In this document: positions 1 to 64,000 of the stretch, one piece after another
How the letters are laid out: every line of letters starts with the position of its first letter
Numbering within the stretch: the first letter of the stretch is position 1
Assembly: GCF_000470315.2 (NCBI RefSeq)
Contig: NZ_CBRF02000018.1
Span: 1-64,000, forward strand
Direction of reading: 5' to 3'
DNA length: 64,000 bases
DNA from: Psychromonas sp. SP041
Lineage (GTDB): Bacteria > Pseudomonadota > Gammaproteobacteria > Enterobacterales > Psychromonadaceae
Notes under the pieces: model-generated
Databases searched by the model: none
The model's input: the letters and a program-made list of their open reading frames with translations, nothing else
Told to the model about the DNA's origin: nothing
Translations under genes and position numbers: made by a program

Positions 1-98
1 TTGCTAGGTCGATACTAATTACGCTACATTTCATTTTGGTCACTCCATGGTTAGATTGATTTGCTGAACACTTATCCAATCTTGGCACATTGTGATGC

Positions 99-121
99 CT
101 TCGTGGAGTGACCATCTCAGC
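99..121 (+). repeat. Outer inverted repeat, left end
   Basis: This 23-base stretch matches the reverse complement of 3157-3179 with a single mismatch (22 of 23). The two lie at the outer sides of the two copies of the longer structured repeat. They may be end sequences of one mobile or structured element family. Nothing coding was found in bases 1-429. Confidence 0.6.
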
Positions 122-160
122 ACCCATTCATTGAAATAAGAAATATCAAAGAGTTACAAT

Positions 161-421
161 AAAAACCTTGCTCAATATGGCTACGTTCCCTCTCCCGTTG
201 AGTTTTTCTTAATTAATGATTGCCTCCAAGTAAGATAAGGCATGTATGCTATTGCTAGCTCAGTTCACACATGGACGTGGCGTATGCGCAGTGCGTTAAG
301 AAGGTAGTCATTTATTCAGATTTAAAAACGATCGGAGTCAGTCTCTTTGCTTATTTTCTCTGCTGGCAGAAAGAAAGTAAAGTCGCCGACAGAGCAGAAA
401 CACTGTAAATAAACATCAGGC
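161..421 (+). repeat. Structured intergenic repeat, copy 1
   Basis: About 260 bases run in parallel with 2685-2948 in the same orientation. Shared blocks include TTGCTAGCTCAGTTC, GTGCGTTAAGAAGGTAGT and CACTGTAAATAAACATCA. Between the conserved blocks the sequence diverges, but a U-rich/A-rich hairpin near 344-382 is kept. There is no reading frame of note. It is a non-coding repeat, possibly a structured RNA or the relic of a mobile element; its family is not recognised. Confidence 0.65.
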
Positions 422-429
422 CTTTCAAA

Positions 430-786
430 ATGTATAATTTTTACGATCAAACACCTCTAAATTTATTTGATGGTGATATTAACAAAAAAGACATTACTAT
501 TGTCTTTTCTGTTAGAGGGGAGAATATTAGTTTTACTTTAGGAAGCTTAAAACCACTAAAAGACCTTATTAACTCTAATATTAGATTCCCCCTAAACATA
601 GAAGAAATAATATTAGATTTAAATTTTGGTGTTACTGAGCTAGGCTCATTAACAATATATAAAGGTAGTAAAAAAGGGTTAAAACTATATTTTTATAATA
701 ACGGTCAGCATTTGCATATTTTTTCATATGGAGAATTCCAAGTGGGAAGATTTATATGCATTTATGAAGCGACAATAAAAATTTAA
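430..786 (+). CDS. Hypothetical protein, 118 aa
   Basis: An unrecognised protein with no signal peptide or membrane segment and a mixed hydrophobic/charged sequence that looks like a small globular fold. The ATG follows directly after repeat copy 1. A weak AGG lies about 9 bases upstream, so the start is not well supported by a ribosome binding site. It is very AT-rich, like the other orphan genes before 4480. Its position between repeat copies suggests an accessory gene. It could also be a chance frame. Confidence 0.45.
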   Translation: MYNFYDQTPLNLFDGDINKKDITIVFSVRGENISFTLGSLKPLKDLINSNIRFPLNIEEIILDLNFGVTELGSLTIYKGSKKGLKLYFYNNGQHLHIFSYGEFQVGRFICIYEATIKI

Positions 787-884
787 TATTTATTAGTTAA
801 CCTGATCTCGGGATAAAAATTAAACTAAAAGCTAACTCCACGATCTGATCTTTCGACCAAGAAACAACAAATCGTAAGAAAATA

Positions 885-913
885 GGGCCAGATCTTACCT
901 TTTGACTGTAAAG
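885..913 (+). repeat. Short dispersed repeat, copy a
   Basis: The stretch containing GATCTTACCTTTTGACTGTAAAG closely resembles 4173-4201 (GATCTTGCCTTTTGCCTATAAAG with a preceding GGTCT). Similar GATCTGA words recur nearby (843, 926) and near 44413. This resembles debris of a small dispersed repeat or an insertion-sequence end. No transposase is present beside either copy. Confidence 0.4.
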
Positions 914-943
914 GAAAAAACAAAATCTGATCCCATTCTTTTA

Positions 944-1429
944 CTATTCTTGATTTTTAAAATATCTGCTAGGCGCAACTTTTTCTGGATTCCAGCTAAT
1001 TTTTTCTTTCAAAATAGCATTACCAGGCTTTGTATTTATCACACTCTTATTCATTACTATTTGGATGTTATAGCTAGCTTCTTTGGTTTTAAAGTTGAAT
1101 ATTTTAGCATCTTTACAGGAAAAACACTTAATAGAGCTTATATTTTTGGATAGTACACCCTGCCATTCTTTACCTTTAAATTGCCCATCTGTTTGCTTGT
1201 TTAACTGATCATTTATAGCTCTGGTAAGATAATTAGAACGTTTTTTACTTGTTAGGGCATTTGCTTTTTTTATGACATGATCACCTAAAAAAAAATTTGT
1301 AATTGGCTTTGAGCCAGGATTTTTCTTTATAATAATATCGATACCGTTAATTGGGTCATCACCGCCGATACCATAAGAGAACATAGGTATAAAAAAGATA
1401 CTGATCAAACATAATTTAAATAAATTCAT
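944..1429 (-). CDS. Secreted hypothetical protein, 161 aa
   Basis: The N-terminus is a typical Sec signal peptide (MNLFKLCLISIFFIPMFSYG), so the mature protein of about 140 residues should be periplasmic or secreted. The mature part is basic and contains a CFSC pair that could form a disulphide or bind metal. The start is supported by AGGAAT 8 bases before the ATG. No family was recognised. It faces away from the lipoprotein gene at 2033, with a long AT-rich gap between them. Confidence 0.65.
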   Translation of the reverse strand: MNLFKLCLISIFFIPMFSYGIGGDDPINGIDIIIKKNPGSKPITNFFLGDHVIKKANALTSKKRSNYLTRAINDQLNKQTDGQFKGKEWQGVLSKNISSIKCFSCKDAKIFNFKTKEASYNIQIVMNKSVINTKPGNAILKEKISWNPEKVAPSRYFKNQE

Positions 1430-1625
1430 AAAACAATTCCTATTACAGTTAATTTAAGGTGTTGCATCGTGGCAATTATTGTTCATTATTCAATAATAGC
1501 ACCCTCTTATTTTTTTACTAATTTGATAGCTTACCTATCAAGATTAAAACGTATAAACTATTGAATATAAAACATCCATTCAAGCCTATAAAAAACTAGC
1601 TATGACTCACTCTTGTACATGACCT

Positions 1626-1688
1626 AATTTTTAATTTTTAATTTTTAATTTTTAATTTTTAATTTTTAATTTTTAATTTTTAATTTTT
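1626..1688 (+). repeat. Tandem repeat, (AATTTTT) x 9
   Basis: Nine uninterrupted copies of the 7-base unit AATTTTT lie in the 600-base gap between two divergently oriented small genes. Copy number could vary by replication slippage. It is not inside a gene and is about 200 bases from the 944-1429 start, so any effect on expression is uncertain. Confidence 0.95.
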
Positions 1689-1766
1689 TTACTGCATAAA
1701 GCTTCAATTACATATTATCTGCAACAGCATTTAAAAATCAAAATCTCATATTTTACTCCTCAGTTT

Positions 1767-1799
1767 AATATTGAACTGTTTTATAAACAGTTCAATATT
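1767..1799. repeat. Perfect 15-bp inverted repeat
   Basis: The arms (AATATTGAACTGTTT and its exact complement) are separated by only TAT. It lies 340 bases from the 944-1429 gene start and 234 bases before the lipoprotein gene. It is not followed by a clear T-run, so it is not a standard terminator. It could be an operator or the core of a palindromic repeat. Confidence 0.85.
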
Positions 1800-2032
1800 C
1801 ATTCCATATTTCGTTTGTTAATACAGAATCACTTCACCCATTAAAATGATTAAAATTTTATATTTACATTTAACATATTGAATAATTTGTTTTTTATGCG
1901 TTGTTTAATCAAAATTAAATCATTACACTTATCCATTGAAAATATAGGCAGATTTACATCAAATCTCTATTCGATTCTTAGTAGAAAATAAGATTTAAGT
2001 TCATTTTTGCATAATATTATAAGGAAATTAAA

Positions 2033-2653
2033 ATGAATAAAGTACTCATTATATTAGCTGTAAGTTCTATGACTGGGTGTTCTACAAATATGTCTTCCGT
2101 CCCTAGTGATGAGGATCTAGAAGAGTATTCATCTCCAAATGAATTTATTACTTCAACCTTAGAGTTTGACGTAACAGGGTTAGGCTTATTAGATCATCCA
2201 CATGAAAAACAACTTAGAACACATTTGACAGAAATTTATGGTAGTGAAATTGGAAATAAAATTATTTTTTTCCGCTCCTACTTTACCAAATTAAATGATA
2301 CCCATTTATACAAACCCTTGAACAATGCAAAAGCATATTGTGAATATCAAGGTGGCACCCTAAACTTGGTTTATCGAGATAGTGCGAAACAAATATTTAG
2401 TCTTGATGCAAAAGGGGTTTCTTTCTCTAGGACTCTAAAAATGGAGGCTTTAGGTAGACAAACACATAGTTTTGCCGAATTAGCGTATAATGCATGGAAA
2501 GCTGGCGCCTTCGGTATGCATGAATGTGTAACCAACAATAAGTCGAGCTGGCGAATTTCTATTTTACCGTATAACTACAATCACTCAGATGGTTCTTCAG
2601 ATGATGCATATACAGCAGATTTTATGGTGTATGTAGGTAATGATTATTTATAA
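2033..2653 (+). CDS. Hypothetical lipoprotein, 206 aa
   Basis: A short lipoprotein signal with lipobox MTGC places the acylated Cys at residue 16, so the protein is probably anchored to the inner or outer membrane. The following acidic Ser-rich linker leads to a globular domain of about 170 residues. That domain has two Cys (about 103 and 160) that could pair. AAGGAAATTAAA precedes the ATG and supports the start. No family was recognised. It sits between the two structured repeats and is likely accessory. Confidence 0.65.
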   Translation: MNKVLIILAVSSMTGCSTNMSSVPSDEDLEEYSSPNEFITSTLEFDVTGLGLLDHPHEKQLRTHLTEIYGSEIGNKIIFFRSYFTKLNDTHLYKPLNNAKAYCEYQGGTLNLVYRDSAKQIFSLDAKGVSFSRTLKMEALGRQTHSFAELAYNAWKAGAFGMHECVTNNKSSWRISILPYNYNHSDGSSDDAYTADFMVYVGNDYL

Positions 2654-2684
2654 AAAAGTGGCTTTTAGCTTTTTGCTTATAATA

Positions 2685-2948
2685 AAACCTTACTCAACTT
2701 GGCTGCGTCCATTCACCTCCGTTGAGTTTTTCTGAATGAATGAGTGCCTTTAGCAAGCTAAGGCATGGATGCCGTTGCTAGCTCAGTTCGCCACATGGAT
2801 GTGGCGTATGAGCGGTGCGTTAAGAAGGTAGTTATTTATTCAGATTAAAAAACGAGTTGGGGCGAGTTTCTTTTGGTTCTGTTTTCTTTGTTCGTATAAA
2901 GAAAATGAACTCGCCGACAGGGCGAAAACACTGTAAATAAACATCAAA
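2685..2948 (+). repeat. Structured intergenic repeat, copy 2
   Basis: Second copy of the repeat at 161-421. It contains a perfect hairpin GCCACAT-GG-ATGTGGC at 2790-2805. A long hairpin at 2861-2915 has outer arms GGCGAGTT/AACTCGCC and an inner TTTTCTTT/AAAGAAAA stem. The hairpins are better preserved than in copy 1. It is non-coding and looks like a structured RNA or mobile-element relic. Confidence 0.7.
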
Positions 2949-3156
2949 CAGACTGGACGAGCGCAGACGAGCTAAAACAAAAGGTGGCTGCAACTCCCCC
3001 ACCGTTGAACGTTCCCAAATAATCCATTGCTTTTAGCAAATGCCAAACAGGATGCTTGGCTTAGGCTCACTCTGACCAGAAAAAGTGCAAGGCACCCATT
3101 AACTTTGATAGCCAAAAATATCACTTTATCTTGCACAATGGTCTACCTTATTGGAC
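2949..3156 (+). other. Non-coding continuation of structured repeat
   Basis: No convincing reading frame. The stretch contains a short hairpin GCCAA-ACAGGATGC-TTGGC at about 3039-3057. Its loop resembles the GGATG loop of the hairpin at 2790. The whole interval 2685-3179 may therefore be one longer element of which copy 1 has kept only part. Confidence 0.45.
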
Positions 3157-3179
3157 GCTGAGATGATCACTCCACGAAG
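3157..3179 (-). repeat. Outer inverted repeat, right end
   Basis: Reverse-complement partner of 99-121 with one mismatch. Together they enclose about 3 kb with three small orphan genes and two copies of the structured repeat. Confidence 0.6.
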
Positions 3180-3350
3180 AGATACAATTTACCAAAATTG
3201 AATGAGTATTCAGACAAGTAATTATCAATTGATAATTTTCTGGGTACTTAAAAGAAAATAAACTAAAACCTCTGTACTTACTATTTGAATCTAAGTTATC
3301 AAAACAATCAAATATATTTCAACTATTATTATACCAATGAACATGTTACT

Positions 3351-3417
3351 GAATTCAAGAGCGATAATAAATTGAGATAAAGCTTTAATCGATTTTGGTA
3401 TTACTTTTCTTGAATTC
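3351..3417. repeat. Inverted repeat upstream of the toxin gene
   Basis: GAATTCAAGA at 3351-3360 is the exact complement of TCTTGAATTC at 3408-3417. A second pair, ATACCAA at 3331-3337 and TTGGTAT at 3396-3402, overlaps it in crossed order. It lies just before the toxin-antitoxin operon. It could be an operator bound by the antitoxin or part of a palindromic repeat. Confidence 0.5.
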
Positions 3418-3474
3418 AATTCAATTTTTATACAAGTTTATTTGTTTTTAAATCATACCCTACTGGAGTATACT

Positions 3475-3846
3475 TTGATCTATAAAACTAAGGTTTTTGT
3501 TTCTTTAACAAAAACCTTAGTTTTATCTGATAATGATCTTATTAATGCCTGTCAAGAAATGAGCCAAGGACTTTTTGATGCAGACTTAGGTGGTAGTGTT
3601 TATAAAAAACGCATTGCTGCTGGCAATAAAGGAAAAAGTGCCGGCTATCGAACCATTATTGGAGCGGTTATCAACGATAAATATTTTTTCTTATATGTCT
3701 TTGCCAAGAGTGACAAAGCGAATATTAATTCTAAAGAGAAATTAGCACTAAAAGAGTTAGCTAAAGAATTTCTAGGGTTTGATCAGAATGAGCTAAACCA
3801 ACTTGTAAATAATGGCGAACTTATTAAGGTAGAAAACAATGAGTGA
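3475..3846 (+). CDS. RelE-like type II toxin
   Basis: Probable mRNA-interferase-type toxin of the RelE/ParE superfamily (the COG4737-like group). The central DADLGGSVYKKRIA and GKSAGYRTIIG segments and the later FVFAKSDKANI-like stretch (here YVFAKSDKANI) match this group's usual pattern. I place the start at the TTG at 3475, because GGAG lies 6 bases before it and the family normally begins with I-F/Y-K-T-K. A longer frame from another TTG at 3442 has no ribosome binding site. The gene overlaps the antitoxin by 8 bases and comes first, as in higBA-type operons. A perfect 20-bp hairpin covers codons 3 to 17. Confidence 0.8.
   Translation: MIYKTKVFVSLTKTLVLSDNDLINACQEMSQGLFDADLGGSVYKKRIAAGNKGKSAGYRTIIGAVINDKYFFLYVFAKSDKANINSKEKLALKELAKEFLGFDQNELNQLVNNGELIKVENNE
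3482..3526 (+). promoter_or_regulatory. Perfect 20-bp hairpin inside the toxin start
   Basis: Arms at 3482-3501 and 3507-3526 are exact complements separated by TCTTT. The hairpin begins 4 bases after the proposed TTG start codon and ends in TTTTAT. In mRNA it could block ribosomes or act as an attenuator. In DNA it could be an operator inside the gene. The regulatory role is an inference; the inverted repeat itself is exact. Confidence 0.75.
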
Positions 3847-4141
3847 TATTTTAAAAGCAGTACATAAAACAGCTAAAGGCCTACAAAAATCTGGTGCGAT
3901 AGATAAAACGACTATGCGTAAGTTTGATGCACTTTGTTTAACTAGTGTGCATGAGTTTACGCCAGATCAAGTTCGAGCTCTTAGACTTAAAAATAAACTT
4001 TCTCAACCCGTATTTGCTCGTTATTTTAATGTGAGTGATAAATTAGTAAAAAAATGGGAACAAGGAGACAGCAAACCAAGAGGTGCTGCATTAAAAATGC
4101 TATCACTCGCTGAAAAAAAAGGCCTTGATATAATCGCTTGA
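3839..4141 (+). CDS. XRE-family antitoxin
   Basis: Antitoxin partner of the upstream RelE-like toxin, expected to bind and neutralise it and to repress the operon. The C-terminal half (about residues 40-95) is a helix-turn-helix of the XRE/HigA type: VRALRLKNKLSQPVFARYFNVSDKLVKKWEQGDSKPRGAALKML is visible across residues 45-88. The start overlaps the toxin stop region, which suggests translational coupling. The pair stands alone beside repeats, as is usual for mobile toxin-antitoxin modules. Confidence 0.85.
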   Translation: MSDILKAVHKTAKGLQKSGAIDKTTMRKFDALCLTSVHEFTPDQVRALRLKNKLSQPVFARYFNVSDKLVKKWEQGDSKPRGAALKMLSLAEKKGLDIIA

Positions 4142-4484
4142 TCGGACTCAATCTGAAAAAATAGAAAAAATCAGGTCTGATCTTGCCTTTTGCCTATAAA
4201 GCCCACCACCTACATAGAAAAATAATAAAGTCATTTGAGCAAGCTAACCGAGCGGAGGTTTTAGCTATAGTGCTAGTAATAATGCAGGCCTTATTCCAAC
4301 AAAGTTTAGAGACTAATTTGCATGTTAAATCTATCAATTTAATCATAACCCTGCGCATTCTGGTGTGATGTTAACTAGCCTTTATAAATTTAATTATTTA
4401 ATAAATTTGTGATTAAAAAATAATTAAAGAGTAAGCTTAAAAGTACGTTTTACACTGTTCATACTTTTATTCTTAGGTCGTTTT
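4142..4484 (+). other. Non-coding gap with repeat relic
   Basis: Begins with copy b of the short dispersed repeat (4173-4201). A 61-codon open frame at 4183-4368 runs through the repeat itself, has no ribosome binding site, and I do not regard it as a gene. The last 100 bases are AT-rich and should contain the cbpA promoter. Confidence 0.5.
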
Positions 4485-5438
4485 ATGGAATTCAAAGATT
4501 ATTATAAAATACTCGGAGTCAGCAAAGATGCTGATGTTAAAGATATTAAAATAGCCTACCGAAAACTTGCCCGACAATACCACCCTGACTTACATCCAGA
4601 AGAAGGTGGAGGTGACAAATTTAAAGAAATCGCTGAAGCTTATGAAGTATTAAAGGATGCAGATAGAAGAGCAAAATTTGATGAATTGCTTGAATATGGA
4701 GATCAATCAAGCCAAGGGTTTCAGCCTCCACCTGGATGGCAACAAAACCATCATACTTCTCAAGGAGATCCTGCCGCCGATCAGGACTTCTCAGATTTTT
4801 TTAATTCCATATTTAATGGTGGATTTGATCAATCCCATTTTAATGGTAGAGCTCAACCACATCACGCTAGAGGCCAAGATGTTGAAACAGAATTGGCTAT
4901 TTCATTACAAGAAACACTACATCAACAAATTAAAACGGTTCACTATCAATTGCCTGTTTCTGAAGGTGGAAAAATACGCCAGATTAAAAAACAATTAAAT
5001 ATAAAAATACCGCAAGGTGTTATTAATGGTGAGCGTATTCGTCTTAAAGGCCAAGGAAAGCCGGGTTATGGCGGAGGTGAACCGGGTGACCTTTATCTAC
5101 ATATTCATGTAAACAGCCATCCCCTTTTTGATGTAAAAAAACATGATTTAATATTAACCTTGCCACTTGCTCCTTGGGAGGCGGCACTGGGAACTAAGGT
5201 TACCGTGCCGACACTCGATGGCAAAGTAACGTTGACGATAGCCGCGAATACTCAATCGGGTAAAAAATTGCGTGTCAAAGGTAAAGGCTTAAAAAGAAAA
5301 GGTAAGTTGGGCGATCTCTATGTCATCATTAATGTGATTATACCGCCTGTCAGCAATGATAAAGCAAACCAGTTATGGCAAGAGCTTGCAAAAAAATCAG
5401 CTTTTGACCCTCGGGTTTCATGGGGAGAATATTTATGA
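4485..5438 (+). CDS. cbpA: Curved DNA-binding protein, DnaJ-like co-chaperone
   Basis: Hsp40-type co-chaperone that stimulates DnaK and also binds curved DNA in E. coli. The J domain occupies residues 1-70 with the catalytic HPD tripeptide in YHPDLHPEE. A Gly/Phe/His/Gln-rich linker (about 75-130) follows, and then the two C-terminal beta-sandwich substrate-binding domains. There is no zinc-finger region, which separates CbpA from DnaJ. The length of 317 residues is close to the usual ~306. It overlaps the stop with the start of cbpM, so the two form an operon. Confidence 0.93.
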   Translation: MEFKDYYKILGVSKDADVKDIKIAYRKLARQYHPDLHPEEGGGDKFKEIAEAYEVLKDADRRAKFDELLEYGDQSSQGFQPPPGWQQNHHTSQGDPAADQDFSDFFNSIFNGGFDQSHFNGRAQPHHARGQDVETELAISLQETLHQQIKTVHYQLPVSEGGKIRQIKKQLNIKIPQGVINGERIRLKGQGKPGYGGGEPGDLYLHIHVNSHPLFDVKKHDLILTLPLAPWEAALGTKVTVPTLDGKVTLTIAANTQSGKKLRVKGKGLKRKGKLGDLYVIINVIIPPVSNDKANQLWQELAKKSAFDPRVSWGEYL

Positions 5439-5767
5439 TGCACAGATTAACGGTCATTTCACTCAGTGAATTATGTCAATTAGAAAGAATTGAAAGCCAT
5501 CATATTATTGAAATCGTTGAGAACGGTATTGTTAAACCCATTGCTAAGACGATCAGCGCGGATGCTACCGATAACAACAAAAAGCCTGATTGGGAGTTTG
5601 AAACGGCCAGTGTTTATTGGATAAAAAAAGCAGTACGGCTGCACCAAGATTTAGAAATTGACTGGCTTGCGGTGGCCTTGCTTATCGATTTAATTCAACA
5701 GAGAGATGCATTACAAAAAGAAAATGCATTTTTTAAACAACAGTTGAGCCGTTTTACTGAGTATTAA
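5435..5767 (+). CDS. cbpM: Chaperone modulator CbpM
   Basis: Small partner that binds the J domain of CbpA and inhibits both its co-chaperone and DNA-binding activity. The MerR-like segment LSELCQLERIESHHIIEIVENGIV is followed by the helical stretch RLHQDLEIDWLAVALLIDLI and a C-terminal heptad-rich helix ending LKKENxFFKQQLSRF-like, matching E. coli CbpM. I start it at the ATG overlapping the cbpA stop (TTATGATG); an upstream frame from 5420 lies inside cbpA. Translational coupling is likely. Confidence 0.9.
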   Translation: MMHRLTVISLSELCQLERIESHHIIEIVENGIVKPIAKTISADATDNNKKPDWEFETASVYWIKKAVRLHQDLEIDWLAVALLIDLIQQRDALQKENAFFKQQLSRFTEY

Positions 5768-5783
5768 TAATGCGAGAATAATA

Positions 5784-5817
5784 AACGAGGAGCTTTTAGC
5801 TCCTCGTTCCTTTTTTA
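5784..5817 (+). terminator. Rho-independent terminator of cbpA-cbpM
   Basis: Perfect 10-bp stem AACGAGGAGC/GCTCCTCGTT with loop TTTTA followed by CC and a run of six T. It is 17 bases after the cbpM stop. Confidence 0.9.
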
Positions 5818-5929
5818 TATTATTAATCAGCTTTCTTAATAATGAGTTTCTTAATAATCATCTTTCTTAAGAACCAGCTTTCTTCATAATGAGTTATATC
5901 GGCAGATTAAATATCAGAAAATAGTGATC

Positions 5930-7192
5930 CTATTTTTTTAGTGCCTCAATCATGGCGCTAGTGACCAAGGTAATACCTTTTTCAGAGACTCGAAATCCTC
6001 TCGCAATGTCTTTTTCTCTGTCGTAACCAATCGTTAACTCGGCAGGAATGCGGCAATTAGCATCGACAATGACTTTAAATAATTTACAATTTTTACCGAT
6101 ATCACACTCCGGCATTAATACCGATTGTTCAATGACACTATGAGAATGGGTATGTACGCTCGAATATAATATCGACTTACGAATAGTGGAACCTGAAACA
6201 ATACACCCACTAGCAACTGTTGAATCCAGTGCAGTCCCTCTGCGAGTGGCACTATCAAATATAAATTTAGCTGGCGGTAGCTGACTTTGGTAAGTAAAAA
6301 TTGGCCATGATCGGTCGTAGAGATCGAATTGAGGCTTGGGTTCTATTAATTCCATATTAGCCTCCCACAGTGCATCAATGGTCCCTACATCACGCCAATA
6401 AGGCGGTTTACTCGCGTCAGGGTCTTCGATCGGATAAGCAAAGATCTCATACTGTTTAATAATAGAAGGAATAATATCTAAACCAAAATCATGGTTTGAA
6501 GTAGGATTGATTGCATCTTTATTTAACTGTTCAAATAGAAACTCTGTATTAAAAACATAATTACCCATCGATGCTAAACACACACCTGGCTTACTGGGCG
6601 TTTCTTTAGGGTTGGCTGGTTTTTCATTAAATGCGATCACTTTATTTTTTTCATCTACCGACATCACACCAAAACTTCCCGCGGCCTCCTCGACACTTGC
6701 CTCAATACAACATACTGTCATATCCGCTTTATTCTCAACATGTTGTATCAGCAACTTACCATAATCCATACGGTAAACATGATCACCCGATAAAATTAAT
6801 ATGTATTTTGGTTTATGGCTGCGAATAATATCTATATTTTGATAAACCGCATCAGCGGTACCTGTATACCAATCGTTTAATTTATGGGGGGACGCAGGAA
6901 GTACTTCCACAAATTCAGATAAATCAGCTTTAAAAGTCCCCCACCCGCGGTGAATATGACTAATTAAAGAATGTGATTTATATTGTGTTGCGACGCCAAC
7001 ACGACCGATACCTGAGTTTAAACAATTAGAAAGAGGAAAGTCGATAATACGAAATGTACCGCCAAAGTAGACCGCTGGTTTAGCGCGGCGGTCAGTCAAC
7101 TCAAATAAACGACTCCCACGACCTCCGGCTAAAATTATTGCATAGGTGTCTTTACTTAAACTACTGATATATCGATCATCGTTATTTAACAT
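5930..7192 (-). CDS. glgC: Glucose-1-phosphate adenylyltransferase
   Basis: Makes ADP-glucose from glucose-1-phosphate and ATP, the first committed step of bacterial glycogen synthesis. The nucleotidyltransferase motif AGGRGSRL lies near residue 21, GDHVYRMDY in the middle, and a left-handed beta-helix with the usual VDANCRIP region at the C-terminus. I choose the ATG at 7192, giving about 420 residues. GGAGG lies 5 bases before it; a 14-residue longer frame has no such site. It is a single gene here with no other glycogen genes adjacent. Confidence 0.95.
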
Positions 7193-7585
7193 ATGTCCTC
7201 CAGCTAATTTAAAGATTTTCACTGACGTTATCATCCATCAAGCATAGATCATTTGGCGCTTAATTATTTAAACAAGCAAGCTTAAATTATGAACAATAGA
7301 AGGTCTATTGACTTGCATCAATGAAGAGAATAAAGGCTAATTAAAGAGAGTTTTTATTGAAATTCTGATCTAGGAAGTGATTAAGAAAAGAAGAGTCTGC
7401 ATGGCTGATAACTCAAAGTTATTATAATAATTGAGTATTTAACTGAGCATTTCTAGAATGAAAAAATAGGTTTTATTAACCTGCAGTTAATAAAAACTCA
7501 AAGTTATAGTTAACTACTTGCTAACGACGCATTGTGTCGTTAACAAGTCATAGTATATAAATAAAATTATAGTAATGTTTTCTTT
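7193..7585. other. Intergenic gap with two hairpins
   Basis: No gene found. Two inverted repeats are visible: TTTATTAAC-CTGCA-GTTAATAAA at 7472-7494, and an imperfect ACTTG(C)TAACGAC/GTCGTTA(A)CAAGT at 7517-7549. The second lies 37 bases beyond the igaA-like stop and may help end its transcript, although it lacks a T-run. Confidence 0.5.
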
Positions 7586-9754
7586 TTACGACTTTGGCGG
7601 ATGTAACTCTTTTCGAGTGATCCAGAGTGCAAATAATAATATGAAAAGCAATAAACCGCTTCTTATCAAATAACTAATATACAAATAGTCTGTCATAGTT
7701 AAATCGAGAACTATTTCAGTGCCAGATTCACCATGATGAATAGAACTAACCACTACAGACATAATCGAGGTTGACTCCATTTTATGTAATTCTTCAGTCG
7801 AATTTATAATTGTCGATATAAGTTCAACACTTTTATTCCGCCTGAAATAATTTCTTTGATATGAATATAATAATGAATCCCAATATTCATGAGGTGTATC
7901 CATACCAACAGCAGTAACTTGAATTTTATTTTCTCCAGGTGCCATTACACTATTTAAAGCGTCTTTCCATTGTATTAATAATTCTTTGGTTTTTTTTTGG
8001 GCATAATTATCTACTGCCGCGCTAAATGCTGACAATTCATTGCGCCTTTCATATGATAACCCCATGCTTTCTTCTGAGCCTCCTTGAAGTATTTCATCCC
8101 AACAATCAACCGTACAAGCTTTGTCACTTATTACGTTCCACATAGAAAGCAATTTATCTTTAATCTTCTGATTATCTTTATCATTTTTATCCACCCAATT
8201 TGCCCAACTGGATAATATTTTACTATCATATTCAGCAATATAACTTTGTTGAATTGGCTCAGAAGTATTTGTCTCCCCTTGCATTGCAATTATTAATCTC
8301 ATACGTAAGTTGAAACTAGCATATCCTGCATCTGAAATAGTTGGGAAGGTTAATGTATCAACGACTTTTTTTAAGTCCTCTAAAATTGGTTTGGCGACAG
8401 CAGTGAAATCAGTGTTTGGGGCTTTATCTACTATATTAAATTGATCACAAATATCAGTCCATCTCTCGTTTGGCTCTGTATCTTCGCTAACTAATATACA
8501 CTGTCGATTAATATTTTTTGCTGTTATGTGCTGCCCTGCTTTAATGGAAGACCAATCTTGTAATGTATTAATTTCAATAGCAGAGGGAGCAAACAGCATT
8601 TGAAAAGCCAGTTTAGCTTGTTGTAGGTTTGTACCAACACATAAATTAATTGCAAAGACAATTAATGTTATTATCATCCATGGAAAGTATTTTCGAGTAG
8701 GACGTTGAGTTTTAAAGTTATTCTCTAAAGAGTGAATATCACCGATACTGACAATATCATTGGTGCCACTTAACACTTCAAAATTAACTTCTTGTTGCAA
8801 AGGAAATTTATTTTTTGATTGCCAATAATCTGGGATAGAAAAGGTAGTTTTTCCAACTTTTTCATTATCATAAATATAGGCATAATCTCCATATTCTTTT
8901 TCCTCCATTTCATGAAACTTCCCTCGTAATTTCGTGACCTTGAATTTTTTTCTCTTTGCTTTATTTGATATATACCAAATAATAAAACCGATCAAAAAAG
9001 TGGCAGTGCATACTGCCAGTGAGATAAAACCTAATTCAGGGTCATTTAATGGCGCAAAGGTAAAAATGAGAGCCATTACAATGGTATATGCAATTCCTTT
9101 ATTAGAGGGATCAAAATACCAGTTTTCATTTTCTGTTGCATCACGTTCACCAGTAACAATCAATGGAAGTGAATCTATTTGACCCCGAACGTTATTTTTT
9201 GAAAGTTCTCTGACCTGTTTTTCAAGTTCACGCTTTTTATCCCATTTTTTCAACTCTGGAATTTCTTGACGATACTCTTCTACCAAACTTAAGTCTCCGA
9301 TAGATAATAGATAAATTTTTTCATCTATTACTGCGAGTTTAAGATTAGGAAGATCTAAAGAATTATCAGGGGTAGAAATACCCTTGTTTTTTAATATATT
9401 GAGAAAGTTAAATGGAATTTCAATTTTGGCTTCAAAAACAGTTAGTACTAAATCTGAAATACGGCCGTTCTCAGTTAAGCTTGATATTTGTATGTCGTCA
9501 CTATCCGTCTCTATGATTGTTGCAGGTTCATTAGTGTCAATATTGTAATAATGATCCAGTACAACTAATTCTTCCGCGGTCGCTTGAATAATCTCAACTT
9601 CATCACTTTGTAAATTATTTAATTCTTTGGCAAGTTTTGATGCTTTTTTTTCCGCTTGCTTTGTATTTGATTTATGTGAAAAATAGTTGATCAATGAATA
9701 AATCATCATAATAACTACTACAATGTTGAATATCATTACGGCGGTATTATACAC
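7586..9754 (-). CDS. IgaA-family inner-membrane protein
   Basis: Large polytopic protein resembling IgaA/YrfF, which restrains the Rcs envelope-stress phosphorelay in enterobacteria. Hydrophobic segments occur near residues 5-25, about 218-268 (two segments), about 353-375 and at the C-terminus (about 690-712). Cytoplasmic domains lie between the early segments, and a long periplasmic domain (about 380-690) contains Cys near 416, 435, 557 and 561. The order of domains and the FSIPDYWQ / GQHITAKNINRQC segments fit IgaA. The start is GTG at 9754 with AAGGA 8 bases upstream. Sequence identity to enterobacterial IgaA looks low, so the regulatory role is uncertain. Confidence 0.7.
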   Translation of the reverse strand: MYNTAVMIFNIVVVIMMIYSLINYFSHKSNTKQAEKKASKLAKELNNLQSDEVEIIQATAEELVVLDHYYNIDTNEPATIIETDSDDIQISSLTENGRISDLVLTVFEAKIEIPFNFLNILKNKGISTPDNSLDLPNLKLAVIDEKIYLLSIGDLSLVEEYRQEIPELKKWDKKRELEKQVRELSKNNVRGQIDSLPLIVTGERDATENENWYFDPSNKGIAYTIVMALIFTFAPLNDPELGFISLAVCTATFLIGFIIWYISNKAKRKKFKVTKLRGKFHEMEEKEYGDYAYIYDNEKVGKTTFSIPDYWQSKNKFPLQQEVNFEVLSGTNDIVSIGDIHSLENNFKTQRPTRKYFPWMIITLIVFAINLCVGTNLQQAKLAFQMLFAPSAIEINTLQDWSSIKAGQHITAKNINRQCILVSEDTEPNERWTDICDQFNIVDKAPNTDFTAVAKPILEDLKKVVDTLTFPTISDAGYASFNLRMRLIIAMQGETNTSEPIQQSYIAEYDSKILSSWANWVDKNDKDNQKIKDKLLSMWNVISDKACTVDCWDEILQGGSEESMGLSYERRNELSAFSAAVDNYAQKKTKELLIQWKDALNSVMAPGENKIQVTAVGMDTPHEYWDSLLYSYQRNYFRRNKSVELISTIINSTEELHKMESTSIMSVVVSSIHHGESGTEIVLDLTMTDYLYISYLIRSGLLLFILLFALWITRKELHPPKS

Positions 9755-10124
9755 TTGTAAAATCCTTATAAATTAAGTCTAATAAATTGAATTTAGGTTT
9801 AAAAAAGCGTTGAAAAATAACACATTTATCAAAACAAAGATATGTTATTGATAAAATCAAAATAAAGCTAATTAACATTTATTTTTTATAATAATTTTTT
9901 AAAATTAAAATAACTAAAAAGATGTAATACATGCCACTTATACATACTAGTCGACGTCATTACACACAGAAAAAGCCACTCCTATAATGTATTGGAGAAG
10001 TGTTCATATAAATAAATTGATATGAAAAATTGAATAAGTAGTTAGCATTATATTGGTAAGGTAATGCCTCTTAAGTAGTACTTATAAATAAGAGGCATTG
10101 AAATAAGAGGCATTAAAAATTTGA
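9755..10124. other. Intergenic gap
   Basis: AT-rich with no credible gene. An 11-bp inverted repeat (AATGCCTCTTA/TAAGAGGCATT) at 10063-10099, followed by another copy of AAATAAGAGGCATT at about 10101-10114, lies just after the lipoprotein gene on its coding strand. It may serve as its transcript end, though no T-run follows. Confidence 0.45.
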
Positions 10125-10379
10125 TTAGTTTAACGACGTAACAAGTTGAATTTCTTTTTCTTGATTCGCTTTATGCTGGCTGATCATTTCGTTTATAACT
10201 TGGTGTACATCTTCATTTTTACCTTCATAAAGATACGACTGCTGTTCAGCAAACCGAGGACCACCGCCGCCACCAGGACCATCGTGGAAAAAAGGAGCAC
10301 ATCCGGTTGTTGCCAAAAGAACCACAGTTGCCATCAATAATGTTGCTTTTTTCATACCTTTTTGCATCAGTTTTTTCAT
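10125..10379 (-). CDS. Small hypothetical lipoprotein, 84 aa
   Basis: Begins with a basic stretch (MKKLMQKGMKK) and a hydrophobic segment ending in lipobox ATTGC, so the mature protein starts with an acylated Cys. The mature part is only about 55 residues: a Gly-rich spacer (DGPGGGGGP) and a Gln/Glu/Lys-rich tail. GGAG lies 6 bases before the ATG at 10379, which decides this start over a longer frame. Another ATG eight codons later is possible. The family is unknown. Confidence 0.6.
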   Translation of the reverse strand: MKKLMQKGMKKATLLMATVVLLATTGCAPFFHDGPGGGGGPRFAEQQSYLYEGKNEDVHQVINEMISQHKANQEKEIQLVTSLN

Positions 10380-10616
10380 AAAGTACTCCAATAAATTTAA
10401 CACTATTGGCTACTCTACAATAAGATTGTGCAAAAAATATGCAAAGATAGAAGATAACAATAATTATTTATTAGCGACTATATGTTTATTAATCAAGTAC
10501 GTATCTATTAACCAAGGACAGTGTTAACGACATTCTTAAATACACTCACACAGAAATAGAAATACATCCAGACATAAACACAGTTAAATGTAAGTAAAAT
10601 AGAACGTAAATTTTAG

Positions 10617-10654
10617 ACAAAAAAAATCCGCACTTGTTAAACAAGTACGGATTT
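10617..10654 (-). terminator. Rho-independent terminator of glyA
   Basis: On the minus strand, the stem AATCCG(T)ACTTGT / ACAAGT(G)CGGATT with a 3-base loop is followed by a run of eight T. It lies about 90 bases after the glyA stop. Downstream of it, 10380-10616 contains no gene. Confidence 0.88.
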
Positions 10655-10740
10655 AAAGCAGTTAACTACGGCCTTAAAATAGTTTTAATAAGTTTTTATA
10701 ACAAGCTTAACTTACCCGACTATTGAGAGTCATTTAAGAC

Positions 10741-12006
10741 TTAAGCGTAAACTGGGTGTTCACCACAGAATTTAGCAACTTTAACTTTAACTGCTTCAAT
10801 TGTTGCAGCTAGTTTTTCTTCATCTTTAATCGCATCAAGCACGTCACAAATCCAAACAGCTAGTTCAGCGGCATCAGCAGTGTTTGCACCGCGACGAGTG
10901 AATGCTGGCGTACCGATACGTAGACCAGATGTAACAAATGGAGAACGTGGATCGTTTGGTACAGAATTCATGTTTACAGTGATGTGAGCAAGACCTAGTG
11001 CAGCATCAGCTTCTTTACCTGTGATGTCTTGAGCAATCAAGTCAACTAGGAAAAGGTGGTTTTCAGTCCCGTTAGATACGATTTTGTAACCGCGATCTTG
11101 GAAGACTTTAACCATTGATTTAGCGTTGTCTAACACGTTTTGTTGGTACACTTTAAACGCAGGTTCAGCACATTCTTTAAATGCTACCGCTTTAGCAGCG
11201 ATAACGTGCATTAATGGACCACCTTGACCGCCTGGGAATACAGCTGAGTTTAATTTTTTCTCAAGTGCTGGATTCGCTTTAGCAAGGATAAGACCACCAC
11301 GTGGGCCACCTAATGTTTTATGCGTAGTTGTTGTTACAACGTCAGCAAATGGTACAGGGTTAGGGTAAAGACCCGCAGCCACAAGACCAGCAACGTGTGC
11401 CATGTCTACAAACAGGTAAGCACCTACTTTGTCAGCAATTTCACGGAATTTAGCCCAATCTACAATACCTGAGTATGCAGAGAAACCAGCAACAATCATT
11501 GTTGGTTTATGTTCAATCGCTAGACGCTCAACTTCAGCGTAATCTAAAACACCTGTATCTGGGTTGATACCGTATTGAACAGCATTGTAAACTTTACCAG
11601 AGAAGCTAACAGATGCACCATGCGTTAAGTGACCACCGTGAGCAAGACTCATACCTAAAACAGTATCGCCAGGTGCACATAATGCAGCGTAAACAGCACT
11701 GTTTGCTTGAGAACCAGCATGTGGTTGTACGTTTGCGTAGTCTGCACCAAATAAAGATTTAGCACGTTCGATTGCTAGAGACTCAGCAACGTCTACATAT
11801 TCACAACCACCGTAGTAACGTTTACCAGGGTAACCTTCAGCGTATTTATTTGTTAATTGACTACCTTGTGCTTCCATAACACGTGGACTAGTGTAGTTTT
11901 CTGACGCAATCAGCTCAATGTGATCTTCTTGGCGTTGTACTTCATCAGTCATTGATTGCCATAACTCTGGATCGTAATCAGCAATATTCATATCTCGGTT
12001 AAACAT
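10741..12006 (-). CDS. glyA: Serine hydroxymethyltransferase
   Basis: PLP enzyme converting serine and tetrahydrofolate to glycine and methylene-tetrahydrofolate, the main source of one-carbon units. The PLP-binding lysine lies in [14 protein letters not shown] near residue 230. The N-terminus [16 protein letters not shown] closely matches E. coli GlyA. I start at the ATG at 12006 because GGAG is 6 bases before it; the upstream ATG at 12012 abuts the same GGAG and is unlikely. The length of about 421 residues is normal. It is transcribed alone. Confidence 0.97.
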
Positions 12007-12154
12007 GTGCATCTCCTGCTAGGAATTGTAAGTATAAGTCAATTTGATGTAGCGCATTTTACGCAATCTTTGTGCTATTGCATAGAGCAAATGATGTGAA
12101 ATATATCTGAGATGAACGTGAAGAATAATAATGTGGAATAATAAAATAAGCAGA

Positions 12155-12188
12155 TGAATGATTAATCAGCTAAATAATCAATCATTCA
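12155..12188. repeat. Inverted repeat between glyA and ydeP-like gene
   Basis: TGAATGATT at 12155-12163 pairs with AATCATTCA at 12180-12188. It may act as a weak terminator for the minus-strand oxidoreductase gene, although only short T-rich sequence follows. Confidence 0.45.
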
Positions 12189-12260
12189 CTGCCTTTTTAA
12201 TTAAACTGCGACTTAAAAACTCAGTGAAAATACTGCGGAATTCAAGCTTTAAAACTACCT

Positions 12261-14564
12261 CTATACAATACGTTCTGGTAAAGGGTTTTTCGCGGCACAA
12301 ATAACAATAGCAATCGATTTTGAATTAGGTGTAAACGTAAAATCACCGTAATTAGCTAACGCCACTAATGGGTTGGCTTCAGGATAATAAGCAGCCGCAT
12401 TACCCGTCGGAATATCATAAGCCAGTATTGTAAAATTAGTGACTTCTCTGACCACTTCATCTCCCCATAATGCTTCGATATCGACTTTATCACCTGAGGC
12501 TAACCCTAATGCAGTGATATCACTCTCATTCAATAAGATGATATTACGATCACCACTTAAACCTCGGTATCTATCTTTAAATCCATAAATCGTTGTATTG
12601 TACTGATCATGAGAGCGCAGTGTTTGAAGCACAAAGATACGATTTTTAGTTAAGGCTCGTTGTGATGCTGACACAATGGAATCGGGTAAAGGTGAGCTAT
12701 GGAATTGTGCTTTTTGATCATTTGTATTCCATATTCGTTGCCCTGCTGCATTACCTAGATAAAAACCGCCGGGTGCTTGCAAGCGTTGGTTCATATCAGA
12801 AAACCCTGGGATAGTTTGGCTAATATAATCGCGAATCAAATCATAATTTTTAATCGTTTCCAGCCAATTAATAGGCGAACTTCCTAAGGTTGCTTGCGCA
12901 ATGCCAGCTATAATCGCGGGTTCTGAACGCATTTGGCGAATATCACTTTTAATAACACCTTGAGAGCTATGCACCATAGAGAATGAGTCTTCTACGGTTA
13001 TTTTTTGAGACTTTCCTTGTTGCAAATCGATATCTGTACGGCCTAAACAAGGTAAAATTAATGCGGTTTTACCTGGGTATAAATGGGTTCGGTTTAGTTT
13101 AGTCGCGATATTAACCGTTAGATCACAGCGGCTCATAGCTTGACGTGTGATTTCAGAGTCTGGCATTGCAGCAACAAAGTTTCCGCCTAAACCAATGAAC
13201 ACTTTACTGTCACCACGTAACATAGCTTCCACTGCTTGAACGGCATTATGTCCGTGCTCTGCTGGTGGTTTAAAGTTAAAGGTTTTCTCTATGTTATCTA
13301 ACAATACACTATTGGGCTTTTCATCAATTCCCATCGTGCGGTCGCCCTGTACATTTGAGTGACCACGCACAGGACATAAACCAGCGCCCTTTTTACCTAT
13401 ATTGCCAAACAGTAATTGTAAGTTAGTCATTTCATTAATGGTTGGAACAGAATGTTTGTGTTGTGTAATACCCATTGCCCAAGTGAAAATAACGCGTTTT
13501 GATTGTTGATACACATCCGCAGCAGATTTTATTTGTTTTTTTGATAAACCTGACTGCGCAGTAATGTCAGACCAAGGTGTGGCATCCACTTGTTCTAAAT
13601 AAGCATCTAAGCCGCTAGTGTGTTGTTCAATAAATTTAATGTTAAAGACACGGTCGCCATTTTCAAGTGCTTGGTTATGTCGTTTTAGTAAGACTTTGAC
13701 CATACCGCGCACAGCAGCCATATCGCCACCTAAATTAGGCGTAAAATATTGGTTAGTTAATTTAGTTTCTCCACCTAACACCATATGAGCTGGCGATTGT
13801 GGATTGGCAAAGCGCTCTAAACCACGCTCTTTTAAAGTATTAAACGTCACAATATTCGCACCACGTTGAGCAGCATGACTTAAGGTATGCAACATACGCG
13901 GGTGGTTAGTCCCTGGGTTTTGACCAAAAACAAAAATAGCATCAGCGTGGTCGAAATCTTCCAGTGTTACTGTTCCTTTACCGACACCAATCGCTTGTTT
14001 CATAGCATAACCACTGGCTTCATGGCACATGTTTGAACAATCTGGAAAATTATTAGTGCCAAATTTTCTAATCATTAACTGATATAAAAAAGCAGCTTCA
14101 TTGCTAGCACGGCCAGAGGTATAAAATTCAGCTTGATTAGGATCGGTTAAACCATTTAAATGCTTGGCAATTAATGCAAAAGCGTCATCCCAACTAATAG
14201 CGACGTATTTGTCTGTTTCTGCTTGGTAAACCATAGGATCAGATAGGCGACCTTGATCTTCTAAATAATAGTCACTTTGTTTACGTAATGCGGACACTGA
14301 ATATTCGGCAAAGAATTCAGGCGTTAAACGACGTGATGTTGCTTCCCAATTAACTGCTTTTGCACCGTTTTCACAAAATTTGAAACGATCTTTTTTGCTG
14401 TCTTCACCCCAAGCACAACCTGGGCAATCGAACCCATGGTCTTGATTGGTTTTCATTAAATTTAATATGTTTTTAGCGACGTTCTCACTATGTAATAAAT
14501 GTTTAGCTGTACTGGCTAGTGAACCCCATCCACCAGCTGCTGCAGTATATTTTTTAACGGTCAT
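12261..14564 (-). CDS. YdeP-type molybdopterin oxidoreductase
   Basis: Member of the FdhF/YdeP branch of the DMSO-reductase superfamily, a cytoplasmic oxidoreductase using bis-MGD. YdeP in E. coli is linked to acid resistance, but its substrate is not established. Visible family signatures include GFDCPGCAW at residues 43-51, the FYTSGRASNEAAFLYQL stretch, DCSNMCHE, GHSNVQGDRT and RSHDQYNTTIYG near the C-terminus. At 767 residues it matches the family length. No TAT signal is present. The fdhD gene lies immediately upstream on the same strand, so cofactor sulfuration and enzyme are probably made together. Confidence 0.92.
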   Translation of the reverse strand: MTVKKYTAAAGGWGSLASTAKHLLHSENVAKNILNLMKTNQDHGFDCPGCAWGEDSKKDRFKFCENGAKAVNWEATSRRLTPEFFAEYSVSALRKQSDYYLEDQGRLSDPMVYQAETDKYVAISWDDAFALIAKHLNGLTDPNQAEFYTSGRASNEAAFLYQLMIRKFGTNNFPDCSNMCHEASGYAMKQAIGVGKGTVTLEDFDHADAIFVFGQNPGTNHPRMLHTLSHAAQRGANIVTFNTLKERGLERFANPQSPAHMVLGGETKLTNQYFTPNLGGDMAAVRGMVKVLLKRHNQALENGDRVFNIKFIEQHTSGLDAYLEQVDATPWSDITAQSGLSKKQIKSAADVYQQSKRVIFTWAMGITQHKHSVPTINEMTNLQLLFGNIGKKGAGLCPVRGHSNVQGDRTMGIDEKPNSVLLDNIEKTFNFKPPAEHGHNAVQAVEAMLRGDSKVFIGLGGNFVAAMPDSEITRQAMSRCDLTVNIATKLNRTHLYPGKTALILPCLGRTDIDLQQGKSQKITVEDSFSMVHSSQGVIKSDIRQMRSEPAIIAGIAQATLGSSPINWLETIKNYDLIRDYISQTIPGFSDMNQRLQAPGGFYLGNAAGQRIWNTNDQKAQFHSSPLPDSIVSASQRALTKNRIFVLQTLRSHDQYNTTIYGFKDRYRGLSGDRNIILLNESDITALGLASGDKVDIEALWGDEVVREVTNFTILAYDIPTGNAAAYYPEANPLVALANYGDFTFTPNSKSIAIVICAAKNPLPERIV

Positions 14565-14631
14565 TAAGGCCTACCTATGATAATTAGATTAATGGTTGTT
14601 ATTAAAAATTAAATGGTTATAAATAAAATGA

Positions 14632-15480
14632 TTAACACTGTGCTTTAATTAAACGGAAATCACCGTGATAAACATTAAAAGTGTATTCACTCACAAAGCC
14701 TATTAAGGTGATATTAAATTGTTTTGCGACTGAAACAGCCAAGCTTGAAGGTGCACCAATGGCAACGACTACTGGTATGTTTGCCGCTACTGCTTTTTGC
14801 ATCAACTCAAAACTGACACGACCGCTAAGCATTAATATATTCTGATTATCTAACAAACTTTGCTGTAACAATTCTCCGATGACTTTATCTACAGCGTTAT
14901 GTCGGCCGACATCTTCTTGAACGGACAAACAACTATCTACGGTAAAAATTCCCGCGCTATGCACCCCACCCGTAGCGGTAAATAAAGCTTGTTGCTCTCT
15001 TAGTTTTGTAGAAAGTGATAAGAGTTGATTAATGGACAACCAGTGAGTTTTATCATCAATATTATGTGTAAAGGTGTGTGCTAACTTTTTAACATCGTTT
15101 GCACCACAAATTCCACAACCAGAATGGCTAACAAACTGACGACTTAAGCTTTTCCAATCGAATTGAATATGTTTATCGAGATAAACATCACATTGATTAT
15201 GCTCTTCACAACTGATTTTTTCGATATCTGCTGCATGATGAATTATCGCGTAAGATAATAATAACCCTGTCACCAAAAAGGCATCTTGCCCCGGTGTTCT
15301 CATTGTTACCATCAGTGGTTTTTCAAGTTGCTTGCCCGTCTTTGGGCAGTTCCAATGCAATACAATATTGAGCGGTTCTTCACTTATCACAATATCTTCA
15401 CTCAAGCGCAGATCAACAGTTCCTTCTGGAGTTAATCGATAACGTTGTCGATTAACATACTGATAGGACATTGAACTCAT
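14632..15480 (-). CDS. fdhD: Sulfurtransferase FdhD
   Basis: Transfers sulfur from IscS to the molybdenum cofactor, needed to activate formate dehydrogenase-type enzymes. The catalytic cysteine pair is in SGCGICG near residue 121. FTATGGVHSAG and QEDVGRHNAVDKVIG are family hallmarks. The length of 282 residues is usual. AAGGG lies about 7 bases before the ATG. It is 67 bases upstream of the YdeP-like gene and probably co-transcribed with it. Confidence 0.95.
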   Translation of the reverse strand: MSSMSYQYVNRQRYRLTPEGTVDLRLSEDIVISEEPLNIVLHWNCPKTGKQLEKPLMVTMRTPGQDAFLVTGLLLSYAIIHHAADIEKISCEEHNQCDVYLDKHIQFDWKSLSRQFVSHSGCGICGANDVKKLAHTFTHNIDDKTHWLSINQLLSLSTKLREQQALFTATGGVHSAGIFTVDSCLSVQEDVGRHNAVDKVIGELLQQSLLDNQNILMLSGRVSFELMQKAVAANIPVVVAIGAPSSLAVSVAKQFNITLIGFVSEYTFNVYHGDFRLIKAQC

Positions 15481-15740
15481 TACTAACCCTTGATAAATTA
15501 TTTTTTTAAAAAAATGATTCAGGCTGATATTTATTTAGAAAACAAATAGGAGGATGACTCGTAGAATTCAGATTTATAACATATTATTTACAAAATTTTT
15601 AGAGTTAATGAGCAATTTACTAAAAAATATTTAGGACAGTTAACTAGCAGCATAAATAGTCGCTTTATAACGCCTCATTAAGAGCAAAAGCTACTTTCAA
15701 CAAAAATGCCCCTTAAAATATTGAACAAGGACCAAATAAA

Positions 15741-15989
15741 GTGACTGATTATGATGCTAAATTAATAGATGTTTTGAAATTATTAGGCGCTAAATGGTCA
15801 ATTATTGACTATCAGTTAGCAGGAATGGGCTGGGCTGTGATAATCTCGAATAACTATGTTCAATTTACTCTTCATTCTGATCGAGGTCATGTAGATATTT
15901 ATCTTGGAGAATATCAAGAAAACCAACTCATCAGTTGTAAAAACTCAGCAGAAGAGATTGCAGAAATAATCATAATAAATATTGTCTAA
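15741..15989 (+). CDS. Hypothetical protein, 82 aa
   Basis: A small acidic protein with no signal peptide. The GTG start has AAGGA about 10 bases upstream. The N-terminal TDYDAKLIDVLKLLGAKWSI suggests a helix followed by beta strands. No family was recognised. It is followed after 24 bases by another small gene, and the pair could be a transcription unit. The 250-base gap upstream holds no other gene. Confidence 0.55.
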   Translation: MTDYDAKLIDVLKLLGAKWSIIDYQLAGMGWAVIISNNYVQFTLHSDRGHVDIYLGEYQENQLISCKNSAEEIAEIIIINIV

Positions 15990-16013
15990 CAAAAAATATA
16001 ATTAAGGATAAAA

Positions 16014-16305
16014 ATGAGAAATATTATCGCTTTATTTTGTGCCCAGAATTATGATTGAAAAATATGGCGCTATTTGGATAAAAACTGAGCAAAAAAATTC
16101 AACAAGAATTGTCTTTGAAGAGTATTTACCTAATATTGATAAACTACAAATAATATATGAAAGAGTCGATGGAAATTATCAACCTTATTCTTGTGTGAAA
16201 AATAAAGATCCTCAATGGTGTCTGCCAATATGGATACCCGAAAACTCGAAGGTAATTTTATCCACGATTGAATCTGCAAAAAAATATTTAATAAGCTTTG
16301 TATAA
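16014..16305 (+). pseudogene. Small gene with apparent frameshift near its start
   Basis: A well-placed ATG at 16014, preceded by AAGGAT, opens MRNIIALFCAQNYD and stops after 14 codons. An overlapping frame from 16039 (GTG) or 16051 (ATG) then runs for about 85 residues without its own ribosome binding site. A single-base change near 16030-16050 would join them into a protein of about 95 residues. No family was recognised. It may instead be a true short gene starting at 16051, translated by coupling to the 14-codon frame. Confidence 0.4.
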
Positions 16306-16633
16306 CCTATTTATAAAAAATTGAATTCAACTAGCCCCTGTAAATAATAAGAATTGAATTATTAACAGTTGTTTTTCTTCGCAGTATTTTAGTTAATCAC
16401 TTTGAAAAAGAAAAACATAGAGATGCCCTATTCAATCTAAACGCTTGCTTTAATTACTATCAAACTCAACTCACCTGATCTCACTATCCTTTTTCACACT
16501 AAGCTATAATTGCTTGATCATTAATCTACTTTTATCACTTTTGATTACCTAAGCGATTACCGTCTGTTGCTTGTTGATTGGTAGATACTCTACAATAGCT
16601 AACAATTATTTTATTCATTATAAAGGATTCCCC

Positions 16634-18313
16634 ATGGCTCAAGCATTGCCTGATAAGTTCATTTATTCTATGTCACGCGTTTCTAAGGTCGTTCCACCTA
16701 AACGTACGATTTTAAAAGATATTTCATTAAGTTTTTTCCCTGGCGCTAAAATCGGCGTATTAGGTTTAAATGGCTCAGGTAAATCAACCTTATTACGTAT
16801 TATGGCCGGCATCGATCAAGAATTTGAAGGTGAAGCACGCGCATTAAACGGCACTAAAATCGGTTACCTTGCACAAGAACCTGTATTAGATCTTGAAAAA
16901 AATGTACGTGAAGTGGTTGAAGAAGCAGTATTTGAAGTTAAATCTGCACTAACAGAACTCGATGCCGTTTACGCAGCCTATGCTGAGGAAGATGCAGACT
17001 TTGATGCCTTAGCAAAACGCCAAGGACAACTTGAAGATATTATTCAAGCACATGACGGACATAATCTTGATAATCAATTAGAACGTGCTGCCGATGCACT
17101 ACGTTTACCAGCTTGGGATCAACCGATTAAAGTACTGTCTGGTGGTGAACGTCGACGTGTTGCGTTATGTCGTTTATTACTTGAAAAACCAGACATGTTA
17201 TTACTAGACGAACCAACCAATCACTTGGATGCGGAATCTGTTGCTTGGTTAGAACGTTTCTTACATGATTATGAAGGAACTGTTGTGGCCATTACCCATG
17301 ACCGTTACTTCCTTGATAATGTAGCAGGTTGGATTTTAGAGTTAGACCGTGGTTACGGCATTCCATGGGAAGGTAACTACTCGTCTTGGTTAGAGCAAAA
17401 AGATGAGCGTTTAAAACAAGAAGCAGGACAAGAGAAAGCACGTCAACGCCAAATTGAACAAGAACTTGAATGGGTTCGTTCAAACGCGAAAGGACGTCAG
17501 TCTAAAAGCAAAGCTCGTTTATCTCGTTTTGAAGAGCTTAATAATCAAGATTTCCAAAAACGTAATGAAACCAATGAGCTATTTATTCCAACAGGCCAAC
17601 GTTTAGGTGATCAAGTTATCGATGTTAATAACTTAACTAAATCATTTGATGGCCGCGTGTTAATTGATGACTTAAGTTTCAGTATTCCTAAAGGTGCGAT
17701 CGTTGGTATTATCGGTGCCAATGGTGCGGGTAAATCTACGTTATTTAAAATGTTAGACGGCACTGAAAAACCTGACTCTGGTGAAATCATTGTGGGTGAA
17801 TCAGTACAAATGGCGAGTGTTGATCAGTTCCGTGATCACATGAATGATAAATTAAGTGTTTTTGAAGAAGTCTCTGGCGGCAGCGATATTATTCAAGTGG
17901 GTAATATTGAAATACCAAGCCGTGCTTATTTAGGTCGTTTTAACTTTAAAGGTTCTGACCAATCTAAAATCGTAGGTGATTTATCAGGTGGTGAGCGCGG
18001 ACGTTTACATTTGGCTAAACTGCTTAAATCTGGTGGCAACTTATTGTTACTCGATGAGCCAACCAATGATTTAGATATCGAAACATTACGTGCACTTGAA
18101 GATGCCCTGCTTGGTTTTGCTGGTTGCGCCATGGTTATTTCGCATGACCGTTGGTTCTTAGACCGTATTGCAACGCACATCATTGATTACCGCGATGAAG
18201 GTAAGGTTAACTTTTATGAAGGTAACTACAGTGATTATGAAGCATGGATGAAGAAAACATACGGTGCAGCTGCTGTTGAGCCAACACGTATTAAATACAA
18301 ACGGATAAGTTAA
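16634..18313 (+). CDS. ettA: Energy-dependent translational throttle protein EttA
   Basis: ABC-F protein that binds the ribosomal E site and gates the first elongation steps according to ATP level. Two ABC domains are visible: Walker A GLNGSGKST near residue 40 and GANGAGKST near 363, with signatures LSGGERRRVALCRLL and LSGGERGRLHLAKLL and LLLDEPTNHLDAES / LLLDEPTNDLDIE. The inter-domain linker rich in Lys/Arg/Glu is present. I start at the ATG at 16634 with AAGGA before it; a 21-residue longer frame is not supported. The length of 559 residues matches E. coli's 555. Confidence 0.96.
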   Translation: MAQALPDKFIYSMSRVSKVVPPKRTILKDISLSFFPGAKIGVLGLNGSGKSTLLRIMAGIDQEFEGEARALNGTKIGYLAQEPVLDLEKNVREVVEEAVFEVKSALTELDAVYAAYAEEDADFDALAKRQGQLEDIIQAHDGHNLDNQLERAADALRLPAWDQPIKVLSGGERRRVALCRLLLEKPDMLLLDEPTNHLDAESVAWLERFLHDYEGTVVAITHDRYFLDNVAGWILELDRGYGIPWEGNYSSWLEQKDERLKQEAGQEKARQRQIEQELEWVRSNAKGRQSKSKARLSRFEELNNQDFQKRNETNELFIPTGQRLGDQVIDVNNLTKSFDGRVLIDDLSFSIPKGAIVGIIGANGAGKSTLFKMLDGTEKPDSGEIIVGESVQMASVDQFRDHMNDKLSVFEEVSGGSDIIQVGNIEIPSRAYLGRFNFKGSDQSKIVGDLSGGERGRLHLAKLLKSGGNLLLLDEPTNDLDIETLRALEDALLGFAGCAMVISHDRWFLDRIATHIIDYRDEGKVNFYEGNYSDYEAWMKKTYGAAAVEPTRIKYKRIS

Positions 18314-18334
18314 TAGATTAATAAAGCAGAAAAC

Positions 18335-18364
18335 AAAAAACCATTCAAATTGAATGGTTTTTTT
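18335..18364 (+). terminator. Terminator between ettA and PEP-CTERM gene
   Basis: AAAAAACCATTCAA/TTGAATGGTTTTTT forms a stem bounded by A and T runs, so it can work in both directions for these convergent genes. Confidence 0.9.
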
Positions 18365-18382
18365 ATGTTCTGACTTTCTAAT

Positions 18383-19021
18383 CTAGCTGTTAGATAAGTT
18401 TCTTTTACGGCGATTAATAGCAAATAATCCAAGGATCGCTACTGCAAATATCCCCAATGATGCAGGCGCTGGAACTGAGATTGGATTTGAAACAGAAATA
18501 TTATTAACTACCAATTTTGATTTGACAGTATTGTCATTAACATTGAATACCCCTAGGGTATAAGTTAACAAACCAGACTCTGTTGCAGTCCAAGAAAAGT
18601 TGCCTGTTGTCCAATCTGCTGTCGACGTATCAGCAAGCCAATTTAGATCACCTAAGTTCAAGTTAACAAAGGCAAAATCATTAAAAGTTGAATTTGACTT
18701 TTCATCGCTATACCACAGCCAATCAAATGAAAAAACTGAGCCAGTATCCACGGTAACGGTATTTTGATAAGCAGATCCAGAGTTTACGTTACCCGTTGAA
18801 ATGTTATCAAAAGCACTCTTATCTGTACCAGTAAAAGCGGCAACTTTGCTATCACTTTTACCGCCATTTGAATATATAAATAAACTATCGTTATATTGTG
18901 TAACAGTACCAATGGCATAAGAGCTAGATACTTGTTGCCCAATTGTATTATGACTAATGACAGTTGCTTGTGTAGCCATTGAAAATAACAATGGCACTAT
19001 AATTGAGATGATTTTTCTCAT
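18383..19021 (-). CDS. PEP-CTERM sorting domain protein
   Basis: Secreted protein with an N-terminal signal (about residues 1-19). Its C-terminal sorting signal has VPAPASLG followed by a hydrophobic helix and the basic tail NRRKR. Such tails are recognised by exosortase, which removes the tail in the inner membrane; the proteins usually go to extracellular polymer or biofilm. The middle part (about 170 residues) is rich in Ser, Thr, Asn and Asp, and looks like an all-beta domain; its family is not recognised. No exosortase gene lies in this window. It stands alone between two terminators. Confidence 0.8.
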   Translation of the reverse strand: MRKIISIIVPLLFSMATQATVISHNTIGQQVSSSYAIGTVTQYNDSLFIYSNGGKSDSKVAAFTGTDKSAFDNISTGNVNSGSAYQNTVTVDTGSVFSFDWLWYSDEKSNSTFNDFAFVNLNLGDLNWLADTSTADWTTGNFSWTATESGLLTYTLGVFNVNDNTVKSKLVVNNISVSNPISVPAPASLGIFAVAILGLFAINRRKRNLSNS

Positions 19022-19173
19022 TAACTTTTTCTTTTAATATTTAACTGGGCAAAAACTACCCACAAAGAAATAAAAAGCAAAAATCATAATAAATTGAAAC
19101 TAAAGAGGTTAATTAAAATTTTTAAAAGTAAAAAAGGAAAAATGTTAAATAAACCGACAGTTCAAGAAAATAG

Positions 19174-19216
19174 AGAGCAACTACTATAGATATAGTGATT
19201 TTATAATAGTTGCTCT
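19174..19216 (-). terminator. Probable terminator of the iron locus
   Basis: AGAGCAACTA and TAGTTGCTCT form a 10-bp stem with a 23-base spacer that contains further self-complementary bases. On the minus strand it is followed by CTATTTTCTT. It lies 55 bases after the MauG-like gene. Confidence 0.55.
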
Positions 19217-19270
19217 GTTGGGTTTACAACAGAAAGCGACTGAGATTAACCAGTAAAGAGGGCTTGATAA

Positions 19271-20467
19271 TTAGTGAATCGCCTTCTTCTTATTTTCAAG
19301 CTTGTCTTTTTCGAATTTTTCTTGTGCTTCTAATAACGGCTCATAACGTTTATCTGTCAAGATTTTCATGAAAGCAACTAAGGCGTCGATTTTACGATCG
19401 GATAATGCATGTGCGGTAAGATCTTCTTTGTCTACCGTAGTAGGCACTTCTGGCGCTCGCCAAGGTTTACCTGTTTCAGGGTTAATAGAGCGTTCAACAT
19501 TATTATAATGGTCATAGAATTCCATCACGGTACGCAATTCTTTAAACACACCATTATGCATATAAGGTCCAGTAACCGCGACGTTACGTAATGATGGGTT
19601 CTTAAATTTACCATCATATTTTGGGTCGTCTACTGCTGGATTTTCTAATAAACCATGGTCAATAAAATCAGCTTTTAAATGCCCTAAACTTATTAAATCG
19701 ATGCTAGCAGGTACTCCAATATTACGATATTGATGGTTTGTAAAAGGCTCTTTTTTACTGTCTTCTGTTTTCAATAAATGACAACTATTACAATTCACAT
19801 TGTTATTTGAGAAAAATAAGGTGCGACCTAGATCTTCTAATACTGTTAGATCATATTCCCCTTTTAAAAAACGGTCATATTTACTATCGTAAGTCGCAAA
19901 CTGTTCAGTATTTTCAAATGCTTGTAATGCATTAGCAAATCCTTGAAAAGCCGGTAACACTGTACCTTTAGATGATGGTTCAAAAACGTTATCACCATAT
20001 AAACGTTTGAATGTAGACACGTAAAAAGGGTTTTCTTTAAGACGTTCAACTAATGTTTCAGCATTAGGCAAGCCCATTTCTACTGGGTTTAATGGCGGCC
20101 CCATGGCTTGGTCTGCTAATGTATTGGCACGACCATCCCAGAATTGTCCTCCAACATATTCTTTTAAAACCTCATCAAAATGAAACGACGGTGAGGTATT
20201 TGAATAGGCTGCCATCGGCGTATTACGCGAGCCTAGTGATGCACTATCATCGCCTAGCGAAACGATGTTTTTTGATGCATTTACACGATGGTCAGTAAAC
20301 CCTTTTGAAGGTTCATGGCACGTCGAACAAGACATCGTTCGGTTAGTAGAAAAGGCAGTATCTAAAAACAATATCTGTCCTAATTCTGCTTCAGTGAGTT
20401 GATTGGCAGCATTCGCTGCGTTGCTACAAGTGACTAATACTAATAAACAATAAAATAGTTTTTTCAT
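19271..20467 (-). CDS. Di-heme cytochrome c peroxidase / MauG-like protein
   Basis: Periplasmic di-heme c-type protein. A signal peptide (residues 1-20, ending NAANA) is followed by two heme-binding motifs, CSTCH near residue 46 and CNSCH near 228, arranged as in cytochrome c peroxidase and MauG. FKNPSLRNVAVTGPYMHNGVFKELRTVMEFY is the typical C-terminal block, spread over residues 290-320. I start at the ATG at 20467 (CGGAATT before it); the upstream frame overlaps the preceding gene. It is the last gene of the iron-type cluster, starting one base after the previous stop, so the two are tightly coupled. Confidence 0.88.
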   Translation of the reverse strand: MKKLFYCLLVLVTCSNAANAANQLTEAELGQILFLDTAFSTNRTMSCSTCHEPSKGFTDHRVNASKNIVSLGDDSASLGSRNTPMAAYSNTSPSFHFDEVLKEYVGGQFWDGRANTLADQAMGPPLNPVEMGLPNAETLVERLKENPFYVSTFKRLYGDNVFEPSSKGTVLPAFQGFANALQAFENTEQFATYDSKYDRFLKGEYDLTVLEDLGRTLFFSNNNVNCNSCHLLKTEDSKKEPFTNHQYRNIGVPASIDLISLGHLKADFIDHGLLENPAVDDPKYDGKFKNPSLRNVAVTGPYMHNGVFKELRTVMEFYDHYNNVERSINPETGKPWRAPEVPTTVDKEDLTAHALSDRKIDALVAFMKILTDKRYEPLLEAQEKFEKDKLENKKKAIH

Positions 20468-20468
20468 T

Positions 20469-21383
20469 TTAATTCCGTCTAATACTTCTATAAATATCAA
20501 AAAATGGCTGAATAATAATTTTTACAATGCCATCAAATTTTTCCCTTTTACCTCGCCCTAAACCAAACTTTTGATCTAAAGGCACGTCTTTTGATAACCT
20601 TAATGTTCCAAATACCCAGTCCCATAGGGCTAATACACTACCTAAGTTTTTGTGAATATTTTTCTGTTGATGATGAACTTGATGTTGTGCAGGCGATATT
20701 AATAAACGCTCTAACCAACGCCCATAACTTAAGCGAATATGGCTGTGTCTCAAGTTACCAGTAAAAGAAAATAGAATGACAACAAAGGCATTCCCACCTA
20801 ATACCGAATAAAGATTAAGCCGTGCACCAAAACAAAAAACAAAGATCCCCGTCACCACACCAGCAACCAATGCATTACGTAATGCATACAGCATAATTTC
20901 TACCGGATGCAAACGATAAAAGGTCAATGGATTCAATGATTCAGCGCTATGATGTACCTGATGAAACTTCCATAACCAACGATTGGTATGCAGCCAGCGA
21001 TGCAACCAATAGCGGCTAAAATCACCGAGCACGAATAAACTTAAGGTATACGCGACCATAATATCGCGATAGTACCAAGACAAAAATAAAGGCTCCGATA
21101 CCGAACTCAACCAATTCAATGTCCATAGGGCAACGGTGTTCGCTGACAAGAGAACAGGCACTATAAATAATGCCTTGAATATCCAATTGAATACAAAATA
21201 ACGGTAATCTAATTTTGAGTCAGCATTAAACCAATAAGCCTTTAACGTGGGCGCTGAAATTGCCCCCACTTTAAAGACATACCAACCAATAGCAATGACA
21301 GTGCTAACAATAAGGTAACCCCAGAATATGCGGCTACTGCCATTCATGAATAACGCTAAGGGTGTATCAATCGCCATCTGCAT
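20469..21383 (-). CDS. Fatty acid hydroxylase / sterol desaturase-like protein
   Basis: Integral membrane di-iron oxygenase-type protein with several hydrophobic segments and the superfamily histidine motifs HRWLH, HQVHH and HQVHH (second) near the C-terminus, expected to bind two irons facing the cytoplasm. Its substrate cannot be told from sequence. The start overlaps the end of the imelysin gene by about 17 bases; the ATG at 21377 is an alternative. Its presence between iron-handling genes is unusual. It might depend on, or sense, the iron delivered by the locus, which is an inference. Confidence 0.85.
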   Translation of the reverse strand: MQMAIDTPLALFMNGSSRIFWGYLIVSTVIAIGWYVFKVGAISAPTLKAYWFNADSKLDYRYFVFNWIFKALFIVPVLLSANTVALWTLNWLSSVSEPLFLSWYYRDIMVAYTLSLFVLGDFSRYWLHRWLHTNRWLWKFHQVHHSAESLNPLTFYRLHPVEIMLYALRNALVAGVVTGIFVFCFGARLNLYSVLGGNAFVVILFSFTGNLRHSHIRLSYGRWLERLLISPAQHQVHHQQKNIHKNLGSVLALWDWVFGTLRLSKDVPLDQKFGLGRGKREKFDGIVKIIIQPFFDIYRSIRRN

Positions 21384-22368
21384 CAATTAAATTCGCCGAT
21401 ACGCCAATTTGACTCACTAAGTGTCTGTAAAAGGCTTTTTGAACATCTAACAATCCCTGAAATATTGGGATCATGTCATTTAAATTAAAGTTATGATCAA
21501 CAGGTGTATTTTTATAAGCTTCCAATGAAGACGCTAACGCTACTTGCACAGCATGAATACCTTCTTTACCGTGCTTTTCATAAGCAATAGTCGCTACATT
21601 CGGTTGTTGATCTTCGCCTAAAAGTTGTTTATTGGTCTCTAAAATCCCACCAATAAATGCCCAAGATGCTTCACTGTATGGGTATTGTTGATGCTCAGGT
21701 TTAGTTTCACCAAGATTGGCTTTAGTTAACCCACTCACTTGTGCAATACGCCAATCTCGTGTTTTATAAATATGTTCAATCTCAGCATTCACGACTAATG
21801 ACAGTCCTCTGTCTACATCGAAAAGAAACGCATCACGATTGGCTTTATAACCATCACTAATCTGCGTAAATCGTTTACACACGTTCGCTACCATGACTTC
21901 TGCAAACTCTTTTCTACGTTCAGACCATTCTCCACTGAACATGACTGAGTCAATAGCGCCCATGGTTTTATAAGAGTTTTTGTACAATGCGGTTGAAGGT
22001 TTTGAATCACGTCCTACTAAACGCTCAATGCTTTCATGAATGTTTTCATTGCCACTATGGAAGTAATCAACCATTAATGGATAGTCCATGGCATTCATAT
22101 CATAATCACCAAGAATGTAACTTGCTTGGACTCGTCCCCAGCCTTCAGCCAGTTGCACAAATGCTTGGTGACGCACATCACTTGATTTGCTTTCTAAAGA
22201 CGTTTGTAAATCTGCACAATATTGCACTGCGTTATCCGCATTTTGCTGAATAACATGGTCATAGATTGAAGCATAAGGGTCTTTTTCCTGTGCATTACTC
22301 AGCTGAGCATGGCTAACCAAAGGTACGCTAAGTAAACAAATAGCTGACAGGGGGGTAAAAATTTTCAT
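21367..22368 (-). CDS. Imelysin family periplasmic protein (second copy)
   Basis: Signal peptide (residues 1-21, ending SHA) followed by an all-helical domain of the imelysin/peptidase M75 type, like COG3489 proteins found beside IrpA in marine gammaproteobacteria. The GWGRVQASYILGDYD segment near residue 76 fits the family. The GxHxxE metal motif of the first imelysin is not evident, so this is probably a divergent partner. The start overlaps the stop of the DUF1111 gene by 4 bases (ATGA), showing an operon. Confidence 0.8.
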   Translation of the reverse strand: MKIFTPLSAICLLSVPLVSHAQLSNAQEKDPYASIYDHVIQQNADNAVQYCADLQTSLESKSSDVRHQAFVQLAEGWGRVQASYILGDYDMNAMDYPLMVDYFHSGNENIHESIERLVGRDSKPSTALYKNSYKTMGAIDSVMFSGEWSERRKEFAEVMVANVCKRFTQISDGYKANRDAFLFDVDRGLSLVVNAEIEHIYKTRDWRIAQVSGLTKANLGETKPEHQQYPYSEASWAFIGGILETNKQLLGEDQQPNVATIAYEKHGKEGIHAVQVALASSLEAYKNTPVDHNFNLNDMIPIFQGLLDVQKAFYRHLVSQIGVSANLIDADGD

Positions 22369-23801
22369 AGTTGCTCCAGAAAGTGTAACAAGGCCAAACG
22401 CTCAGTTTGGTCTAGTTTAATAAATTTTGATTTAGCTATTTCAGCTTCTCCACCGTGCCAAAGAATCGCTTCTTCCGGTGTTTTCGCTCGTGCATCATGT
22501 AAAAAACGATGTTGTGCACGAACACGTGCCCCTACTCCCCATAAAGGCGCAGTACGAAATTCTCGTTCAGTTGCGAGAAACTCTGGGCGTCCATCTTGTA
22601 GTGCCTCACCCATATCGTGCAAGAGTAAATCAGAATAAGGGTGAAATTCAACTCCTTTAGTCGTCGTTAATGTTGAGCGATGGCAACCGCCACAACCGAC
22701 TTCTTCAAATAATGCTTTTCCTTGACGCGCGGTAGTATCTAACGCAACAGATTGAGGTGCTTTATGATCGCGAATAAAAGAAGCAATGGCTTGTAAACGC
22801 AACATAGGTAAATCTAAACTACCCAATCTTGTTTCATCACCTCGAGGTGCAGCCAAACAATCTGCTTGTGCTGGTTGGCAAAGTTCTTCAGGGAAAAAAG
22901 GATTGGTTAGCCCTAAATCATGCGCAGCGGCATTGGCAGTTTGTCCAACAATATTCGGTGCACTGGCTTTCCAATTCATACGCCCTAATATTTTTTCAGC
23001 TTGATCGGGTGCGTTTAACCAGTTTGCACGACCACTAATACCGTCTTTATTCGTATCAAGTGGGTCTTCCCATGCAAGTATTTGTTCATTTGAAACTTGT
23101 TCTATTAATCTTAAACCCGCTAATGTAGGCGGTTGTCTTAATGCAATCACAGTGTCTTTCGCTAACGGTCCGTAGGCTAATTTATCTAAATACGGAATGA
23201 AAGTCGTTAACGTTAGTGATTGACCATCAGGATAGGTAAAAGAATGAGATTCTGTTTTTAATCTTGTTTGTGCTTCTGGTTTTACTTTGCCGTTGCCTCT
23301 GATTGACACTTGGGCACCGTAAACGGGATCAGGTACACTATCGTGCATTGGCGTATCAAGATTATTCACTAACCAACGAGATGTGTGTTTACTTGGCTGT
23401 GTTAACTTAAAAACTAAACTGCGTAATGGTTGGTTTTCGTCACTAATGGTTGGCGCACTGCCGTTATTGATATGACAACTCACACAGGTATTCGAACTAA
23501 AATGTGGGCCTAGTCCATCGCGTGCTGTTGTTGCACTGGGTGCTTCTACCCATGGGATAGTAAAAAAAGAGCGACCAAGAATATACTGGTCAAATTCGGT
23601 ATCGTTCATCTTAATTTGATGAGAAAAAGGCTTACTACCAGCTGCATTAGTAAATTCATCTGCATTAGCATTGCTAGCGGTCTTGCTCGTCGTATTATTT
23701 GCACTGAGGTTCGTTTCGCTATGAACAAAATGACTCGATGCAAGAAATAAAAAAATGCCTTTGAGTGTATTTTTTACTGCCTTATTAGAATTGATTTTCA
23801 T
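22365..23801 (-). CDS. DUF1111 di-heme oxidoreductase
   Basis: Periplasmic c-type cytochrome of the DUF1111 family (COG3488, labelled thiol oxidoreductase). An N-terminal signal ends near SSHFVHS, and two heme motifs follow, CVSCH near residue 106 and CGGCH near 371. The family is regularly found with imelysins and is proposed to take part in iron redox chemistry during uptake; this is not well proven. The 478 residues match the family. It is separated from irpA by 142 bases containing a hairpin and is coupled to the next gene. Confidence 0.88.
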   Translation of the reverse strand: MKINSNKAVKNTLKGIFLFLASSHFVHSETNLSANNTTSKTASNANADEFTNAAGSKPFSHQIKMNDTEFDQYILGRSFFTIPWVEAPSATTARDGLGPHFSSNTCVSCHINNGSAPTISDENQPLRSLVFKLTQPSKHTSRWLVNNLDTPMHDSVPDPVYGAQVSIRGNGKVKPEAQTRLKTESHSFTYPDGQSLTLTTFIPYLDKLAYGPLAKDTVIALRQPPTLAGLRLIEQVSNEQILAWEDPLDTNKDGISGRANWLNAPDQAEKILGRMNWKASAPNIVGQTANAAAHDLGLTNPFFPEELCQPAQADCLAAPRGDETRLGSLDLPMLRLQAIASFIRDHKAPQSVALDTTARQGKALFEEVGCGGCHRSTLTTTKGVEFHPYSDLLLHDMGEALQDGRPEFLATEREFRTAPLWGVGARVRAQHRFLHDARAKTPEEAILWHGGEAEIAKSKFIKLDQTERLALLHFLEQL

Positions 23802-23840
23802 ACTTCACTTTCAAAATAAATTACACTTATAGGTAACGAG

Positions 23841-23874
23841 AAACGCCACCAACCGATTCCGGATAGTGGCGTTT
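23841..23874. repeat. Intercistronic hairpin between irpA and DUF1111 gene
   Basis: Perfect 9-bp stem AAACGCCAC/GTGGCGTTT with a 16-base loop and no T-run. It may stabilise the upstream irpA message or partly terminate it, so that irpA is made in excess. Confidence 0.6.
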
Positions 23875-23943
23875 AAACTAATAACCTTACTGTATGTTAT
23901 TTATGACAATAACATTGACGACAGTATCACCAGTTACATCGTT

Positions 23944-25359
23944 TTAAAGTTGTGTTTCTTCAGCATCAGTAACATCATTAGTTGTTAATGAAATACCGTA
24001 CGCTTTAGACACAGTCACCATTTGGTCACCTAGACGACGTAATTGGTTTTTAAGCGTGACAATGTTTTGTACACTTTCTTCGTTTTCTGGACGAATCTGG
24101 TAATCAAAATGCATTGTTGTTGTTGCTAATGTGTTGATGGTCGCAATACGCGTTTCAATATCAGCCATTAATGTAGCAATTTCAGCTTGCTCTTCAGTTG
24201 ATAAGTTATCAATGAAAGCTGGACCTACTTTTTTACCTTTGTATTCACCTAGTAATACGTTCTTAATGCCTTGATAGTTCAATGCAATATCACGGTGTGT
24301 ATTATCAGAGAAACATGAATGCTCATCTTCTTCACTTGGCGTTAATACTGCAACAGCAATACGTTCGTTAGCTAGTTCTGATTTAGAGAATACACCAACA
24401 CCTGCAAAGATTTGTTTTAACGCAGTAGATAGCTCGATATTTTTAGATGCTTGATCGCCTGTTAATTGCTCTAATAAAGCAGCACGGTAAAGACCTTTAT
24501 CACCATTTACTTTATCTTCCCAAGCACTTGCTACAATTGATAAATCATCAACCATTTTTTGTGCAACAGAGCCAAGGTAAGCAAGACGACGTTCAGCTAG
24601 TTTATCTATTGTGAAGTCAGTTAATGGACGTTGACCAGCAGTCATCGCACCATTGCTGATAGTGTCTTCGATCATGTTGTTGTAATCTTGATCTTGACCC
24701 CAAAGCATGAATTCAATGGCATGGTAACCAGCTGCTACGTTTGCATCGCCGCCATTTGTATTTAGTTCACCTAATACTGCTGGTGTTAGTGTTGTTACGT
24801 CAACAGCAGTTACATCTTCACCGCCTGGTGTAAACAGTCCAACAGTATCAATAATGTTACCGCTAGTACGCTCATTGTTAGCATCAACAGTGTAATCGAT
24901 CATGTTTTCATCTAAAGGCCATGAGTTAAGCTCACCTTCTACACCACCATAAGTTTCAGCTACCCAACCGTCTTCAGCGTCGATAGGACCATTTGAAAGA
25001 CGGAATATTTCTGTTGTGCCGTAACTTTCACGAGAGACTAACCAAGCATCTTTAGCCGCTTGTAATGTTGCATCAGTCGGTGCTTTTACAAAAGCACTGA
25101 TTGCAGTTTGTAATGTTTTTGCATCTTTCACAGCATCTGAGTAGTTAGCTGAAGCAATATTTGCATAAGTTGATAATGTCGCTAACTTATCACTCTGAGA
25201 TAGACCAGTTACTGCTTCAGTCTTCGCTACCGCTTCTGTTGCTACAGCTTCTACTGCTGGCGCTTCAGTTTGCGGTACTGCTGGTTTTTCTGATTCTGAG
25301 TTACAAGCTGAAACTAATAAAGCTCCTGCGATCATCGTGCTTAACATTGTCTTTTTCAC
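23944..25359 (-). CDS. irpA: IrpA-type imelysin lipoprotein
   Basis: Iron-regulated imelysin (peptidase M75 family, COG3487), thought to bind iron in the periplasm rather than cleave protein. Lipoprotein signal with lipobox VSAC (Cys 19) is followed by an Ala/Glu/Val-rich linker and the helical double-repeat domain. The GxHxxE signature appears as GYHAIEFMLWGQ near residue 211. The length of 471 residues fits. Upstream on the same strand are FTR1 and a cupredoxin. The symbol is given by family resemblance. Confidence 0.85.
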   Translation of the reverse strand: MKKTMLSTMIAGALLVSACNSESEKPAVPQTEAPAVEAVATEAVAKTEAVTGLSQSDKLATLSTYANIASANYSDAVKDAKTLQTAISAFVKAPTDATLQAAKDAWLVSRESYGTTEIFRLSNGPIDAEDGWVAETYGGVEGELNSWPLDENMIDYTVDANNERTSGNIIDTVGLFTPGGEDVTAVDVTTLTPAVLGELNTNGGDANVAAGYHAIEFMLWGQDQDYNNMIEDTISNGAMTAGQRPLTDFTIDKLAERRLAYLGSVAQKMVDDLSIVASAWEDKVNGDKGLYRAALLEQLTGDQASKNIELSTALKQIFAGVGVFSKSELANERIAVAVLTPSEEDEHSCFSDNTHRDIALNYQGIKNVLLGEYKGKKVGPAFIDNLSTEEQAEIATLMADIETRIATINTLATTTMHFDYQIRPENEESVQNIVTLKNQLRRLGDQMVTVSKAYGISLTTNDVTDAEETQL

Positions 25360-25393
25360 TTTTATACTCCTGGATGTACATTAAAAACGTTAG

Positions 25394-25421
25394 TGAGTTT
25401 TATCGTTATCAATAAAACTCA
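25394..25421. repeat. Hairpin in the FTR1-irpA gap
   Basis: TGAGTTTTAT/ATAAAACTCA stem of 10 bp with an 8-base loop, in the leader of irpA, 35 bases before its start codon. It could be a leader structure, an operator or an RNA processing site. Confidence 0.55.
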
Positions 25422-25486
25422 TTGTGTTAATTGCTTCCTGCAACTGTATTAATTGTGTTCTGCAATTGGTGTATGTAATTTTTTAA

Positions 25487-25522
25487 CTTTCTATATAGCT
25501 TTCTATATAACTTTTTATATCG
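25487..25522. repeat. Degenerate 12-bp tandem repeat x 3
   Basis: CTTTCTATATAG, CTTTCTATATAA and CTTTTTATATCG follow one another directly beyond the FTR1 stop codon. On the minus strand this gives three spaced TATA-like words upstream of irpA, which could include a promoter -10 element. Confidence 0.7.
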
Positions 25523-25524
25523 CT

Positions 25525-26397
25525 TTAAGCGTGTTCAGCCGTTAGATGCGCAATAGGTTTAGACTTCTTATTTGATTGCCATTTAAGCAACAGTAATACT
25601 GCAACCCAAAAAGTACTTAATATCATCAGATCCCAACCAATCGGTTGTGAGCGATAAGCAAATAATGAAGCCAATAAATTACCTAATATTGAGCTATCAC
25701 TTAAAATACTGGTCATATCCCACATGTTGCTATACATCCACGCTGGCAATTCAGTTGCGCCTAAAGGACCACTTAATAGTTTTTCTGAAGCCGCTAAAAA
25801 CAAAGCTGAGCCTAAGAAAAGCAACATGATTTCAGTCACTCGGAAAAACCATTTCCATGAAATGAAGCGACCACCTAGTTGTAAGGCATAAAATAAAATC
25901 ATCGCCAGTGCTAAACCAATAGCCGCTGCCATAAAGAAGCTCATGTACGATGCAAAAGAATCTAGTTGTAAAAGAGAACCGTAAAGGAACATCACTGTTT
26001 CAGATCCTTCACGCCCTACTGCTATCATCGCGAGGAAGAACACACCCCACCAATTCTTTTCACCGCTCAAGTTTGTTGCTAAGCCACTTTCAATTTCTTG
26101 CTTTAACGTTCGGCCGTGAACACGCATCCACATAACCATCTGAACAATTAATGCACTTGCAAATGCCAACATACCGATTTCAAACCAAGTACGTGCTTCG
26201 CCGCCTAAAATATCTGTCACACCAATCAATGTTAATGTGAGTAATGTTGCTAGTCCGAATCCTGCTAGTATTCCGGCAAACAACCATTTTTTCCCCGTTT
26301 TGGCATCCTGCCTATCATTCATCCAAGCATACAGAATTCCAATTACTAAGAGCGCTTCAATGCTCTCTCTGCATACGACGAATATAGTCTGACCCAT
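25525..26397 (-). CDS. FTR1-family iron permease
   Basis: Polytopic inner-membrane permease of the EfeU/Ftr1 family, which imports ferric iron produced by periplasmic oxidation. Seven hydrophobic segments can be traced. The two REXXE iron motifs are present: RESIE at residues 10-14 and REGSE in the middle. The length of 290 residues is usual. It lies 3 bases after the cupredoxin-like gene, so the two are co-transcribed, and is followed by irpA. The organisation recalls efeUOB with the functions split between separate proteins. Confidence 0.93.
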   Translation of the reverse strand: MGQTIFVVCRESIEALLVIGILYAWMNDRQDAKTGKKWLFAGILAGFGLATLLTLTLIGVTDILGGEARTWFEIGMLAFASALIVQMVMWMRVHGRTLKQEIESGLATNLSGEKNWWGVFFLAMIAVGREGSETVMFLYGSLLQLDSFASYMSFFMAAAIGLALAMILFYALQLGGRFISWKWFFRVTEIMLLFLGSALFLAASEKLLSGPLGATELPAWMYSNMWDMTSILSDSSILGNLLASLFAYRSQPIGWDLMILSTFWVAVLLLLKWQSNKKSKPIAHLTAEHA

Positions 26398-26400
26398 TTT

Positions 26401-26817
26401 TTATTCCTTACCTTTTACTATAATTTTACCTAGCGTTGTTGGTGCAAAATCATCGAAGTAATCATAAGTACCAATATCTAAAGGTATGATAACGACGCTG
26501 GTTTCTGCCTTCATGAACAAGACTTTTTCTTGGCGTAACTGATTGCTTTCAAATTCAGCAGGTTTATTGCCAATATTACGAATCACGATACGGAATCTTG
26601 TTTTTTCTGGTACGACTAATTCAGCAGGAATTAAGTCACCATCTTTCATTTCTACAAGGTAAGTTTTAAGTTTGGTGTAACGGGGGTCATTCAATTCAAC
26701 GCTAAAACCATCGGCGTCTTTTTGTGAACTAACTGAAGCTTCGCTTGCTGAAACGAAAGAATTAACTGAGATAACAGCAATAAAAGAGGAAATAAAAAAA
26801 TCACGAACAAATTTCAT
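26401..26817 (-). CDS. Cupredoxin-like periplasmic protein
   Basis: Signal peptide (about residues 1-25, ending VSASEA) followed by a single cupredoxin-like beta-barrel resembling the N-terminal domain of EfeO: VPEKTRFRIVIRNIGNKPAEFES and YDYFDDFAPTTLGKIIVK. The classical Cys-His-His type-1 copper ligands are not seen, so it may bind copper differently or bind iron. Being first in the operon with FTR1, it probably delivers or oxidises iron for the permease. Confidence 0.82.
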   Translation of the reverse strand: MKFVRDFFISSFIAVISVNSFVSASEASVSSQKDADGFSVELNDPRYTKLKTYLVEMKDGDLIPAELVVPEKTRFRIVIRNIGNKPAEFESNQLRQEKVLFMKAETSVVIIPLDIGTYDYFDDFAPTTLGKIIVKGKE

Positions 26818-26917
26818 TGAAAATATCCAAATATCTGGTTATAAAAGTGAGGTCTATCCCTCAACTTTGTCAATTTTATTAACATTGTGGATCATAAAGT
26901 AATAAAACATCATAAGC

Positions 26918-26936
26918 AATAATAACTATCATTACT
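26918..26936 (-). promoter_or_regulatory. Putative Fur box
   Basis: AATAATAACTATCATTACT matches 13 of 19 positions of the classical Fur consensus GATAATGATAATCATTATC. It lies about 100 bases before the first gene of the iron-type operon. Iron repression would suit the locus. The site is inferred only from this match. Confidence 0.5.
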
Positions 26937-27463
26937 ATTTAAGAAATTATATTTATCTCATTGCATGCCTTCTCGAGTTAGCTTTTTGTCAAAATAGTGT
27001 TCTAAAAAATCCATCTGTTTATTTACCCTTTGTTTTTAAAAAAAGACATACGACTGAACTTGAGAATAAGTTCAATATAAATCTGTGAGGTGTCATGTTG
27101 AATTTGTGCCGTATTTTCAAATTAATGCCGAATTTTCTCTATCATTTATCTTTAAAATAATATGATGAAACATAAACCTGAAAAACCTGACTTTAATTCA
27201 GTCTTTTTTATTTCTTGCTGACCATGAATACTGATAACATACTCAACATTAATTAAGTTAAGTGTGTGTTCTCAATAACATGAATAATAGTCATTGAAAT
27301 AAAACTGATATTTATAAATATTGTTATCATGATTTTTATTTAAATTAAGCTTATTAATAACGGTAATTGAATGATTATAAAGGCCTGATTCAATGGGTAC
27401 ATTCTCTGTTTCACCTCTTAAATTCACATATAAAAATATAACAAAAGTTAAAGGAAACATTTC
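26937..27463. other. Intergenic gap upstream of folE
   Basis: AT-rich divergent promoter region between the iron operon and folE. No gene was supported; an 80-codon minus frame at 27272-27514 overlaps folE and is a shadow. A T-run after a weak stem occurs near 27190-27213. Confidence 0.5.
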
Positions 27464-28036
27464 ATGGACAAAAATATAGAGTTCGAGAATTCGGTTAAAA
27501 AAATGCTTGAACATGTAGGTGAAGATCCAACGAGAGAAGGTCTAATAGACACCCCTTCTCGAGTAAGAAAAGCCTTTGAATTTATGTGTGGCGGTTATAC
27601 TCAAGATCCAAAAGAAATTCTTCAAAAAGCGCTGTTCACTTCTACTAATGATGAAATGGTTGTTATCAAAGACATCGAGTTTTATTCTCAATGTGAGCAT
27701 CACATGTTGCCAATTATTGGCAAAGTACACGTCGCTTATATCCCTAATGGTAAGGTTGTAGGCCTATCTAAAATACCTAGAGTCATCGACGTATTTGCTA
27801 GGCGCCTACAGATTCAAGAACAACTGACTGAGCAGATTTGTGATGCATTAAATGAACATCTACAGCCTAAAGGTGTTGCTGTAATGATTGATGCAAGACA
27901 CATGTGTATGGAGATGCGTGGTGTTCAAAAAATCTGTTCAACGACAGTCACTTCTGCATTGAGAGGTTTATTTAAATCGAATAAAAAGACTAAAGATGAA
28001 TTCTTATCAATTGTGTCGTCTTCTTTAAGAAAATAA
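27464..28036 (+). CDS. folE: GTP cyclohydrolase I
   Basis: Converts GTP to dihydroneopterin triphosphate, the first step of tetrahydrofolate synthesis. Zinc ligands are seen in SQCEHH near residue 76 and in HMCMEMRGV near 146. VGLSKIPR, a conserved substrate-binding segment, is also present. The length of 190 residues is short but within the family. AAAGGAAAC lies before the ATG. It is a single gene with its own terminator. Confidence 0.95.
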
Positions 28037-28103
28037 GCTTTTTAATAAGCAATGGTAAGCCCTTTTTTTAATGTAAAGTCTGATTTACCTATAAAATAAA
28101 TAC

Positions 28104-28133
28104 AAAAAAGCCTGATATTAATCAGGCTTTTTA
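28104..28133 (+). terminator. folE terminator (bidirectional)
   Basis: AAAAAGCCTGAT/ATCAGGCTTTTT, with A and T runs on either side, lies between the convergent folE and outer-membrane protein genes. Confidence 0.9.
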
Positions 28134-28182
28134 TTCGCTTAAAACAAGTGTTTCAGCTAGCACTTTACATCAGTACGAAATA

Positions 28183-28896
28183 TTAGAATGCAAAAGTTAC
28201 ATTTGCAGTAAATTCTTCATCGTCATTCGCGCTAACACTAAAACCAAACGTATCAGATAATTGAACACCTGCGTCTATCGTTGCTTCCCATTCGTTAAGG
28301 TCAGCACCTTTAAAACCATGTGCATAGCTTGGCGTAATACCAACCCAATACATACGATTAAATGTATACCGTGTCGTCGCATCAAATTTAACATAGGTAG
28401 TGTCTTCGATATCACCATCCCACAAATAACCAACACTCACTTTCGGGTAAAAGTTAAGATGATTATCCATAAAAGCAAGCTTGGCAAAGAAGCCAATAGA
28501 GGTATCATTTACATCATCGAAATCATTACCATCAGCACGGATATCTTCACTCCAACTACTATCAAAAGTAACACCTGAATTAGACTTTGCATTTAATAAT
28601 AAGTAGTTTACTTCATAAAAATCTAAATCATGTTTAGCTGCAACAGTAAAACGATGTTTATAAACACCACTTAAATAACCACCGTAAGATGCAGATAAGT
28701 CAATACCTTCAGTACCACCACCAATCGTCGCACTAGAATAAACAGCGGTTGGGTCACTCATATCCACCCATGGCTGCTCTGTCCCATCTGCTGCTAATGC
28801 AGCAAAAGAAGATAAGCCAACAAATGTGCCAACCGTCGCTTTTAAGGCGCAGCTTTTTAAGACACTATTTTTTAAGGTATAGTTTTTTAAGATCAT
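28183..28896 (-). CDS. Outer-membrane beta-barrel protein with pentapeptide-repeat leader
   Basis: Alternating hydrophobic strands through the mature part and a terminal Phe (NVTFAF) mark an outer-membrane beta-barrel of about 200 residues. The signal peptide has its hydrophobic core and cleavage site in ATVGTFVGLSSFAALAAD. Ahead of it lies an extra segment of four five-residue repeats starting with Leu-Lys (LKNYT, LKNSV, LKSCA, LKATV), each encoded by a similar 15-base unit. AGAG precedes the ATG. It starts 12 bases after the tyrS stop and is probably read through from it. Confidence 0.75.
   Translation of the reverse strand: MILKNYTLKNSVLKSCALKATVGTFVGLSSFAALAADGTEQPWVDMSDPTAVYSSATIGGGTEGIDLSASYGGYLSGVYKHRFTVAAKHDLDFYEVNYLLLNAKSNSGVTFDSSWSEDIRADGNDFDDVNDTSIGFFAKLAFMDNHLNFYPKVSVGYLWDGDIEDTTYVKFDATTRYTFNRMYWVGITPSYAHGFKGADLNEWEATIDAGVQLSDTFGFSVSANDDEEFTANVTFAF
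28831..28890 (-). repeat. 15-bp tandem repeat in a signal peptide
   Basis: Four successive units, each beginning TTAAAA on the minus strand, encode the Leu-Lys-x-x-x repeats at residues 3-22 of the outer-membrane protein. The second and third bases of each codon vary, so the repeat is old or under selection for basic hydrophobic pattern. Confidence 0.75.
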
Positions 28897-28908
28897 ACGA
28901 ATTCTCTT

Positions 28909-30180
28909 TTATTTCCAAATAAATAGATTAAATAAACGCTTACCACGTTTAATTAATGTGTAACGTGAGAATAATGCATCTATTTTTTGAATAGTTGCTT
29001 CAGTATCAGTGACTTTGTCTCCATTCACCATCACAGCACCATTATTTACAAATTCTCGAGCCATTTTATTCGATGCAGCTAATTCGCAACTCGTTAATAA
29101 CTCAACAATAGAAGCACTTTCAGTGTCAACATCAGTAGCAGGAAGTCCATCTTGCGCTAACTGAGCTAAATCAGACTCGCTTAAACTACTTAAGTTCCCA
29201 GAAAATAATGCTTCAGTAATACGTTCTGCTGATGCTAACCCTTCCTCACCGTGCACTAAACGTGTTACTTCACGTGCTAAAATAGCTTGTCCTTGTGGAC
29301 GCCCTTTAATGGTTTTATCTTTTTCTTCAATTTCTGCAATTTCTTCAATAGATAAGAAAGTGAAGTAACGTAAGAATTTATAAACATCTGCATCTAATGT
29401 TGTGATCCAGAATTGGAAGAAAGCGTAAGGCGATGTTTTAGTTGGGTCTAACCAAATTGTACCTGACTCGGTTTTACCAAATTTAGTCCCATCAGCTTTA
29501 GTTACCAACGGCATCGTAATACCAAATACTTTTTCTTGATTCATACGGCGTGTTAAATCGATACCACCCGTGATGTTCCCCCATTGATCAGAACCACCAA
29601 TTTGTAGCGTACAGGCTTTTTCTTTATTTAACGCAGCAAAATCATAAGATTGTAATAACATGTAACTGAACTCAGTAAACGAAATACCAGCACCTTCACG
29701 GTCGATACGTTGTTTAACGGATTCTTTTTGGATCATAGCATTCACACTAAAGTGCTTACCTACATCACGTAAGAACGAGATGCTATCCATTTTACTAATC
29801 CAATCTAAATTATTAACAACTTCGGCAGCATTGTCTTTTTCACCAAATTCAATAAACGCACTAACTTGCTTTTTAATTGAGTCTACCCAATTTCCGACAA
29901 TTTCATCACTGTTTAATTTACGTTCAGCGGCTTTAAAACTTGGGTCACCAATTAAACCTGTTGCTCCGCCCACTAATGCTAACGGCTTATGGCCCGCTTC
30001 TTGAAAACGCTTAAGAATCAATAAAGGCACTAGGCTACCAATGTGTAAACTATCAGCAGTAGGATCAAAACCACAATACAAAGTACGGCTCGCACTAGAT
30101 AAATGTTCATGTAGTTCTTCATCTGCGGTTGTTTGGGCAATTAGGCCACGCGCTTTTAAATCTTCGAGTAAGGCATTCAT
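28909..30180 (-). CDS. tyrS: Tyrosyl-tRNA synthetase
   Basis: Charges tRNA-Tyr. Class I signatures: HIGS near residue 46 and KFGKT near 235. The C-terminal S4 RNA-binding domain covers about the last 70 residues. The length of 423 residues matches E. coli TyrS. AGGAAAAAG before the ATG supports the start. Confidence 0.97.
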
Positions 30181-30320
30181 TTACTTTTTCCTAGTTTGCT
30201 AGCAATATTAATTACACTGGATTTTACACAGTTACTTGCCACAAAAAAACCTTAGAGTGAAGATATCGCAAACAATATGTTAGCATTACATCTTTATTGA
30301 TATAACAAAGAGAAAATTAC

Positions 30321-31016
30321 ATGAAAATAGGCATTATTGGAGCAATGGATGAAGAAGTTAGCATCCTAAAATCGGCAATGAATAACGTAACAACAACTAG
30401 CATTGCAGGTTGTGAGTTTTACCAAGGTGACCTTAACGGCAAACAAGTTATTTTAACAAAATCAGGTATTGGTAAAGTAGCAGCAGCCGTCGCAACGACT
30501 TTATTGTTAGAAAAGTTCTCTCCTGACACAATCATTAACACGGGTTCAGCCGGTGGTTATGATAAAAACTTAAATGTTGGAGATATTGTTATTTCAACAG
30601 AAGTAAGATTTCACGATGTAGATTTAACGGCTTTTGGTTATGAAATTGGTCAAATGGCACAATTACCGCCCGCTTTTGCAGCAACGCCTTCATTAATTGA
30701 TATTGCTGAACAGGCTGCACAAACATTACCAGGCTTGAACATCATCAAAGGCCTTATTTGTACTGGTGACATCTTCATGGCTGATCCAGTAAAAGCAGAA
30801 GTAGCGCGTACTAACTTCCCAACCATGGCGGCTTGTGAAATGGAAGCTGCTGCGATTGCACAGGTTTGTTTCCAATTTTCAGTCCCGTTTGTAATTATTC
30901 GCTCACTGTCTGACATTGCAGGTAAAAAATCAGAGCTTTCTTTTGAAGAGTTCTTACCTGTTGCCGCTAAAAATGCCTCTACCTTAGTGGAAGCGATTGT
31001 AGATAGAATCAATTAA
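30321..31016 (+). CDS. mtnN: 5'-methylthioadenosine/S-adenosylhomocysteine nucleosidase
   Basis: Hydrolyses methylthioadenosine and S-adenosylhomocysteine, recycling SAM by-products and feeding autoinducer-2 synthesis. Family features seen: MKIGIIGAMDEEV at the start, INTGSAGG, and CEMEAAAIAQVC plus IRSLSDIA in the C-terminal half. The length of 231 residues is typical. Its stop overlaps the next start by one base (TAATG), so it forms an operon with the CbiB-like gene. Confidence 0.96.
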   Translation: MKIGIIGAMDEEVSILKSAMNNVTTTSIAGCEFYQGDLNGKQVILTKSGIGKVAAAVATTLLLEKFSPDTIINTGSAGGYDKNLNVGDIVISTEVRFHDVDLTAFGYEIGQMAQLPPAFAATPSLIDIAEQAAQTLPGLNIIKGLICTGDIFMADPVKAEVARTNFPTMAACEMEAAAIAQVCFQFSVPFVIIRSLSDIAGKKSELSFEEFLPVAAKNASTLVEAIVDRIN

Positions 31017-31990
31017 TGCAGGACACATTAGCATTAATGGAACAACACAGCGTTTATTTCAGCTTTATGTTTGCTGCGCTGTGTTCGTTTTGTTTCTCAT
31101 TACCTAAAGATCTTAATCCCCTTTCCGCTTTTTCACTTATTTTCAAACAAATAGCGGTTAAAGTTAACCTGCCGGAACGCAGTGACGGATATAAACGATT
31201 AGCTAGTTTACTCGCCTTTTTATTAATCTATTTTCCCATCGTCTTAATCATCAGCCAATTATATGTAGTGGCGTTTAAACCTTTTGTGATTGATATCGTA
31301 GTGATGTATAGCTTATTGTCTTGGCACGACAAAATGAACGTCTACAAGCAAATTAATAGTGACCTACGACATAATAGTTTGGCTACGGCAAAGTTATTCT
31401 TATCACCACTCACATTACGTGAAACAAAACCGTTATCTTTATTAGGCACCAATAAAGCGACCATTGAATCTCTAGTATTACATTTAACAAATGGATGGTT
31501 TGCGGTTATTTTTTGGTATCTAGTCAGTGGCCTTTATGGTGCTTTGTTTTATCAACTAATGCATATTTGTACACAACAATGGAATTGTAAATTGCCACTG
31601 TATAAAGTTTTTGGTCAACTACCCTCTTTCATTACCAGACTACTTCAATTACCTGTACATATACTCGTTAGCTTTACATTTTCTTTGTACGATAAACCGA
31701 TCAAGCATCTCTTTAAAAAATTCAAGCAAAGCGTTGATTGGCATCACTTCTCTTCAGGTTTATTACTAAGTAGTTTTGCATTAAGCATTCAAACACAACT
31801 TGGTGGTGTTCGCTTATATGAATCAGAGAAAGTCACCTATGCCAGCATTGGTATTGATAGCCAACCAACGGCGGATAAAGTCAGTTTAGCTATTCAACGC
31901 TTAGGGTTAAGTGCTTGGTTTTGGTTAATTTGTATTAGCCTCTACGAATTTTTCCCGCAGATTGTTGCTTATTTTAATGGCAGTTATTAA
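31016..31990 (+). CDS. CbiB/CobD-like membrane protein
   Basis: Polytopic membrane protein resembling adenosylcobinamide-phosphate synthase (CbiB/CobD), which attaches aminopropanol to the corrin ring. Hydrophobic segments cover about residues 15-30, 65-105, 165-185 and 295-320. The GVRLYE segment and the order of segments fit the family. The similarity is divergent, and Vibrionaceae carry the same gene after mtnN. With cobU nearby, it suggests cobinamide salvage rather than complete B12 synthesis. Confidence 0.72.
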   Translation: MQDTLALMEQHSVYFSFMFAALCSFCFSLPKDLNPLSAFSLIFKQIAVKVNLPERSDGYKRLASLLAFLLIYFPIVLIISQLYVVAFKPFVIDIVVMYSLLSWHDKMNVYKQINSDLRHNSLATAKLFLSPLTLRETKPLSLLGTNKATIESLVLHLTNGWFAVIFWYLVSGLYGALFYQLMHICTQQWNCKLPLYKVFGQLPSFITRLLQLPVHILVSFTFSLYDKPIKHLFKKFKQSVDWHHFSSGLLLSSFALSIQTQLGGVRLYESEKVTYASIGIDSQPTADKVSLAIQRLGLSAWFWLICISLYEFFPQIVAYFNGSY

Positions 31991-32091
31991 GTCCTTGTTT
32001 TGTAATAAGTACTTTTCTAGTAACAGAAGAGACTGTTAATGTCGTTAAATAGATAAGCGATTTTCAAAGAAACAGCTCGCATTTATGACTG

Positions 32092-32281
32092 AATTCAAGC
32101 AGTAATACCGATTACATTAAATAAGTGATCTAAATTTTGCGCTGGAAAAATAATTTAGTTTAAGGCGTAAATTGAGCTAAATGGTTGTTCCATTTACGAA
32201 ATTTACAACGAAGAAATAAGTTATTTTAACCAGTAAAATAGATCAGTTAATTAGTGTGATTGGTATAAATTCAAGCAGTAA
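32092..32281. mobile_element. MITE-like element with 14-bp direct repeats
   Basis: Identical 14-base words AATTCAAGCAGTAA at 32092-32105 and 32268-32281 flank a 162-base non-coding segment. Its ends are imperfect inverted repeats of about 27 bases (32105-32131 and 32240-32266, both with ATACC and GATC). This layout fits a miniature inverted-repeat element with a target duplication, although 14 bases is long for one. No transposase is encoded. Confidence 0.6.
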
Positions 32282-32402
32282 GAACACGCCCACTTTTATT
32301 AATTAAATTGAAGCACTAATCGCTAACAAATGTATTTGGCTAACTCGAACCAGCGAACACTAATCAATAACCTCATTGAATCACTGTCTAAAAACAGCAA
32401 TA

Positions 32403-32439
32403 AAAAAGCCCTTATCTGACAACAGATAAGGGCTTTTTA
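32403..32439 (-). terminator. Terminator of fklB (bidirectional)
   Basis: AAAAAGCCCTTATCTG and its complement form a long perfect stem with loop ACAA and flanking A and T runs, 40 bases beyond the fklB stop. Confidence 0.92.
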
Positions 32440-32478
32440 ACTCATTAAGTAACAAAACTTAACGTCGTTAGAATTAAA

Positions 32479-33093
32479 TTATTTAATTGCTAATAATTCA
32501 ACTTCAAATACTAATGTAGCGTGTGGGCCGATTGCAGCACCTGCGCCACGCTCTCCGTATGCAAGATCTGCAGGGATAGCTAATTTCATTTTTCCGCCTG
32601 GAGACATTAGTTGTAATGCTTCAGTCCAACCAGCAATAACGCCACCAACTGGGAATTCAGCAGGTTGACCACGTTCAACTGAACTGTCAAATACTGTACC
32701 GTCGATTAAAGAACCGTGGTAATGAACACTTACTGTAGATTCAGCAGTTGGTTTTTCGCCTTCGCCTTCTGCAACTACTTCATATTGAAGACCAGATGCA
32801 GTAACCGTAACGCCTTCTTTCTTAGCGTTTTCAGCTAGGAATGCTTCACCAGCTGCGCCTAATACTTTAGCTTGCTCTGCAGCAGCTGCTTGCATGCGCT
32901 CAGAAATCACTTGGAAAGCTGCTTGTAGATCTTGTTGAGAAACTTTACTTTCTGCGCCAGCAAAAGCATCAGCAATACCAGCAGAAACAGCTGAGATTTC
33001 TAGACCATCAAAAGGATTAGAAGCAAGTTGCTCACCCATTTGTAAACCGATACCGTAACTTGCTTGTTGCTCTTGAGTAGTATAATCAGACAT
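32479..33093 (-). CDS. fklB: FKBP-type peptidyl-prolyl isomerase (FklB/FKBP22)
   Basis: Speeds proline isomerisation during protein folding. The N-terminal helical dimerisation domain (about residues 1-90) is followed by the FKBP domain with VSVHYHGSLIDGTVFDSSVERGQPAEFPV across residues 120-150, and AYGERGAG and LVFEVELL near the end. There is no signal peptide, in line with cytoplasmic FKBP22. A homologue in Shewanella is cold-induced. AAAAGAGAGAA precedes the start. Confidence 0.92.
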   Translation of the reverse strand: MSDYTTQEQQASYGIGLQMGEQLASNPFDGLEISAVSAGIADAFAGAESKVSQQDLQAAFQVISERMQAAAAEQAKVLGAAGEAFLAENAKKEGVTVTASGLQYEVVAEGEGEKPTAESTVSVHYHGSLIDGTVFDSSVERGQPAEFPVGGVIAGWTEALQLMSPGGKMKLAIPADLAYGERGAGAAIGPHATLVFEVELLAIK

Positions 33094-33346
33094 ATATGTT
33101 CTCTCTTTTTAAGAATTTTTGGGTTTCCCCATCGATGTTAATTAATAATATGGGGAACAAAAATAAGATTTAAAGGGGAAATTTATAAAAAATTAAATTT
33201 TATTTAAAACAAACCTACATACTGCTCAATATCGGCTTAAATCTCTATTTAATATTGAAGTAAAACAAACACTTTGAGATAGGAATGTGTAAGAACACTT
33301 AACTGTTCATGAGAACTTCCATCAAATCAAACAGGTAAAAAGTTAA

Positions 33347-33904
33347 TTATTTAAGTGTTTGCTTGATCCCTGCCGTCACTAAAAATACATGTTCAGATAA
33401 CGCAGCCACTTTTTGGTTTAACTCGCCTAGCTTGTCAGCATAACGTCTTTGTAAAGGTGTTTCACCAATTAAACCACATCCGACTTCACCCGTTACAATA
33501 ATCACATCACATTTAGCTGTCGTTAAAAAAGACAATAAAGAGGCTTGTTGTTGTTCCATTATTGTTAAGTTCTGCTGTAAAGAATTGTCTAAACATAAAT
33601 ACCACCCTACCCAGGTAGAAAGGCATTCAATCAACACAATATTTTCTGAGGAGTTCAATGATTGTAAAACAGATAACAAATCAACCTGTTGGTAATCTAA
33701 TTCATAAGTAGAAATGGGTAACTCAAACTGTGCTTGACGACTTTGCTTATGTTTTTCAATACGTTCAATCGTTTCATCACCAAAAGCAACACTAGTGGCA
33801 ATATAGGCAGGTTTTAAAGAATGAGATTTAACACGTTCAATTAACAACGTTTCTGCAGCGGCACTCTTGCCACTTCGCACACCACCAATAAACAACTGAA
33901 TCAT
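33347..33904 (-). CDS. cobU: Adenosylcobinamide kinase / guanylyltransferase
   Basis: Bifunctional enzyme of the nucleotide-loop assembly of cobalamin. The P-loop GGVRSGKSA is near residue 6, the guanylylated-His region KHKQSRQ follows, and VTGEVGCGLIGETPLQRRYADKLGELNQ covers the C-terminal signature. I start at the ATG at 33904, 7 residues inside a longer frame, because AAGGGTGG precedes it. It lacks cobS/cobT/cobC neighbours here. Confidence 0.92.
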   Translation of the reverse strand: MIQLFIGGVRSGKSAAAETLLIERVKSHSLKPAYIATSVAFGDETIERIEKHKQSRQAQFELPISTYELDYQQVDLLSVLQSLNSSENIVLIECLSTWVGWYLCLDNSLQQNLTIMEQQQASLLSFLTTAKCDVIIVTGEVGCGLIGETPLQRRYADKLGELNQKVAALSEHVFLVTAGIKQTLK

Positions 33905-34090
33905 AACCACCCTTTTTAACATCAACGTAATTTTGAGACTATTTTTTGTCTCATTATTTTAAACTAAGCAACCTATTTTAACTAAACAACCTACTTAAAC
34001 TAAACAATATACTTTCAATTAAATCACGTAGCTTTCAACTAAGTAGCGCAGCATAACAATGACATTAAAAACGACATATAAAAGGATTTA

Positions 34091-34900
34091 TTATTTATTA
34101 ATAAGCCCTTTTCCGCGACCTGTTTTTAGTGCCTTAGCAACATTATTACGTAGGAAATTATCAACAACACCGACGGTTCTTTTCCACTTTTCGCCAGGTC
34201 GACCAGTAAAAGAGGTGACGTGAAAGTACTCTAATCCGTTAGGTGATATTTCAGAGAAATAATAATTTGAAACACAACACCTTGCATTATCAGCAATAAC
34301 AGGGCTCACTGAGTGCCAAGATTTATTATTCGTTTCCATCACAACAAGTCGATTAAATTGTGCAATGATGGTCTCAGGAACAGTCACTTTCGCATCCCAT
34401 AACTCAAAGTTACCGCCATTCTCAAGCATCCACTCTGGCGTTACGTAATACAGTAAATTTAATCTACGATAGCGCTTTCTATTTCCATCATGGCTATTAT
34501 CAATATGCGGATTTAAAAAGTCATTTTTAAACATCATTGAAAGCCCACCAGCATACAAAGTAGGATCACCTTCTAATGCTTTCATACCCACTAACGATGA
34601 TATTTTCTCAACCACCTCAGGTAATTGAAAGGCTTTAGTAATATCACTCAATATAGCAGAGCTATTCGCTAAAGCAGCAAAGGTACTTTTTTGTTCACGG
34701 AAACTTTTACGTTTATGAAAACCATCACCTTCTTTTGGAAAAGCCATATAAATTTCATCAACTAATGCGACAGGTAATAAATTATCAATATAAAAATAAT
34801 TCGTTGAGGTACCTTGATGCGTCGACCATTGTTTCAAAATAGACTCTGTTTGTTGCTCAAGCTGAGTGATGATCAGTTCTTTTATTGCTTCTAATGTCAT
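34091..34900 (-). CDS. 2-oxoglutarate/Fe(II)-dependent oxygenase
   Basis: Prolyl 4-hydroxylase-like double-stranded beta-helix dioxygenase. The iron ligands appear as HID (in NPHIDNSHDG, near residue 133) and the distal His in SWHSVSPV, followed by an Arg (ARCCVSNYYFS) that would bind 2-oxoglutarate. The substrate cannot be told; similar proteins act on cell-surface or ribosomal targets. I use the ATG at 34900; a TTG frame five codons longer is possible. It is a single gene. Confidence 0.82.
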   Translation of the reverse strand: MTLEAIKELIITQLEQQTESILKQWSTHQGTSTNYFYIDNLLPVALVDEIYMAFPKEGDGFHKRKSFREQKSTFAALANSSAILSDITKAFQLPEVVEKISSLVGMKALEGDPTLYAGGLSMMFKNDFLNPHIDNSHDGNRKRYRRLNLLYYVTPEWMLENGGNFELWDAKVTVPETIIAQFNRLVVMETNNKSWHSVSPVIADNARCCVSNYYFSEISPNGLEYFHVTSFTGRPGEKWKRTVGVVDNFLRNNVAKALKTGRGKGLINK

Positions 34901-35068
34901 ACATCGGTATTCCAATAAGGTTTGAATATTAATAAAGCGAGAAATAATGTTAACTAACTTATCACTAACAATGACAATAACAATAGAAATTTAGATTCAA
35001 AAAATAAATCAACACCGTCATTAATAAAAAAGTATATCAGCTACTTTTCCGACACTAATTTCAACAAC

Positions 35069-35578
35069 TTAATTTTCTATTAAGGCTAACATTCTGTCTT
35101 TAGCTTCAACCGTTTCATCGTGGCTTGCAATGGAAACAAAAAATGGATTTATTGTTGTAAAGTTTGCTTTAATGAGAGGAATACAACTAATTAAAATGTC
35201 AGCACTACGCACTCTAACTCGTTCATGAAAAGACTCCTGCAACTCTTCATTTTCAATCGCTTCAACAGCATCCCACATTTGTTGACAAATTTTATCCGTT
35301 ATCGCAACTGAATCAGGGTTAGAACTTTGATCAAAACCATCCCAAGAACCTGTCGCATACTTATCATCTTCATCTAATTCTTGCTCCCCTTCCACCGTTA
35401 GAATCGAAGCTAACCATAAATCACAAGGCTCACCAAGACCTAACCAGTCTTCACTATAACCAAAGCCACTTATCGTATCATCTGTATTGTTACCAATATA
35501 AATAATGTCTTTTTCTATGGCTTCTTTAATTAAAACATCAAAATTTGTTTGTTTAAAAAATAAATCAACGATATCCAT
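35069..35578 (-). CDS. Hypothetical acidic protein, 169 aa
   Basis: Strongly acidic, no signal or membrane segment, with Trp-rich region (EDWLGLG, DLWLAS, GSWDGFD). The start codon directly follows a TTAAGGTAAT-like site. The composition recalls small cytoplasmic immunity-type proteins, but no family was recognised and no toxin is next to it. The 320-base gap downstream of its start (35579-35897) contains nothing identifiable. Confidence 0.6.
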   Translation of the reverse strand: MDIVDLFFKQTNFDVLIKEAIEKDIIYIGNNTDDTISGFGYSEDWLGLGEPCDLWLASILTVEGEQELDEDDKYATGSWDGFDQSSNPDSVAITDKICQQMWDAVEAIENEELQESFHERVRVRSADILISCIPLIKANFTTINPFFVSIASHDETVEAKDRMLALIEN

Positions 35579-35897
35579 TATAAATTACCTTAATATTAAC
35601 TTAATTATTCACAGGCATAACAGTAAATAGCTGAGTTATACTGAGACGAACTATTAAAACGAAAGCCACGTTAATTGACATTTACTTGATATTAAATTAA
35701 TTATTCGTCTCTAATTAAACAATTGGGTAAATAAGATTGAGTAATTGAAATAAATAAGAGCATATTCAGAATTGAAAAAAGATAAGAAAGAGTCTGCAAT
35801 TTAAAGCATAGATATTATGATATAGACTAAACACGCGATGTCTTATGGATGTACGAACAAAGTATTTCAGTTGAACTTATGCTGTTACATCTTCACA

Positions 35898-36257
35898 CTA
35901 TGCATCGGCTTTAAATATAGATAAATTAAGATCTTGCGGTTTACCTAACCAATATGCCATATCAGTATGATCTTTTAAGTTATTACCCGTTACTGCGTGA
36001 ACAAATACTGTTAAACCATTTCGCTCATTCTCAAGCCATGGAATAAGCATATTAAAGTCATTTGAAGTGAAAATTATTTGGCAGCTCCATTTAGGATGTG
36101 GACCTATTTTTCTACGGTGAACTCGCCCCATAGATAATCCAAATAAGTGAGCTGCTTTTTCACATAGCATGGTGGCAAACGTTACAGTCTCTTGCTCAAA
36201 ATAAACATGAGCATGGTACATATCATGATCGTTGACTGGAAATTTATCTACATTCAT
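35898..36257 (-). CDS. DOPA 4,5-dioxygenase family protein
   Basis: Small protein matching the DOPA 4,5-dioxygenase family: YHAHVYFEQ at the N-terminus, GPHPKWSCQIIF in the middle, and VHAVTGNNLKDHTDMAYWLG near the C-terminus. His residues in these motifs would bind the catalytic metal. In fungi and some bacteria the enzyme opens catechol rings; the bacterial role is mostly unknown. The length of 119 residues matches. It stands alone. Confidence 0.88.
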   Translation of the reverse strand: MNVDKFPVNDHDMYHAHVYFEQETVTFATMLCEKAAHLFGLSMGRVHRRKIGPHPKWSCQIIFTSNDFNMLIPWLENERNGLTVFVHAVTGNNLKDHTDMAYWLGKPQDLNLSIFKADA

Positions 36258-36679
36258 TAATTTACCTATTAATACTGTGAATATTATAATCTTAACTAAA
36301 ATATTATCGCGTAGTTGTAGAAGCCACTATTTTCTGTTGTTCATCTAAATGGAAACAAGGTGTAATACTTACACATAATGTCATAAATACAAATGTCGAT
36401 GTTAAAAAATTGAAGAAAGGTAATGTATTCCTTTCAACCCATTGAAGTGGATATTCAGAGGTCTTTCTTGCGTATTTCTTACCGCATTAGACTAAATAAA
36501 ATAGTAAATAAAATAGTAAATAAAAGCGTGTAACAAAGCGCAACCAATCGACTCTCAAGCAAACACAATATAAGTTTGATAAATCATCAATAAAAATAAC
36601 GTTATCACTAAAAAACAAATGACATAGTAGATAAAAATCAATCTAAACTTGATTTACAAAGAGCGACCATCTATGCCCT
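36258..36679. other. Intergenic gap
   Basis: AT-rich, no gene found. It contains a short imperfect tandem (TAAATAAAATAG repeated about two and a half times near 36494-36526). Confidence 0.4.
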
Positions 36680-37087
36680 TTAAACTTTTGGTTCAGGTAA
36701 TACCGGTGGTGTACTATCCATATAAGTCAGAAAATTTGACCATATTTCATGTGTTCTTTGCTTGGTTAATTTAGTTTTACAATTCAAAGACATAACGCCT
36801 CTAATACTGCCGTCTCGCCACATAGTATAAATAGAACTACAATGTGCCTCAATATAGACGCCCCATGCCTGTTGAGCGTTATCAATAGCCGCAATCAACT
36901 CTTTATCGTCGCTATTTCTTTCTTTACTTTTAGCTAAGTAAGCTGTCATTTCGAGTTCTGCTTTGCTCAACTCAACGCCTGCACAGTAATTGATATCCAA
37001 CGTGCTGATCATGTTATTACAATCAATTTCATCGCTCACCGCAAAACTTGAGTAGATGGCAAACATCAAGAAAATAAATTTATTCAT
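36680..37087 (-). CDS. LprI-like lysozyme-inhibitor domain protein
   Basis: Signal peptide (residues 1-18, ending AVS) followed by a DUF1311/LprI domain: ID-C-N(x)n-Y-C near residues 22-37, the EMTAYLAKSKER helix, AQQAWGVYIEAHC and LNCKTKLTKQRTHE. The Cys residues would form disulphides in the periplasm. Members inhibit lysozyme in some species, but many have no tested role. The C-terminus is Pro-rich. It is followed by a small membrane protein gene. Confidence 0.82.
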   Translation of the reverse strand: MNKFIFLMFAIYSSFAVSDEIDCNNMISTLDINYCAGVELSKAELEMTAYLAKSKERNSDDKELIAAIDNAQQAWGVYIEAHCSSIYTMWRDGSIRGVMSLNCKTKLTKQRTHEIWSNFLTYMDSTPPVLPEPKV

Positions 37088-37152
37088 TTAAACCTCGTAT
37101 TAATTTACAAGCGACATACTTCGGAAAATATCCCAAGCTTCTTTTGATTTAC

Positions 37153-37416
37153 CTACAATAACAACCATAAAATCCCGCCATACATAGCAAGATTACACAC
37201 TATCGCAGTGGTGTATCCTTTTTCACCTTTTCGGTACCAATTCCCTAAAGAGAAAGATCGATTACATTGCATTTTCAATTGAAAAATAGACATATTTTCA
37301 TTTTTTTTAACATGCTGTCCAAATAAAAACACCCGCTTAACCAATACCAACATTAATAAATTAACGTTAAGAAGCAGAAATATAATAACTAAAGCAAACT
37401 TAAGACTCTCTTCCAT
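37153..37416 (-). CDS. Small membrane protein, 87 aa
   Basis: Two hydrophobic segments, at about residues 5-32 and 68-87, flank a basic cytoplasmic loop with GNWYRKGEKGY. The start has AAGGAC 8 bases upstream. It lies 65 bases upstream of the LprI-like start... on the same strand order it precedes that gene, so the two may be co-transcribed. No family was recognised. Confidence 0.55.
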   Translation of the reverse strand: MEESLKFALVIIFLLLNVNLLMLVLVKRVFLFGQHVKKNENMSIFQLKMQCNRSFSLGNWYRKGEKGYTTAIVCNLAMYGGILWLLL

Positions 37417-37585
37417 ACACGTCCTTATAACAGTTAATTAAATAACTCAAAATAATTGACTAAATCAACAGTATTTTAAAAATTAAACTCGCATAATTTA
37501 TATGTTTTATTATGCATTTTTATGACTATAAAACATTAATTTCTCTCTTTTAGAGTCGAACTACAACTGAGCGAGCACCAGTATC

Positions 37586-38041
37586 TCAACAAGCTAATTT
37601 AGCTATTTTTAAATATTTCTTTGAAAGAATCGGTTTAGAATAATGAACTTCTGATAATGGGTTAGTAAATAAGTGTCGGCCCGAATTCTTAATAAAAATT
37701 TGGTACCTAGTATTTGGAAAGAAATCAAATTCAATAGAGTGATTATTTATTACTTGGATATTATCGAGTGTTCCAGACACATATTCGAGGCCAAGATCAA
37801 TCTTATCTATACACTTAAGATCATGACTTATTAGCGTCAAATGCAACTGTTCTTCAAACGCACAATTATCAGTCGAGAATAAAAGAAAAGATCCATCCTC
37901 TAATTTATATTGCTTCTCAATGATGACTCCTGAAATAGTTAAAGAAACTCTTTTTTCCTCAAATTCTAATTGATAGTTTTCTTTAATATTTTCTTTTAAA
38001 TTAAATTTTTCTATTTCTTGTATAAGAAACTCAAACAACAT
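37586..38041 (-). CDS. Hypothetical protein, 151 aa
   Basis: Cytoplasmic, mixed alpha/beta-looking sequence with many beta-prone segments (VSLTISGVIIEKQYKL; GSFLLFSTDN) and a basic C-terminal tail. No signal peptide. No clear ribosome binding site is seen before the ATG (only A/T-rich sequence). No family was recognised. The gap 38042-38409 contains no gene but a small inverted repeat (TATTGTTG...AACAATAG near 38193). Confidence 0.5.
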   Translation of the reverse strand: MLFEFLIQEIEKFNLKENIKENYQLEFEEKRVSLTISGVIIEKQYKLEDGSFLLFSTDNCAFEEQLHLTLISHDLKCIDKIDLGLEYVSGTLDNIQVINNHSIEFDFFPNTRYQIFIKNSGRHLFTNPLSEVHYSKPILSKKYLKIAKLAC

Positions 38042-38409
38042 TGATTTTTATTTGTCATTTTATAAATGTATCATAAGTGCATTTTTTACACCTAATACAA
38101 AATGAAATCATCAATAATGATTAGCTTTGATTAATGTAATCTCTAAAAGCGACCTATGGGCTTAACAGTTGGATTTACAGTAATGTTTCGCCTTATTGTT
38201 GCTTTAAAAACAATAGTGATTCACATTACTCCTCATATATAACGACATTTAAAGGTGTAATAATATTTTTAAATTAAACATTGCACCTTGTTACCGTTGG
38301 AGCGTCTTATATGTGCATGCTTTATTAAGACATTAACAACAACTTTACATGAATGCTTTATGCAGATGTTCTACGTTAATATTTTACCTTAAGAATAGAA
38401 GAGTGAATT

Positions 38410-39090
38410 ATGATAATTTTGCACGGTTTTGCCGCTAGTAACTATTACAATCTAGTGAAACATGTACTTCTCTATAAACAATTACCATTTCAAGAAAATC
38501 TCCTTTACGCAGGCAGCAAAGAGTTATTAGCCATTAGCCCAGTAGGTAAAGTGCCCGCTATCACGACACCCGAAGGTTTAAATATTTCAGAGTCGAGCGT
38601 GATTTGTGACTTTTTAGAAGAGACTTACCCTGATATTCAACTCTACCCTGAAAATAGTGGCGAACGTGCTGTTGTGCGTCAAATAATGAAAATAGCAGAG
38701 CTTTACTTTGAATTGCCAAGTAGACGCTTTATACCTTATGCCTTTTCTGGTACTGAAGCACCTGAGCCGGTTAAAGCAGAAATACGCCAAGTATTAAAAC
38801 GTGGTATTACCGCATTAAGTCATTTATCTCAATTTTCACCATGGATTGCAGGTGAGCAATTTACAATGGCCGATATCTACGTTTATTACGTTAATAGCAT
38901 TGTCAGTAAGTTTGCATCTAGCCAACTTGAATGGGATGTACTGGCAGAGATTCCAGGAATGGCAGAATGGAATGAGTCTATGAGTCACTCACCCATTGCT
39001 CAAAAGATTGAAGCAGATCGTTTAACAAATATTCCCGAATTTATTAAAAAAGTAACCGCTCAAATTAGAGCTTCAAAAGCTAAGCAGTAA
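38410..39090 (+). CDS. Glutathione S-transferase family protein
   Basis: N-terminal thioredoxin-like GSH-binding domain with GFAASNYYNLVKHVLL (Ser/Tyr in place for GSH activation), the cis-Pro segment GKVPAI near residue 50, and SESSVICDFLEE binding the gamma-glutamyl group. The C-terminal helical domain contains PWIAGEQFTMADIYVYY with the conserved Asp. Cytoplasmic detoxification enzyme of unknown substrate. Starts after AAGAATAGAAGAG. Confidence 0.88.
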   Translation: MIILHGFAASNYYNLVKHVLLYKQLPFQENLLYAGSKELLAISPVGKVPAITTPEGLNISESSVICDFLEETYPDIQLYPENSGERAVVRQIMKIAELYFELPSRRFIPYAFSGTEAPEPVKAEIRQVLKRGITALSHLSQFSPWIAGEQFTMADIYVYYVNSIVSKFASSQLEWDVLAEIPGMAEWNESMSHSPIAQKIEADRLTNIPEFIKKVTAQIRASKAKQ

Positions 39091-39233
39091 TTGTTGATGC
39101 ACTAAAAACGAAAATAAAATGATTCTTTTCGGTGTTTTTCAAGACAGTTGGCACTCATTAGCTCATCCAAAAAAACATAATCAATATAAAAATAATTGGT
39201 TAATAACTTACTTATTTGTAGGAGAAAATCGAA

Positions 39234-40361
39234 ATGACAAATACCAATATTCAACTGACTTCAACTATCAGCGAAGACAATAAATTAACACTTGCCTTAC
39301 AAGACATCGACATGCCACAACCTAATGCCGATGAAGTGGTTATTCGCATTGAAGCGGCACCCTTAAACCCATCAGACTTAGGTGTTCTATTTAGCGCTGC
39401 CGACCTATCAACAGCAGTTCAATCTGGCACAGAAAATAGCCCAGTTGTTACCGCAGATGTGCCAGCTCAGTTTATGCCTTCGCTTAAAGCGCGTGTCGGT
39501 AAAGCAACGCCTGTCGGCAATGAAGGGGCTGGAACAGTAGTCGCCGCCGGATCATCACCTGCGGCACAAGCATTAATGGGTAAAGTGGTTGCAGTAATTG
39601 GCGGAGGTAGTTATCGCCAATATCATTGCGCCAATATACAAAATTGTCTCGAATTAAAAGAAGGCACAACGGCTAAGCAAGGCGCATCGTCTTTTGTTAA
39701 CCCACTTACCGCGTTAGCAATGGTTGAAACGACGCGAGCAGAAGGCCATAAAGCGATTATTCATGCAGCCGCAGCCTCTAACCTTGGAAAAATATTAAAC
39801 CGTATTTGTATTGCCGACGGTATTGATTTAATTAATATTGTGCGTAAACCAGAACAAGAAGCATTGTTACGTGATATGGGTGCTAAATACATTGTCAACT
39901 CAAGTAGTGAGTCTTTCCTTGATGACTTAACAGCAGCAATTATTGAAACAGGTGCGACGATTGCGTTTGATCCGATTGGGGGTGGACAGTTAACCAGTGA
40001 CATTATTAACTGTATGGAAGTAGCCGCAGCCAAAAACATGAAAGAGCACTCTATTTATGGTTCTGACACATTCAAACAAGTTTACATTTATGGTGCGTTA
40101 AATCGTGGTCCCATTACAATAAATCGTAACTTTGGTTTTGCTTGGGGTGTGAATGGATTCTTATTATTCAATGCGCTTGGTAAATTAGGCTCTGAAACCA
40201 TCGTTGCAATGCGCAAACGTGTGGCTGATGAAATTACGACGACTTTTGCAAGTCACTATACACATGAAGTGTCATTGTCAGAGGCATTGAAATTACAGTC
40301 AATAGCTGCTTATTCTAAACAAGCAACAGGTGAAAAATACCTCATTACACCTCAAAAATAA
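39234..40361 (+). CDS. MDR-family zinc-binding dehydrogenase / quinone reductase-like
   Basis: Medium-chain dehydrogenase/reductase. The N-terminal GroES-like domain (residues 1-150) carries PLNPSDLG and GNEGAGTVVAAG. The Rossmann domain has HAAAASNLGKILNRI in place of the usual GxGxxG, and DPIGGGQL. Catalytic-zinc ligands are not obvious, so a quinone-reductase-like NAD(P)H enzyme is likely. GGAG lies 9 bases before the ATG. It follows the GST gene by 143 bases and may be co-transcribed, consistent with electrophile detoxification. Confidence 0.85.
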   Translation: MTNTNIQLTSTISEDNKLTLALQDIDMPQPNADEVVIRIEAAPLNPSDLGVLFSAADLSTAVQSGTENSPVVTADVPAQFMPSLKARVGKATPVGNEGAGTVVAAGSSPAAQALMGKVVAVIGGGSYRQYHCANIQNCLELKEGTTAKQGASSFVNPLTALAMVETTRAEGHKAIIHAAAASNLGKILNRICIADGIDLINIVRKPEQEALLRDMGAKYIVNSSSESFLDDLTAAIIETGATIAFDPIGGGQLTSDIINCMEVAAAKNMKEHSIYGSDTFKQVYIYGALNRGPITINRNFGFAWGVNGFLLFNALGKLGSETIVAMRKRVADEITTTFASHYTHEVSLSEALKLQSIAAYSKQATGEKYLITPQK

Positions 40362-40418
40362 CGTGTGCGAGAAATATTTAAAACACCGCCTCTTAACTGA
40401 CTAAGCGTTAACGTATAT

Positions 40419-40453
40419 AAAAGCAGATATTGATGATGGTATCTGCTTTTTTA
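40419..40453 (+). terminator. Terminator after the MDR dehydrogenase
   Basis: AAAAGCAGATA/TATCTGCTTTT with a 10-base loop and trailing TTTAT, 58 bases beyond the stop codon. Confidence 0.88.
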
Positions 40454-40468
40454 TTGTCAGGAGCACTC

Positions 40469-40555
40469 ATGAGCTCATTTATTTTCCTTGTCATGTTTTA
40501 TTTCCTTAATCGTATTTTTTACTCATTTATCATTAAATCCAAGTTATTATTTTAA
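40469..40555 (+). CDS. Possible 28-aa membrane peptide
   Basis: A short frame with a strong AGGAG placed 5 bases before its ATG. The peptide is almost wholly hydrophobic (MSSFIFLVMFYFLNRIF then SFIIKSKLLF) and could form one membrane helix with a basic tail. It starts just after the terminator hairpin. There is no family recognition, and so short a frame may occur by chance; the well-placed ribosome binding site is the only support. Confidence 0.35.
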   Translation: MSSFIFLVMFYFLNRIFYSFIIKSKLLF

Positions 40556-40962
40556 CTGACGTTATTTACACTGATAAGCTCGCCAGAAAAAACCTACCAC
40601 GACCTCTAGATTGTTAAATCTGATAGCGGAATAAACAACTAAACAACTTCTGATATAAAACCTTTTGATATAAAACCATGACCTTTCTCATCAAAAAAAT
40701 ACATACGCTCGTTGCCATTTAAAATAAAATTGAAGGTTCAGTTGAGCAAGAAAATAGGAGAGAAAACTAAGCTTTAAAGATAAAGGTTAACAACCCGAAT
40801 TAATAACTTAACTTGCTCAATCGTTAACTTTAGCTATCTCGCTACTGTATAATGAAAAACATAACCTCATAATTTTAAATGCAATTATCCTTTCATTAAC
40901 TAGAATCAAGGTTAAATAGAAAATAAGTCCCTCAATTCAAGTGATTTAAAAAAACAACTACA
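40556..40962. other. Intergenic gap
   Basis: AT-rich, no gene or clear structure seen. Confidence 0.4.
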
Positions 40963-41130
40963 TATACCCGTTACCATCCAAGATGAAAAATTCAGCAAAC
41001 ATTGAGGTGAACAAACTCTGCGTTGCAACCTTCAATAAGGACTAGCTATTGTCATCATGTTGCGTCTTGATTTAGATTTTCAGTCCAAGCTAACGACTAA
41101 ACAAAGCACCTTAAACGATAACGGGGATAG
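40963..41130 (+). repeat. Dispersed TACCCGTTACC repeat, copy A
   Basis: About 168 bases beginning TATACCCGTTACC and ending near AACGATAACGGGGAT. The middle contains TTGCAACCTTCAATAAGGACT and TTGTCATCATGTTGCG, both also in copy B. The ends are a worn inverted repeat. It is non-coding and lies upstream of the YitT gene. The 350 bases between it and YitT hold no convincing gene. Confidence 0.8.
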
Positions 41131-41478
41131 AAAAATGATGTGTACGATTTCAATGCAAACATTTGTGATTCTTGCACCATATTAATGCAACTTTATTCAA
41201 TAATGCGGTTGTTTTATGGTCAAAACAGCACTAAATTAGCGGCGTTGTTATGTGGGGTATTGAATATTAATTATTGGTCTAATTATTGCTATTTATTCTT
41301 TAATTATTAATAGTTTATTGTTTCTCATTTATTGTTTATTAGATTCAAATAATAAGTGCATAATTTGGATAGGTAGAAAAAGTGGAAATGATGAAGAATT
41401 GTTTAAACGACTTCAAACATTCAAAGTGCATTAATTTATCCTTAGTTTTTTATTCTCGAACATATAATTAGGCTCCTT

Positions 41479-42084
41479 ATGTCTACAAAATCAGCTCAAC
41501 ACTCATTGTTTGAAGATGCTCAAGGCATATTGATAGGTACTCTTCTTGCGGCTCTTGGCATTACGTTTTTCAAATCAACGGGGTTGCTTATTGGTGGTAC
41601 CGCAGGTTTAGCCTTCTTAGGGCAATATGCATCTTCATATTCATTTAGTGATGTGTTTTTTGTTATCAACTTACCCTTTTATTATTTGTCATATCGACAA
41701 CTTGGCTTAGCTTTTACATTAAAAACCTTTATTTCTGTGTTTCTCTTGTCTATTTTTGTTGAGTACGCTCCTTCTTTCATGCAATTTGAATTTTTGGATC
41801 CGATATATGCAGCGTTCATTGGTGGGTTATTAGTTGGATCTGGTTTACTGGGGTTATTTAGACACCAAGCTAGCTTAGGAGGATTAACTATTCTCGCCCA
41901 ATACTTAGCTAAACAATATGGAATATCTATTGGTAAATTTCAAATGGCGGTGGATTGTGTCGTTCTTATTCTTGCCATATTCATTGTAGATTGGAATGCT
42001 ATCGCGTTATCAATCGTCGGTGCTATTTCTTATAACTTAATACTGGTTATAAACCATAAACCAGGCCGTTATAGTGCAAGATAA
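41479..42084 (+). CDS. YitT-family membrane protein
   Basis: Polytopic inner-membrane protein of the YitT/DUF161 family with about five hydrophobic segments. The GTLLAALGITFFKSTGLLIGGTAGLAFL and GGLLVGSGLLGLFRHQASLGGLTIL regions are the family's internal repeat. The function is unknown; some members take part in peptide or small-molecule handling. The 201-residue length lacks the C-terminal DUF2179 domain of Bacillus relatives. It is flanked by two copies of the TACCCGTTACC repeat in the same orientation, which suggests insertion or rearrangement. Confidence 0.85.
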   Translation: MSTKSAQHSLFEDAQGILIGTLLAALGITFFKSTGLLIGGTAGLAFLGQYASSYSFSDVFFVINLPFYYLSYRQLGLAFTLKTFISVFLLSIFVEYAPSFMQFEFLDPIYAAFIGGLLVGSGLLGLFRHQASLGGLTILAQYLAKQYGISIGKFQMAVDCVVLILAIFIVDWNAIALSIVGAISYNLILVINHKPGRYSAR

Positions 42085-42130
42085 CTGTGTTAATGATGAG
42101 TAATAAACACATAAATATAGTTTGTGTAGA

Positions 42131-42412
42131 TATATACCCGTTACCATTCAATGTGTAAAATTCAGCAAACGGTGAAGTAAACACATTCTAGGCAGAAAGA
42201 GGAAGATCTAACGCGTTAAATCGACACTTTCTAACAACGTTTTCTAAAAACGAAGGTGTTGATTTCACAGCTTGCTCTTTGGGTCGTTAGCTTAAAAAAA
42301 CCAACTCTACGTTGCAACCTTCAATAAGGACTCGCCATTGTCATCATGTTACGCCTTGACTTGGAGTCCAAGCTAACAACCGAACAAAGTACCTTTAAAC
42401 GGTAACGGGTAG
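42131..42412 (+). repeat. Dispersed TACCCGTTACC repeat, copy B
   Basis: About 280 bases bounded by a perfect 11-bp inverted repeat: TACCCGTTACC at 42135-42145 and GGTAACGGGTA at 42401-42411. It is like copy A with about 115 extra bases inside, including GGGTCGTTAGCTT, a sequence also seen in copy C. Non-coding; probably a MITE-like or structured repeat. Confidence 0.85.
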
Positions 42413-42553
42413 AATTAACTTAACTAATAAAGCAGAAGTGAAGTGTCTCTATCAATGAACTATTAAACCAGTCATTGATGATGGACAAACAAAAAACAGT
42501 CTTCATAGATACACATCCGCTATTAAGTTTTACTCAGAAACGTTAAGTACAAT

Positions 42554-43583
42554 TTAACCCACATGCGCCTTTTTCAAAAACGTATCTTGCGCTTTATTTA
42601 TCTCTTCCAATGGAAAAGTAGCTGCGACGATTGGCTTAATTTTATCTTGTTCAATCCAGTTTACTAAACTTTTAAAGACTTCAGGTTCAAGCACTGTACA
42701 TCCAAAAAAACTTAAATCTTTTAGGTAAAGAGTCCTAACATCCAGTTCCATCAAAGCGCCACCAATCGCGCCAGATACAGCATATCGCCCTTTAGGCTTT
42801 AATGCCTCTAACAATTGTGGACACTGCTTTCCAGCAACAAGATCAATGACTACATCAACACTATTTTCGCCCAATACTTCAGATAAATTAGCGTCTCTGG
42901 TAATGACCTGATCGACTCCTAAATCTAACAATTGTTGATTTTTACTTGGGCTAGTGACAGCAATAACGTAAGCCCCGCACGCTTTTGCAAGTTGAATGGC
43001 AGCAGAGCCAACCCCACCTGATGCCCCCGTGATCAGCACCTTATCTTTTGATGTTACTTGAGATCGCACCATCATATTTTCTGCCGTTGAATATGAACAA
43101 GGAAAAGACGCCAATTCAATATCAGACAATATGCTTTTTATTTCGTAAGCATGTTTTGAGGCAACTACCGTATATTCTGCAATATCCACCATCACACTCA
43201 GAACCAAAGTACCAAGGTGAATCAAGTGTTTGACCACCAGCTTCCTTAAGACAAGGCTCTATTAAAACACGCTCGCCGATACGCTCTTTACTAATTCCAT
43301 CGCCCACAGCAACAATGGTTCCACAAACATCAGCACCTTGAATACGCGGGAAATTCAGCTTATTACCGGACCAACTCGAACTTAAATCGTTTTCATCTCC
43401 TTTTGAATACCAACCAATACGCGTATTAATATCAGTATTATTAACGCCAGCAGCAGACACCTTGATCAACACGTCATTAGCTTGTGGTGTGGGACCCGTA
43501 ATGTCACGACTATATTGTTGCATATCAATGTCACCATATCCGATAAGCTCAATGCCCTTCATTGTTTTAGGAATATTAACCAT
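42554..43583 (-). pseudogene. MDR alcohol dehydrogenase-like gene with frameshift
   Basis: Two overlapping frames together make one NAD(P)-dependent medium-chain dehydrogenase of about 343 residues. The N-terminal part starts at 43583 (MVNIPKTMKGIELIGYGD, with GroES-like fold and GADVCGTIVAVGDG) and the C-terminal part runs to 42554 (Rossmann motif ITGASGGVGSAAIQLAKACG). The reading frame shifts at about 43181, where removing one A (plus strand) joins GSECDGGY to AEYTVVASKHAY. It is either a pseudogene or a sequencing error. The gene is coupled to tetR by a TAATG overlap. Confidence 0.75.
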
Positions 43584-44101
43584 TATTTATTTGTCTCCAT
43601 AAGTTGTGAAATAGCTTTTTTAGCTGACGTTATTGCTTCTTTCCCTAAGACAGGCCAAGCATTAGAGACACCTTCATGTAATAGAAAAAGTTGTGTCGCG
43701 AGATCTTCTCGTTGGCTTTGCTGACCGATAAAAATACGAACATCTCGTTTATGAGCTTTAACCGCACTCGTTATATCCGCATTATCAGGAAAAGCAGAAA
43801 TTGCATTGATAGACAAACAACCATGGGGTGCAAACTCCGTCATCCACTGTTCAAGTTTATTAAAAATATGCAGAATGGCGTCAATACCACTAGTAGGTGA
43901 TTTATTTTGTAGAAAAGCAATATATCGTTGATGTCTATAGTTTAATGCAGCAACTATCATCATCTCTTTGGAAGGGTAATATTTGTATAAGGTGCGTAAA
44001 CTAACATTACAAGCCGCTTTTAATTGAGCGACACTTGGCTCTGCAAACCCATATTGACTGAACTCTTTTTCAAGAGAGGCCGTGATTTTCTCTTTAAGCA
44101 T
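43583..44101 (-). CDS. TetR-family regulator
   Basis: Small DNA-binding repressor. The helix-turn-helix is at residues 18-45: PSVAQLKAACNVSLRTLYKYYPSKEMM. The C-terminal ligand-sensing domain contains GCLSINAISAF and EGVSNAWPVLG. It is upstream of the frameshifted dehydrogenase with which it shares TAATG, so it probably controls that gene and itself. A nested palindrome lies 15 bases upstream of its start. Confidence 0.88.
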   Translation of the reverse strand: MLKEKITASLEKEFSQYGFAEPSVAQLKAACNVSLRTLYKYYPSKEMMIVAALNYRHQRYIAFLQNKSPTSGIDAILHIFNKLEQWMTEFAPHGCLSINAISAFPDNADITSAVKAHKRDVRIFIGQQSQREDLATQLFLLHEGVSNAWPVLGKEAITSAKKAISQLMETNK

Positions 44102-44115
44102 AAATGAAACTCTTT

Positions 44116-44159
44116 AGTAGAATGATTACTCTACCAAAGAGTAGAGCGATCATTCTACT
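44116..44159. promoter_or_regulatory. Nested palindrome, likely TetR operator
   Basis: Outer arms AGTAGAATGAT/ATCATTCTACT are perfect (11 bp), and inner arms TACTCT/AGAGTA are perfect (6 bp). This is just upstream of the tetR start, where an autorepressor would bind. The function is inferred from position. Confidence 0.65.
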
Positions 44160-44310
44160 TCGTCAATATTCTTTATTAAACAGGCTAATTTAAAGAGGAA
44201 AATATTTATAACGTTCGTTTTTCTACTGCCTATAATCTATAGCCAGCTTTCAGCTATTTAAGTTTTAACATGCATATAGTGCGACAGTAACCAGCGTTTA
44301 TAGAAAAGTT

Positions 44311-44348
44311 GAGAATTGGAGAATTGGAGAATTGGAGAATTGGAGAAT
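44311..44348 (+). repeat. Tandem repeat, (GAGAATTG) x 4
   Basis: Four perfect 8-base units at 44311-44342 and a partial fifth. It lies in the gap between the LysE gene and tetR. Copy number may vary between strains. Confidence 0.95.
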
Positions 44349-44453
44349 GTAAGATAATGAAAATAGTAAAAAGAATGACGTTAATATTAATAATTTTAAG
44401 GTATCCCCCATTTACGATCTGACCCAATCATAAATGATAGGTATGCAGAGGTG

Positions 44454-45077
44454 CTAGTTTTTAATAAATAAAACACTCGTCCCCATACCAACAAATAATC
44501 CACCACTGATTCTATGGAACCATTTCATGTTATTTATATTTGATAGCACTCCCTTTGCTCTTTGTGCTAAATAGCCATAACAAAATAATGATAGAAATGA
44601 AAAGGCCATGAATATAGCCGTCATAATGATAAATTGGGGGATAATTGAATAAGTTGTATCTAAGAACTGAGGGAACAATGCAACAAAGAATAAAATTGGT
44701 TTAGGATTTGTCGCCGCCACTAAAAAACCTTCTTTGAAGTAAGACCTCAAAGAGCGGTTATTGTTAATACCAGATATCTCTTTTGAGCTTTTATTTTTTG
44801 AAAATAACTGTCGAAACCCTAAATAAATAAGATAAAAAGCACCGACTATTTTAACCATAAGAAATACAGTCGAAGACGCTAAAAGGATCGCACTAAGACC
44901 ACTGATCGACAATATTGATAACATCATTAAACCAATAATATTGCCAAAGGCAGATACCATAACGACTTTACTGCCATTAACTGCGCCATTATAAATTGCG
45001 AGTAAAATTGCAGGACCAGGACTGATGATATAAAAAAAGGCGACAAAGACATATATTATTAACGTATCGATATTCAT
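44454..45077 (-). CDS. LysE/RhtB-family exporter
   Basis: Amino-acid or small-molecule exporter with six predicted membrane segments. The family signature PGPAILLAIYNGAVNGSKVV is at the N-terminus, with GAFYLIYLGFRQL and NPKPILFFVALFPQF. The length of 207 residues is normal. GGAG is 7 bases before the ATG. The substrate cannot be assigned. Just upstream on the minus strand there is no regulator; the LysR gene at 45327 is 250 bases further up. Confidence 0.9.
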   Translation of the reverse strand: MNIDTLIIYVFVAFFYIISPGPAILLAIYNGAVNGSKVVMVSAFGNIIGLMMLSILSISGLSAILLASSTVFLMVKIVGAFYLIYLGFRQLFSKNKSSKEISGINNNRSLRSYFKEGFLVAATNPKPILFFVALFPQFLDTTYSIIPQFIIMTAIFMAFSFLSLFCYGYLAQRAKGVLSNINNMKWFHRISGGLFVGMGTSVLFIKN

Positions 45078-45326
45078 GAACCATCTCCAAAAGCCTACCA
45101 GAAAAGATCTGTGCTGATTTAGTAAAAGAAGCCATACAATCTAGTTTTACACCAAAAAATAAATTAAAGCACTGAACAATTAAAATACACCTCAATTAGC
45201 TCACCGATTAACAATTAACTAACCGATTAACAAAACCCTAAAATTAACCATAAAGAGTGTTGTATTGTATTCATATACTTTGTTTGATGTGCCATATTTT
45301 ATTAAATCATCACGGCTATCAAATAG

Positions 45327-46166
45327 TTAGAACCAATCATCTTCACTTTCTAACACTTGTATAAGATGTTGCTTTAAATTATTAATATTTAACTCTTTTT
45401 TAGCGTATCGAATTAAATACACAGGATACGAAAATTGTGGAGAATCAGGGGTTAATTCAAGTAACCCTTGTTGTAAATATCGATTAATAACTCTTGTTCT
45501 AAAATAACCACTACCACCACTTTTAAGCATCACTTGTAAAGCAACAGGCCCTAAGCTGATCGATATATTACTTCGCGCTAATTCTGGTAAAGCAGAATCG
45601 TGCAATCTTTTGAATTTTTCACCCCAGTCGACATAAAGGTACGGAGTAGGCTTATTGACTGATTGAACTCTTACCAGTTTTTCATCTAATAAATGTTCAA
45701 CCACAATTCGAGAGCTGTATTCCGGTTGATGGACAAGCGCAATATCTAACCCACCAGAGCGCACTTTCTCACACATTTGTTTATTGTCGCCTACCTCAAT
45801 GGTTATCGCTAACTCTGAGGCGGTTTCATTCAAATGCGTTATTAACGTTGCCGCAATAGGATTCCATAACGTCAAATCAACACCGATAGCTAAACTACCT
45901 TTCACTGTTTCAGGTAACGGCAAATCTCTTTTAGCAGCATCCCACGTTTGCACTATTTGTGTCGCATAAGATTTAAAGTGCTCTCCATTTTTTGTTAGTG
46001 ACGCACCACTTTTATTACGAATAAATAAGGCGCACTCCAACACCTTTTCTAAAGACTTTATGCGAGCGGTGACGGTAGTTTGAGTCACGTTAAGTTCATC
46101 TGCGGCTGCACCAAAAGTGTTCAAGTCGCAAATAGTTAGAAATGTTTTAGCTAAAATATAATCCAC
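45327..46166 (-). CDS. LysR-family transcriptional regulator
   Basis: N-terminal winged helix (residues 1-60, with LNTFGAAADELNVTQTTVTARIKSLE as the recognition region) and a periplasmic-binding-like effector domain, somewhat short at 279 residues. It is divergent from the HPP-family gene pair at 46262-47541, with 95 bases between, and could regulate it or the LysE gene. An inverted repeat CGCACCA/TGGTGCG lies at 46250-46285 in that gap. Confidence 0.88.
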   Translation of the reverse strand: MDYILAKTFLTICDLNTFGAAADELNVTQTTVTARIKSLEKVLECALFIRNKSGASLTKNGEHFKSYATQIVQTWDAAKRDLPLPETVKGSLAIGVDLTLWNPIAATLITHLNETASELAITIEVGDNKQMCEKVRSGGLDIALVHQPEYSSRIVVEHLLDEKLVRVQSVNKPTPYLYVDWGEKFKRLHDSALPELARSNISISLGPVALQVMLKSGGSGYFRTRVINRYLQQGLLELTPDSPQFSYPVYLIRYAKKELNINNLKQHLIQVLESEDDWF

Positions 46167-46249
46167 TTACTCACCTTTACATTCAAATAATCAATAATAA
46201 ATCGATATATTATTCATTATACATTACTCATTGATTTATTATATTATTT

Positions 46250-46285
46250 CGCACCAAATTAGTGCCAACGACCAATAATGGTGCG
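46250..46285. promoter_or_regulatory. Inverted repeat in LysR divergent promoter
   Basis: CGCACCA at 46250-46256 pairs with TGGTGCG at 46279-46285, with a 22-base spacer. It lies between the LysR and HPP transcription units and fits a regulator site. It also covers the first codons of the open frame from 46262. Confidence 0.45.
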
Positions 46286-46591
46286 AGCATTAATTATGGC
46301 TATTTATTATTGGAGACAAGTATTAAATCTTTGAATATTTTTAAACTTATTAATCGTAGTAATATCTTAATGTTGAACGCCCTCTTTATAGCCTTACTAA
46401 CAATACTTTCAGTTCATTTAATGGATGCTAAGAAAACAATAATTCAACTAATTATTAATGATCTGATGACTTGGTTTATGGCAGTTTGGGTTGTTTTTAC
46501 TTTTGCTCGAACCAATGCGGTAGCTGTCCTATATCAATTGTTGTGTGCATTTAAATTAGTAAGTTTAAAAGAATTGGATATCGCTAAATGA
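46262..46591 (+). CDS. Small membrane protein before HPP gene
   Basis: Two strongly hydrophobic segments (about residues 38-52 and 73-85 of the longest frame) in an otherwise short protein of unknown function. The GTG at 46262 has no ribosome binding site, and it lies inside an inverted repeat. The ATG at 46370 would give a 73-residue protein and is an alternative start; GGAG at 46312 has no good start just after it. Its stop overlaps the start of the HPP gene (ATGA), so the two are translationally coupled. Confidence 0.55.
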   Translation: MPTTNNGASINYGYLLLETSIKSLNIFKLINRSNILMLNALFIALLTILSVHLMDAKKTIIQLIINDLMTWFMAVWVVFTFARTNAVAVLYQLLCAFKLVSLKELDIAK

Positions 46592-47541
46592 TGAATAATG
46601 GATTAACCAAAGAGATTAAATTATTTTTAGGTATCCCGACAATAGGGCCCACTTTTAAAGAAATAATTGTTTCATCATTCACCGCTTTATTAGCGACACT
46701 GTGTGTCATTTACATCTCCAAAGATCTATTAAGCTATTTTAATGTGCATGCCAATATTTATATTTTAATTCCTATTGCAGCGACTTCAGTTCTTGTATTT
46801 GTTGTTCCTCATGGTGCGTTGTCTCAGCCTTGGCAAGTGATTGTAGGTAATCTCGTTAGCGCGTTTATAGGGGTGACTTGTTATCAATATTTCGGTAATG
46901 ATCTAGCAACCGCTGCAGCGTTGTCTGTATCGTTTTCGATAATGACGATGTCACTGTTAAGGTGTGTACACCCACCAGGTGGAGCAACGGCATTAGGTGC
47001 TGTTTTAGGGGGAGATACTATCCACCAATTAGGTTATAGTTATTTACTGATCCCGACATTATTAAACTGCTTAATCATTATTTCAGTTGCAATCGCATTA
47101 AATTATCCATTTAGTTGGCGACGATATCCGTCTCATTTATATTACAAAAATAACCTAACCAACACTATTTCACCTGGTGCAAGAGCCAATGAAGTGACTG
47201 TTGAGGATTTCATGAAGGCAGTGACCGAACATGGTTCATTTATCGATATGACCGATGAAGGTTGGAATGAGATATTTGAAAAAGCCAAGCAACATGCTGA
47301 ATACGACAACGTACATCCACACAATATTGAATCAGGCCAAACCTATAGCAACGGGAAAATAGGAAAAGAATGGGAGATTAGAGAAGTATTAACGATAAGT
47401 AATAAAAAGACCGTAAAATACTTTGTACTCGCAGGTGAAAACATAAATCTCTTAGAATCTTGTTCAGTAAAGGAGTTTATTGCTTGGTCTAAGTTTAAAG
47501 TGAACAAAAACAATATCGGTATATGGGAAAGATTGACTTAA
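46588..47541 (+). CDS. HPP-family membrane protein
   Basis: N-terminal HPP domain with four or five membrane segments, and the signature CVHPPGGATALGAVLGG near residue 130. HPP proteins are implicated in nitrite transport in cyanobacteria and plastids, but the function in proteobacteria is not established. The C-terminal 120 residues are soluble and do not resemble the CBS pair often fused to this domain. It is coupled to the small membrane protein upstream. Confidence 0.86.
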   Translation: MMNNGLTKEIKLFLGIPTIGPTFKEIIVSSFTALLATLCVIYISKDLLSYFNVHANIYILIPIAATSVLVFVVPHGALSQPWQVIVGNLVSAFIGVTCYQYFGNDLATAAALSVSFSIMTMSLLRCVHPPGGATALGAVLGGDTIHQLGYSYLLIPTLLNCLIIISVAIALNYPFSWRRYPSHLYYKNNLTNTISPGARANEVTVEDFMKAVTEHGSFIDMTDEGWNEIFEKAKQHAEYDNVHPHNIESGQTYSNGKIGKEWEIREVLTISNKKTVKYFVLAGENINLLESCSVKEFIAWSKFKVNKNNIGIWERLT

Positions 47542-47920
47542 AGCGATAACCTAATTTTGAAACCTAATACGGCAAAGTATTTTTAAGGCATATAATGAAA
47601 GCTAGATTGATATCATATATAAAATGAAAACCAATGAGCTAGAATCATAAAGATAATCAAGCGGATCTGAAAGTGATATTTGTGATGGCTAAGGTTGGGT
47701 CATAACAAACGACCTTCTAGCATCTAAAACAGCATGCCAAAAGGACGAAGCTAAAGGGTTCAGAGGCAATAGATATAGACAATGAGAGTTATGATTTCAA
47801 TTTTATAATTTTATAATTTTATAATTTTATAATTTTATAATTTTATAATTTTATAATTTTATAATTTTATATTTTTATAATTTTATACAAAGACTTACGA
47901 ATTATTATCGATATGCTTTA
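47542..47920. other. Intergenic gap with tandem repeat
   Basis: No gene found. The gap between the convergent HPP gene and the 47921 gene contains the (TTTTATAA) array at 47801-47888. Confidence 0.5.
47801..47888 (+). repeat. Tandem repeat, (TTTTATAA) x 8 plus imperfect copies
   Basis: Eight perfect 8-base units run from 47801 to 47864, followed by a broken unit, one more perfect unit at 47873-47880, and TTTTATAC. It begins 33 bases beyond the stop of the 47921 gene on the minus strand and is likely to vary in copy number. Confidence 0.95.
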
Positions 47921-48244
47921 TTATCGCTTAATATAAACATTAGTATCGTAAGAAGAGCGATAAACAACATAGAACATAAATATTGGAATAATAGAAATAA
48001 CCACTCTAAACAGCGCACTAAAAAGTGAATTAACAAGATAATTAACTCTAAAAATAAAAAATAACGTGATTAACCAGAGTGTGGGCGCTAAGACAGCAAA
48101 AATATAAGCAATGATATTGATACCTCCAAATTGACTTTCAATAAAAAAAACGAGTAAAAAAATACCTAACAATCCAAATAATGAATATTGCATTTTATGC
48201 TTAGTTGCTAAAAGTAATTGAACGTTTTCTTGATTTACTTGCAT
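47921..48244 (-). CDS. Small membrane protein, 107 aa
   Basis: Three hydrophobic segments (about residues 20-36, 42-62 and 76-96). The protein is otherwise featureless, with a short basic tail. The N-terminal 20 residues are polar and cytoplasmic. No family was recognised. It is 179 bases downstream of the lipoprotein gene at 48424 on the same strand, with a hairpin between. Confidence 0.55.
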   Translation of the reverse strand: MQVNQENVQLLLATKHKMQYSLFGLLGIFLLVFFIESQFGGINIIAYIFAVLAPTLWLITLFFIFRVNYLVNSLFSALFRVVISIIPIFMFYVVYRSSYDTNVYIKR

Positions 48245-48365
48245 TTTTTTACCTGCATATGAACGACTTAAAAAATAGAGTCATTCGATGAAAGAGATTG
48301 ATAGGTTAGGTAGGCTAGCTTTTATTCACTTAATGAACAGTCAAAACACCATAAAATAAAAATTG

Positions 48366-48412
48366 AACTCCTATCAAAATGATAAAAATTCAACATTACA
48401 AAAATAGGAGTT
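48366..48412 (-). terminator. Probable terminator of the 48424 lipoprotein gene
   Basis: AACTCCTAT/ATAGGAGTT, 9-bp stem with a 29-base spacer. It lies 11 bases after the stop codon and on the minus strand is followed by CAATTTTTATTTTATG. Confidence 0.6.
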
Positions 48413-48423
48413 AAAAACAGATC

Positions 48424-48849
48424 TTAGTAATTATACTTTTGTTCTATGCTTATTTTTTCAGCTAGATATTGATTGTAATTAATCTGTTGAGTGGCCAGTT
48501 TTTCAGCTAAAACAGAAAATTCGGCTTGTTTATTTTTATATAGTTGATATTTAGTCACATCATAATTAATCGACATTGCACCATCATAACCACTAATAGG
48601 ATCCCACAAGATAGAAATAGGCCAAAGTAATAAATTAACCAGTCCGTAACTAGGTTGGCCTACATAAAAAGAACCAAATCCAGGTAAAATACCTAAAACA
48701 GCACCCGTTGTAGGATTTTTTTCTTCAATTAATACACCATCACGTTCAAAAGCTGCATACTCTTTTTTTTCAATGGAATTTAACCCTCTCACACAACCTG
48801 ATAACACTACAATAGCTAAAATTAGTGTCATGCCTTTTATAAAATTCAC
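48424..48849 (-). CDS. Hypothetical lipoprotein, 141 aa
   Basis: Lipoprotein signal with lipobox LSGC (Cys 19). The middle segment TTGAVLGILPGFGSFYVGQPSYGLVNLLLWPISILWDP is Gly-rich and hydrophobic, like the TM2-type hairpin (two short membrane-embedded segments). The C-terminal part is a Lys/Gln/Tyr-rich helix. It may be inserted in the inner leaflet as well as lipid anchored. No function was recognised. Confidence 0.65.
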   Translation of the reverse strand: MNFIKGMTLILAIVVLSGCVRGLNSIEKKEYAAFERDGVLIEEKNPTTGAVLGILPGFGSFYVGQPSYGLVNLLLWPISILWDPISGYDGAMSINYDVTKYQLYKNKQAEFSVLAEKLATQQINYNQYLAEKISIEQKYNY

Positions 48850-49278
48850 TCTTATTTATCCTTAAATATTAATGTTATAAACTAATCCATTTATAACTAA
48901 ATGACTGATAATAAAGTATTGTATTCCTAATGAAAAACAACAGAAAACGTTATTATTAAATAACTTCGCAAGGCTACTTTATCTACATTTAAAATCAACA
49001 TTTTAATTATTTTTAATGAATTTAAAGTGAGAGTTTAAGATAAGAATTTATCGAGTTAAAGAAAAAAGAGAAGAGAATAGAATATTTAATTTATAGTCAA
49101 CATCGATTTATTTATTGAAGTATCCCTCAACAAAAAAATAAATGATGTTGTAATTATAAAAGTTGTTATGCACTAATGAATTAAAATGTAGACGTAACTT
49201 TTCTAGCATTTTGTTATTTAAGAGTCCTTACCTCATCTTCAATATACCTAACATCAAGCTGAAGATTATTTTTGCTAT
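48850..49278. other. Intergenic gap
   Basis: AT-rich, no convincing gene. A 61-codon frame at 49163-49348 crosses into repeat copy C and is not supported. Confidence 0.4.
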
Positions 49279-49412
49279 ATATATCCATTACCGTTCAAGA
49301 TGTTTTGTTCAGTCGTTAGCTTGGATTCCAAATCAAGGCGCAACATGATGATAGTGGCGAGTCCTTATCGATGGTGGCGGCGCAGAGTTAGTTTTAAAGC
49401 TAACGACCCAGA
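49279..49412 (-). repeat. Dispersed repeat, copy C (inverted)
   Basis: Reverse-complement copy of the 3' part of repeat B: ATTACCGTTCAAGATG, TTTGTTCAGTCGTTAGCTTGG, GGCGCAACATGATGA and GCTAACGACCCA are visible. It lacks a matching far inverted-repeat end. It lies about 300 bases upstream of the YqiJ-like gene; the space between holds nothing else recognisable. Confidence 0.75.
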
Positions 49413-49725
49413 GGCGAACCTAAACTCAATAAAAATAATGATTCGAAAATATTCTTCATAGTTATTTAATAACTTTTACTTAACACGTTGACTTTATTTA
49501 TACTTTTTAGTAAATTCTTTGCGCCAACCACAAATATAATAAAATCATCAAATAATAGTTTTCTCGTTTAATCACTCATTAAACAAGATTTACGCGATCT
49601 TAATAAGCGTTAAATCTCTGAGCAGAAAATAATTATAAACAACAAAAGATCGCTACATTTAATACTAGCCTAAACAGAAATAACATCTTGTTTTAGCAGT
49701 AAACCGAACATATAAAGGAAAATTT

Positions 49726-50361
49726 GTGGAACACTTCCTCATTAATATAACGAGCTACCCAACTGTTATTTACACAACATTATTGTTAATAATATTATTA
49801 TTTTGGCTATTGACCGTTATTGGTTTATTTGAAATGGATGTTTTAGATATTGATATAGATCTCGACACATCTGAAGTGGGTGGTGCATTAGGCGTGCTAG
49901 TCACACTTGGATTAACTGGTGTTCCTTTCACTTTAGTACTCAGTATTCTTATATTATATAGCTGGACATTATGCTCAATAATAACATCACTTAGCGGTAT
50001 TATTTATCTTGATAGCAATTTTTTAACCTTTCTTTTAAACACTTTTATCTTATTCGTTACTGGTGCTATTTCAATCCCTCTTACGGCTAAAACCATTACC
50101 CCACTCAGACCACTATTTCGTTCTATTAATCAAGGCCCCACACAAGAAACCTTAATGGGTAAAAGAGCACGAGTACGAACCACTAAAATTGACAACATAT
50201 CTGGGCAAGTTGAATGCTCTCGTGACGGCGCTAGTTTAATACTTAATGCGAGAGCAGACGGCACACATCAGTACATATATGGCGAAACAGTCGTCATTAT
50301 CGACTTTTTAGAAATAGACAACGTCTATGTTGTCGTGAGTGAACAACAATTCAATCAATAA
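49726..50361 (+). CDS. yqiJ: YqiJ-like NfeD-family membrane protein
   Basis: Membrane protein whose genes regularly precede flotillin genes. Three hydrophobic segments fill residues 10-130; an OB-fold domain (about 138-210) contains LMGKRARVRTTKID and GETVVIIDFLEIDNVYVVV, as in YuaF/NfeD proteins. It is expected to work with the flotillin in membrane microdomains. The start follows AAAGGAAAATTT. It is 19 bases before the flotillin gene, so the pair form an operon. Confidence 0.82.
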   Translation: MEHFLINITSYPTVIYTTLLLIILLFWLLTVIGLFEMDVLDIDIDLDTSEVGGALGVLVTLGLTGVPFTLVLSILILYSWTLCSIITSLSGIIYLDSNFLTFLLNTFILFVTGAISIPLTAKTITPLRPLFRSINQGPTQETLMGKRARVRTTKIDNISGQVECSRDGASLILNARADGTHQYIYGETVVIIDFLEIDNVYVVVSEQQFNQ

Positions 50362-50380
50362 TAAATACGGAGCTTAAACC

Positions 50381-52438
50381 ATGGATACTAGTATCTTAAT
50401 CACCATAGGTACTGCAGTAGTTGCTGTCATTGCCATCGTTATATTACTGGCAATGACATTCAGTGCCTTTTATAAAAAAATTAGTCAAGGGCATGCAATG
50501 ATCGTGAATGATATGTCCTCAAAGCCAAAAGTACATTTTACAGGTGGGATGGTATTACCGGTTGTACACAAGATGGAAATAATGAAAATCTCATTAATTA
50601 CCCTTGAGATCGACCGCCGCGGTAGTGATGGTTTAATTTGTAAAGATAACTTGCGTGCAGATATTACAGTGGCCTTTTACTTACGTGTAAATGAAACACG
50701 TGATGATGTATTGAAAGTAGCAAAAGCAATTGGTGTTGACCGTGCGTCTGACAAAAATGCGGTTAACGAGTTATTTAATGCTAAATTTTCTGAAGCGTTA
50801 AAAACCGCGGGTAAAGGTATGGACTTTCTTGAGCTTTTTGAAAATCGTATGGGCTTTCGTGAAAAGATTGTAACAGTCGTAGGTAACGACCTTAATGGTT
50901 ATGTATTAGAAGATGTTGCTATTGATTACTTAGAGCAAACACCAAAATCTAGTTTAGATCCAAACAACATTTTAGACTCTGAAGGTATTCGTAAAATTAC
51001 TGAAAAAACCGCAGTACAAAATATTGAAACTAACCGTTTAGAAAAAGATGAATCTCTTTCTATTACCAAAAAGAACGTAGAAACACGTGAAGCAATGCTT
51101 GCGTTAGAACGTCAAGAAGTCGATGCTGAATCAAAACAGAAGCGTGAAATCGAAACCGTTAGAGCACGTGAAGAAGCTGAAACAAAGAAAATTCAACAAG
51201 AAGAGCGCAGCAAATCAGAACAAGCAGAACTAGAGGCTGATGAGCAAATCGCTATACGAGACCAGGTTAAACAACGTCAAGTTGAAATTGCTGAACAAAG
51301 CAGAGAACGCGCCGTTATTATTGAGAAAGAAAAAGTCATTCGAGCACAAGAAATGGAAATCGTTAATCGTAAACGCGAAGTTGAGTTATCTGAAATTGAT
51401 AAAGAAAAAGCGCTGGAAGAAGAACGTAAAATCATTGCTCAAACTATCAGTGAACGAATTGCAGTAGACCGTAAAGTGGCTGAAGAAGAAGAACGCATTA
51501 AAGAAGTGCAAGAAGTTTCAGAAGCTGACCGTCTAAGACAAATTACTATCATAGAAGCGGAAGCAACAGCACAAGAACAACTACTTCGCGTTGTTAAGCA
51601 AGCTGAAGCAGATGAACAAAAAGCAGAACATAAGTCTCGTGAAATCAACTTAATGGCGCAAGCAAACCTGGAAGTTGCCTCTAAAGAAGCAGAGTCTGTT
51701 AAAAAACTCGCAGAAGGTACACAAGCAGAGCAAGCGGCGCACGGTTTAGCAGATGCAAAAGTCCTAATAGCAAAAGCAGATGCAACAGAGAAAGAAGGTC
51801 TGGCTAAAGTTCGAGTAGAAGAAGCACAAGCAAAAGCAACTGAAATGACCGGACTTGCAGAAGCTAAAGTACTGGAAGAAAAGCTCACTGCTGAAGCTCG
51901 CGGTAATGAAGAACTAGGTAAAGCAGAAGCGGTTTCTAAACGTGAAATTGGCTTAAGTGAAGCGCAAGTATTAACTGAAAAAGGGAAAGCGGAAGCTGTC
52001 TCTACTCGTGAAATTGGTATCAGTGAAGCTGACATCATTCGTGAGAAGGGTAAAGCGGAAGCCGATGGTCTGGTTGAAAAATTTGCTGCAATGAACAATA
52101 TGAGCAAAGAAAGCAGAGAATTTGAAGAGTTCCGTATGAACCTTGAAATAGAGTTCAAACAAACACTCGCTAATATTGAAGCGAATAAAGAAATTTCAAA
52201 CGATCAAGCAAGTGTATTAGGTGCGGCACTTAAACATGCGAATATCGATATTGTGGGTGGGCAAGGTGAATACTTTGATAAATTATACAAAGGATTAGGC
52301 GCAGGTAATGCGATTAACGGATTCTTAGAAAAGAGCCCTGTTATCCAAAGCTTGATGGAGAAATTATTGGCTGGTACCTCAAATGAAAAAGAGATAAACC
52401 AACCGATCACAGAAACAACCAAAACGCCTGAGGTTTAA
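50381..52438 (+). CDS. yqiK: Flotillin-like protein YqiK
   Basis: One N-terminal membrane helix (about residues 5-28) is followed by an SPFH domain (about 40-200) and a very long charged coiled coil (about 220-600), rich in Glu, Lys, Ala and Arg, with tandem GEAEAVSxREIG-like segments typical of flotillins. It should form large oligomers on the inner membrane. The 685 residues are longer than the ~550 of E. coli YqiK, mostly in the coiled coil. Two hairpins lie after it, before the large ATPase gene. Confidence 0.88.
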   Translation: MDTSILITIGTAVVAVIAIVILLAMTFSAFYKKISQGHAMIVNDMSSKPKVHFTGGMVLPVVHKMEIMKISLITLEIDRRGSDGLICKDNLRADITVAFYLRVNETRDDVLKVAKAIGVDRASDKNAVNELFNAKFSEALKTAGKGMDFLELFENRMGFREKIVTVVGNDLNGYVLEDVAIDYLEQTPKSSLDPNNILDSEGIRKITEKTAVQNIETNRLEKDESLSITKKNVETREAMLALERQEVDAESKQKREIETVRAREEAETKKIQQEERSKSEQAELEADEQIAIRDQVKQRQVEIAEQSRERAVIIEKEKVIRAQEMEIVNRKREVELSEIDKEKALEEERKIIAQTISERIAVDRKVAEEEERIKEVQEVSEADRLRQITIIEAEATAQEQLLRVVKQAEADEQKAEHKSREINLMAQANLEVASKEAESVKKLAEGTQAEQAAHGLADAKVLIAKADATEKEGLAKVRVEEAQAKATEMTGLAEAKVLEEKLTAEARGNEELGKAEAVSKREIGLSEAQVLTEKGKAEAVSTREIGISEADIIREKGKAEADGLVEKFAAMNNMSKESREFEEFRMNLEIEFKQTLANIEANKEISNDQASVLGAALKHANIDIVGGQGEYFDKLYKGLGAGNAINGFLEKSPVIQSLMEKLLAGTSNEKEINQPITETTKTPEV

Positions 52439-52450
52439 TTAACCTCTTCC

Positions 52451-52563
52451 TACTCAGCATTTAATCGTTTAATAAGGAATGTGTCATATTCAATCACCTG
52501 ATTAAACGATTACCTGAGTAGCAAGCCATTTAACCTATCTATAGTCAGAGCCCTGCTCTGACT
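52451..52563 (+). terminator. Two intercistronic hairpins after yqiK
   Basis: The first is a long stem, TACTCAG..TAATCGTTTAAT with ATTAAACGATTA..CTGAGTA, spanning 52451-52520. The second is AGTCAGAGC-CCT-GCTCTGACT at 52543-52563. Neither has a long T-run. They may cause partial termination or mark an RNA processing point between the flotillin and the ATPase messages. Confidence 0.55.
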
Positions 52564-52592
52564 TATCAATTAAAGCTGTTTAGGAAGTAATT

Positions 52593-55500
52593 GTGACTGA
52601 TAAATCAACGATAGTAGAACAAGCCGTAGCACAAGGTGGCGCCTATGAAATCATTCGTAAACGTCTTGAAGAACAAGGCAACCAACTAGATAGCTTAACG
52701 CAACAGCTCAACTTAGAGAGACAAAAAGAGTTCGGCGCGACTGAAATGAAAGTGTTGGGGCGTACTCGTATTCGAACAGAACATAATTGCCAAGCAACAG
52801 ACTTAGTGATCGTCGGCGATTATGTACTATTCGGTTATAATGTTTTCCTAGGTTTAAAAAAACAAACGCTGTTAAGTGATGTTCTTTCTCTGTTTAAATT
52901 AGAACAAGTCGAACAGCAATATGAATTAAAGCACGTCGAGTTAGCTAATTCCTTTCTATCAGACCCTCGGTTTGTTACTGAATTCCAAGAAGTGTATGCG
53001 TATTATAAAGATGCCACCCTCTCACAGTTAGTATTAAGAAATAACAAACTGTTAGCCGCCTTTAGCATTGGTGAAAAACTAACGGATATTCGCGTATTCC
53101 GTTGGCAAGTCAGCGGTAATGATATTGAATATATCGATAATCGCGGTGAACGTGACTTAAAACTGCCTGATACTCATGATTTCAAATGGCATCGTTGTAG
53201 CCGTGAAGACGTTATCGATGGGCGTAATCCACATATCAATATATTGGACACTTTGTTCATTGACAGTTTACGTGGCGATATCACCATAAAAATTGAAGAT
53301 AATACCGATGTCGGTCAAGGTATCTACAGTGAGCCAGTACAAGAAAGCAATCAATCGATTAATGATGCTGAATTTTATTACGCAGACCTTGACCCTATTA
53401 TCTTATTGAAGATAAGACCTTATCAAGAAGAGCATTTTCGATACCTGCTTTTTAATAAAAATAACCAACATATACAACGTCTTGATGCCATTGGCGACTC
53501 GTGCCAACAACTCCCTGAAAACCACGGCATTATATTCCCTGGTGGTTATTATCTCACCACCGGAGAGTTTAAAACCTTCGAAGATAATCTAGAAGGTTTA
53601 GTGTTTAATAGCACCAAGAAATCACCTAACGGCGAAGATGTGCTATTCGTGTTCTATCAACCACATACTAATATCGTGGCGTTATATCCATACAACTTAA
53701 TCAATAAGTCATTGCAAAACCCAATATTTGGACATGGTTATGGTTTCTATGAAGATGGCCGTATGATCATCTTTTATGCAGAACAAGAAGCAAGCCGCAT
53801 TCACCCTGTGCAAATTTGGCAAACAGCTTATTATTCAGATGTTTTTGCTAGCCAACAAATTCAGTCCCCTACTTTCTTCGGTAAAATAGGTAACACTGAT
53901 CTTGTACGTGGTATTTCTGAGTTATATACCATCTCAAAAAGTATTCACCAAGAAGCCAGCTCTGCTAATCATTACAATGATTTGATCAAACATTGCGCCA
54001 CTATTTTTGATGCTTATTATTGGCTAGACAGCAAAGAACTTGAGCCGATCCGCAACCTGCTTTATACGGTGAAAGAAACCTCGGAAGCAGTGATAGATGA
54101 ATATGAAAAAGTAGAAAGTATTCGTAAACAATCAGACAAAGCATTAAGTGAAGCAAGTAAAAAGCAAGTCGAGATATTACGTCAAATTCAGCCTGGCAGT
54201 TGGCATACTCCGCAGGATTTTGTAGATGGATTAAATACCATCTCAGCACAACAAGGGCATTTATTAACCATTAGAGAATACCGTTATATTGATGTAACGG
54301 CGATTGATGAATTAAACCAAAAACTGACTAAAACAAGTGAAGAATTGAATCAACAAACTGTTGAGTTCTTATCGTCTGATGATGCTTTAAAAAGTTATTA
54401 CAGTGACCTTGAACAGATTATTTCAAGCAGTGAAAAGGCCCAATCTACCGCAGAACTATCTCCTCAAATAGAGGCATTGAACGATATTTCACAAGGATTA
54501 GATCTGATTAGTCAGATCATGGCTTCATTAAAAGTATCTGATGCCACTATGCAAACACAGATTGTTGATGCGGTTTCTACCTTATACAGTAAAATTAATC
54601 AGCAAAAAGCCCAGCTCAGCCACCAACAAAAAAGTTTTGGTAGCCACGAAGCACAAGCTCAATTTTCAGCAAGATTAAAACTATTAAACCAAACCATTCA
54701 CAATGCGCTAAGCCTTTCAACCTCACCCGATAAATGTGATGAGCAATCAGCACGATTAATGGTACAAGTTGAAGAATTAGAAAGTGAATTCAGCGAATAT
54801 GATGAATTCATTGGCGATATTGTCACAAAACGTGATGAGATATTTGAATCTTTTGAAGCCCATCGTCAAACGCTTATTGAAACAAGACAACGCAAGGCAC
54901 AATCATTAGAGGATGCTGCAAAACGTATTTTATCCTCAGTGACGAAACGTATTAATCGTTTTACTGAAGCCAGTGAAATGAATACCTTTTTTGCAGCCGA
55001 TAGTTTAATCAATAAAATTCGCGATATAATTAAACAGCTAAACCAGCTTGATAGCTCAGTTAAAGCGGAAGATATCGATGCAAAACTAAAAGCCATTAAA
55101 GCACAAGCATTACGCTCTTTACGTGATAAAAGTGACTTATTTGAGGAAGGTGGCAATGTCATCAAGTTAGGTCCTCGCCACAAATTCTCAGTGAACAAGC
55201 AAGCCTTAGATTTAAGTATATTAGCAAAAGGCGAACAGATGTATGTCCGATTAGCCGGTACAGATTATGAACAAATCTTACAACATGCTAAATTAGATGA
55301 CTTAAAACCTTACTGGAATATACATTATCCATCTGAAACGACCTCGCTATACCGCAGTGAATTCTTAGCTTATTCGATATTACAAGCCGCTATTAATCAA
55401 ACGGATGGCTTAACATGGCAATCACTTAGCGCAGTAGTAGGAAGCCAAGAATTACTCTCTAAATTAGTCAGCGAATTTGCCAGTACACGTTATAAAGAAG

Positions 55501-57497
55501 GTTATGAGAAAGGCATACATGATTTTGATGCCACATTAATATTAACCAAATTATTCCCAGCTTATGAAACCGCAGGTGTATTTGTTCACAGTCCATTTGC
55601 GAGAGGGTTAGCCTGTATTTTTTGGGCTAATACGCAAGCCGAAAAACCTCAAACACTGTGGCATCAAGCGTGTAAGAATGCAGCTCAGATGCAACGTCTT
55701 TTTGGCCAGTTAACGGCAAAAACGACCATCATTAATGAAATTCAACAATCATTAACCGCCTTTGTAGCAAAACATCAATTCACTGTTTCAACACAAATCA
55801 TTGCACGAGCAAGTGAATACTTAAGTGAAGAGCTCGCAAAAGATCAAATTAGTTTTGATACCAGTAAATATGCTCGTCGTTTATGTGATGATTTTACAAC
55901 GTATTTAAATACACATGATGTTTGGCAAGACTACCTAAAATTATTGAACGAATTACAAGGCGCAACAGGTAAACGCTGGCAGTTAACAGAAAGTTGGTTA
56001 ACAGCATTTGTTGAGTCACAAGGTAAAACAGACTTATATGAATTTATCGGCGAAGCGATTGGTATTCTTAATGCGGAAAAACGTATCGACAGAAATGATC
56101 GTGAAGTTGATATTCAATTTACCATTACAGGGTTGCTAGGTAATCATACGCTTATTAAAGAACAAGCCTTAACGATTCAATTACCTGATTTTCTGGATCG
56201 TAACAATCATTTCCATCAACAAGTGTTACCAAAATACTTAGATTACTTAAGTACGCGTCAACAGGTTATGGCCGAACAAAAGTCATTACTTCGCTTAGAT
56301 GAATTTAAAGCAAAACCATTATCATCATTTGTGCGTAACCGTTTAATTTCTGATTCTTATTTACCATTAATTGGTGATAACCTCGCCAAACAAATGGGCA
56401 CAGTAGGCAGCAGTAAACGTACCGACTTGATGGGGTTATTGTTGATGATATCCCCGCCTGGATACGGTAAAACGACGCTAATGGAATATGTAGCGGATCG
56501 TCTTGGTTTAATATTCATGAAAATTAACTGCCCTGTTATTGGTCATTCAGTGACATCCGTTGATCCAAATGGTGCAACCGACAGCGCAGCAAAGCAAGAA
56601 CTAGAAAAACTTAATCTAGCCTTAGAAATGGGCAGTAATGTCATGTTATATCTAGATGATATTCAACATACCAACTCAGAGTTCTTACAAAAATTTATTT
56701 CGCTTTGTGATGGTACAAGAAAAATTGAAGGGGTATGGCAAGGTAAAACCAAGACCTATGACATGCGCGGTAAAAAGTTCTGTGTGGTGATGGCCGGTAA
56801 TCCCTACACTGAAACCGGTGAAACATTCCAAATTCCAGATATGTTAGCCAACCGAGCAGATATTTATAACCTAGGTGATGTATTAAGTGGTAAAGAAGAG
56901 GTGTTCAACTTAAGTTATATTGAAAACGCCCTCTCTTCCAATGCAGTGTTAGCACCTTTAGCCAGTCGCTCGATGGATGATGTCTATAAATTTGTTGATA
57001 TGGCAGAGGGCAAAAACATAGCGAATACTGACTTTAGTCACCAATATAGTGGCGCTGAAAGCAAAGAGATCGTGACGGTGTTACAAAAACTACAAAAAAT
57101 ACAGACAGTTGTTGCTGTAGTGAATAAACAATACATTCAGTCAAGTGCACAAGATCCTAAATACTGCACAGAGCCCCCATTCAAGTTACAAGGTTCATAT
57201 CGTAATATGAATAAAATGGCTGAAAAGATCTCTGCCATTATGACCGATAAAGAATTAGCCGACTTGGTTGATGATCATTACCAAGGTGAATCGCAGTTAC
57301 TCACAACAGGCACTGAAGCGAATCTATTAAAATTAGCTGAATTACGAGGGTTATTAACCTCAGAAGAGAATAAACGCTGGGCATCGATAAAGGCTGACTT
57401 TAAACGAAACTTAGCAATGGGCGGCGATGAAACAGATAGCGGACAGCAAATTGTAGGTCAACTGAATGATATCGTGAATGCCATTAATAATAAGTAA
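52593..57497 (+). CDS. Giant AAA+ ATPase of the 'DNA repair ATPase' family
   Basis: A 1634-residue protein, GTG start with TAGGAAG 6 bases before it. The first ~450 residues are beta-rich and look propeller-like. A long helical/coiled-coil region (about 480-900) follows, then a helical domain. The C-terminal AAA+ domain has Walker A PPGYGKTT near residue 1290, Walker B-like MLYLDDIQH near 1350, and a sensor segment VVMAGNPYTETGE. Related proteins, annotated DNA repair ATPase without firm evidence, usually lie beside YqiK-type flotillins. There is no nuclease or DNA-binding motif that I can identify. I infer a membrane-stress or remodelling role with the flotillin. Confidence 0.8.
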   Translation: MTDKSTIVEQAVAQGGAYEIIRKRLEEQGNQLDSLTQQLNLERQKEFGATEMKVLGRTRIRTEHNCQATDLVIVGDYVLFGYNVFLGLKKQTLLSDVLSLFKLEQVEQQYELKHVELANSFLSDPRFVTEFQEVYAYYKDATLSQLVLRNNKLLAAFSIGEKLTDIRVFRWQVSGNDIEYIDNRGERDLKLPDTHDFKWHRCSREDVIDGRNPHINILDTLFIDSLRGDITIKIEDNTDVGQGIYSEPVQESNQSINDAEFYYADLDPIILLKIRPYQEEHFRYLLFNKNNQHIQRLDAIGDSCQQLPENHGIIFPGGYYLTTGEFKTFEDNLEGLVFNSTKKSPNGEDVLFVFYQPHTNIVALYPYNLINKSLQNPIFGHGYGFYEDGRMIIFYAEQEASRIHPVQIWQTAYYSDVFASQQIQSPTFFGKIGNTDLVRGISELYTISKSIHQEASSANHYNDLIKHCATIFDAYYWLDSKELEPIRNLLYTVKETSEAVIDEYEKVESIRKQSDKALSEASKKQVEILRQIQPGSWHTPQDFVDGLNTISAQQGHLLTIREYRYIDVTAIDELNQKLTKTSEELNQQTVEFLSSDDALKSYYSDLEQIISSSEKAQSTAELSPQIEALNDISQGLDLISQIMASLKVSDATMQTQIVDAVSTLYSKINQQKAQLSHQQKSFGSHEAQAQFSARLKLLNQTIHNALSLSTSPDKCDEQSARLMVQVEELESEFSEYDEFIGDIVTKRDEIFESFEAHRQTLIETRQRKAQSLEDAAKRILSSVTKRINRFTEASEMNTFFAADSLINKIRDIIKQLNQLDSSVKAEDIDAKLKAIKAQALRSLRDKSDLFEEGGNVIKLGPRHKFSVNKQALDLSILAKGEQMYVRLAGTDYEQILQHAKLDDLKPYWNIHYPSETTSLYRSEFLAYSILQAAINQTDGLTWQSLSAVVGSQELLSKLVSEFASTRYKEGYEKGIHDFDATLILTKLFPAYETAGVFVHSPFARGLACIFWANTQAEKPQTLWHQACKNAAQMQRLFGQLTAKTTIINEIQQSLTAFVAKHQFTVSTQIIARASEYLSEELAKDQISFDTSKYARRLCDDFTTYLNTHDVWQDYLKLLNELQGATGKRWQLTESWLTAFVESQGKTDLYEFIGEAIGILNAEKRIDRNDREVDIQFTITGLLGNHTLIKEQALTIQLPDFLDRNNHFHQQVLPKYLDYLSTRQQVMAEQKSLLRLDEFKAKPLSSFVRNRLISDSYLPLIGDNLAKQMGTVGSSKRTDLMGLLLMISPPGYGKTTLMEYVADRLGLIFMKINCPVIGHSVTSVDPNGATDSAAKQELEKLNLALEMGSNVMLYLDDIQHTNSEFLQKFISLCDGTRKIEGVWQGKTKTYDMRGKKFCVVMAGNPYTETGETFQIPDMLANRADIYNLGDVLSGKEEVFNLSYIENALSSNAVLAPLASRSMDDVYKFVDMAEGKNIANTDFSHQYSGAESKEIVTVLQKLQKIQTVVAVVNKQYIQSSAQDPKYCTEPPFKLQGSYRNMNKMAEKISAIMTDKELADLVDDHYQGESQLLTTGTEANLLKLAELRGLLTSEENKRWASIKADFKRNLAMGGDETDSGQQIVGQLNDIVNAINNK

Positions 57498-57508
57498 AAG
57501 TAATAAAT

Positions 57509-57535
57509 AAAAGCAATAAACACTTTATTGCTTTT
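57509..57535 (+). terminator. Terminator after the giant ATPase gene
   Basis: Perfect 12-bp stem AAAAGCAATAAA/TTTATTGCTTTT with a 3-base loop, 11 bases after the stop. The T-run is part of the stem. A second hairpin AACTCACTTA/TAAGTGAGTT at 57564-57603 precedes the next gene. Confidence 0.75.
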
Positions 57536-57640
57536 AATAGCATCACTTTAATTGGTTTAATATAACTCACTTATCACTTCATTGATGAGGTCGTAAGTGA
57601 GTTTTGTAACCCGAAGAAATAATTAACTAAGGATTCACCT

Positions 57641-57919
57641 ATGGCACTCATTCATATGACGCGAGAGCACAGCTTATCGATTCCAGTCCTAAAACAAAAA
57701 ATTGATAACATAGCGGCAGATTTAGCCTCTGAATATCAGCTAAAAAGTGAATGGGAAGATAACTGTCTTTTTTTTCGTCGTAAAGGGGCCAGTGGTAGCA
57801 TTGAAGTTGACGCACAAAGCTTGGAGTTGAACTTAACGCTTGGAACACTGTTTAAAGTCGCCAAAAGTGAAATAGAATCAAAAATAAACAAGATGTTAGA
57901 TACACATTTGAATGAATAG
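57641..57919 (+). CDS. Polyhydroxyalkanoic acid system family protein
   Basis: A 92-residue protein matching the PHA_gran_rgn family (TIGR02610-like): HSLSIPVLKQKIDNIAADLASEY, then WEDNCLFFRRKGASGSIEVDAQSLELNLTLGTL, ending in IESKINKMLD. The family is named for co-occurrence with polyester granules; its biochemical role is unknown. No PHA synthase or phasin gene is in this window. It is 143 bases after the ATPase and may belong to the same cluster. Confidence 0.8.
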   Translation: MALIHMTREHSLSIPVLKQKIDNIAADLASEYQLKSEWEDNCLFFRRKGASGSIEVDAQSLELNLTLGTLFKVAKSEIESKINKMLDTHLNE

Positions 57920-57957
57920 CAAAATATTATTCATAGTAAACCATGATGAGTAGTAAA

Positions 57958-58368
57958 TTATTCACTCACCTTCTTATCTAAAACAGTATAAGAACGCTCA
58001 GGTAACTCAAACATTGCCCCTGTCACAGGGTCGACCACGAGCATACCAAGAAAGCTAACAATGAGTATATTGCCAAAATACCATTCATCTAAGTTGCTAT
58101 CTATTATTACTGTTTTTTCAATATAACCGACTTTATTTAAGGTTAACGTGTACGTCTCGCCTTTATAAAATCCAGATGACGCATTTAACATAAGCGAAAT
58201 TGGTGTTGTACCTGTATGTATCAAAGTACCGTTTCTGTTTTTGAGCGTGATATCTGCGCGACTAGGTTCACTGGCTATATCGACTAAATATTTACGTTCA
58301 CTAACGATACTTGAACACCCCGATAATAACGCCACAACTAACATCATAATAGGCAGAGAAAAATGCAT
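57958..58368 (-). CDS. PEGA-like lipoprotein
   Basis: Lipoprotein signal with lipobox LSGC (Cys 18) followed by a short beta-rich domain similar to PEGA domains: VDIASEPSRADITLKN...TGTTPISLML and YTLTLNKVGY. A hydrophobic segment at about residues 95-115 (YFGNILIVSFLGMLVVDPVTGAMF) follows, like other envelope-associated lipoproteins of Gram-negatives. The role is unknown. It is convergent with the PHA-family gene. Confidence 0.75.
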   Translation of the reverse strand: MHFSLPIMMLVVALLSGCSSIVSERKYLVDIASEPSRADITLKNRNGTLIHTGTTPISLMLNASSGFYKGETYTLTLNKVGYIEKTVIIDSNLDEWYFGNILIVSFLGMLVVDPVTGAMFELPERSYTVLDKKVSE

Positions 58369-58714
58369 TGTTATTATTCCAGTATTTAAATAAAAAGAGA
58401 GTTAACGTCGAACCATAAATTTCATTGTGGGCTTTATACCCATCACCATTAAAGATCTAAAAATTAGCAAGTCGTAAGGTCAACAAATGCTAGGTATAAA
58501 GGTAAAGGTCACAAGTCGGAATTTGATGAACCATATTAAGCCATTTATATCGCGACTTAACGTTATTATAAACAAAGTTTAAAAATCAATTGATTATAAA
58601 TACCATTTTATAATTAGTGAATGTTACACCCTTATCTCAACTCACAACTTAATGATATGATGATGCGATAAATGACACCAAATTTACTTGATAAAAATCG
58701 CCAAGGTACACCTT
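58369..58714. other. Divergent promoter gap with a repeat fragment
   Basis: Holds the promoters of the lipoprotein gene and of the three-gene operon. Bases 58433-58472 (TATACCCATCACCATTAAAG...) resemble the left end of the TACCCGTTACC repeat; GGTATAAAGGT at 58495 pairs with ACCxTTATACC-like words. No gene was found. Confidence 0.5.
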
Positions 58715-59830
58715 ATGACAAACACTGATGAGATTATTGAAATTGAAAATCAAGATGAGCTGAATTTAGCGATTCGTCCTGATCATATGGAAAATGAGAT
58801 CAACGTTCGTATTGCAAAAGAACAATCGAGTGTATTTGAACTACTTCGTCGTGAAAAACGAGGTGATCTTGTATTGGCACCTGATTTTCAAAGAAATGAT
58901 ATTTGGGATTTAAAACATAAATCAGAACTAATTGAGTCTATTTTAATGGGGTTTCCAATCCCTTTAATTTATCTTTTTGAAAATGAAAATGGTATTAGAC
59001 AAGTGGTAGATGGTAAGCAACGAATTACCGCCTTAAAAATGTTCCTCAATAATGAATTCGCGCTAACGTCACTGTCAATGTTGCCAGATTTAAAAGGCAA
59101 AACCTTTGATGATATACGCCCTCTTTCGCAAGCAAAGCTAGAAGACTACCAATTACATACTTATATCATTCAACCTCCTACGCCAGAGTTTGTGAAATTC
59201 AATATTTTTGAACGGGTTAATCGAAGTGGGATCAGCATTAACAAACAAGAGATGCGCCATGCTTTGTACCAAGGTAAAATCACTGATTTACTGCAAGAAC
59301 TAGCAGAAAGTAAAGCATTCAAGCTTTGCACTGATCATGGGGTAAAACCAGATCGAATGCGTGACCGCTATTTAGTATTACGTTTTATCGCTTTTTATCT
59401 ATTAAAGGCAGAACAAACACCTACAACCAATATTGAATTTAAATCAGATATTGACTCTTTTCTCGCAGCTACGATGACATACTTAAACGAGAAAGCGTCT
59501 GATGAATTAATTCAACATATTAAACAAACTTGTTTGCAAGGGATGCACAATACCTATCAAATAATAGGCGATCAGGCTTGTCGCTTTGACACTAAAGCAT
59601 CGACTCATAAACGCCCTCTCAATATGGGATTATTCGAAATGTTAGTCTTTGCGTTTAGCCATATAGAGTTCGATACAGTGAACATAAAAGAGGCTAAAAA
59701 TCTCATTAAAGAGAAGAAAGCTTATCTCGATGAGCAAGGCACTTTTGGCAGTACCATCGATACTATTGAACATGTAACAATGCGGTTTAATACTGCTCTA
59801 GAAATAACGAAAGGATTAAACAATGCTTAA
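58715..59830 (+). CDS. DUF262 (GmrSD N-terminal-like) protein
   Basis: DUF262 is the NTP-binding/hydrolysing half of GmrSD-type modification-dependent restriction enzymes and of BrxU. The motifs are DFQRNDIW near residue 57, ESILMGFPIPLIYLFE, and VVDGKQRITAL near 98, with FNIFERVNRSGISINKQEMRHALY later. No DUF1524 HNH nuclease domain follows, so the nuclease activity must lie in another protein, or the protein has another role. I start at the ATG at 58715 with AAGG upstream; a 9-residue longer frame is possible. It overlaps the next gene by 8 bases. Confidence 0.85.
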   Translation: MTNTDEIIEIENQDELNLAIRPDHMENEINVRIAKEQSSVFELLRREKRGDLVLAPDFQRNDIWDLKHKSELIESILMGFPIPLIYLFENENGIRQVVDGKQRITALKMFLNNEFALTSLSMLPDLKGKTFDDIRPLSQAKLEDYQLHTYIIQPPTPEFVKFNIFERVNRSGISINKQEMRHALYQGKITDLLQELAESKAFKLCTDHGVKPDRMRDRYLVLRFIAFYLLKAEQTPTTNIEFKSDIDSFLAATMTYLNEKASDELIQHIKQTCLQGMHNTYQIIGDQACRFDTKASTHKRPLNMGLFEMLVFAFSHIEFDTVNIKEAKNLIKEKKAYLDEQGTFGSTIDTIEHVTMRFNTALEITKGLNNA

Positions 59831-60872
59831 GCAACTCGATATTACTAACTTAAAAAGTATTAGTAAAACATCATTAAAACTTGCTCCCTTGACCATTCTA
59901 GCGGGTGCAAATTCCGCAGGTAAATCCACGGTGATGCAGGCACTGATGTTATTAATCAAACATAGTGGCTCAAGCAATCGCTTTAGTATGGAAGAACTAT
60001 TACGCTATATGAACGATTTCTCGGCTATTCGTAACAAAAGAACCAATGCTAAATCATTAAATATCACTGTCATCGATCATCAAGATAAAGCCCATCAGAT
60101 CAACATAAATGCAGATGGCACAGAAGCTGATAGCCAATTACAGTACGTCTATGAACCGCCAACAAAAATCACTGAACAAGAGCTGCTATACCTAAATGCA
60201 AACCGTATTGGCGCACAAGAATTAGTGCCAGTAGCCGACCGAAAAATAGGTTTATTAGGTGAATTTGTTTTTCCTACTTTTGATAAAGTAAAAGGCAATA
60301 TTTTACCCGACGAACTGTTAAAATTTGAAGGGTCGAAAACCATTTCGTATCAACTCAGCCAATGGTTAGCGTTTATCACAGGTACTTCGTTAGAACTGCA
60401 AACAGAAAAAACAAGCGATCAAGTTAAAGTCTCTTTCAACGTAAAAGATATAGACAGCCAAGTTTCCCCTTACAATTTAGGTGCTGGCATGAGTGATGTC
60501 GCCAAGGTACTCATTGTGTGTTTAATGGCTAAAAAAGGCGATTTGATTTTAATTGAAAATCCAGAAGTACAACTTCACCCTAAAGCACAGGCACTACTAG
60601 GTGTATTCCTCGCGTTTATCGCCAGTTCAGGTATTCAGCTCATTATTGAAACACACTGTGAGCACTTAATTAATAAAGTCGCTTATCAAGTATATGAAGA
60701 TGAAATAGAAAGTGAAGATGTTGTGATTCATTACAAAGGACATGTAGAAGAAGACTTTCAAGCTATTACTATTGACCTTAATGGTGAATTTAATGACCCA
60801 GAAGGCAATATCATTAGCTTCCCGGCAGGTTTTTTTGATGTGACTTTAACTGACTTGATGGATATGAGGTAA
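59823..60872 (+). CDS. AAA-family ATPase (OLD/DUF3696-like)
   Basis: SMC/ABC-type ATPase of the class found in OLD and related defence proteins. Walker A GANSAGKST is near residue 28, Walker B LILIENPEVQLHP near 240, and IIETHCEHLINK with the D-loop/H-loop near 275. The C-terminal DUF3696-like region has no TOPRIM signature, unlike OLD itself. It begins inside the DUF262 gene and ends 7 bases before the third gene, a compact operon. Confidence 0.87.
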   Translation: MLKQLDITNLKSISKTSLKLAPLTILAGANSAGKSTVMQALMLLIKHSGSSNRFSMEELLRYMNDFSAIRNKRTNAKSLNITVIDHQDKAHQININADGTEADSQLQYVYEPPTKITEQELLYLNANRIGAQELVPVADRKIGLLGEFVFPTFDKVKGNILPDELLKFEGSKTISYQLSQWLAFITGTSLELQTEKTSDQVKVSFNVKDIDSQVSPYNLGAGMSDVAKVLIVCLMAKKGDLILIENPEVQLHPKAQALLGVFLAFIASSGIQLIIETHCEHLINKVAYQVYEDEIESEDVVIHYKGHVEEDFQAITIDLNGEFNDPEGNIISFPAGFFDVTLTDLMDMR

Positions 60873-60879
60873 CTAAGCC

Positions 60880-61629
60880 ATGGCTGAAAAAATGGTGCTC
60901 AGTACCTCTTTATTAATCGCCTACGAAAACATGGCGTTTGATGCTCGTCAGTATCAAAAAAAGTATAAGCGTTTAATGAAAACCTTAGCATTGCCCTATA
61001 AAACTAATAAAAGGCAGTTAATTGAGGCAAAAAGCCAAGGGCTTAACGACGTTACATACAATCGATTAATGCCTCAGTTACAGCATCAATATGACAGAGA
61101 TGACTCCCTGGAAATGTTGGCCATGAACACCAGTTTAAAAATTATTCTAACGGAAGATAAAGCCGCTAAGTTGCCCTATGTATTTTATCGTTCATCGTTT
61201 CTTAGTAATGAATTATCAATGAGTTTACAAGCAGATGATAGCCGTGCTGATTTAGTTAAATACTTACAAATACTGTGTGCGAGTGCCACTAAAATCACCA
61301 TTTGTGATAACTACTTTGCACAAGGCTGGGACAATACCCAAAGCCTATTTAGGTTTGTATTACCGCGGCATAAACTGCAAATAGAATATGTCGAAACCCC
61401 ACGTGTCATCACAGTGACAAAGAACAGTTCCAAAATGAATGAGCGATTCATGCATACCATTTGTAAAGAGTGGTCTATCTCTGAAAGCACAAAATATAGA
61501 GGCTCTCACGATCGCTATCTACTGATTGAATCTCCCCAAGGTGACATTGAAGTCATGCTTTCAAGTGGATTTGATCATATTTGGAAGAGTCGACCGAAAG
61601 AGATCACTTGTGTTATTCGAGAGGCATGA
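60880..61629 (+). CDS. Protein with PLD-like HDRY motif, third gene of the cassette
   Basis: A 249-residue protein of no named family that I recognise. The C-terminal part contains SHDRYLLIE near residue 208 and EVMLSSGFDHIWK, which resembles the HDR(F/Y)LII...GxS pattern of small phospholipase-D-like domains seen in nuclease and defence proteins. A second HKD copy is not seen. ITICDNYFAQGWDN near 146 may be another half of the fold. It ends the operon and would be the effector if this is a defence system. There is no membrane segment. Confidence 0.6.
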   Translation: MAEKMVLSTSLLIAYENMAFDARQYQKKYKRLMKTLALPYKTNKRQLIEAKSQGLNDVTYNRLMPQLQHQYDRDDSLEMLAMNTSLKIILTEDKAAKLPYVFYRSSFLSNELSMSLQADDSRADLVKYLQILCASATKITICDNYFAQGWDNTQSLFRFVLPRHKLQIEYVETPRVITVTKNSSKMNERFMHTICKEWSISESTKYRGSHDRYLLIESPQGDIEVMLSSGFDHIWKSRPKEITCVIREA

Positions 61630-61737
61630 TGCCGTTTTAAAAGAAATACTGTGACAATGGAATTAAGGAAACTTACTGGCGTGTAGAGGTTGTTGGTTAG
61701 TTATTTCAAGAGTTTATTTAAAATTATATTGCAGAAA

Positions 61738-61773
61738 CGAAAAAGGGCTTCTCAAATGAGAAGCCCTTTTTCT
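61738..61773 (-). terminator. Terminator between cassette and tRNA-Ser
   Basis: AAAAAGGGCTTCTCA/TGAGAAGCCCTTTTT with loop AAA-type and flanking A/T runs, so it works both for the three-gene operon on the plus strand and for the tRNA on the minus strand. Confidence 0.9.
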
Positions 61774-61778
61774 TAATG

Positions 61779-61869
61779 TGGCGGAGGAGGAGAGATTTGA
61801 ACTCTCGGAGAGCTATTAACCCTCGCTGGTTTTCAAGACCAGTGCATTCAGCCGCTCTGCCACCCCTCC
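61779..61869 (-). tRNA. tRNA-Ser (anticodon TGA)
   Basis: On the minus strand the acceptor stem GGAGGGG pairs with CTCCTCC and is followed by discriminator G and encoded CCA. The anticodon stem-loop CTGGT-CTTGAAA-ACCAG has anticodon TGA (plus-strand 61833-61835). A long variable arm (CGAGGG...CCGAG region) and the T-arm TTCAAAT with GAGAG/CTCTC are present, as in all Ser tRNAs. It reads codons UCA/UCN. tRNA genes of this kind are common integration points. Confidence 0.97.
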
Positions 61870-62238
61870 GCAGAACGAGACGAATAATACAGACTTTAAG
61901 CCTTGTTTGTAAAGTTTATTTTAACGAAATAAATTTGTTTGCTGAATAATTAAACATAAAGTTTAAATAAAAGACATTAAGACCGAATTTCATACAACTA
62001 TTCAGAAATGTACTTGGATCTATTAACTTTGCTTTATTAACTGTACTTCATTAATTAAGCGCATTCGTTGAAACTGATGAACTTCAACTTACTAAATTGA
62101 TTGATTAACTTATCACTCGACAGCTTAAAGCAACTTACTTAGCATTTTTTACTTACCATTATATATATTTAAGTAACGTGATATTTACTTAGCATTACTT
62201 ATATAAGCTAGCTTTCGCCAGCTTACGATTTAAATCGA
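61870..62238. other. Intergenic gap
   Basis: No gene found. It is AT-rich and contains a repeated word TTACTTAGCATT at about 62135 and 62187. Confidence 0.4.
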
Positions 62239-62874
62239 CTATTTGAATCGATTAATGTGTGCATCAGGGTGCTGCTCTGCATGACACTCAAATAGATATT
62301 CAGTTAAAGCAGAAAGCATTTCGTCATCGCCCTCTTTACCTAGTGAATAAGCTACTGTGTATTTGTCGATGCGGCGTATTTGAGAACCTGAAATAGCTAA
62401 CCTTTCACGATCTGGTAGTTGCAGATAAATATTACTTAAGACTTCTGGCAATGATTCATTTTCAGGATCATCGATTAATAAAGAGATACCAGACGCTGAA
62501 AGATCCTTAACGCGGTAAGGTAAAAGTTCACCTTCTTCATTAACGATTCTCATGGTTTTATCTGCTGACAAACGCCAAGAACGTAACTTATCACCCGTTT
62601 CATAAATCTTAGGTGATTTTAGCGTCATACTAAAATTTGTAAAATCGCCCATTTTCATTTGTACTGGAAAAATAAGATGGTGGCTTCCGTAATTAGCAAC
62701 AAGTTGTAAGTCATCTGCTAAGCCAAGCTGAAAGAGTAAAGCGTCTTTTCCTGATTTTGATGAAATGTCATAATTTAGCTCTTTGTTCTCGCTAATTTCT
62801 GTATCCAATAACATTTCAGACAACAACTCAAATTCCTGATCATTTATTAATAATTCTTTATCTGATTTAGCCAT
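62239..62874 (-). CDS. PilZ domain protein
   Basis: Probably a cyclic-di-GMP effector. The C-terminal PilZ domain (about residues 95-195) carries RVKDLSASGISLLIDD and the earlier WRLSADKTMRIV; the canonical RxxxR part appears only as KLRSWRLSAD, so c-di-GMP binding may be weak. The N-terminal 90 residues form a YcgR-like domain. It is a single gene, divergent from leuS. Confidence 0.82.
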   Translation of the reverse strand: MAKSDKELLINDQEFELLSEMLLDTEISENKELNYDISSKSGKDALLFQLGLADDLQLVANYGSHHLIFPVQMKMGDFTNFSMTLKSPKIYETGDKLRSWRLSADKTMRIVNEEGELLPYRVKDLSASGISLLIDDPENESLPEVLSNIYLQLPDRERLAISGSQIRRIDKYTVAYSLGKEGDDEMLSALTEYLFECHAEQHPDAHINRFK

Positions 62875-63068
62875 TGGTCTCCGCCTTATTATTTTTTAGA
62901 AAGTCCTTATCCCTTTTATTTTACGACAATTTCACAAATTTATATCTAAATAATCACTTTTTAATCTGTTTTCTTTCGCAATAATCCAACTTTTTTAAAA
63001 AATGAGGCTTCATTTCTCATAAATATTGTTGCCAAGCAACTGCTCCTGTATCCTACAGCCCTTATTAA

Positions 63069-64000
<932 letters not shown>

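Follow-up and report, generated by a model that had tools for sequence, protein, structure and literature searches.

A giant AAA+ ATPase and a flotillin-type SPFH protein with its own C-terminal tail, probably parts of one membrane-maintenance machine, in Psychromonas sp. SP041

The window analyzed here, a 64,000-nucleotide stretch of Psychromonas sp. SP041 (contig NZ_CBRF02000018.1), carries four open reading frames (ORFs) between positions 49726 and 57919, all on the forward strand in the window's ORF listing, and the four genes that the initial annotation placed there are real. The genes and their features are as follows.

49726..50361, + strand: YqiJ/NfeD-like membrane protein (211-aa ORF)
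50381..52438, + strand: SPFH (flotillin-type) protein (685-aa ORF)
52034..52372, + strand: C-terminal tail of the SPFH protein, residues 552-664 (profile A6)
52462..52563, no strand: two inverted repeats in the gap between the SPFH and ATPase genes (16 nt, 94% complementary, and 9 nt, 100% complementary)
52593..57497, + strand: giant AAA+ protein with DUF3686, DUF7902, and AAA (1634-aa ORF; Pfam)
52737..53828, + strand: predicted beta-propeller of the ATPase, residues 49-412 (predicted model and fold matches)
53838..55142, + strand: predicted long helical/coiled-coil region of the ATPase, residues 416-850 (DSSP on the model)
56313..57353, + strand: predicted AAA+ module of the ATPase, residues 1241-1587 (invariant motifs; model and fold matches)
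57508..57536, no strand: 13-nt perfect inverted repeat with a 3-nt loop, between the ATPase and PHA genes
57564-57603: second inverted repeat in the ATPase-PHA gap (19 nt, 84%)
57641..57919, + strand: PHA_gran_rgn small protein (92-aa ORF)

A scan for terminator-like elements picked up neither the repeats of the SPFH-ATPase gap nor the repeat at 57508..57536, and the promoter and terminator counts were no more than chance would give (30 found versus 32.4 expected; 6 found versus 6.4 expected). The last gene, encoding a PHA_gran_rgn protein (Pfam E 1.6e-23; TIGR02610), had been counted as part of the operon, an assignment that we rejected: among the best 80 of 228 relatives it lies beside the ATPase at two loci (P. 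aquimarina L014 and Aliikangiella L015), a masked BLAST search, which remote copies could escape, found it at 0 of 19 further loci, and the 13-bp perfect inverted repeat stands between the genes. It is probably a neighbor and not part of the machine.

The first two genes had been read as a YqiJ-YqiK pair, which is imprecise, in that an SPFH/Band_7 gene is indeed present but is of a different SPFH subfamily, and the accompanying protein is only a remote relative of YqiJ. The YqiJ-like protein is hydrophobic over its N-terminal two thirds and soluble in its C-terminal part by hydropathy, and at 69 of the best 80 loci (of 228 relatives) a homologous gene precedes the SPFH gene. E. coli YqiJ itself matches the Pfam YqiJ family; none of the 28 aligned YqiJ-like homologues matches the Pfam YqiJ models PF21001 and PF07290. 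Comparison with E. coli YqiJ by hhalign (probability 94.6, E 6.5e-8, 138 columns) points to remote relatedness, and a PDB sequence search returned one match, at E 0.73.

By hydropathy and Pfam, the SPFH protein is laid out as an N-terminal TM segment (residues 1-35), a Band_7 domain, a long charged helical region, and a C-terminal tail. Band_7 was found in residues 1-200 (E 5.7e-11, 43.2 bits over a cut-off of 23.6; 43.4 bits in the genome search), while the full 685-aa protein gave no Pfam match at 0.01 and a PDB sequence search with it gave 0 matches. The Pfam Flot model (PF15975), which E. coli YqiK matches at E 6.4e-41, gives the SPFH protein 12.4 bits, below the cut-off of 27; it finds no match anywhere in the organism's own genome, 0 of 36 SPFH tails, and 2 of 28 full-length SPFH proteins at 0.01, one of the two being E. 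coli YqiK. Without this domain and with a C-terminal tail of its own, the protein is, on sequence grounds, not a YqiK of the E. coli type, with which it shares 26% identity over 435 aligned positions. The tail is predicted to run as a helix, a strand-like IDIVGG block, and a second helix, and its profile comparison with E. coli YqiK gave a probability of 1.1, which counts against a shared cap. Its colinearity with E. coli YqiK, judged by eye, suggests an equivalent of the cage cap, and we regard it as a predicted cage-cap module that may also dock the ATPase.

Full-length homologues of the ATPase were found at 80 genome loci (the best 80 of 228 relatives) and in 12 records of a plasmid collection. 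Pfam places DUF3686 (PF12458) at residues 32-476 (E 6.4e-183), DUF7902 (PF25472) at residues 597-680 (E 1.4e-21), and AAA at residues 1283-1406, where AAA and AAA_5 are both over cut-off; it reports no protease domain, and hydropathy indicates no TM segment. The beta-rich N-terminal domain and central coiled coil read earlier from the sequence reappear in the model of residues 1-870 (mean pLDDT 84.6) as a predicted beta-propeller, at about 49-412, followed by long helices at 416-850. Foldseek found propeller matches, VIA-align gave a best Z of 10.3 (rmsd 6.2 over 225), and a PDB sequence search with the N-terminal half returned one match, at E 0.081.

Further, the protein is predicted to be a complete AAA+ motor with its motifs intact. 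Specifically, PPGYGKT (1288-1294), D1355 D1356, and N1403, which we take to be Walker A, Walker B, and sensor 1, and R1421 and R1537, presumably the arginine-finger and sensor 2 candidates, are invariant in 39/39 aligned sequences from four phyla. The modeled module resembles those of NorQ/CbbQ, dynein AAA1, ClpA, and RuvB; among its fold matches NorQ is first (Z 13.4, rmsd 4.5 over 240) with dynein tied (Z 12.8), and a fold search of viral structures agrees, its best matches being MoxR-like and dynein-related AAA proteins. Beta-hairpin strands at residues 1377-1390 (model 533-538 and 541-546) lie ahead of strand 553-557, and such a hairpin between the Walker B helix and the sensor-1 strand is, we assume, the mark of the presensor-1 beta-hairpin superclade (RuvB, Clp D2, MoxR, dynein). 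The helix-2 hairpin region (AAA+ model residues 1316-1331) is without a strand, with NorQ/CbbQ ranking first and dynein tied. Profile matches to Cdc48/Rix7 chains are confined to a stretch of some 35-67 positions around Walker A, and PHROGs gave weak ATPase matches only. Most relatives extend further at the C-terminus. A truncated or broken gene was considered and rejected, since in 17 of 100 aligned sequences, the window ATPase among them, fewer than 40 residues follow the point where the window ATPase ends, and the three frames past the stop are unlike a continuation, so that natural variation is the likelier explanation.

At 93 of 99 loci, among them at least two pairs from a single genome each, the SPFH gene lies just upstream of the ATPase gene, on the same strand in 93/93 and across a gap of 5-859 bp (median 109). 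Of the six loci without an adjacent SPFH gene, four lie too close to the end of the contig to hold one, one has the cognate pair unlinked elsewhere in its genome, and one yielded no SPFH gene; at locus L025 there is none within 8 kb upstream of the ATPase. Genome G264 holds both the ATPase and the yqiJ-SPFH pair, on different contigs. The upstream SPFH gene recurs in 11/11 records from Pseudomonadota, Deinococcota, Actinomycetota, and Bacteroidota, and an SPFH homologue in 75 of 80 loci, a set biased towards close relatives because it comprises the best of 228 from a pattern scan. Samples of 60, 276, and 397 genomes are less biased but overlap, G000 and G029 being in all three. Of 60 relatives, 8 have the ATPase, and exactly these 8 also have the cognate SPFH protein (at least 473 bits); 14 others hold only the distant YqiK type (107-157 bits), none of them with the ATPase. 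The SPFH-tail profile, A6, some rows of which were taken from genomes that were then tested, and DUF3686 occur in identical genome sets, 7 of 276 and 10 of 397. The tree-distance correlation of ATPase with SPFH protein (r 0.848) is no higher than that with YqiJ (0.865) and thus adds nothing specific for SPFH. The initial annotation had drawn a functional link between ATPase and flotillin from position only; adjacency over four phyla and the exact co-occurrence of the tail in the two larger samples strengthen it, and the opposite pattern, an ATPase usually away from flotillin-type genes, was looked for and not seen in the 99 loci. Since each of the two was found in the sampled genomes wherever the other was, we regard the SPFH protein and the ATPase as probable parts of one membrane-maintenance machine.

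A further association is with DUF2170, a protein linked to PspA, present in 10/10 ATPase genomes versus 45/387 others in the 397-genome sample and in 8/8 versus 31/52 others among the 60 relatives, counts on which the Fisher test ignores kinship. Recurrent neighbors of the ATPase loci are PspA, DUF2170, rhomboid, and PLD-like genes, with a PspA homologue in 52 of the best 80 loci (of 228 relatives); the Deinococcus, Streptomyces, and Nonomuraea loci gave no DUF2170 or PspA match near the genes. In the organism's own genome, DUF2170 sits beside one PspA homologue on contig G000:C3, away from the window operon. This partner had been missed in the sequence-only annotation.

We lean, with modest confidence, towards an AAA+ motor that specifically serves an SPFH assembly and acts with PspA in envelope maintenance. 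By analogy with other SPFH proteins, this one would join the YqiJ-like protein in a ring or cage that sits on the cytoplasmic membrane, at its inner face. The ATPase would act as a soluble AAA+ motor whose propeller and long helices choose and grip a partner, which ATP hydrolysis in the AAA+ ring would remodel. That dedicated partner would be this SPFH subfamily, most likely through its subfamily-specific C-terminal tail, which may stand in for the canonical flotillin cap. To maintain the envelope, the machine would cooperate with the DUF2170-PspA pair and may either open or dismantle the SPFH assembly, or free PspA or client proteins from it. A more detailed version is offered tentatively, as a possibility that we would not yet call probable: the propeller and helical arms might dock on a narrow cytoplasmic cap, formed by a tail that arose in this SPFH subfamily alone, and ATP might open, close, or dismantle the cage; the result would be a bacterial SPFH-AAA+ machine that works without proteolysis and is coupled to PspA, a relative of ESCRT-III. 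Co-occurrence speaks for partnership and not for contact or mechanism; the cage, docking, remodeling, and envelope role are what we infer, and membrane microdomains or envelope stress as the process are conjectural in published work as well as here. An SPFH tail that occurs only with one AAA+ motor provides a direct route to ask whether ATP remodels SPFH assemblies, and DUF2170-PspA in the same genomes ties the SPFH-ATPase pair to an ESCRT-III relative.

Alternatively, membrane-protein clients could be enclosed by the SPFH assembly and unfolded or pulled out by the ATPase, in the manner of FtsH and HflK/C, with neither the SPFH assembly nor PspA being remodeled. We consider such a confined chaperone or unfoldase unlikely: HflK/C-FtsH is a precedent for an SPFH-AAA+ pairing, and a rhomboid protease homologue lies in 32 of the best 80 loci (of 228 relatives), but this is under half, no rhomboid is among the window ORFs near the operon, and the ATPase is without a Pfam protease domain. 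More doubtful still is an anti-phage or mobile-element conflict system, a patchy cassette adjoining the NsnABC (Menshen) defense set. NsnA, NsnB, and NsnC do lie at 58688-61629 (PADLOC E 1.9e-103, 4.7e-81, and 6e-88), just 2 of 24 genomes from the genus have the ATPase, and homologues occur on plasmid records; yet PADLOC matches 0 of the 4 operon genes, NsnA/B/C are at 0 of the best 80 homologous loci (of 228 relatives), 50,697 phage records gave no match, the recurrent neighbors are those listed above, and among 59 flanking proteins from 10 loci nine PADLOC models had a match at 1e-20, each to a single protein, one being a dGTPase model. The patchy, horizontally shared cassette, with the nearest relatives of the window ATPase in other orders or classes (L015 Aliikangiella, L016 Mariprofundaceae), would also fit genes hitch-hiking in one transferred operon without physical partnership, to which we give very little credence, as the association holds over four phyla and in G264, where the genes are unlinked, and that with DUF2170 holds when unlinked too. 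DNA repair, named in the Pfam DUF3686 text ("ATPase involved in DNA repair") and by RefSeq ("DNA repair ATPase") and favored by the RuvB-like AAA+ core, was rejected as the best reading and is the least credible of all, given a predicted motor of AAA+ and not of the ABC type of Rad50/SMC (no SMC_N, AAA_23, or ABC match at E 0.01), a RuvB likeness limited to the core and common to NorQ, dynein, and ClpA, partners that are membrane proteins, and 0 papers in a literature search for the word DUF3686. The doubt already raised over this label was reasonable at the sequence level, and our results suggest that the label, widespread as it is, misleads for the DUF3686 family. Literature searches, with subscription journals and preprints mostly outside their scope, found no experimental study of this ATPase.

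Among known systems, MoxR-type AAA+ proteins (NorQ, CbbQ, RavA) have the closest solved AAA+ folds, although the AAA+ model shows no strand where their helix-2 hairpin would lie and dynein is tied. HflK/C-FtsH joins an SPFH assembly to an AAA+ motor at the membrane, as is proposed here, but FtsH is a membrane-anchored protease, whereas the window motor has neither a TM segment by hydropathy nor a protease domain match. As in E. coli YqiJ-YqiK and B. subtilis YuaF-YuaG, SPFH2 + NfeD2 pairs in the relevant sections of PMC2636767, a membrane-protein gene is followed by an SPFH gene with Band_7; unlike E. coli YqiK, the window protein (26% identical) has no Flot domain and its own tail, and no ATPase gene adjoins E. 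coli yqiJK. The gene set of the window operon is already described in silico in the operon sections of PMC11237479, as CesT/Tir-PspA, band-7/flotillin, an AAA+ protein with coiled coil and beta-propeller, and YqiJ/YuaF. Those sections name the C-terminal part flotillin, whereas the window tail has no Pfam Flot match, and the one-to-one distribution of tail and ATPase, the DUF2170 numbers, and the AAA+ placement are absent from them. The SPFH (band-7), YqiJ/YuaF-like, and propeller-AAA+ genes stand together in the window too; the full form, as described there, has the CesT/Tir (DUF2170)-PspA dyad within the operon, and the window holds an abbreviated form, its dyad on another contig.

Our results tie the giant AAA+ ATPase to one particular type of flotillin-like (SPFH) protein, and specifically to the C-terminal tail of that protein (residues 552-664). 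The four ORFs that the initial annotation had claimed at 49726-57919 are all present on the + strand of the window, which lies on contig C18 of a 4.8-Mb genome, with a small lipoprotein-like ORF on either side.

48424-48849, - strand, small lipoprotein-like ORF flanking the operon (weak TM2 match, E 0.026)
49726-50361, + strand, ORF, YqiJ-like membrane protein, 211 aa
50381-52438, + strand, ORF, SPFH protein, 685 aa
52593-57497, + strand, ORF, ATPase, 1634 aa
57641-57919, + strand, ORF, PHA_gran_rgn protein, 92 aa
57958-58368, - strand, small lipoprotein-like ORF flanking the operon

The ATPase does not usually lie away from flotillin genes. Counting every locus whose ATPase ORF reaches 1500 aa, an SPFH gene lies upstream on the same strand in 93 of 99, a total that includes two pairs (L022/L116 and L054/L122) which, from their lengths, are the same contig each, and the intervening gap is 5-859 bp (median 109). 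Where no SPFH gene was seen upstream, four loci (L030, L053, L058, and L071) hold at most 541 bp ahead of the ATPase ORF, and at L025 that space is taken up by other genes, of which two resemble transposase pieces by eye. At the last (L123), the upstream genes are unrelated, and the cognate SPFH gene and its YqiJ-like gene are on a different contig of the same genome. Plasmid-collection records gave the same arrangement in 11 of 11 examined (12 carry the ATPase; the 11 span Pseudomonadota, Deinococcota, Actinomycetota, and Bacteroidota, and several are of chromosome size). Of 228 genome loci carrying the ATPase, we took the best 80, of which that of Psychromonas aquimarina is the closest (ATPase 83% identical). 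The SPFH gene was found at 75 of them and the YqiJ-like gene at 69; the PHA_gran_rgn gene, initially read as an operon member, occurred at just two. At these 80 loci, several on cut contigs, we also found homologues of PspA (52), DUF2170 (36 and 14 for two query variants), rhomboid (32), PLD-like (29), YaeQ (26), TerB-like (24), and zinc-ribbon (15) proteins. The flanking lipoprotein-like ORFs matched no Pfam family at 0.01 and had no homologue at the 80 loci. Directly downstream of the operon (58688-61629) is a three-gene anti-phage set, NsnA-NsnB-NsnC (PADLOC; E 1.9e-103, 4.7e-81, and 6e-88), which we take to be the system named Menshen and which was found at none of the 80.

Beyond adjacency, the ATPase and the tail occur in identical sets of sampled genomes, and the two findings together put the link to flotillin on firmer ground than the position first invoked for it. 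The ATPase occurs in 8 of 60 relatives (2 of 24 within the genus), and SPFH matches by BLAST in 22; the eight ATPase genomes are the same eight with matches of at least 473 bits and at least 52% identity, and none of the other 14 (107-157 bits, 25-30% identity) has the ATPase. With a profile of the tail, seven of 276 genomes of the class and ten of 397 of the phylum carried it, the ATPase was in the same seven and ten, and no genome in either sample had only one of the two (Fisher, 4e-14 and 4e-20, uncorrected for kinship). Some profile rows come from sampled genomes (e.g., the window, L054, L120, and L121), which raises sensitivity for those genomes and does not explain absence in the rest. 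In one genome (G029, locus L119), a TGA near the N-terminus interrupts the ATPase reading frame, and the SPFH tail is still there.

DUF2170 was present in all ten ATPase genomes of the phylum sample versus 45 of 387 others, and in all eight among the relatives versus 31 of 52 (Fisher, 1e-9 and 0.04, uncorrected for kinship). It is often unlinked from the ATPase, lying on a different contig in six genomes (G000, that of the window, G023, G029, G034, G045, and G058) and ~86 kb away in G371. In the window's genome, the sole PspA match directly follows DUF2170:

L114:5091-7429 (contig C3 of G000), DUF2170-PspA-unknown-(RHH-like) cluster

The "YqiJ-YqiK pair" of the initial annotation is imprecise as a name. 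The first 200 aa of the SPFH protein match Band_7 (E 5.7e-11), a genome-wide Band_7 search also recovers it (43.4 bits), and along residues 14-435 of E. coli YqiK the two proteins share 26% identity; the YqiJ-like protein is remotely related to E. coli YqiJ by profile comparison (probability 94.6). However, E. coli YqiK has a Flot domain (E 6.4e-41), whereas the whole SPFH protein has no Pfam match at 0.01 and falls below the Flot cut-off (12.4 bits versus 27). Flot matched none of 36 tail segments and, at 0.01, two of 28 full-length proteins, one being E. coli YqiK itself. Similarly, E. coli YqiJ matches a Pfam YqiJ model, unlike the YqiJ-like protein and its homologues (0 of 28). By hydropathy, the YqiJ-like and SPFH proteins have transmembrane segments and the ATPase has none.

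Pfam assigns the ATPase to the DUF3686 (E 6.4e-183), DUF7902, and AAA families, and the protein was covered by two overlapping AlphaFold2 models, of residues 1-870 (mean pLDDT 84.6, pTM 0.62) and 845-1634 (86.0 and 0.66). The first bears out the beta-rich N-terminal domain and following helical region proposed earlier, with ~28 strands in residues 53-410 and then helices. Foldseek paired it with many beta-propellers (WD40, prolyl oligopeptidase, and clathrin terminal domain) at low TM-scores, and with coiled-coil chains of microtubule doublets; VIA-align against the DCAF1 WD40 domain gave Z 10.3 (rmsd 6.2 over 225 residues), and seven blades would fit the modeled propeller. The second combines a helical domain with an AAA+ module, for which RuvB ranked top in Foldseek, and VIA-align gave NorQ (Z 13.4, rmsd 4.5 over 240), dynein (12.8), CbbQ (12.7), and ClpA (11.8). 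The presensor-1 superclade has a hairpin between Walker B and sensor 1, and the model has a beta-hairpin at that position; the MoxR helix-2 hairpin was not seen in it. Thirty-nine ATPase sequences from four phyla all share the same Walker A, Walker B, sensor, and arginine-finger residues. At several Pseudoalteromonas loci (L079-L091), the ATPase reaches ~1930-2040 aa and is extended at its C-terminus by up to ~400 residues.

According to passages of PMC11260169, SPFH proteins form rings and cages, and the C-terminus of human flotillin is the narrow end, comprising a cap helix, a beta-strand, and a C-terminal helix. The tail of ATPase-linked SPFH proteins occupies the same position in the chain and reads helix, IDIVGG, helix. 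Comparing its profile against E. coli YqiK gave no significant result (probability 1.1), so its homology to the flotillin cap is putative. Tail and ATPase come and go together and other SPFH types occur without the motor, which makes the tail the likeliest place for the ATPase to dock on the SPFH assembly. As a precedent for the PspA link, PMC8581546 reports that the B. subtilis SPFH protein YdjI is required for PspA recruitment to the membrane. We therefore favor an ATP-driven motor that would remodel either this SPFH assembly itself or, on it, PspA or clients. The earlier interpretation is partly supported as a whole, and the role of the tail as the ATPase partner site becomes a sharp, testable prediction.

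In our literature search, no paper contained the word DUF3686. The operon type is already described, in the in-silico account of PMC11237479, whose operon passages hold neither the one-to-one tail/ATPase distribution and DUF2170 numbers nor the missing Flot domain and AAA+ placement given here. A single long cluster on plasmid pQBR103 of Pseudomonas fluorescens SBW25 contains YjfI-PspA-rhomboid-DUF2491-DUF350-DUF1190-glutathionylspermidine synthase together with YqiJ-like-SPFH-ATPase, that is, two PspA operon groups of that account, as its passages define them, in tandem. Relative to the operon in those passages, that of the window is an abbreviated form.
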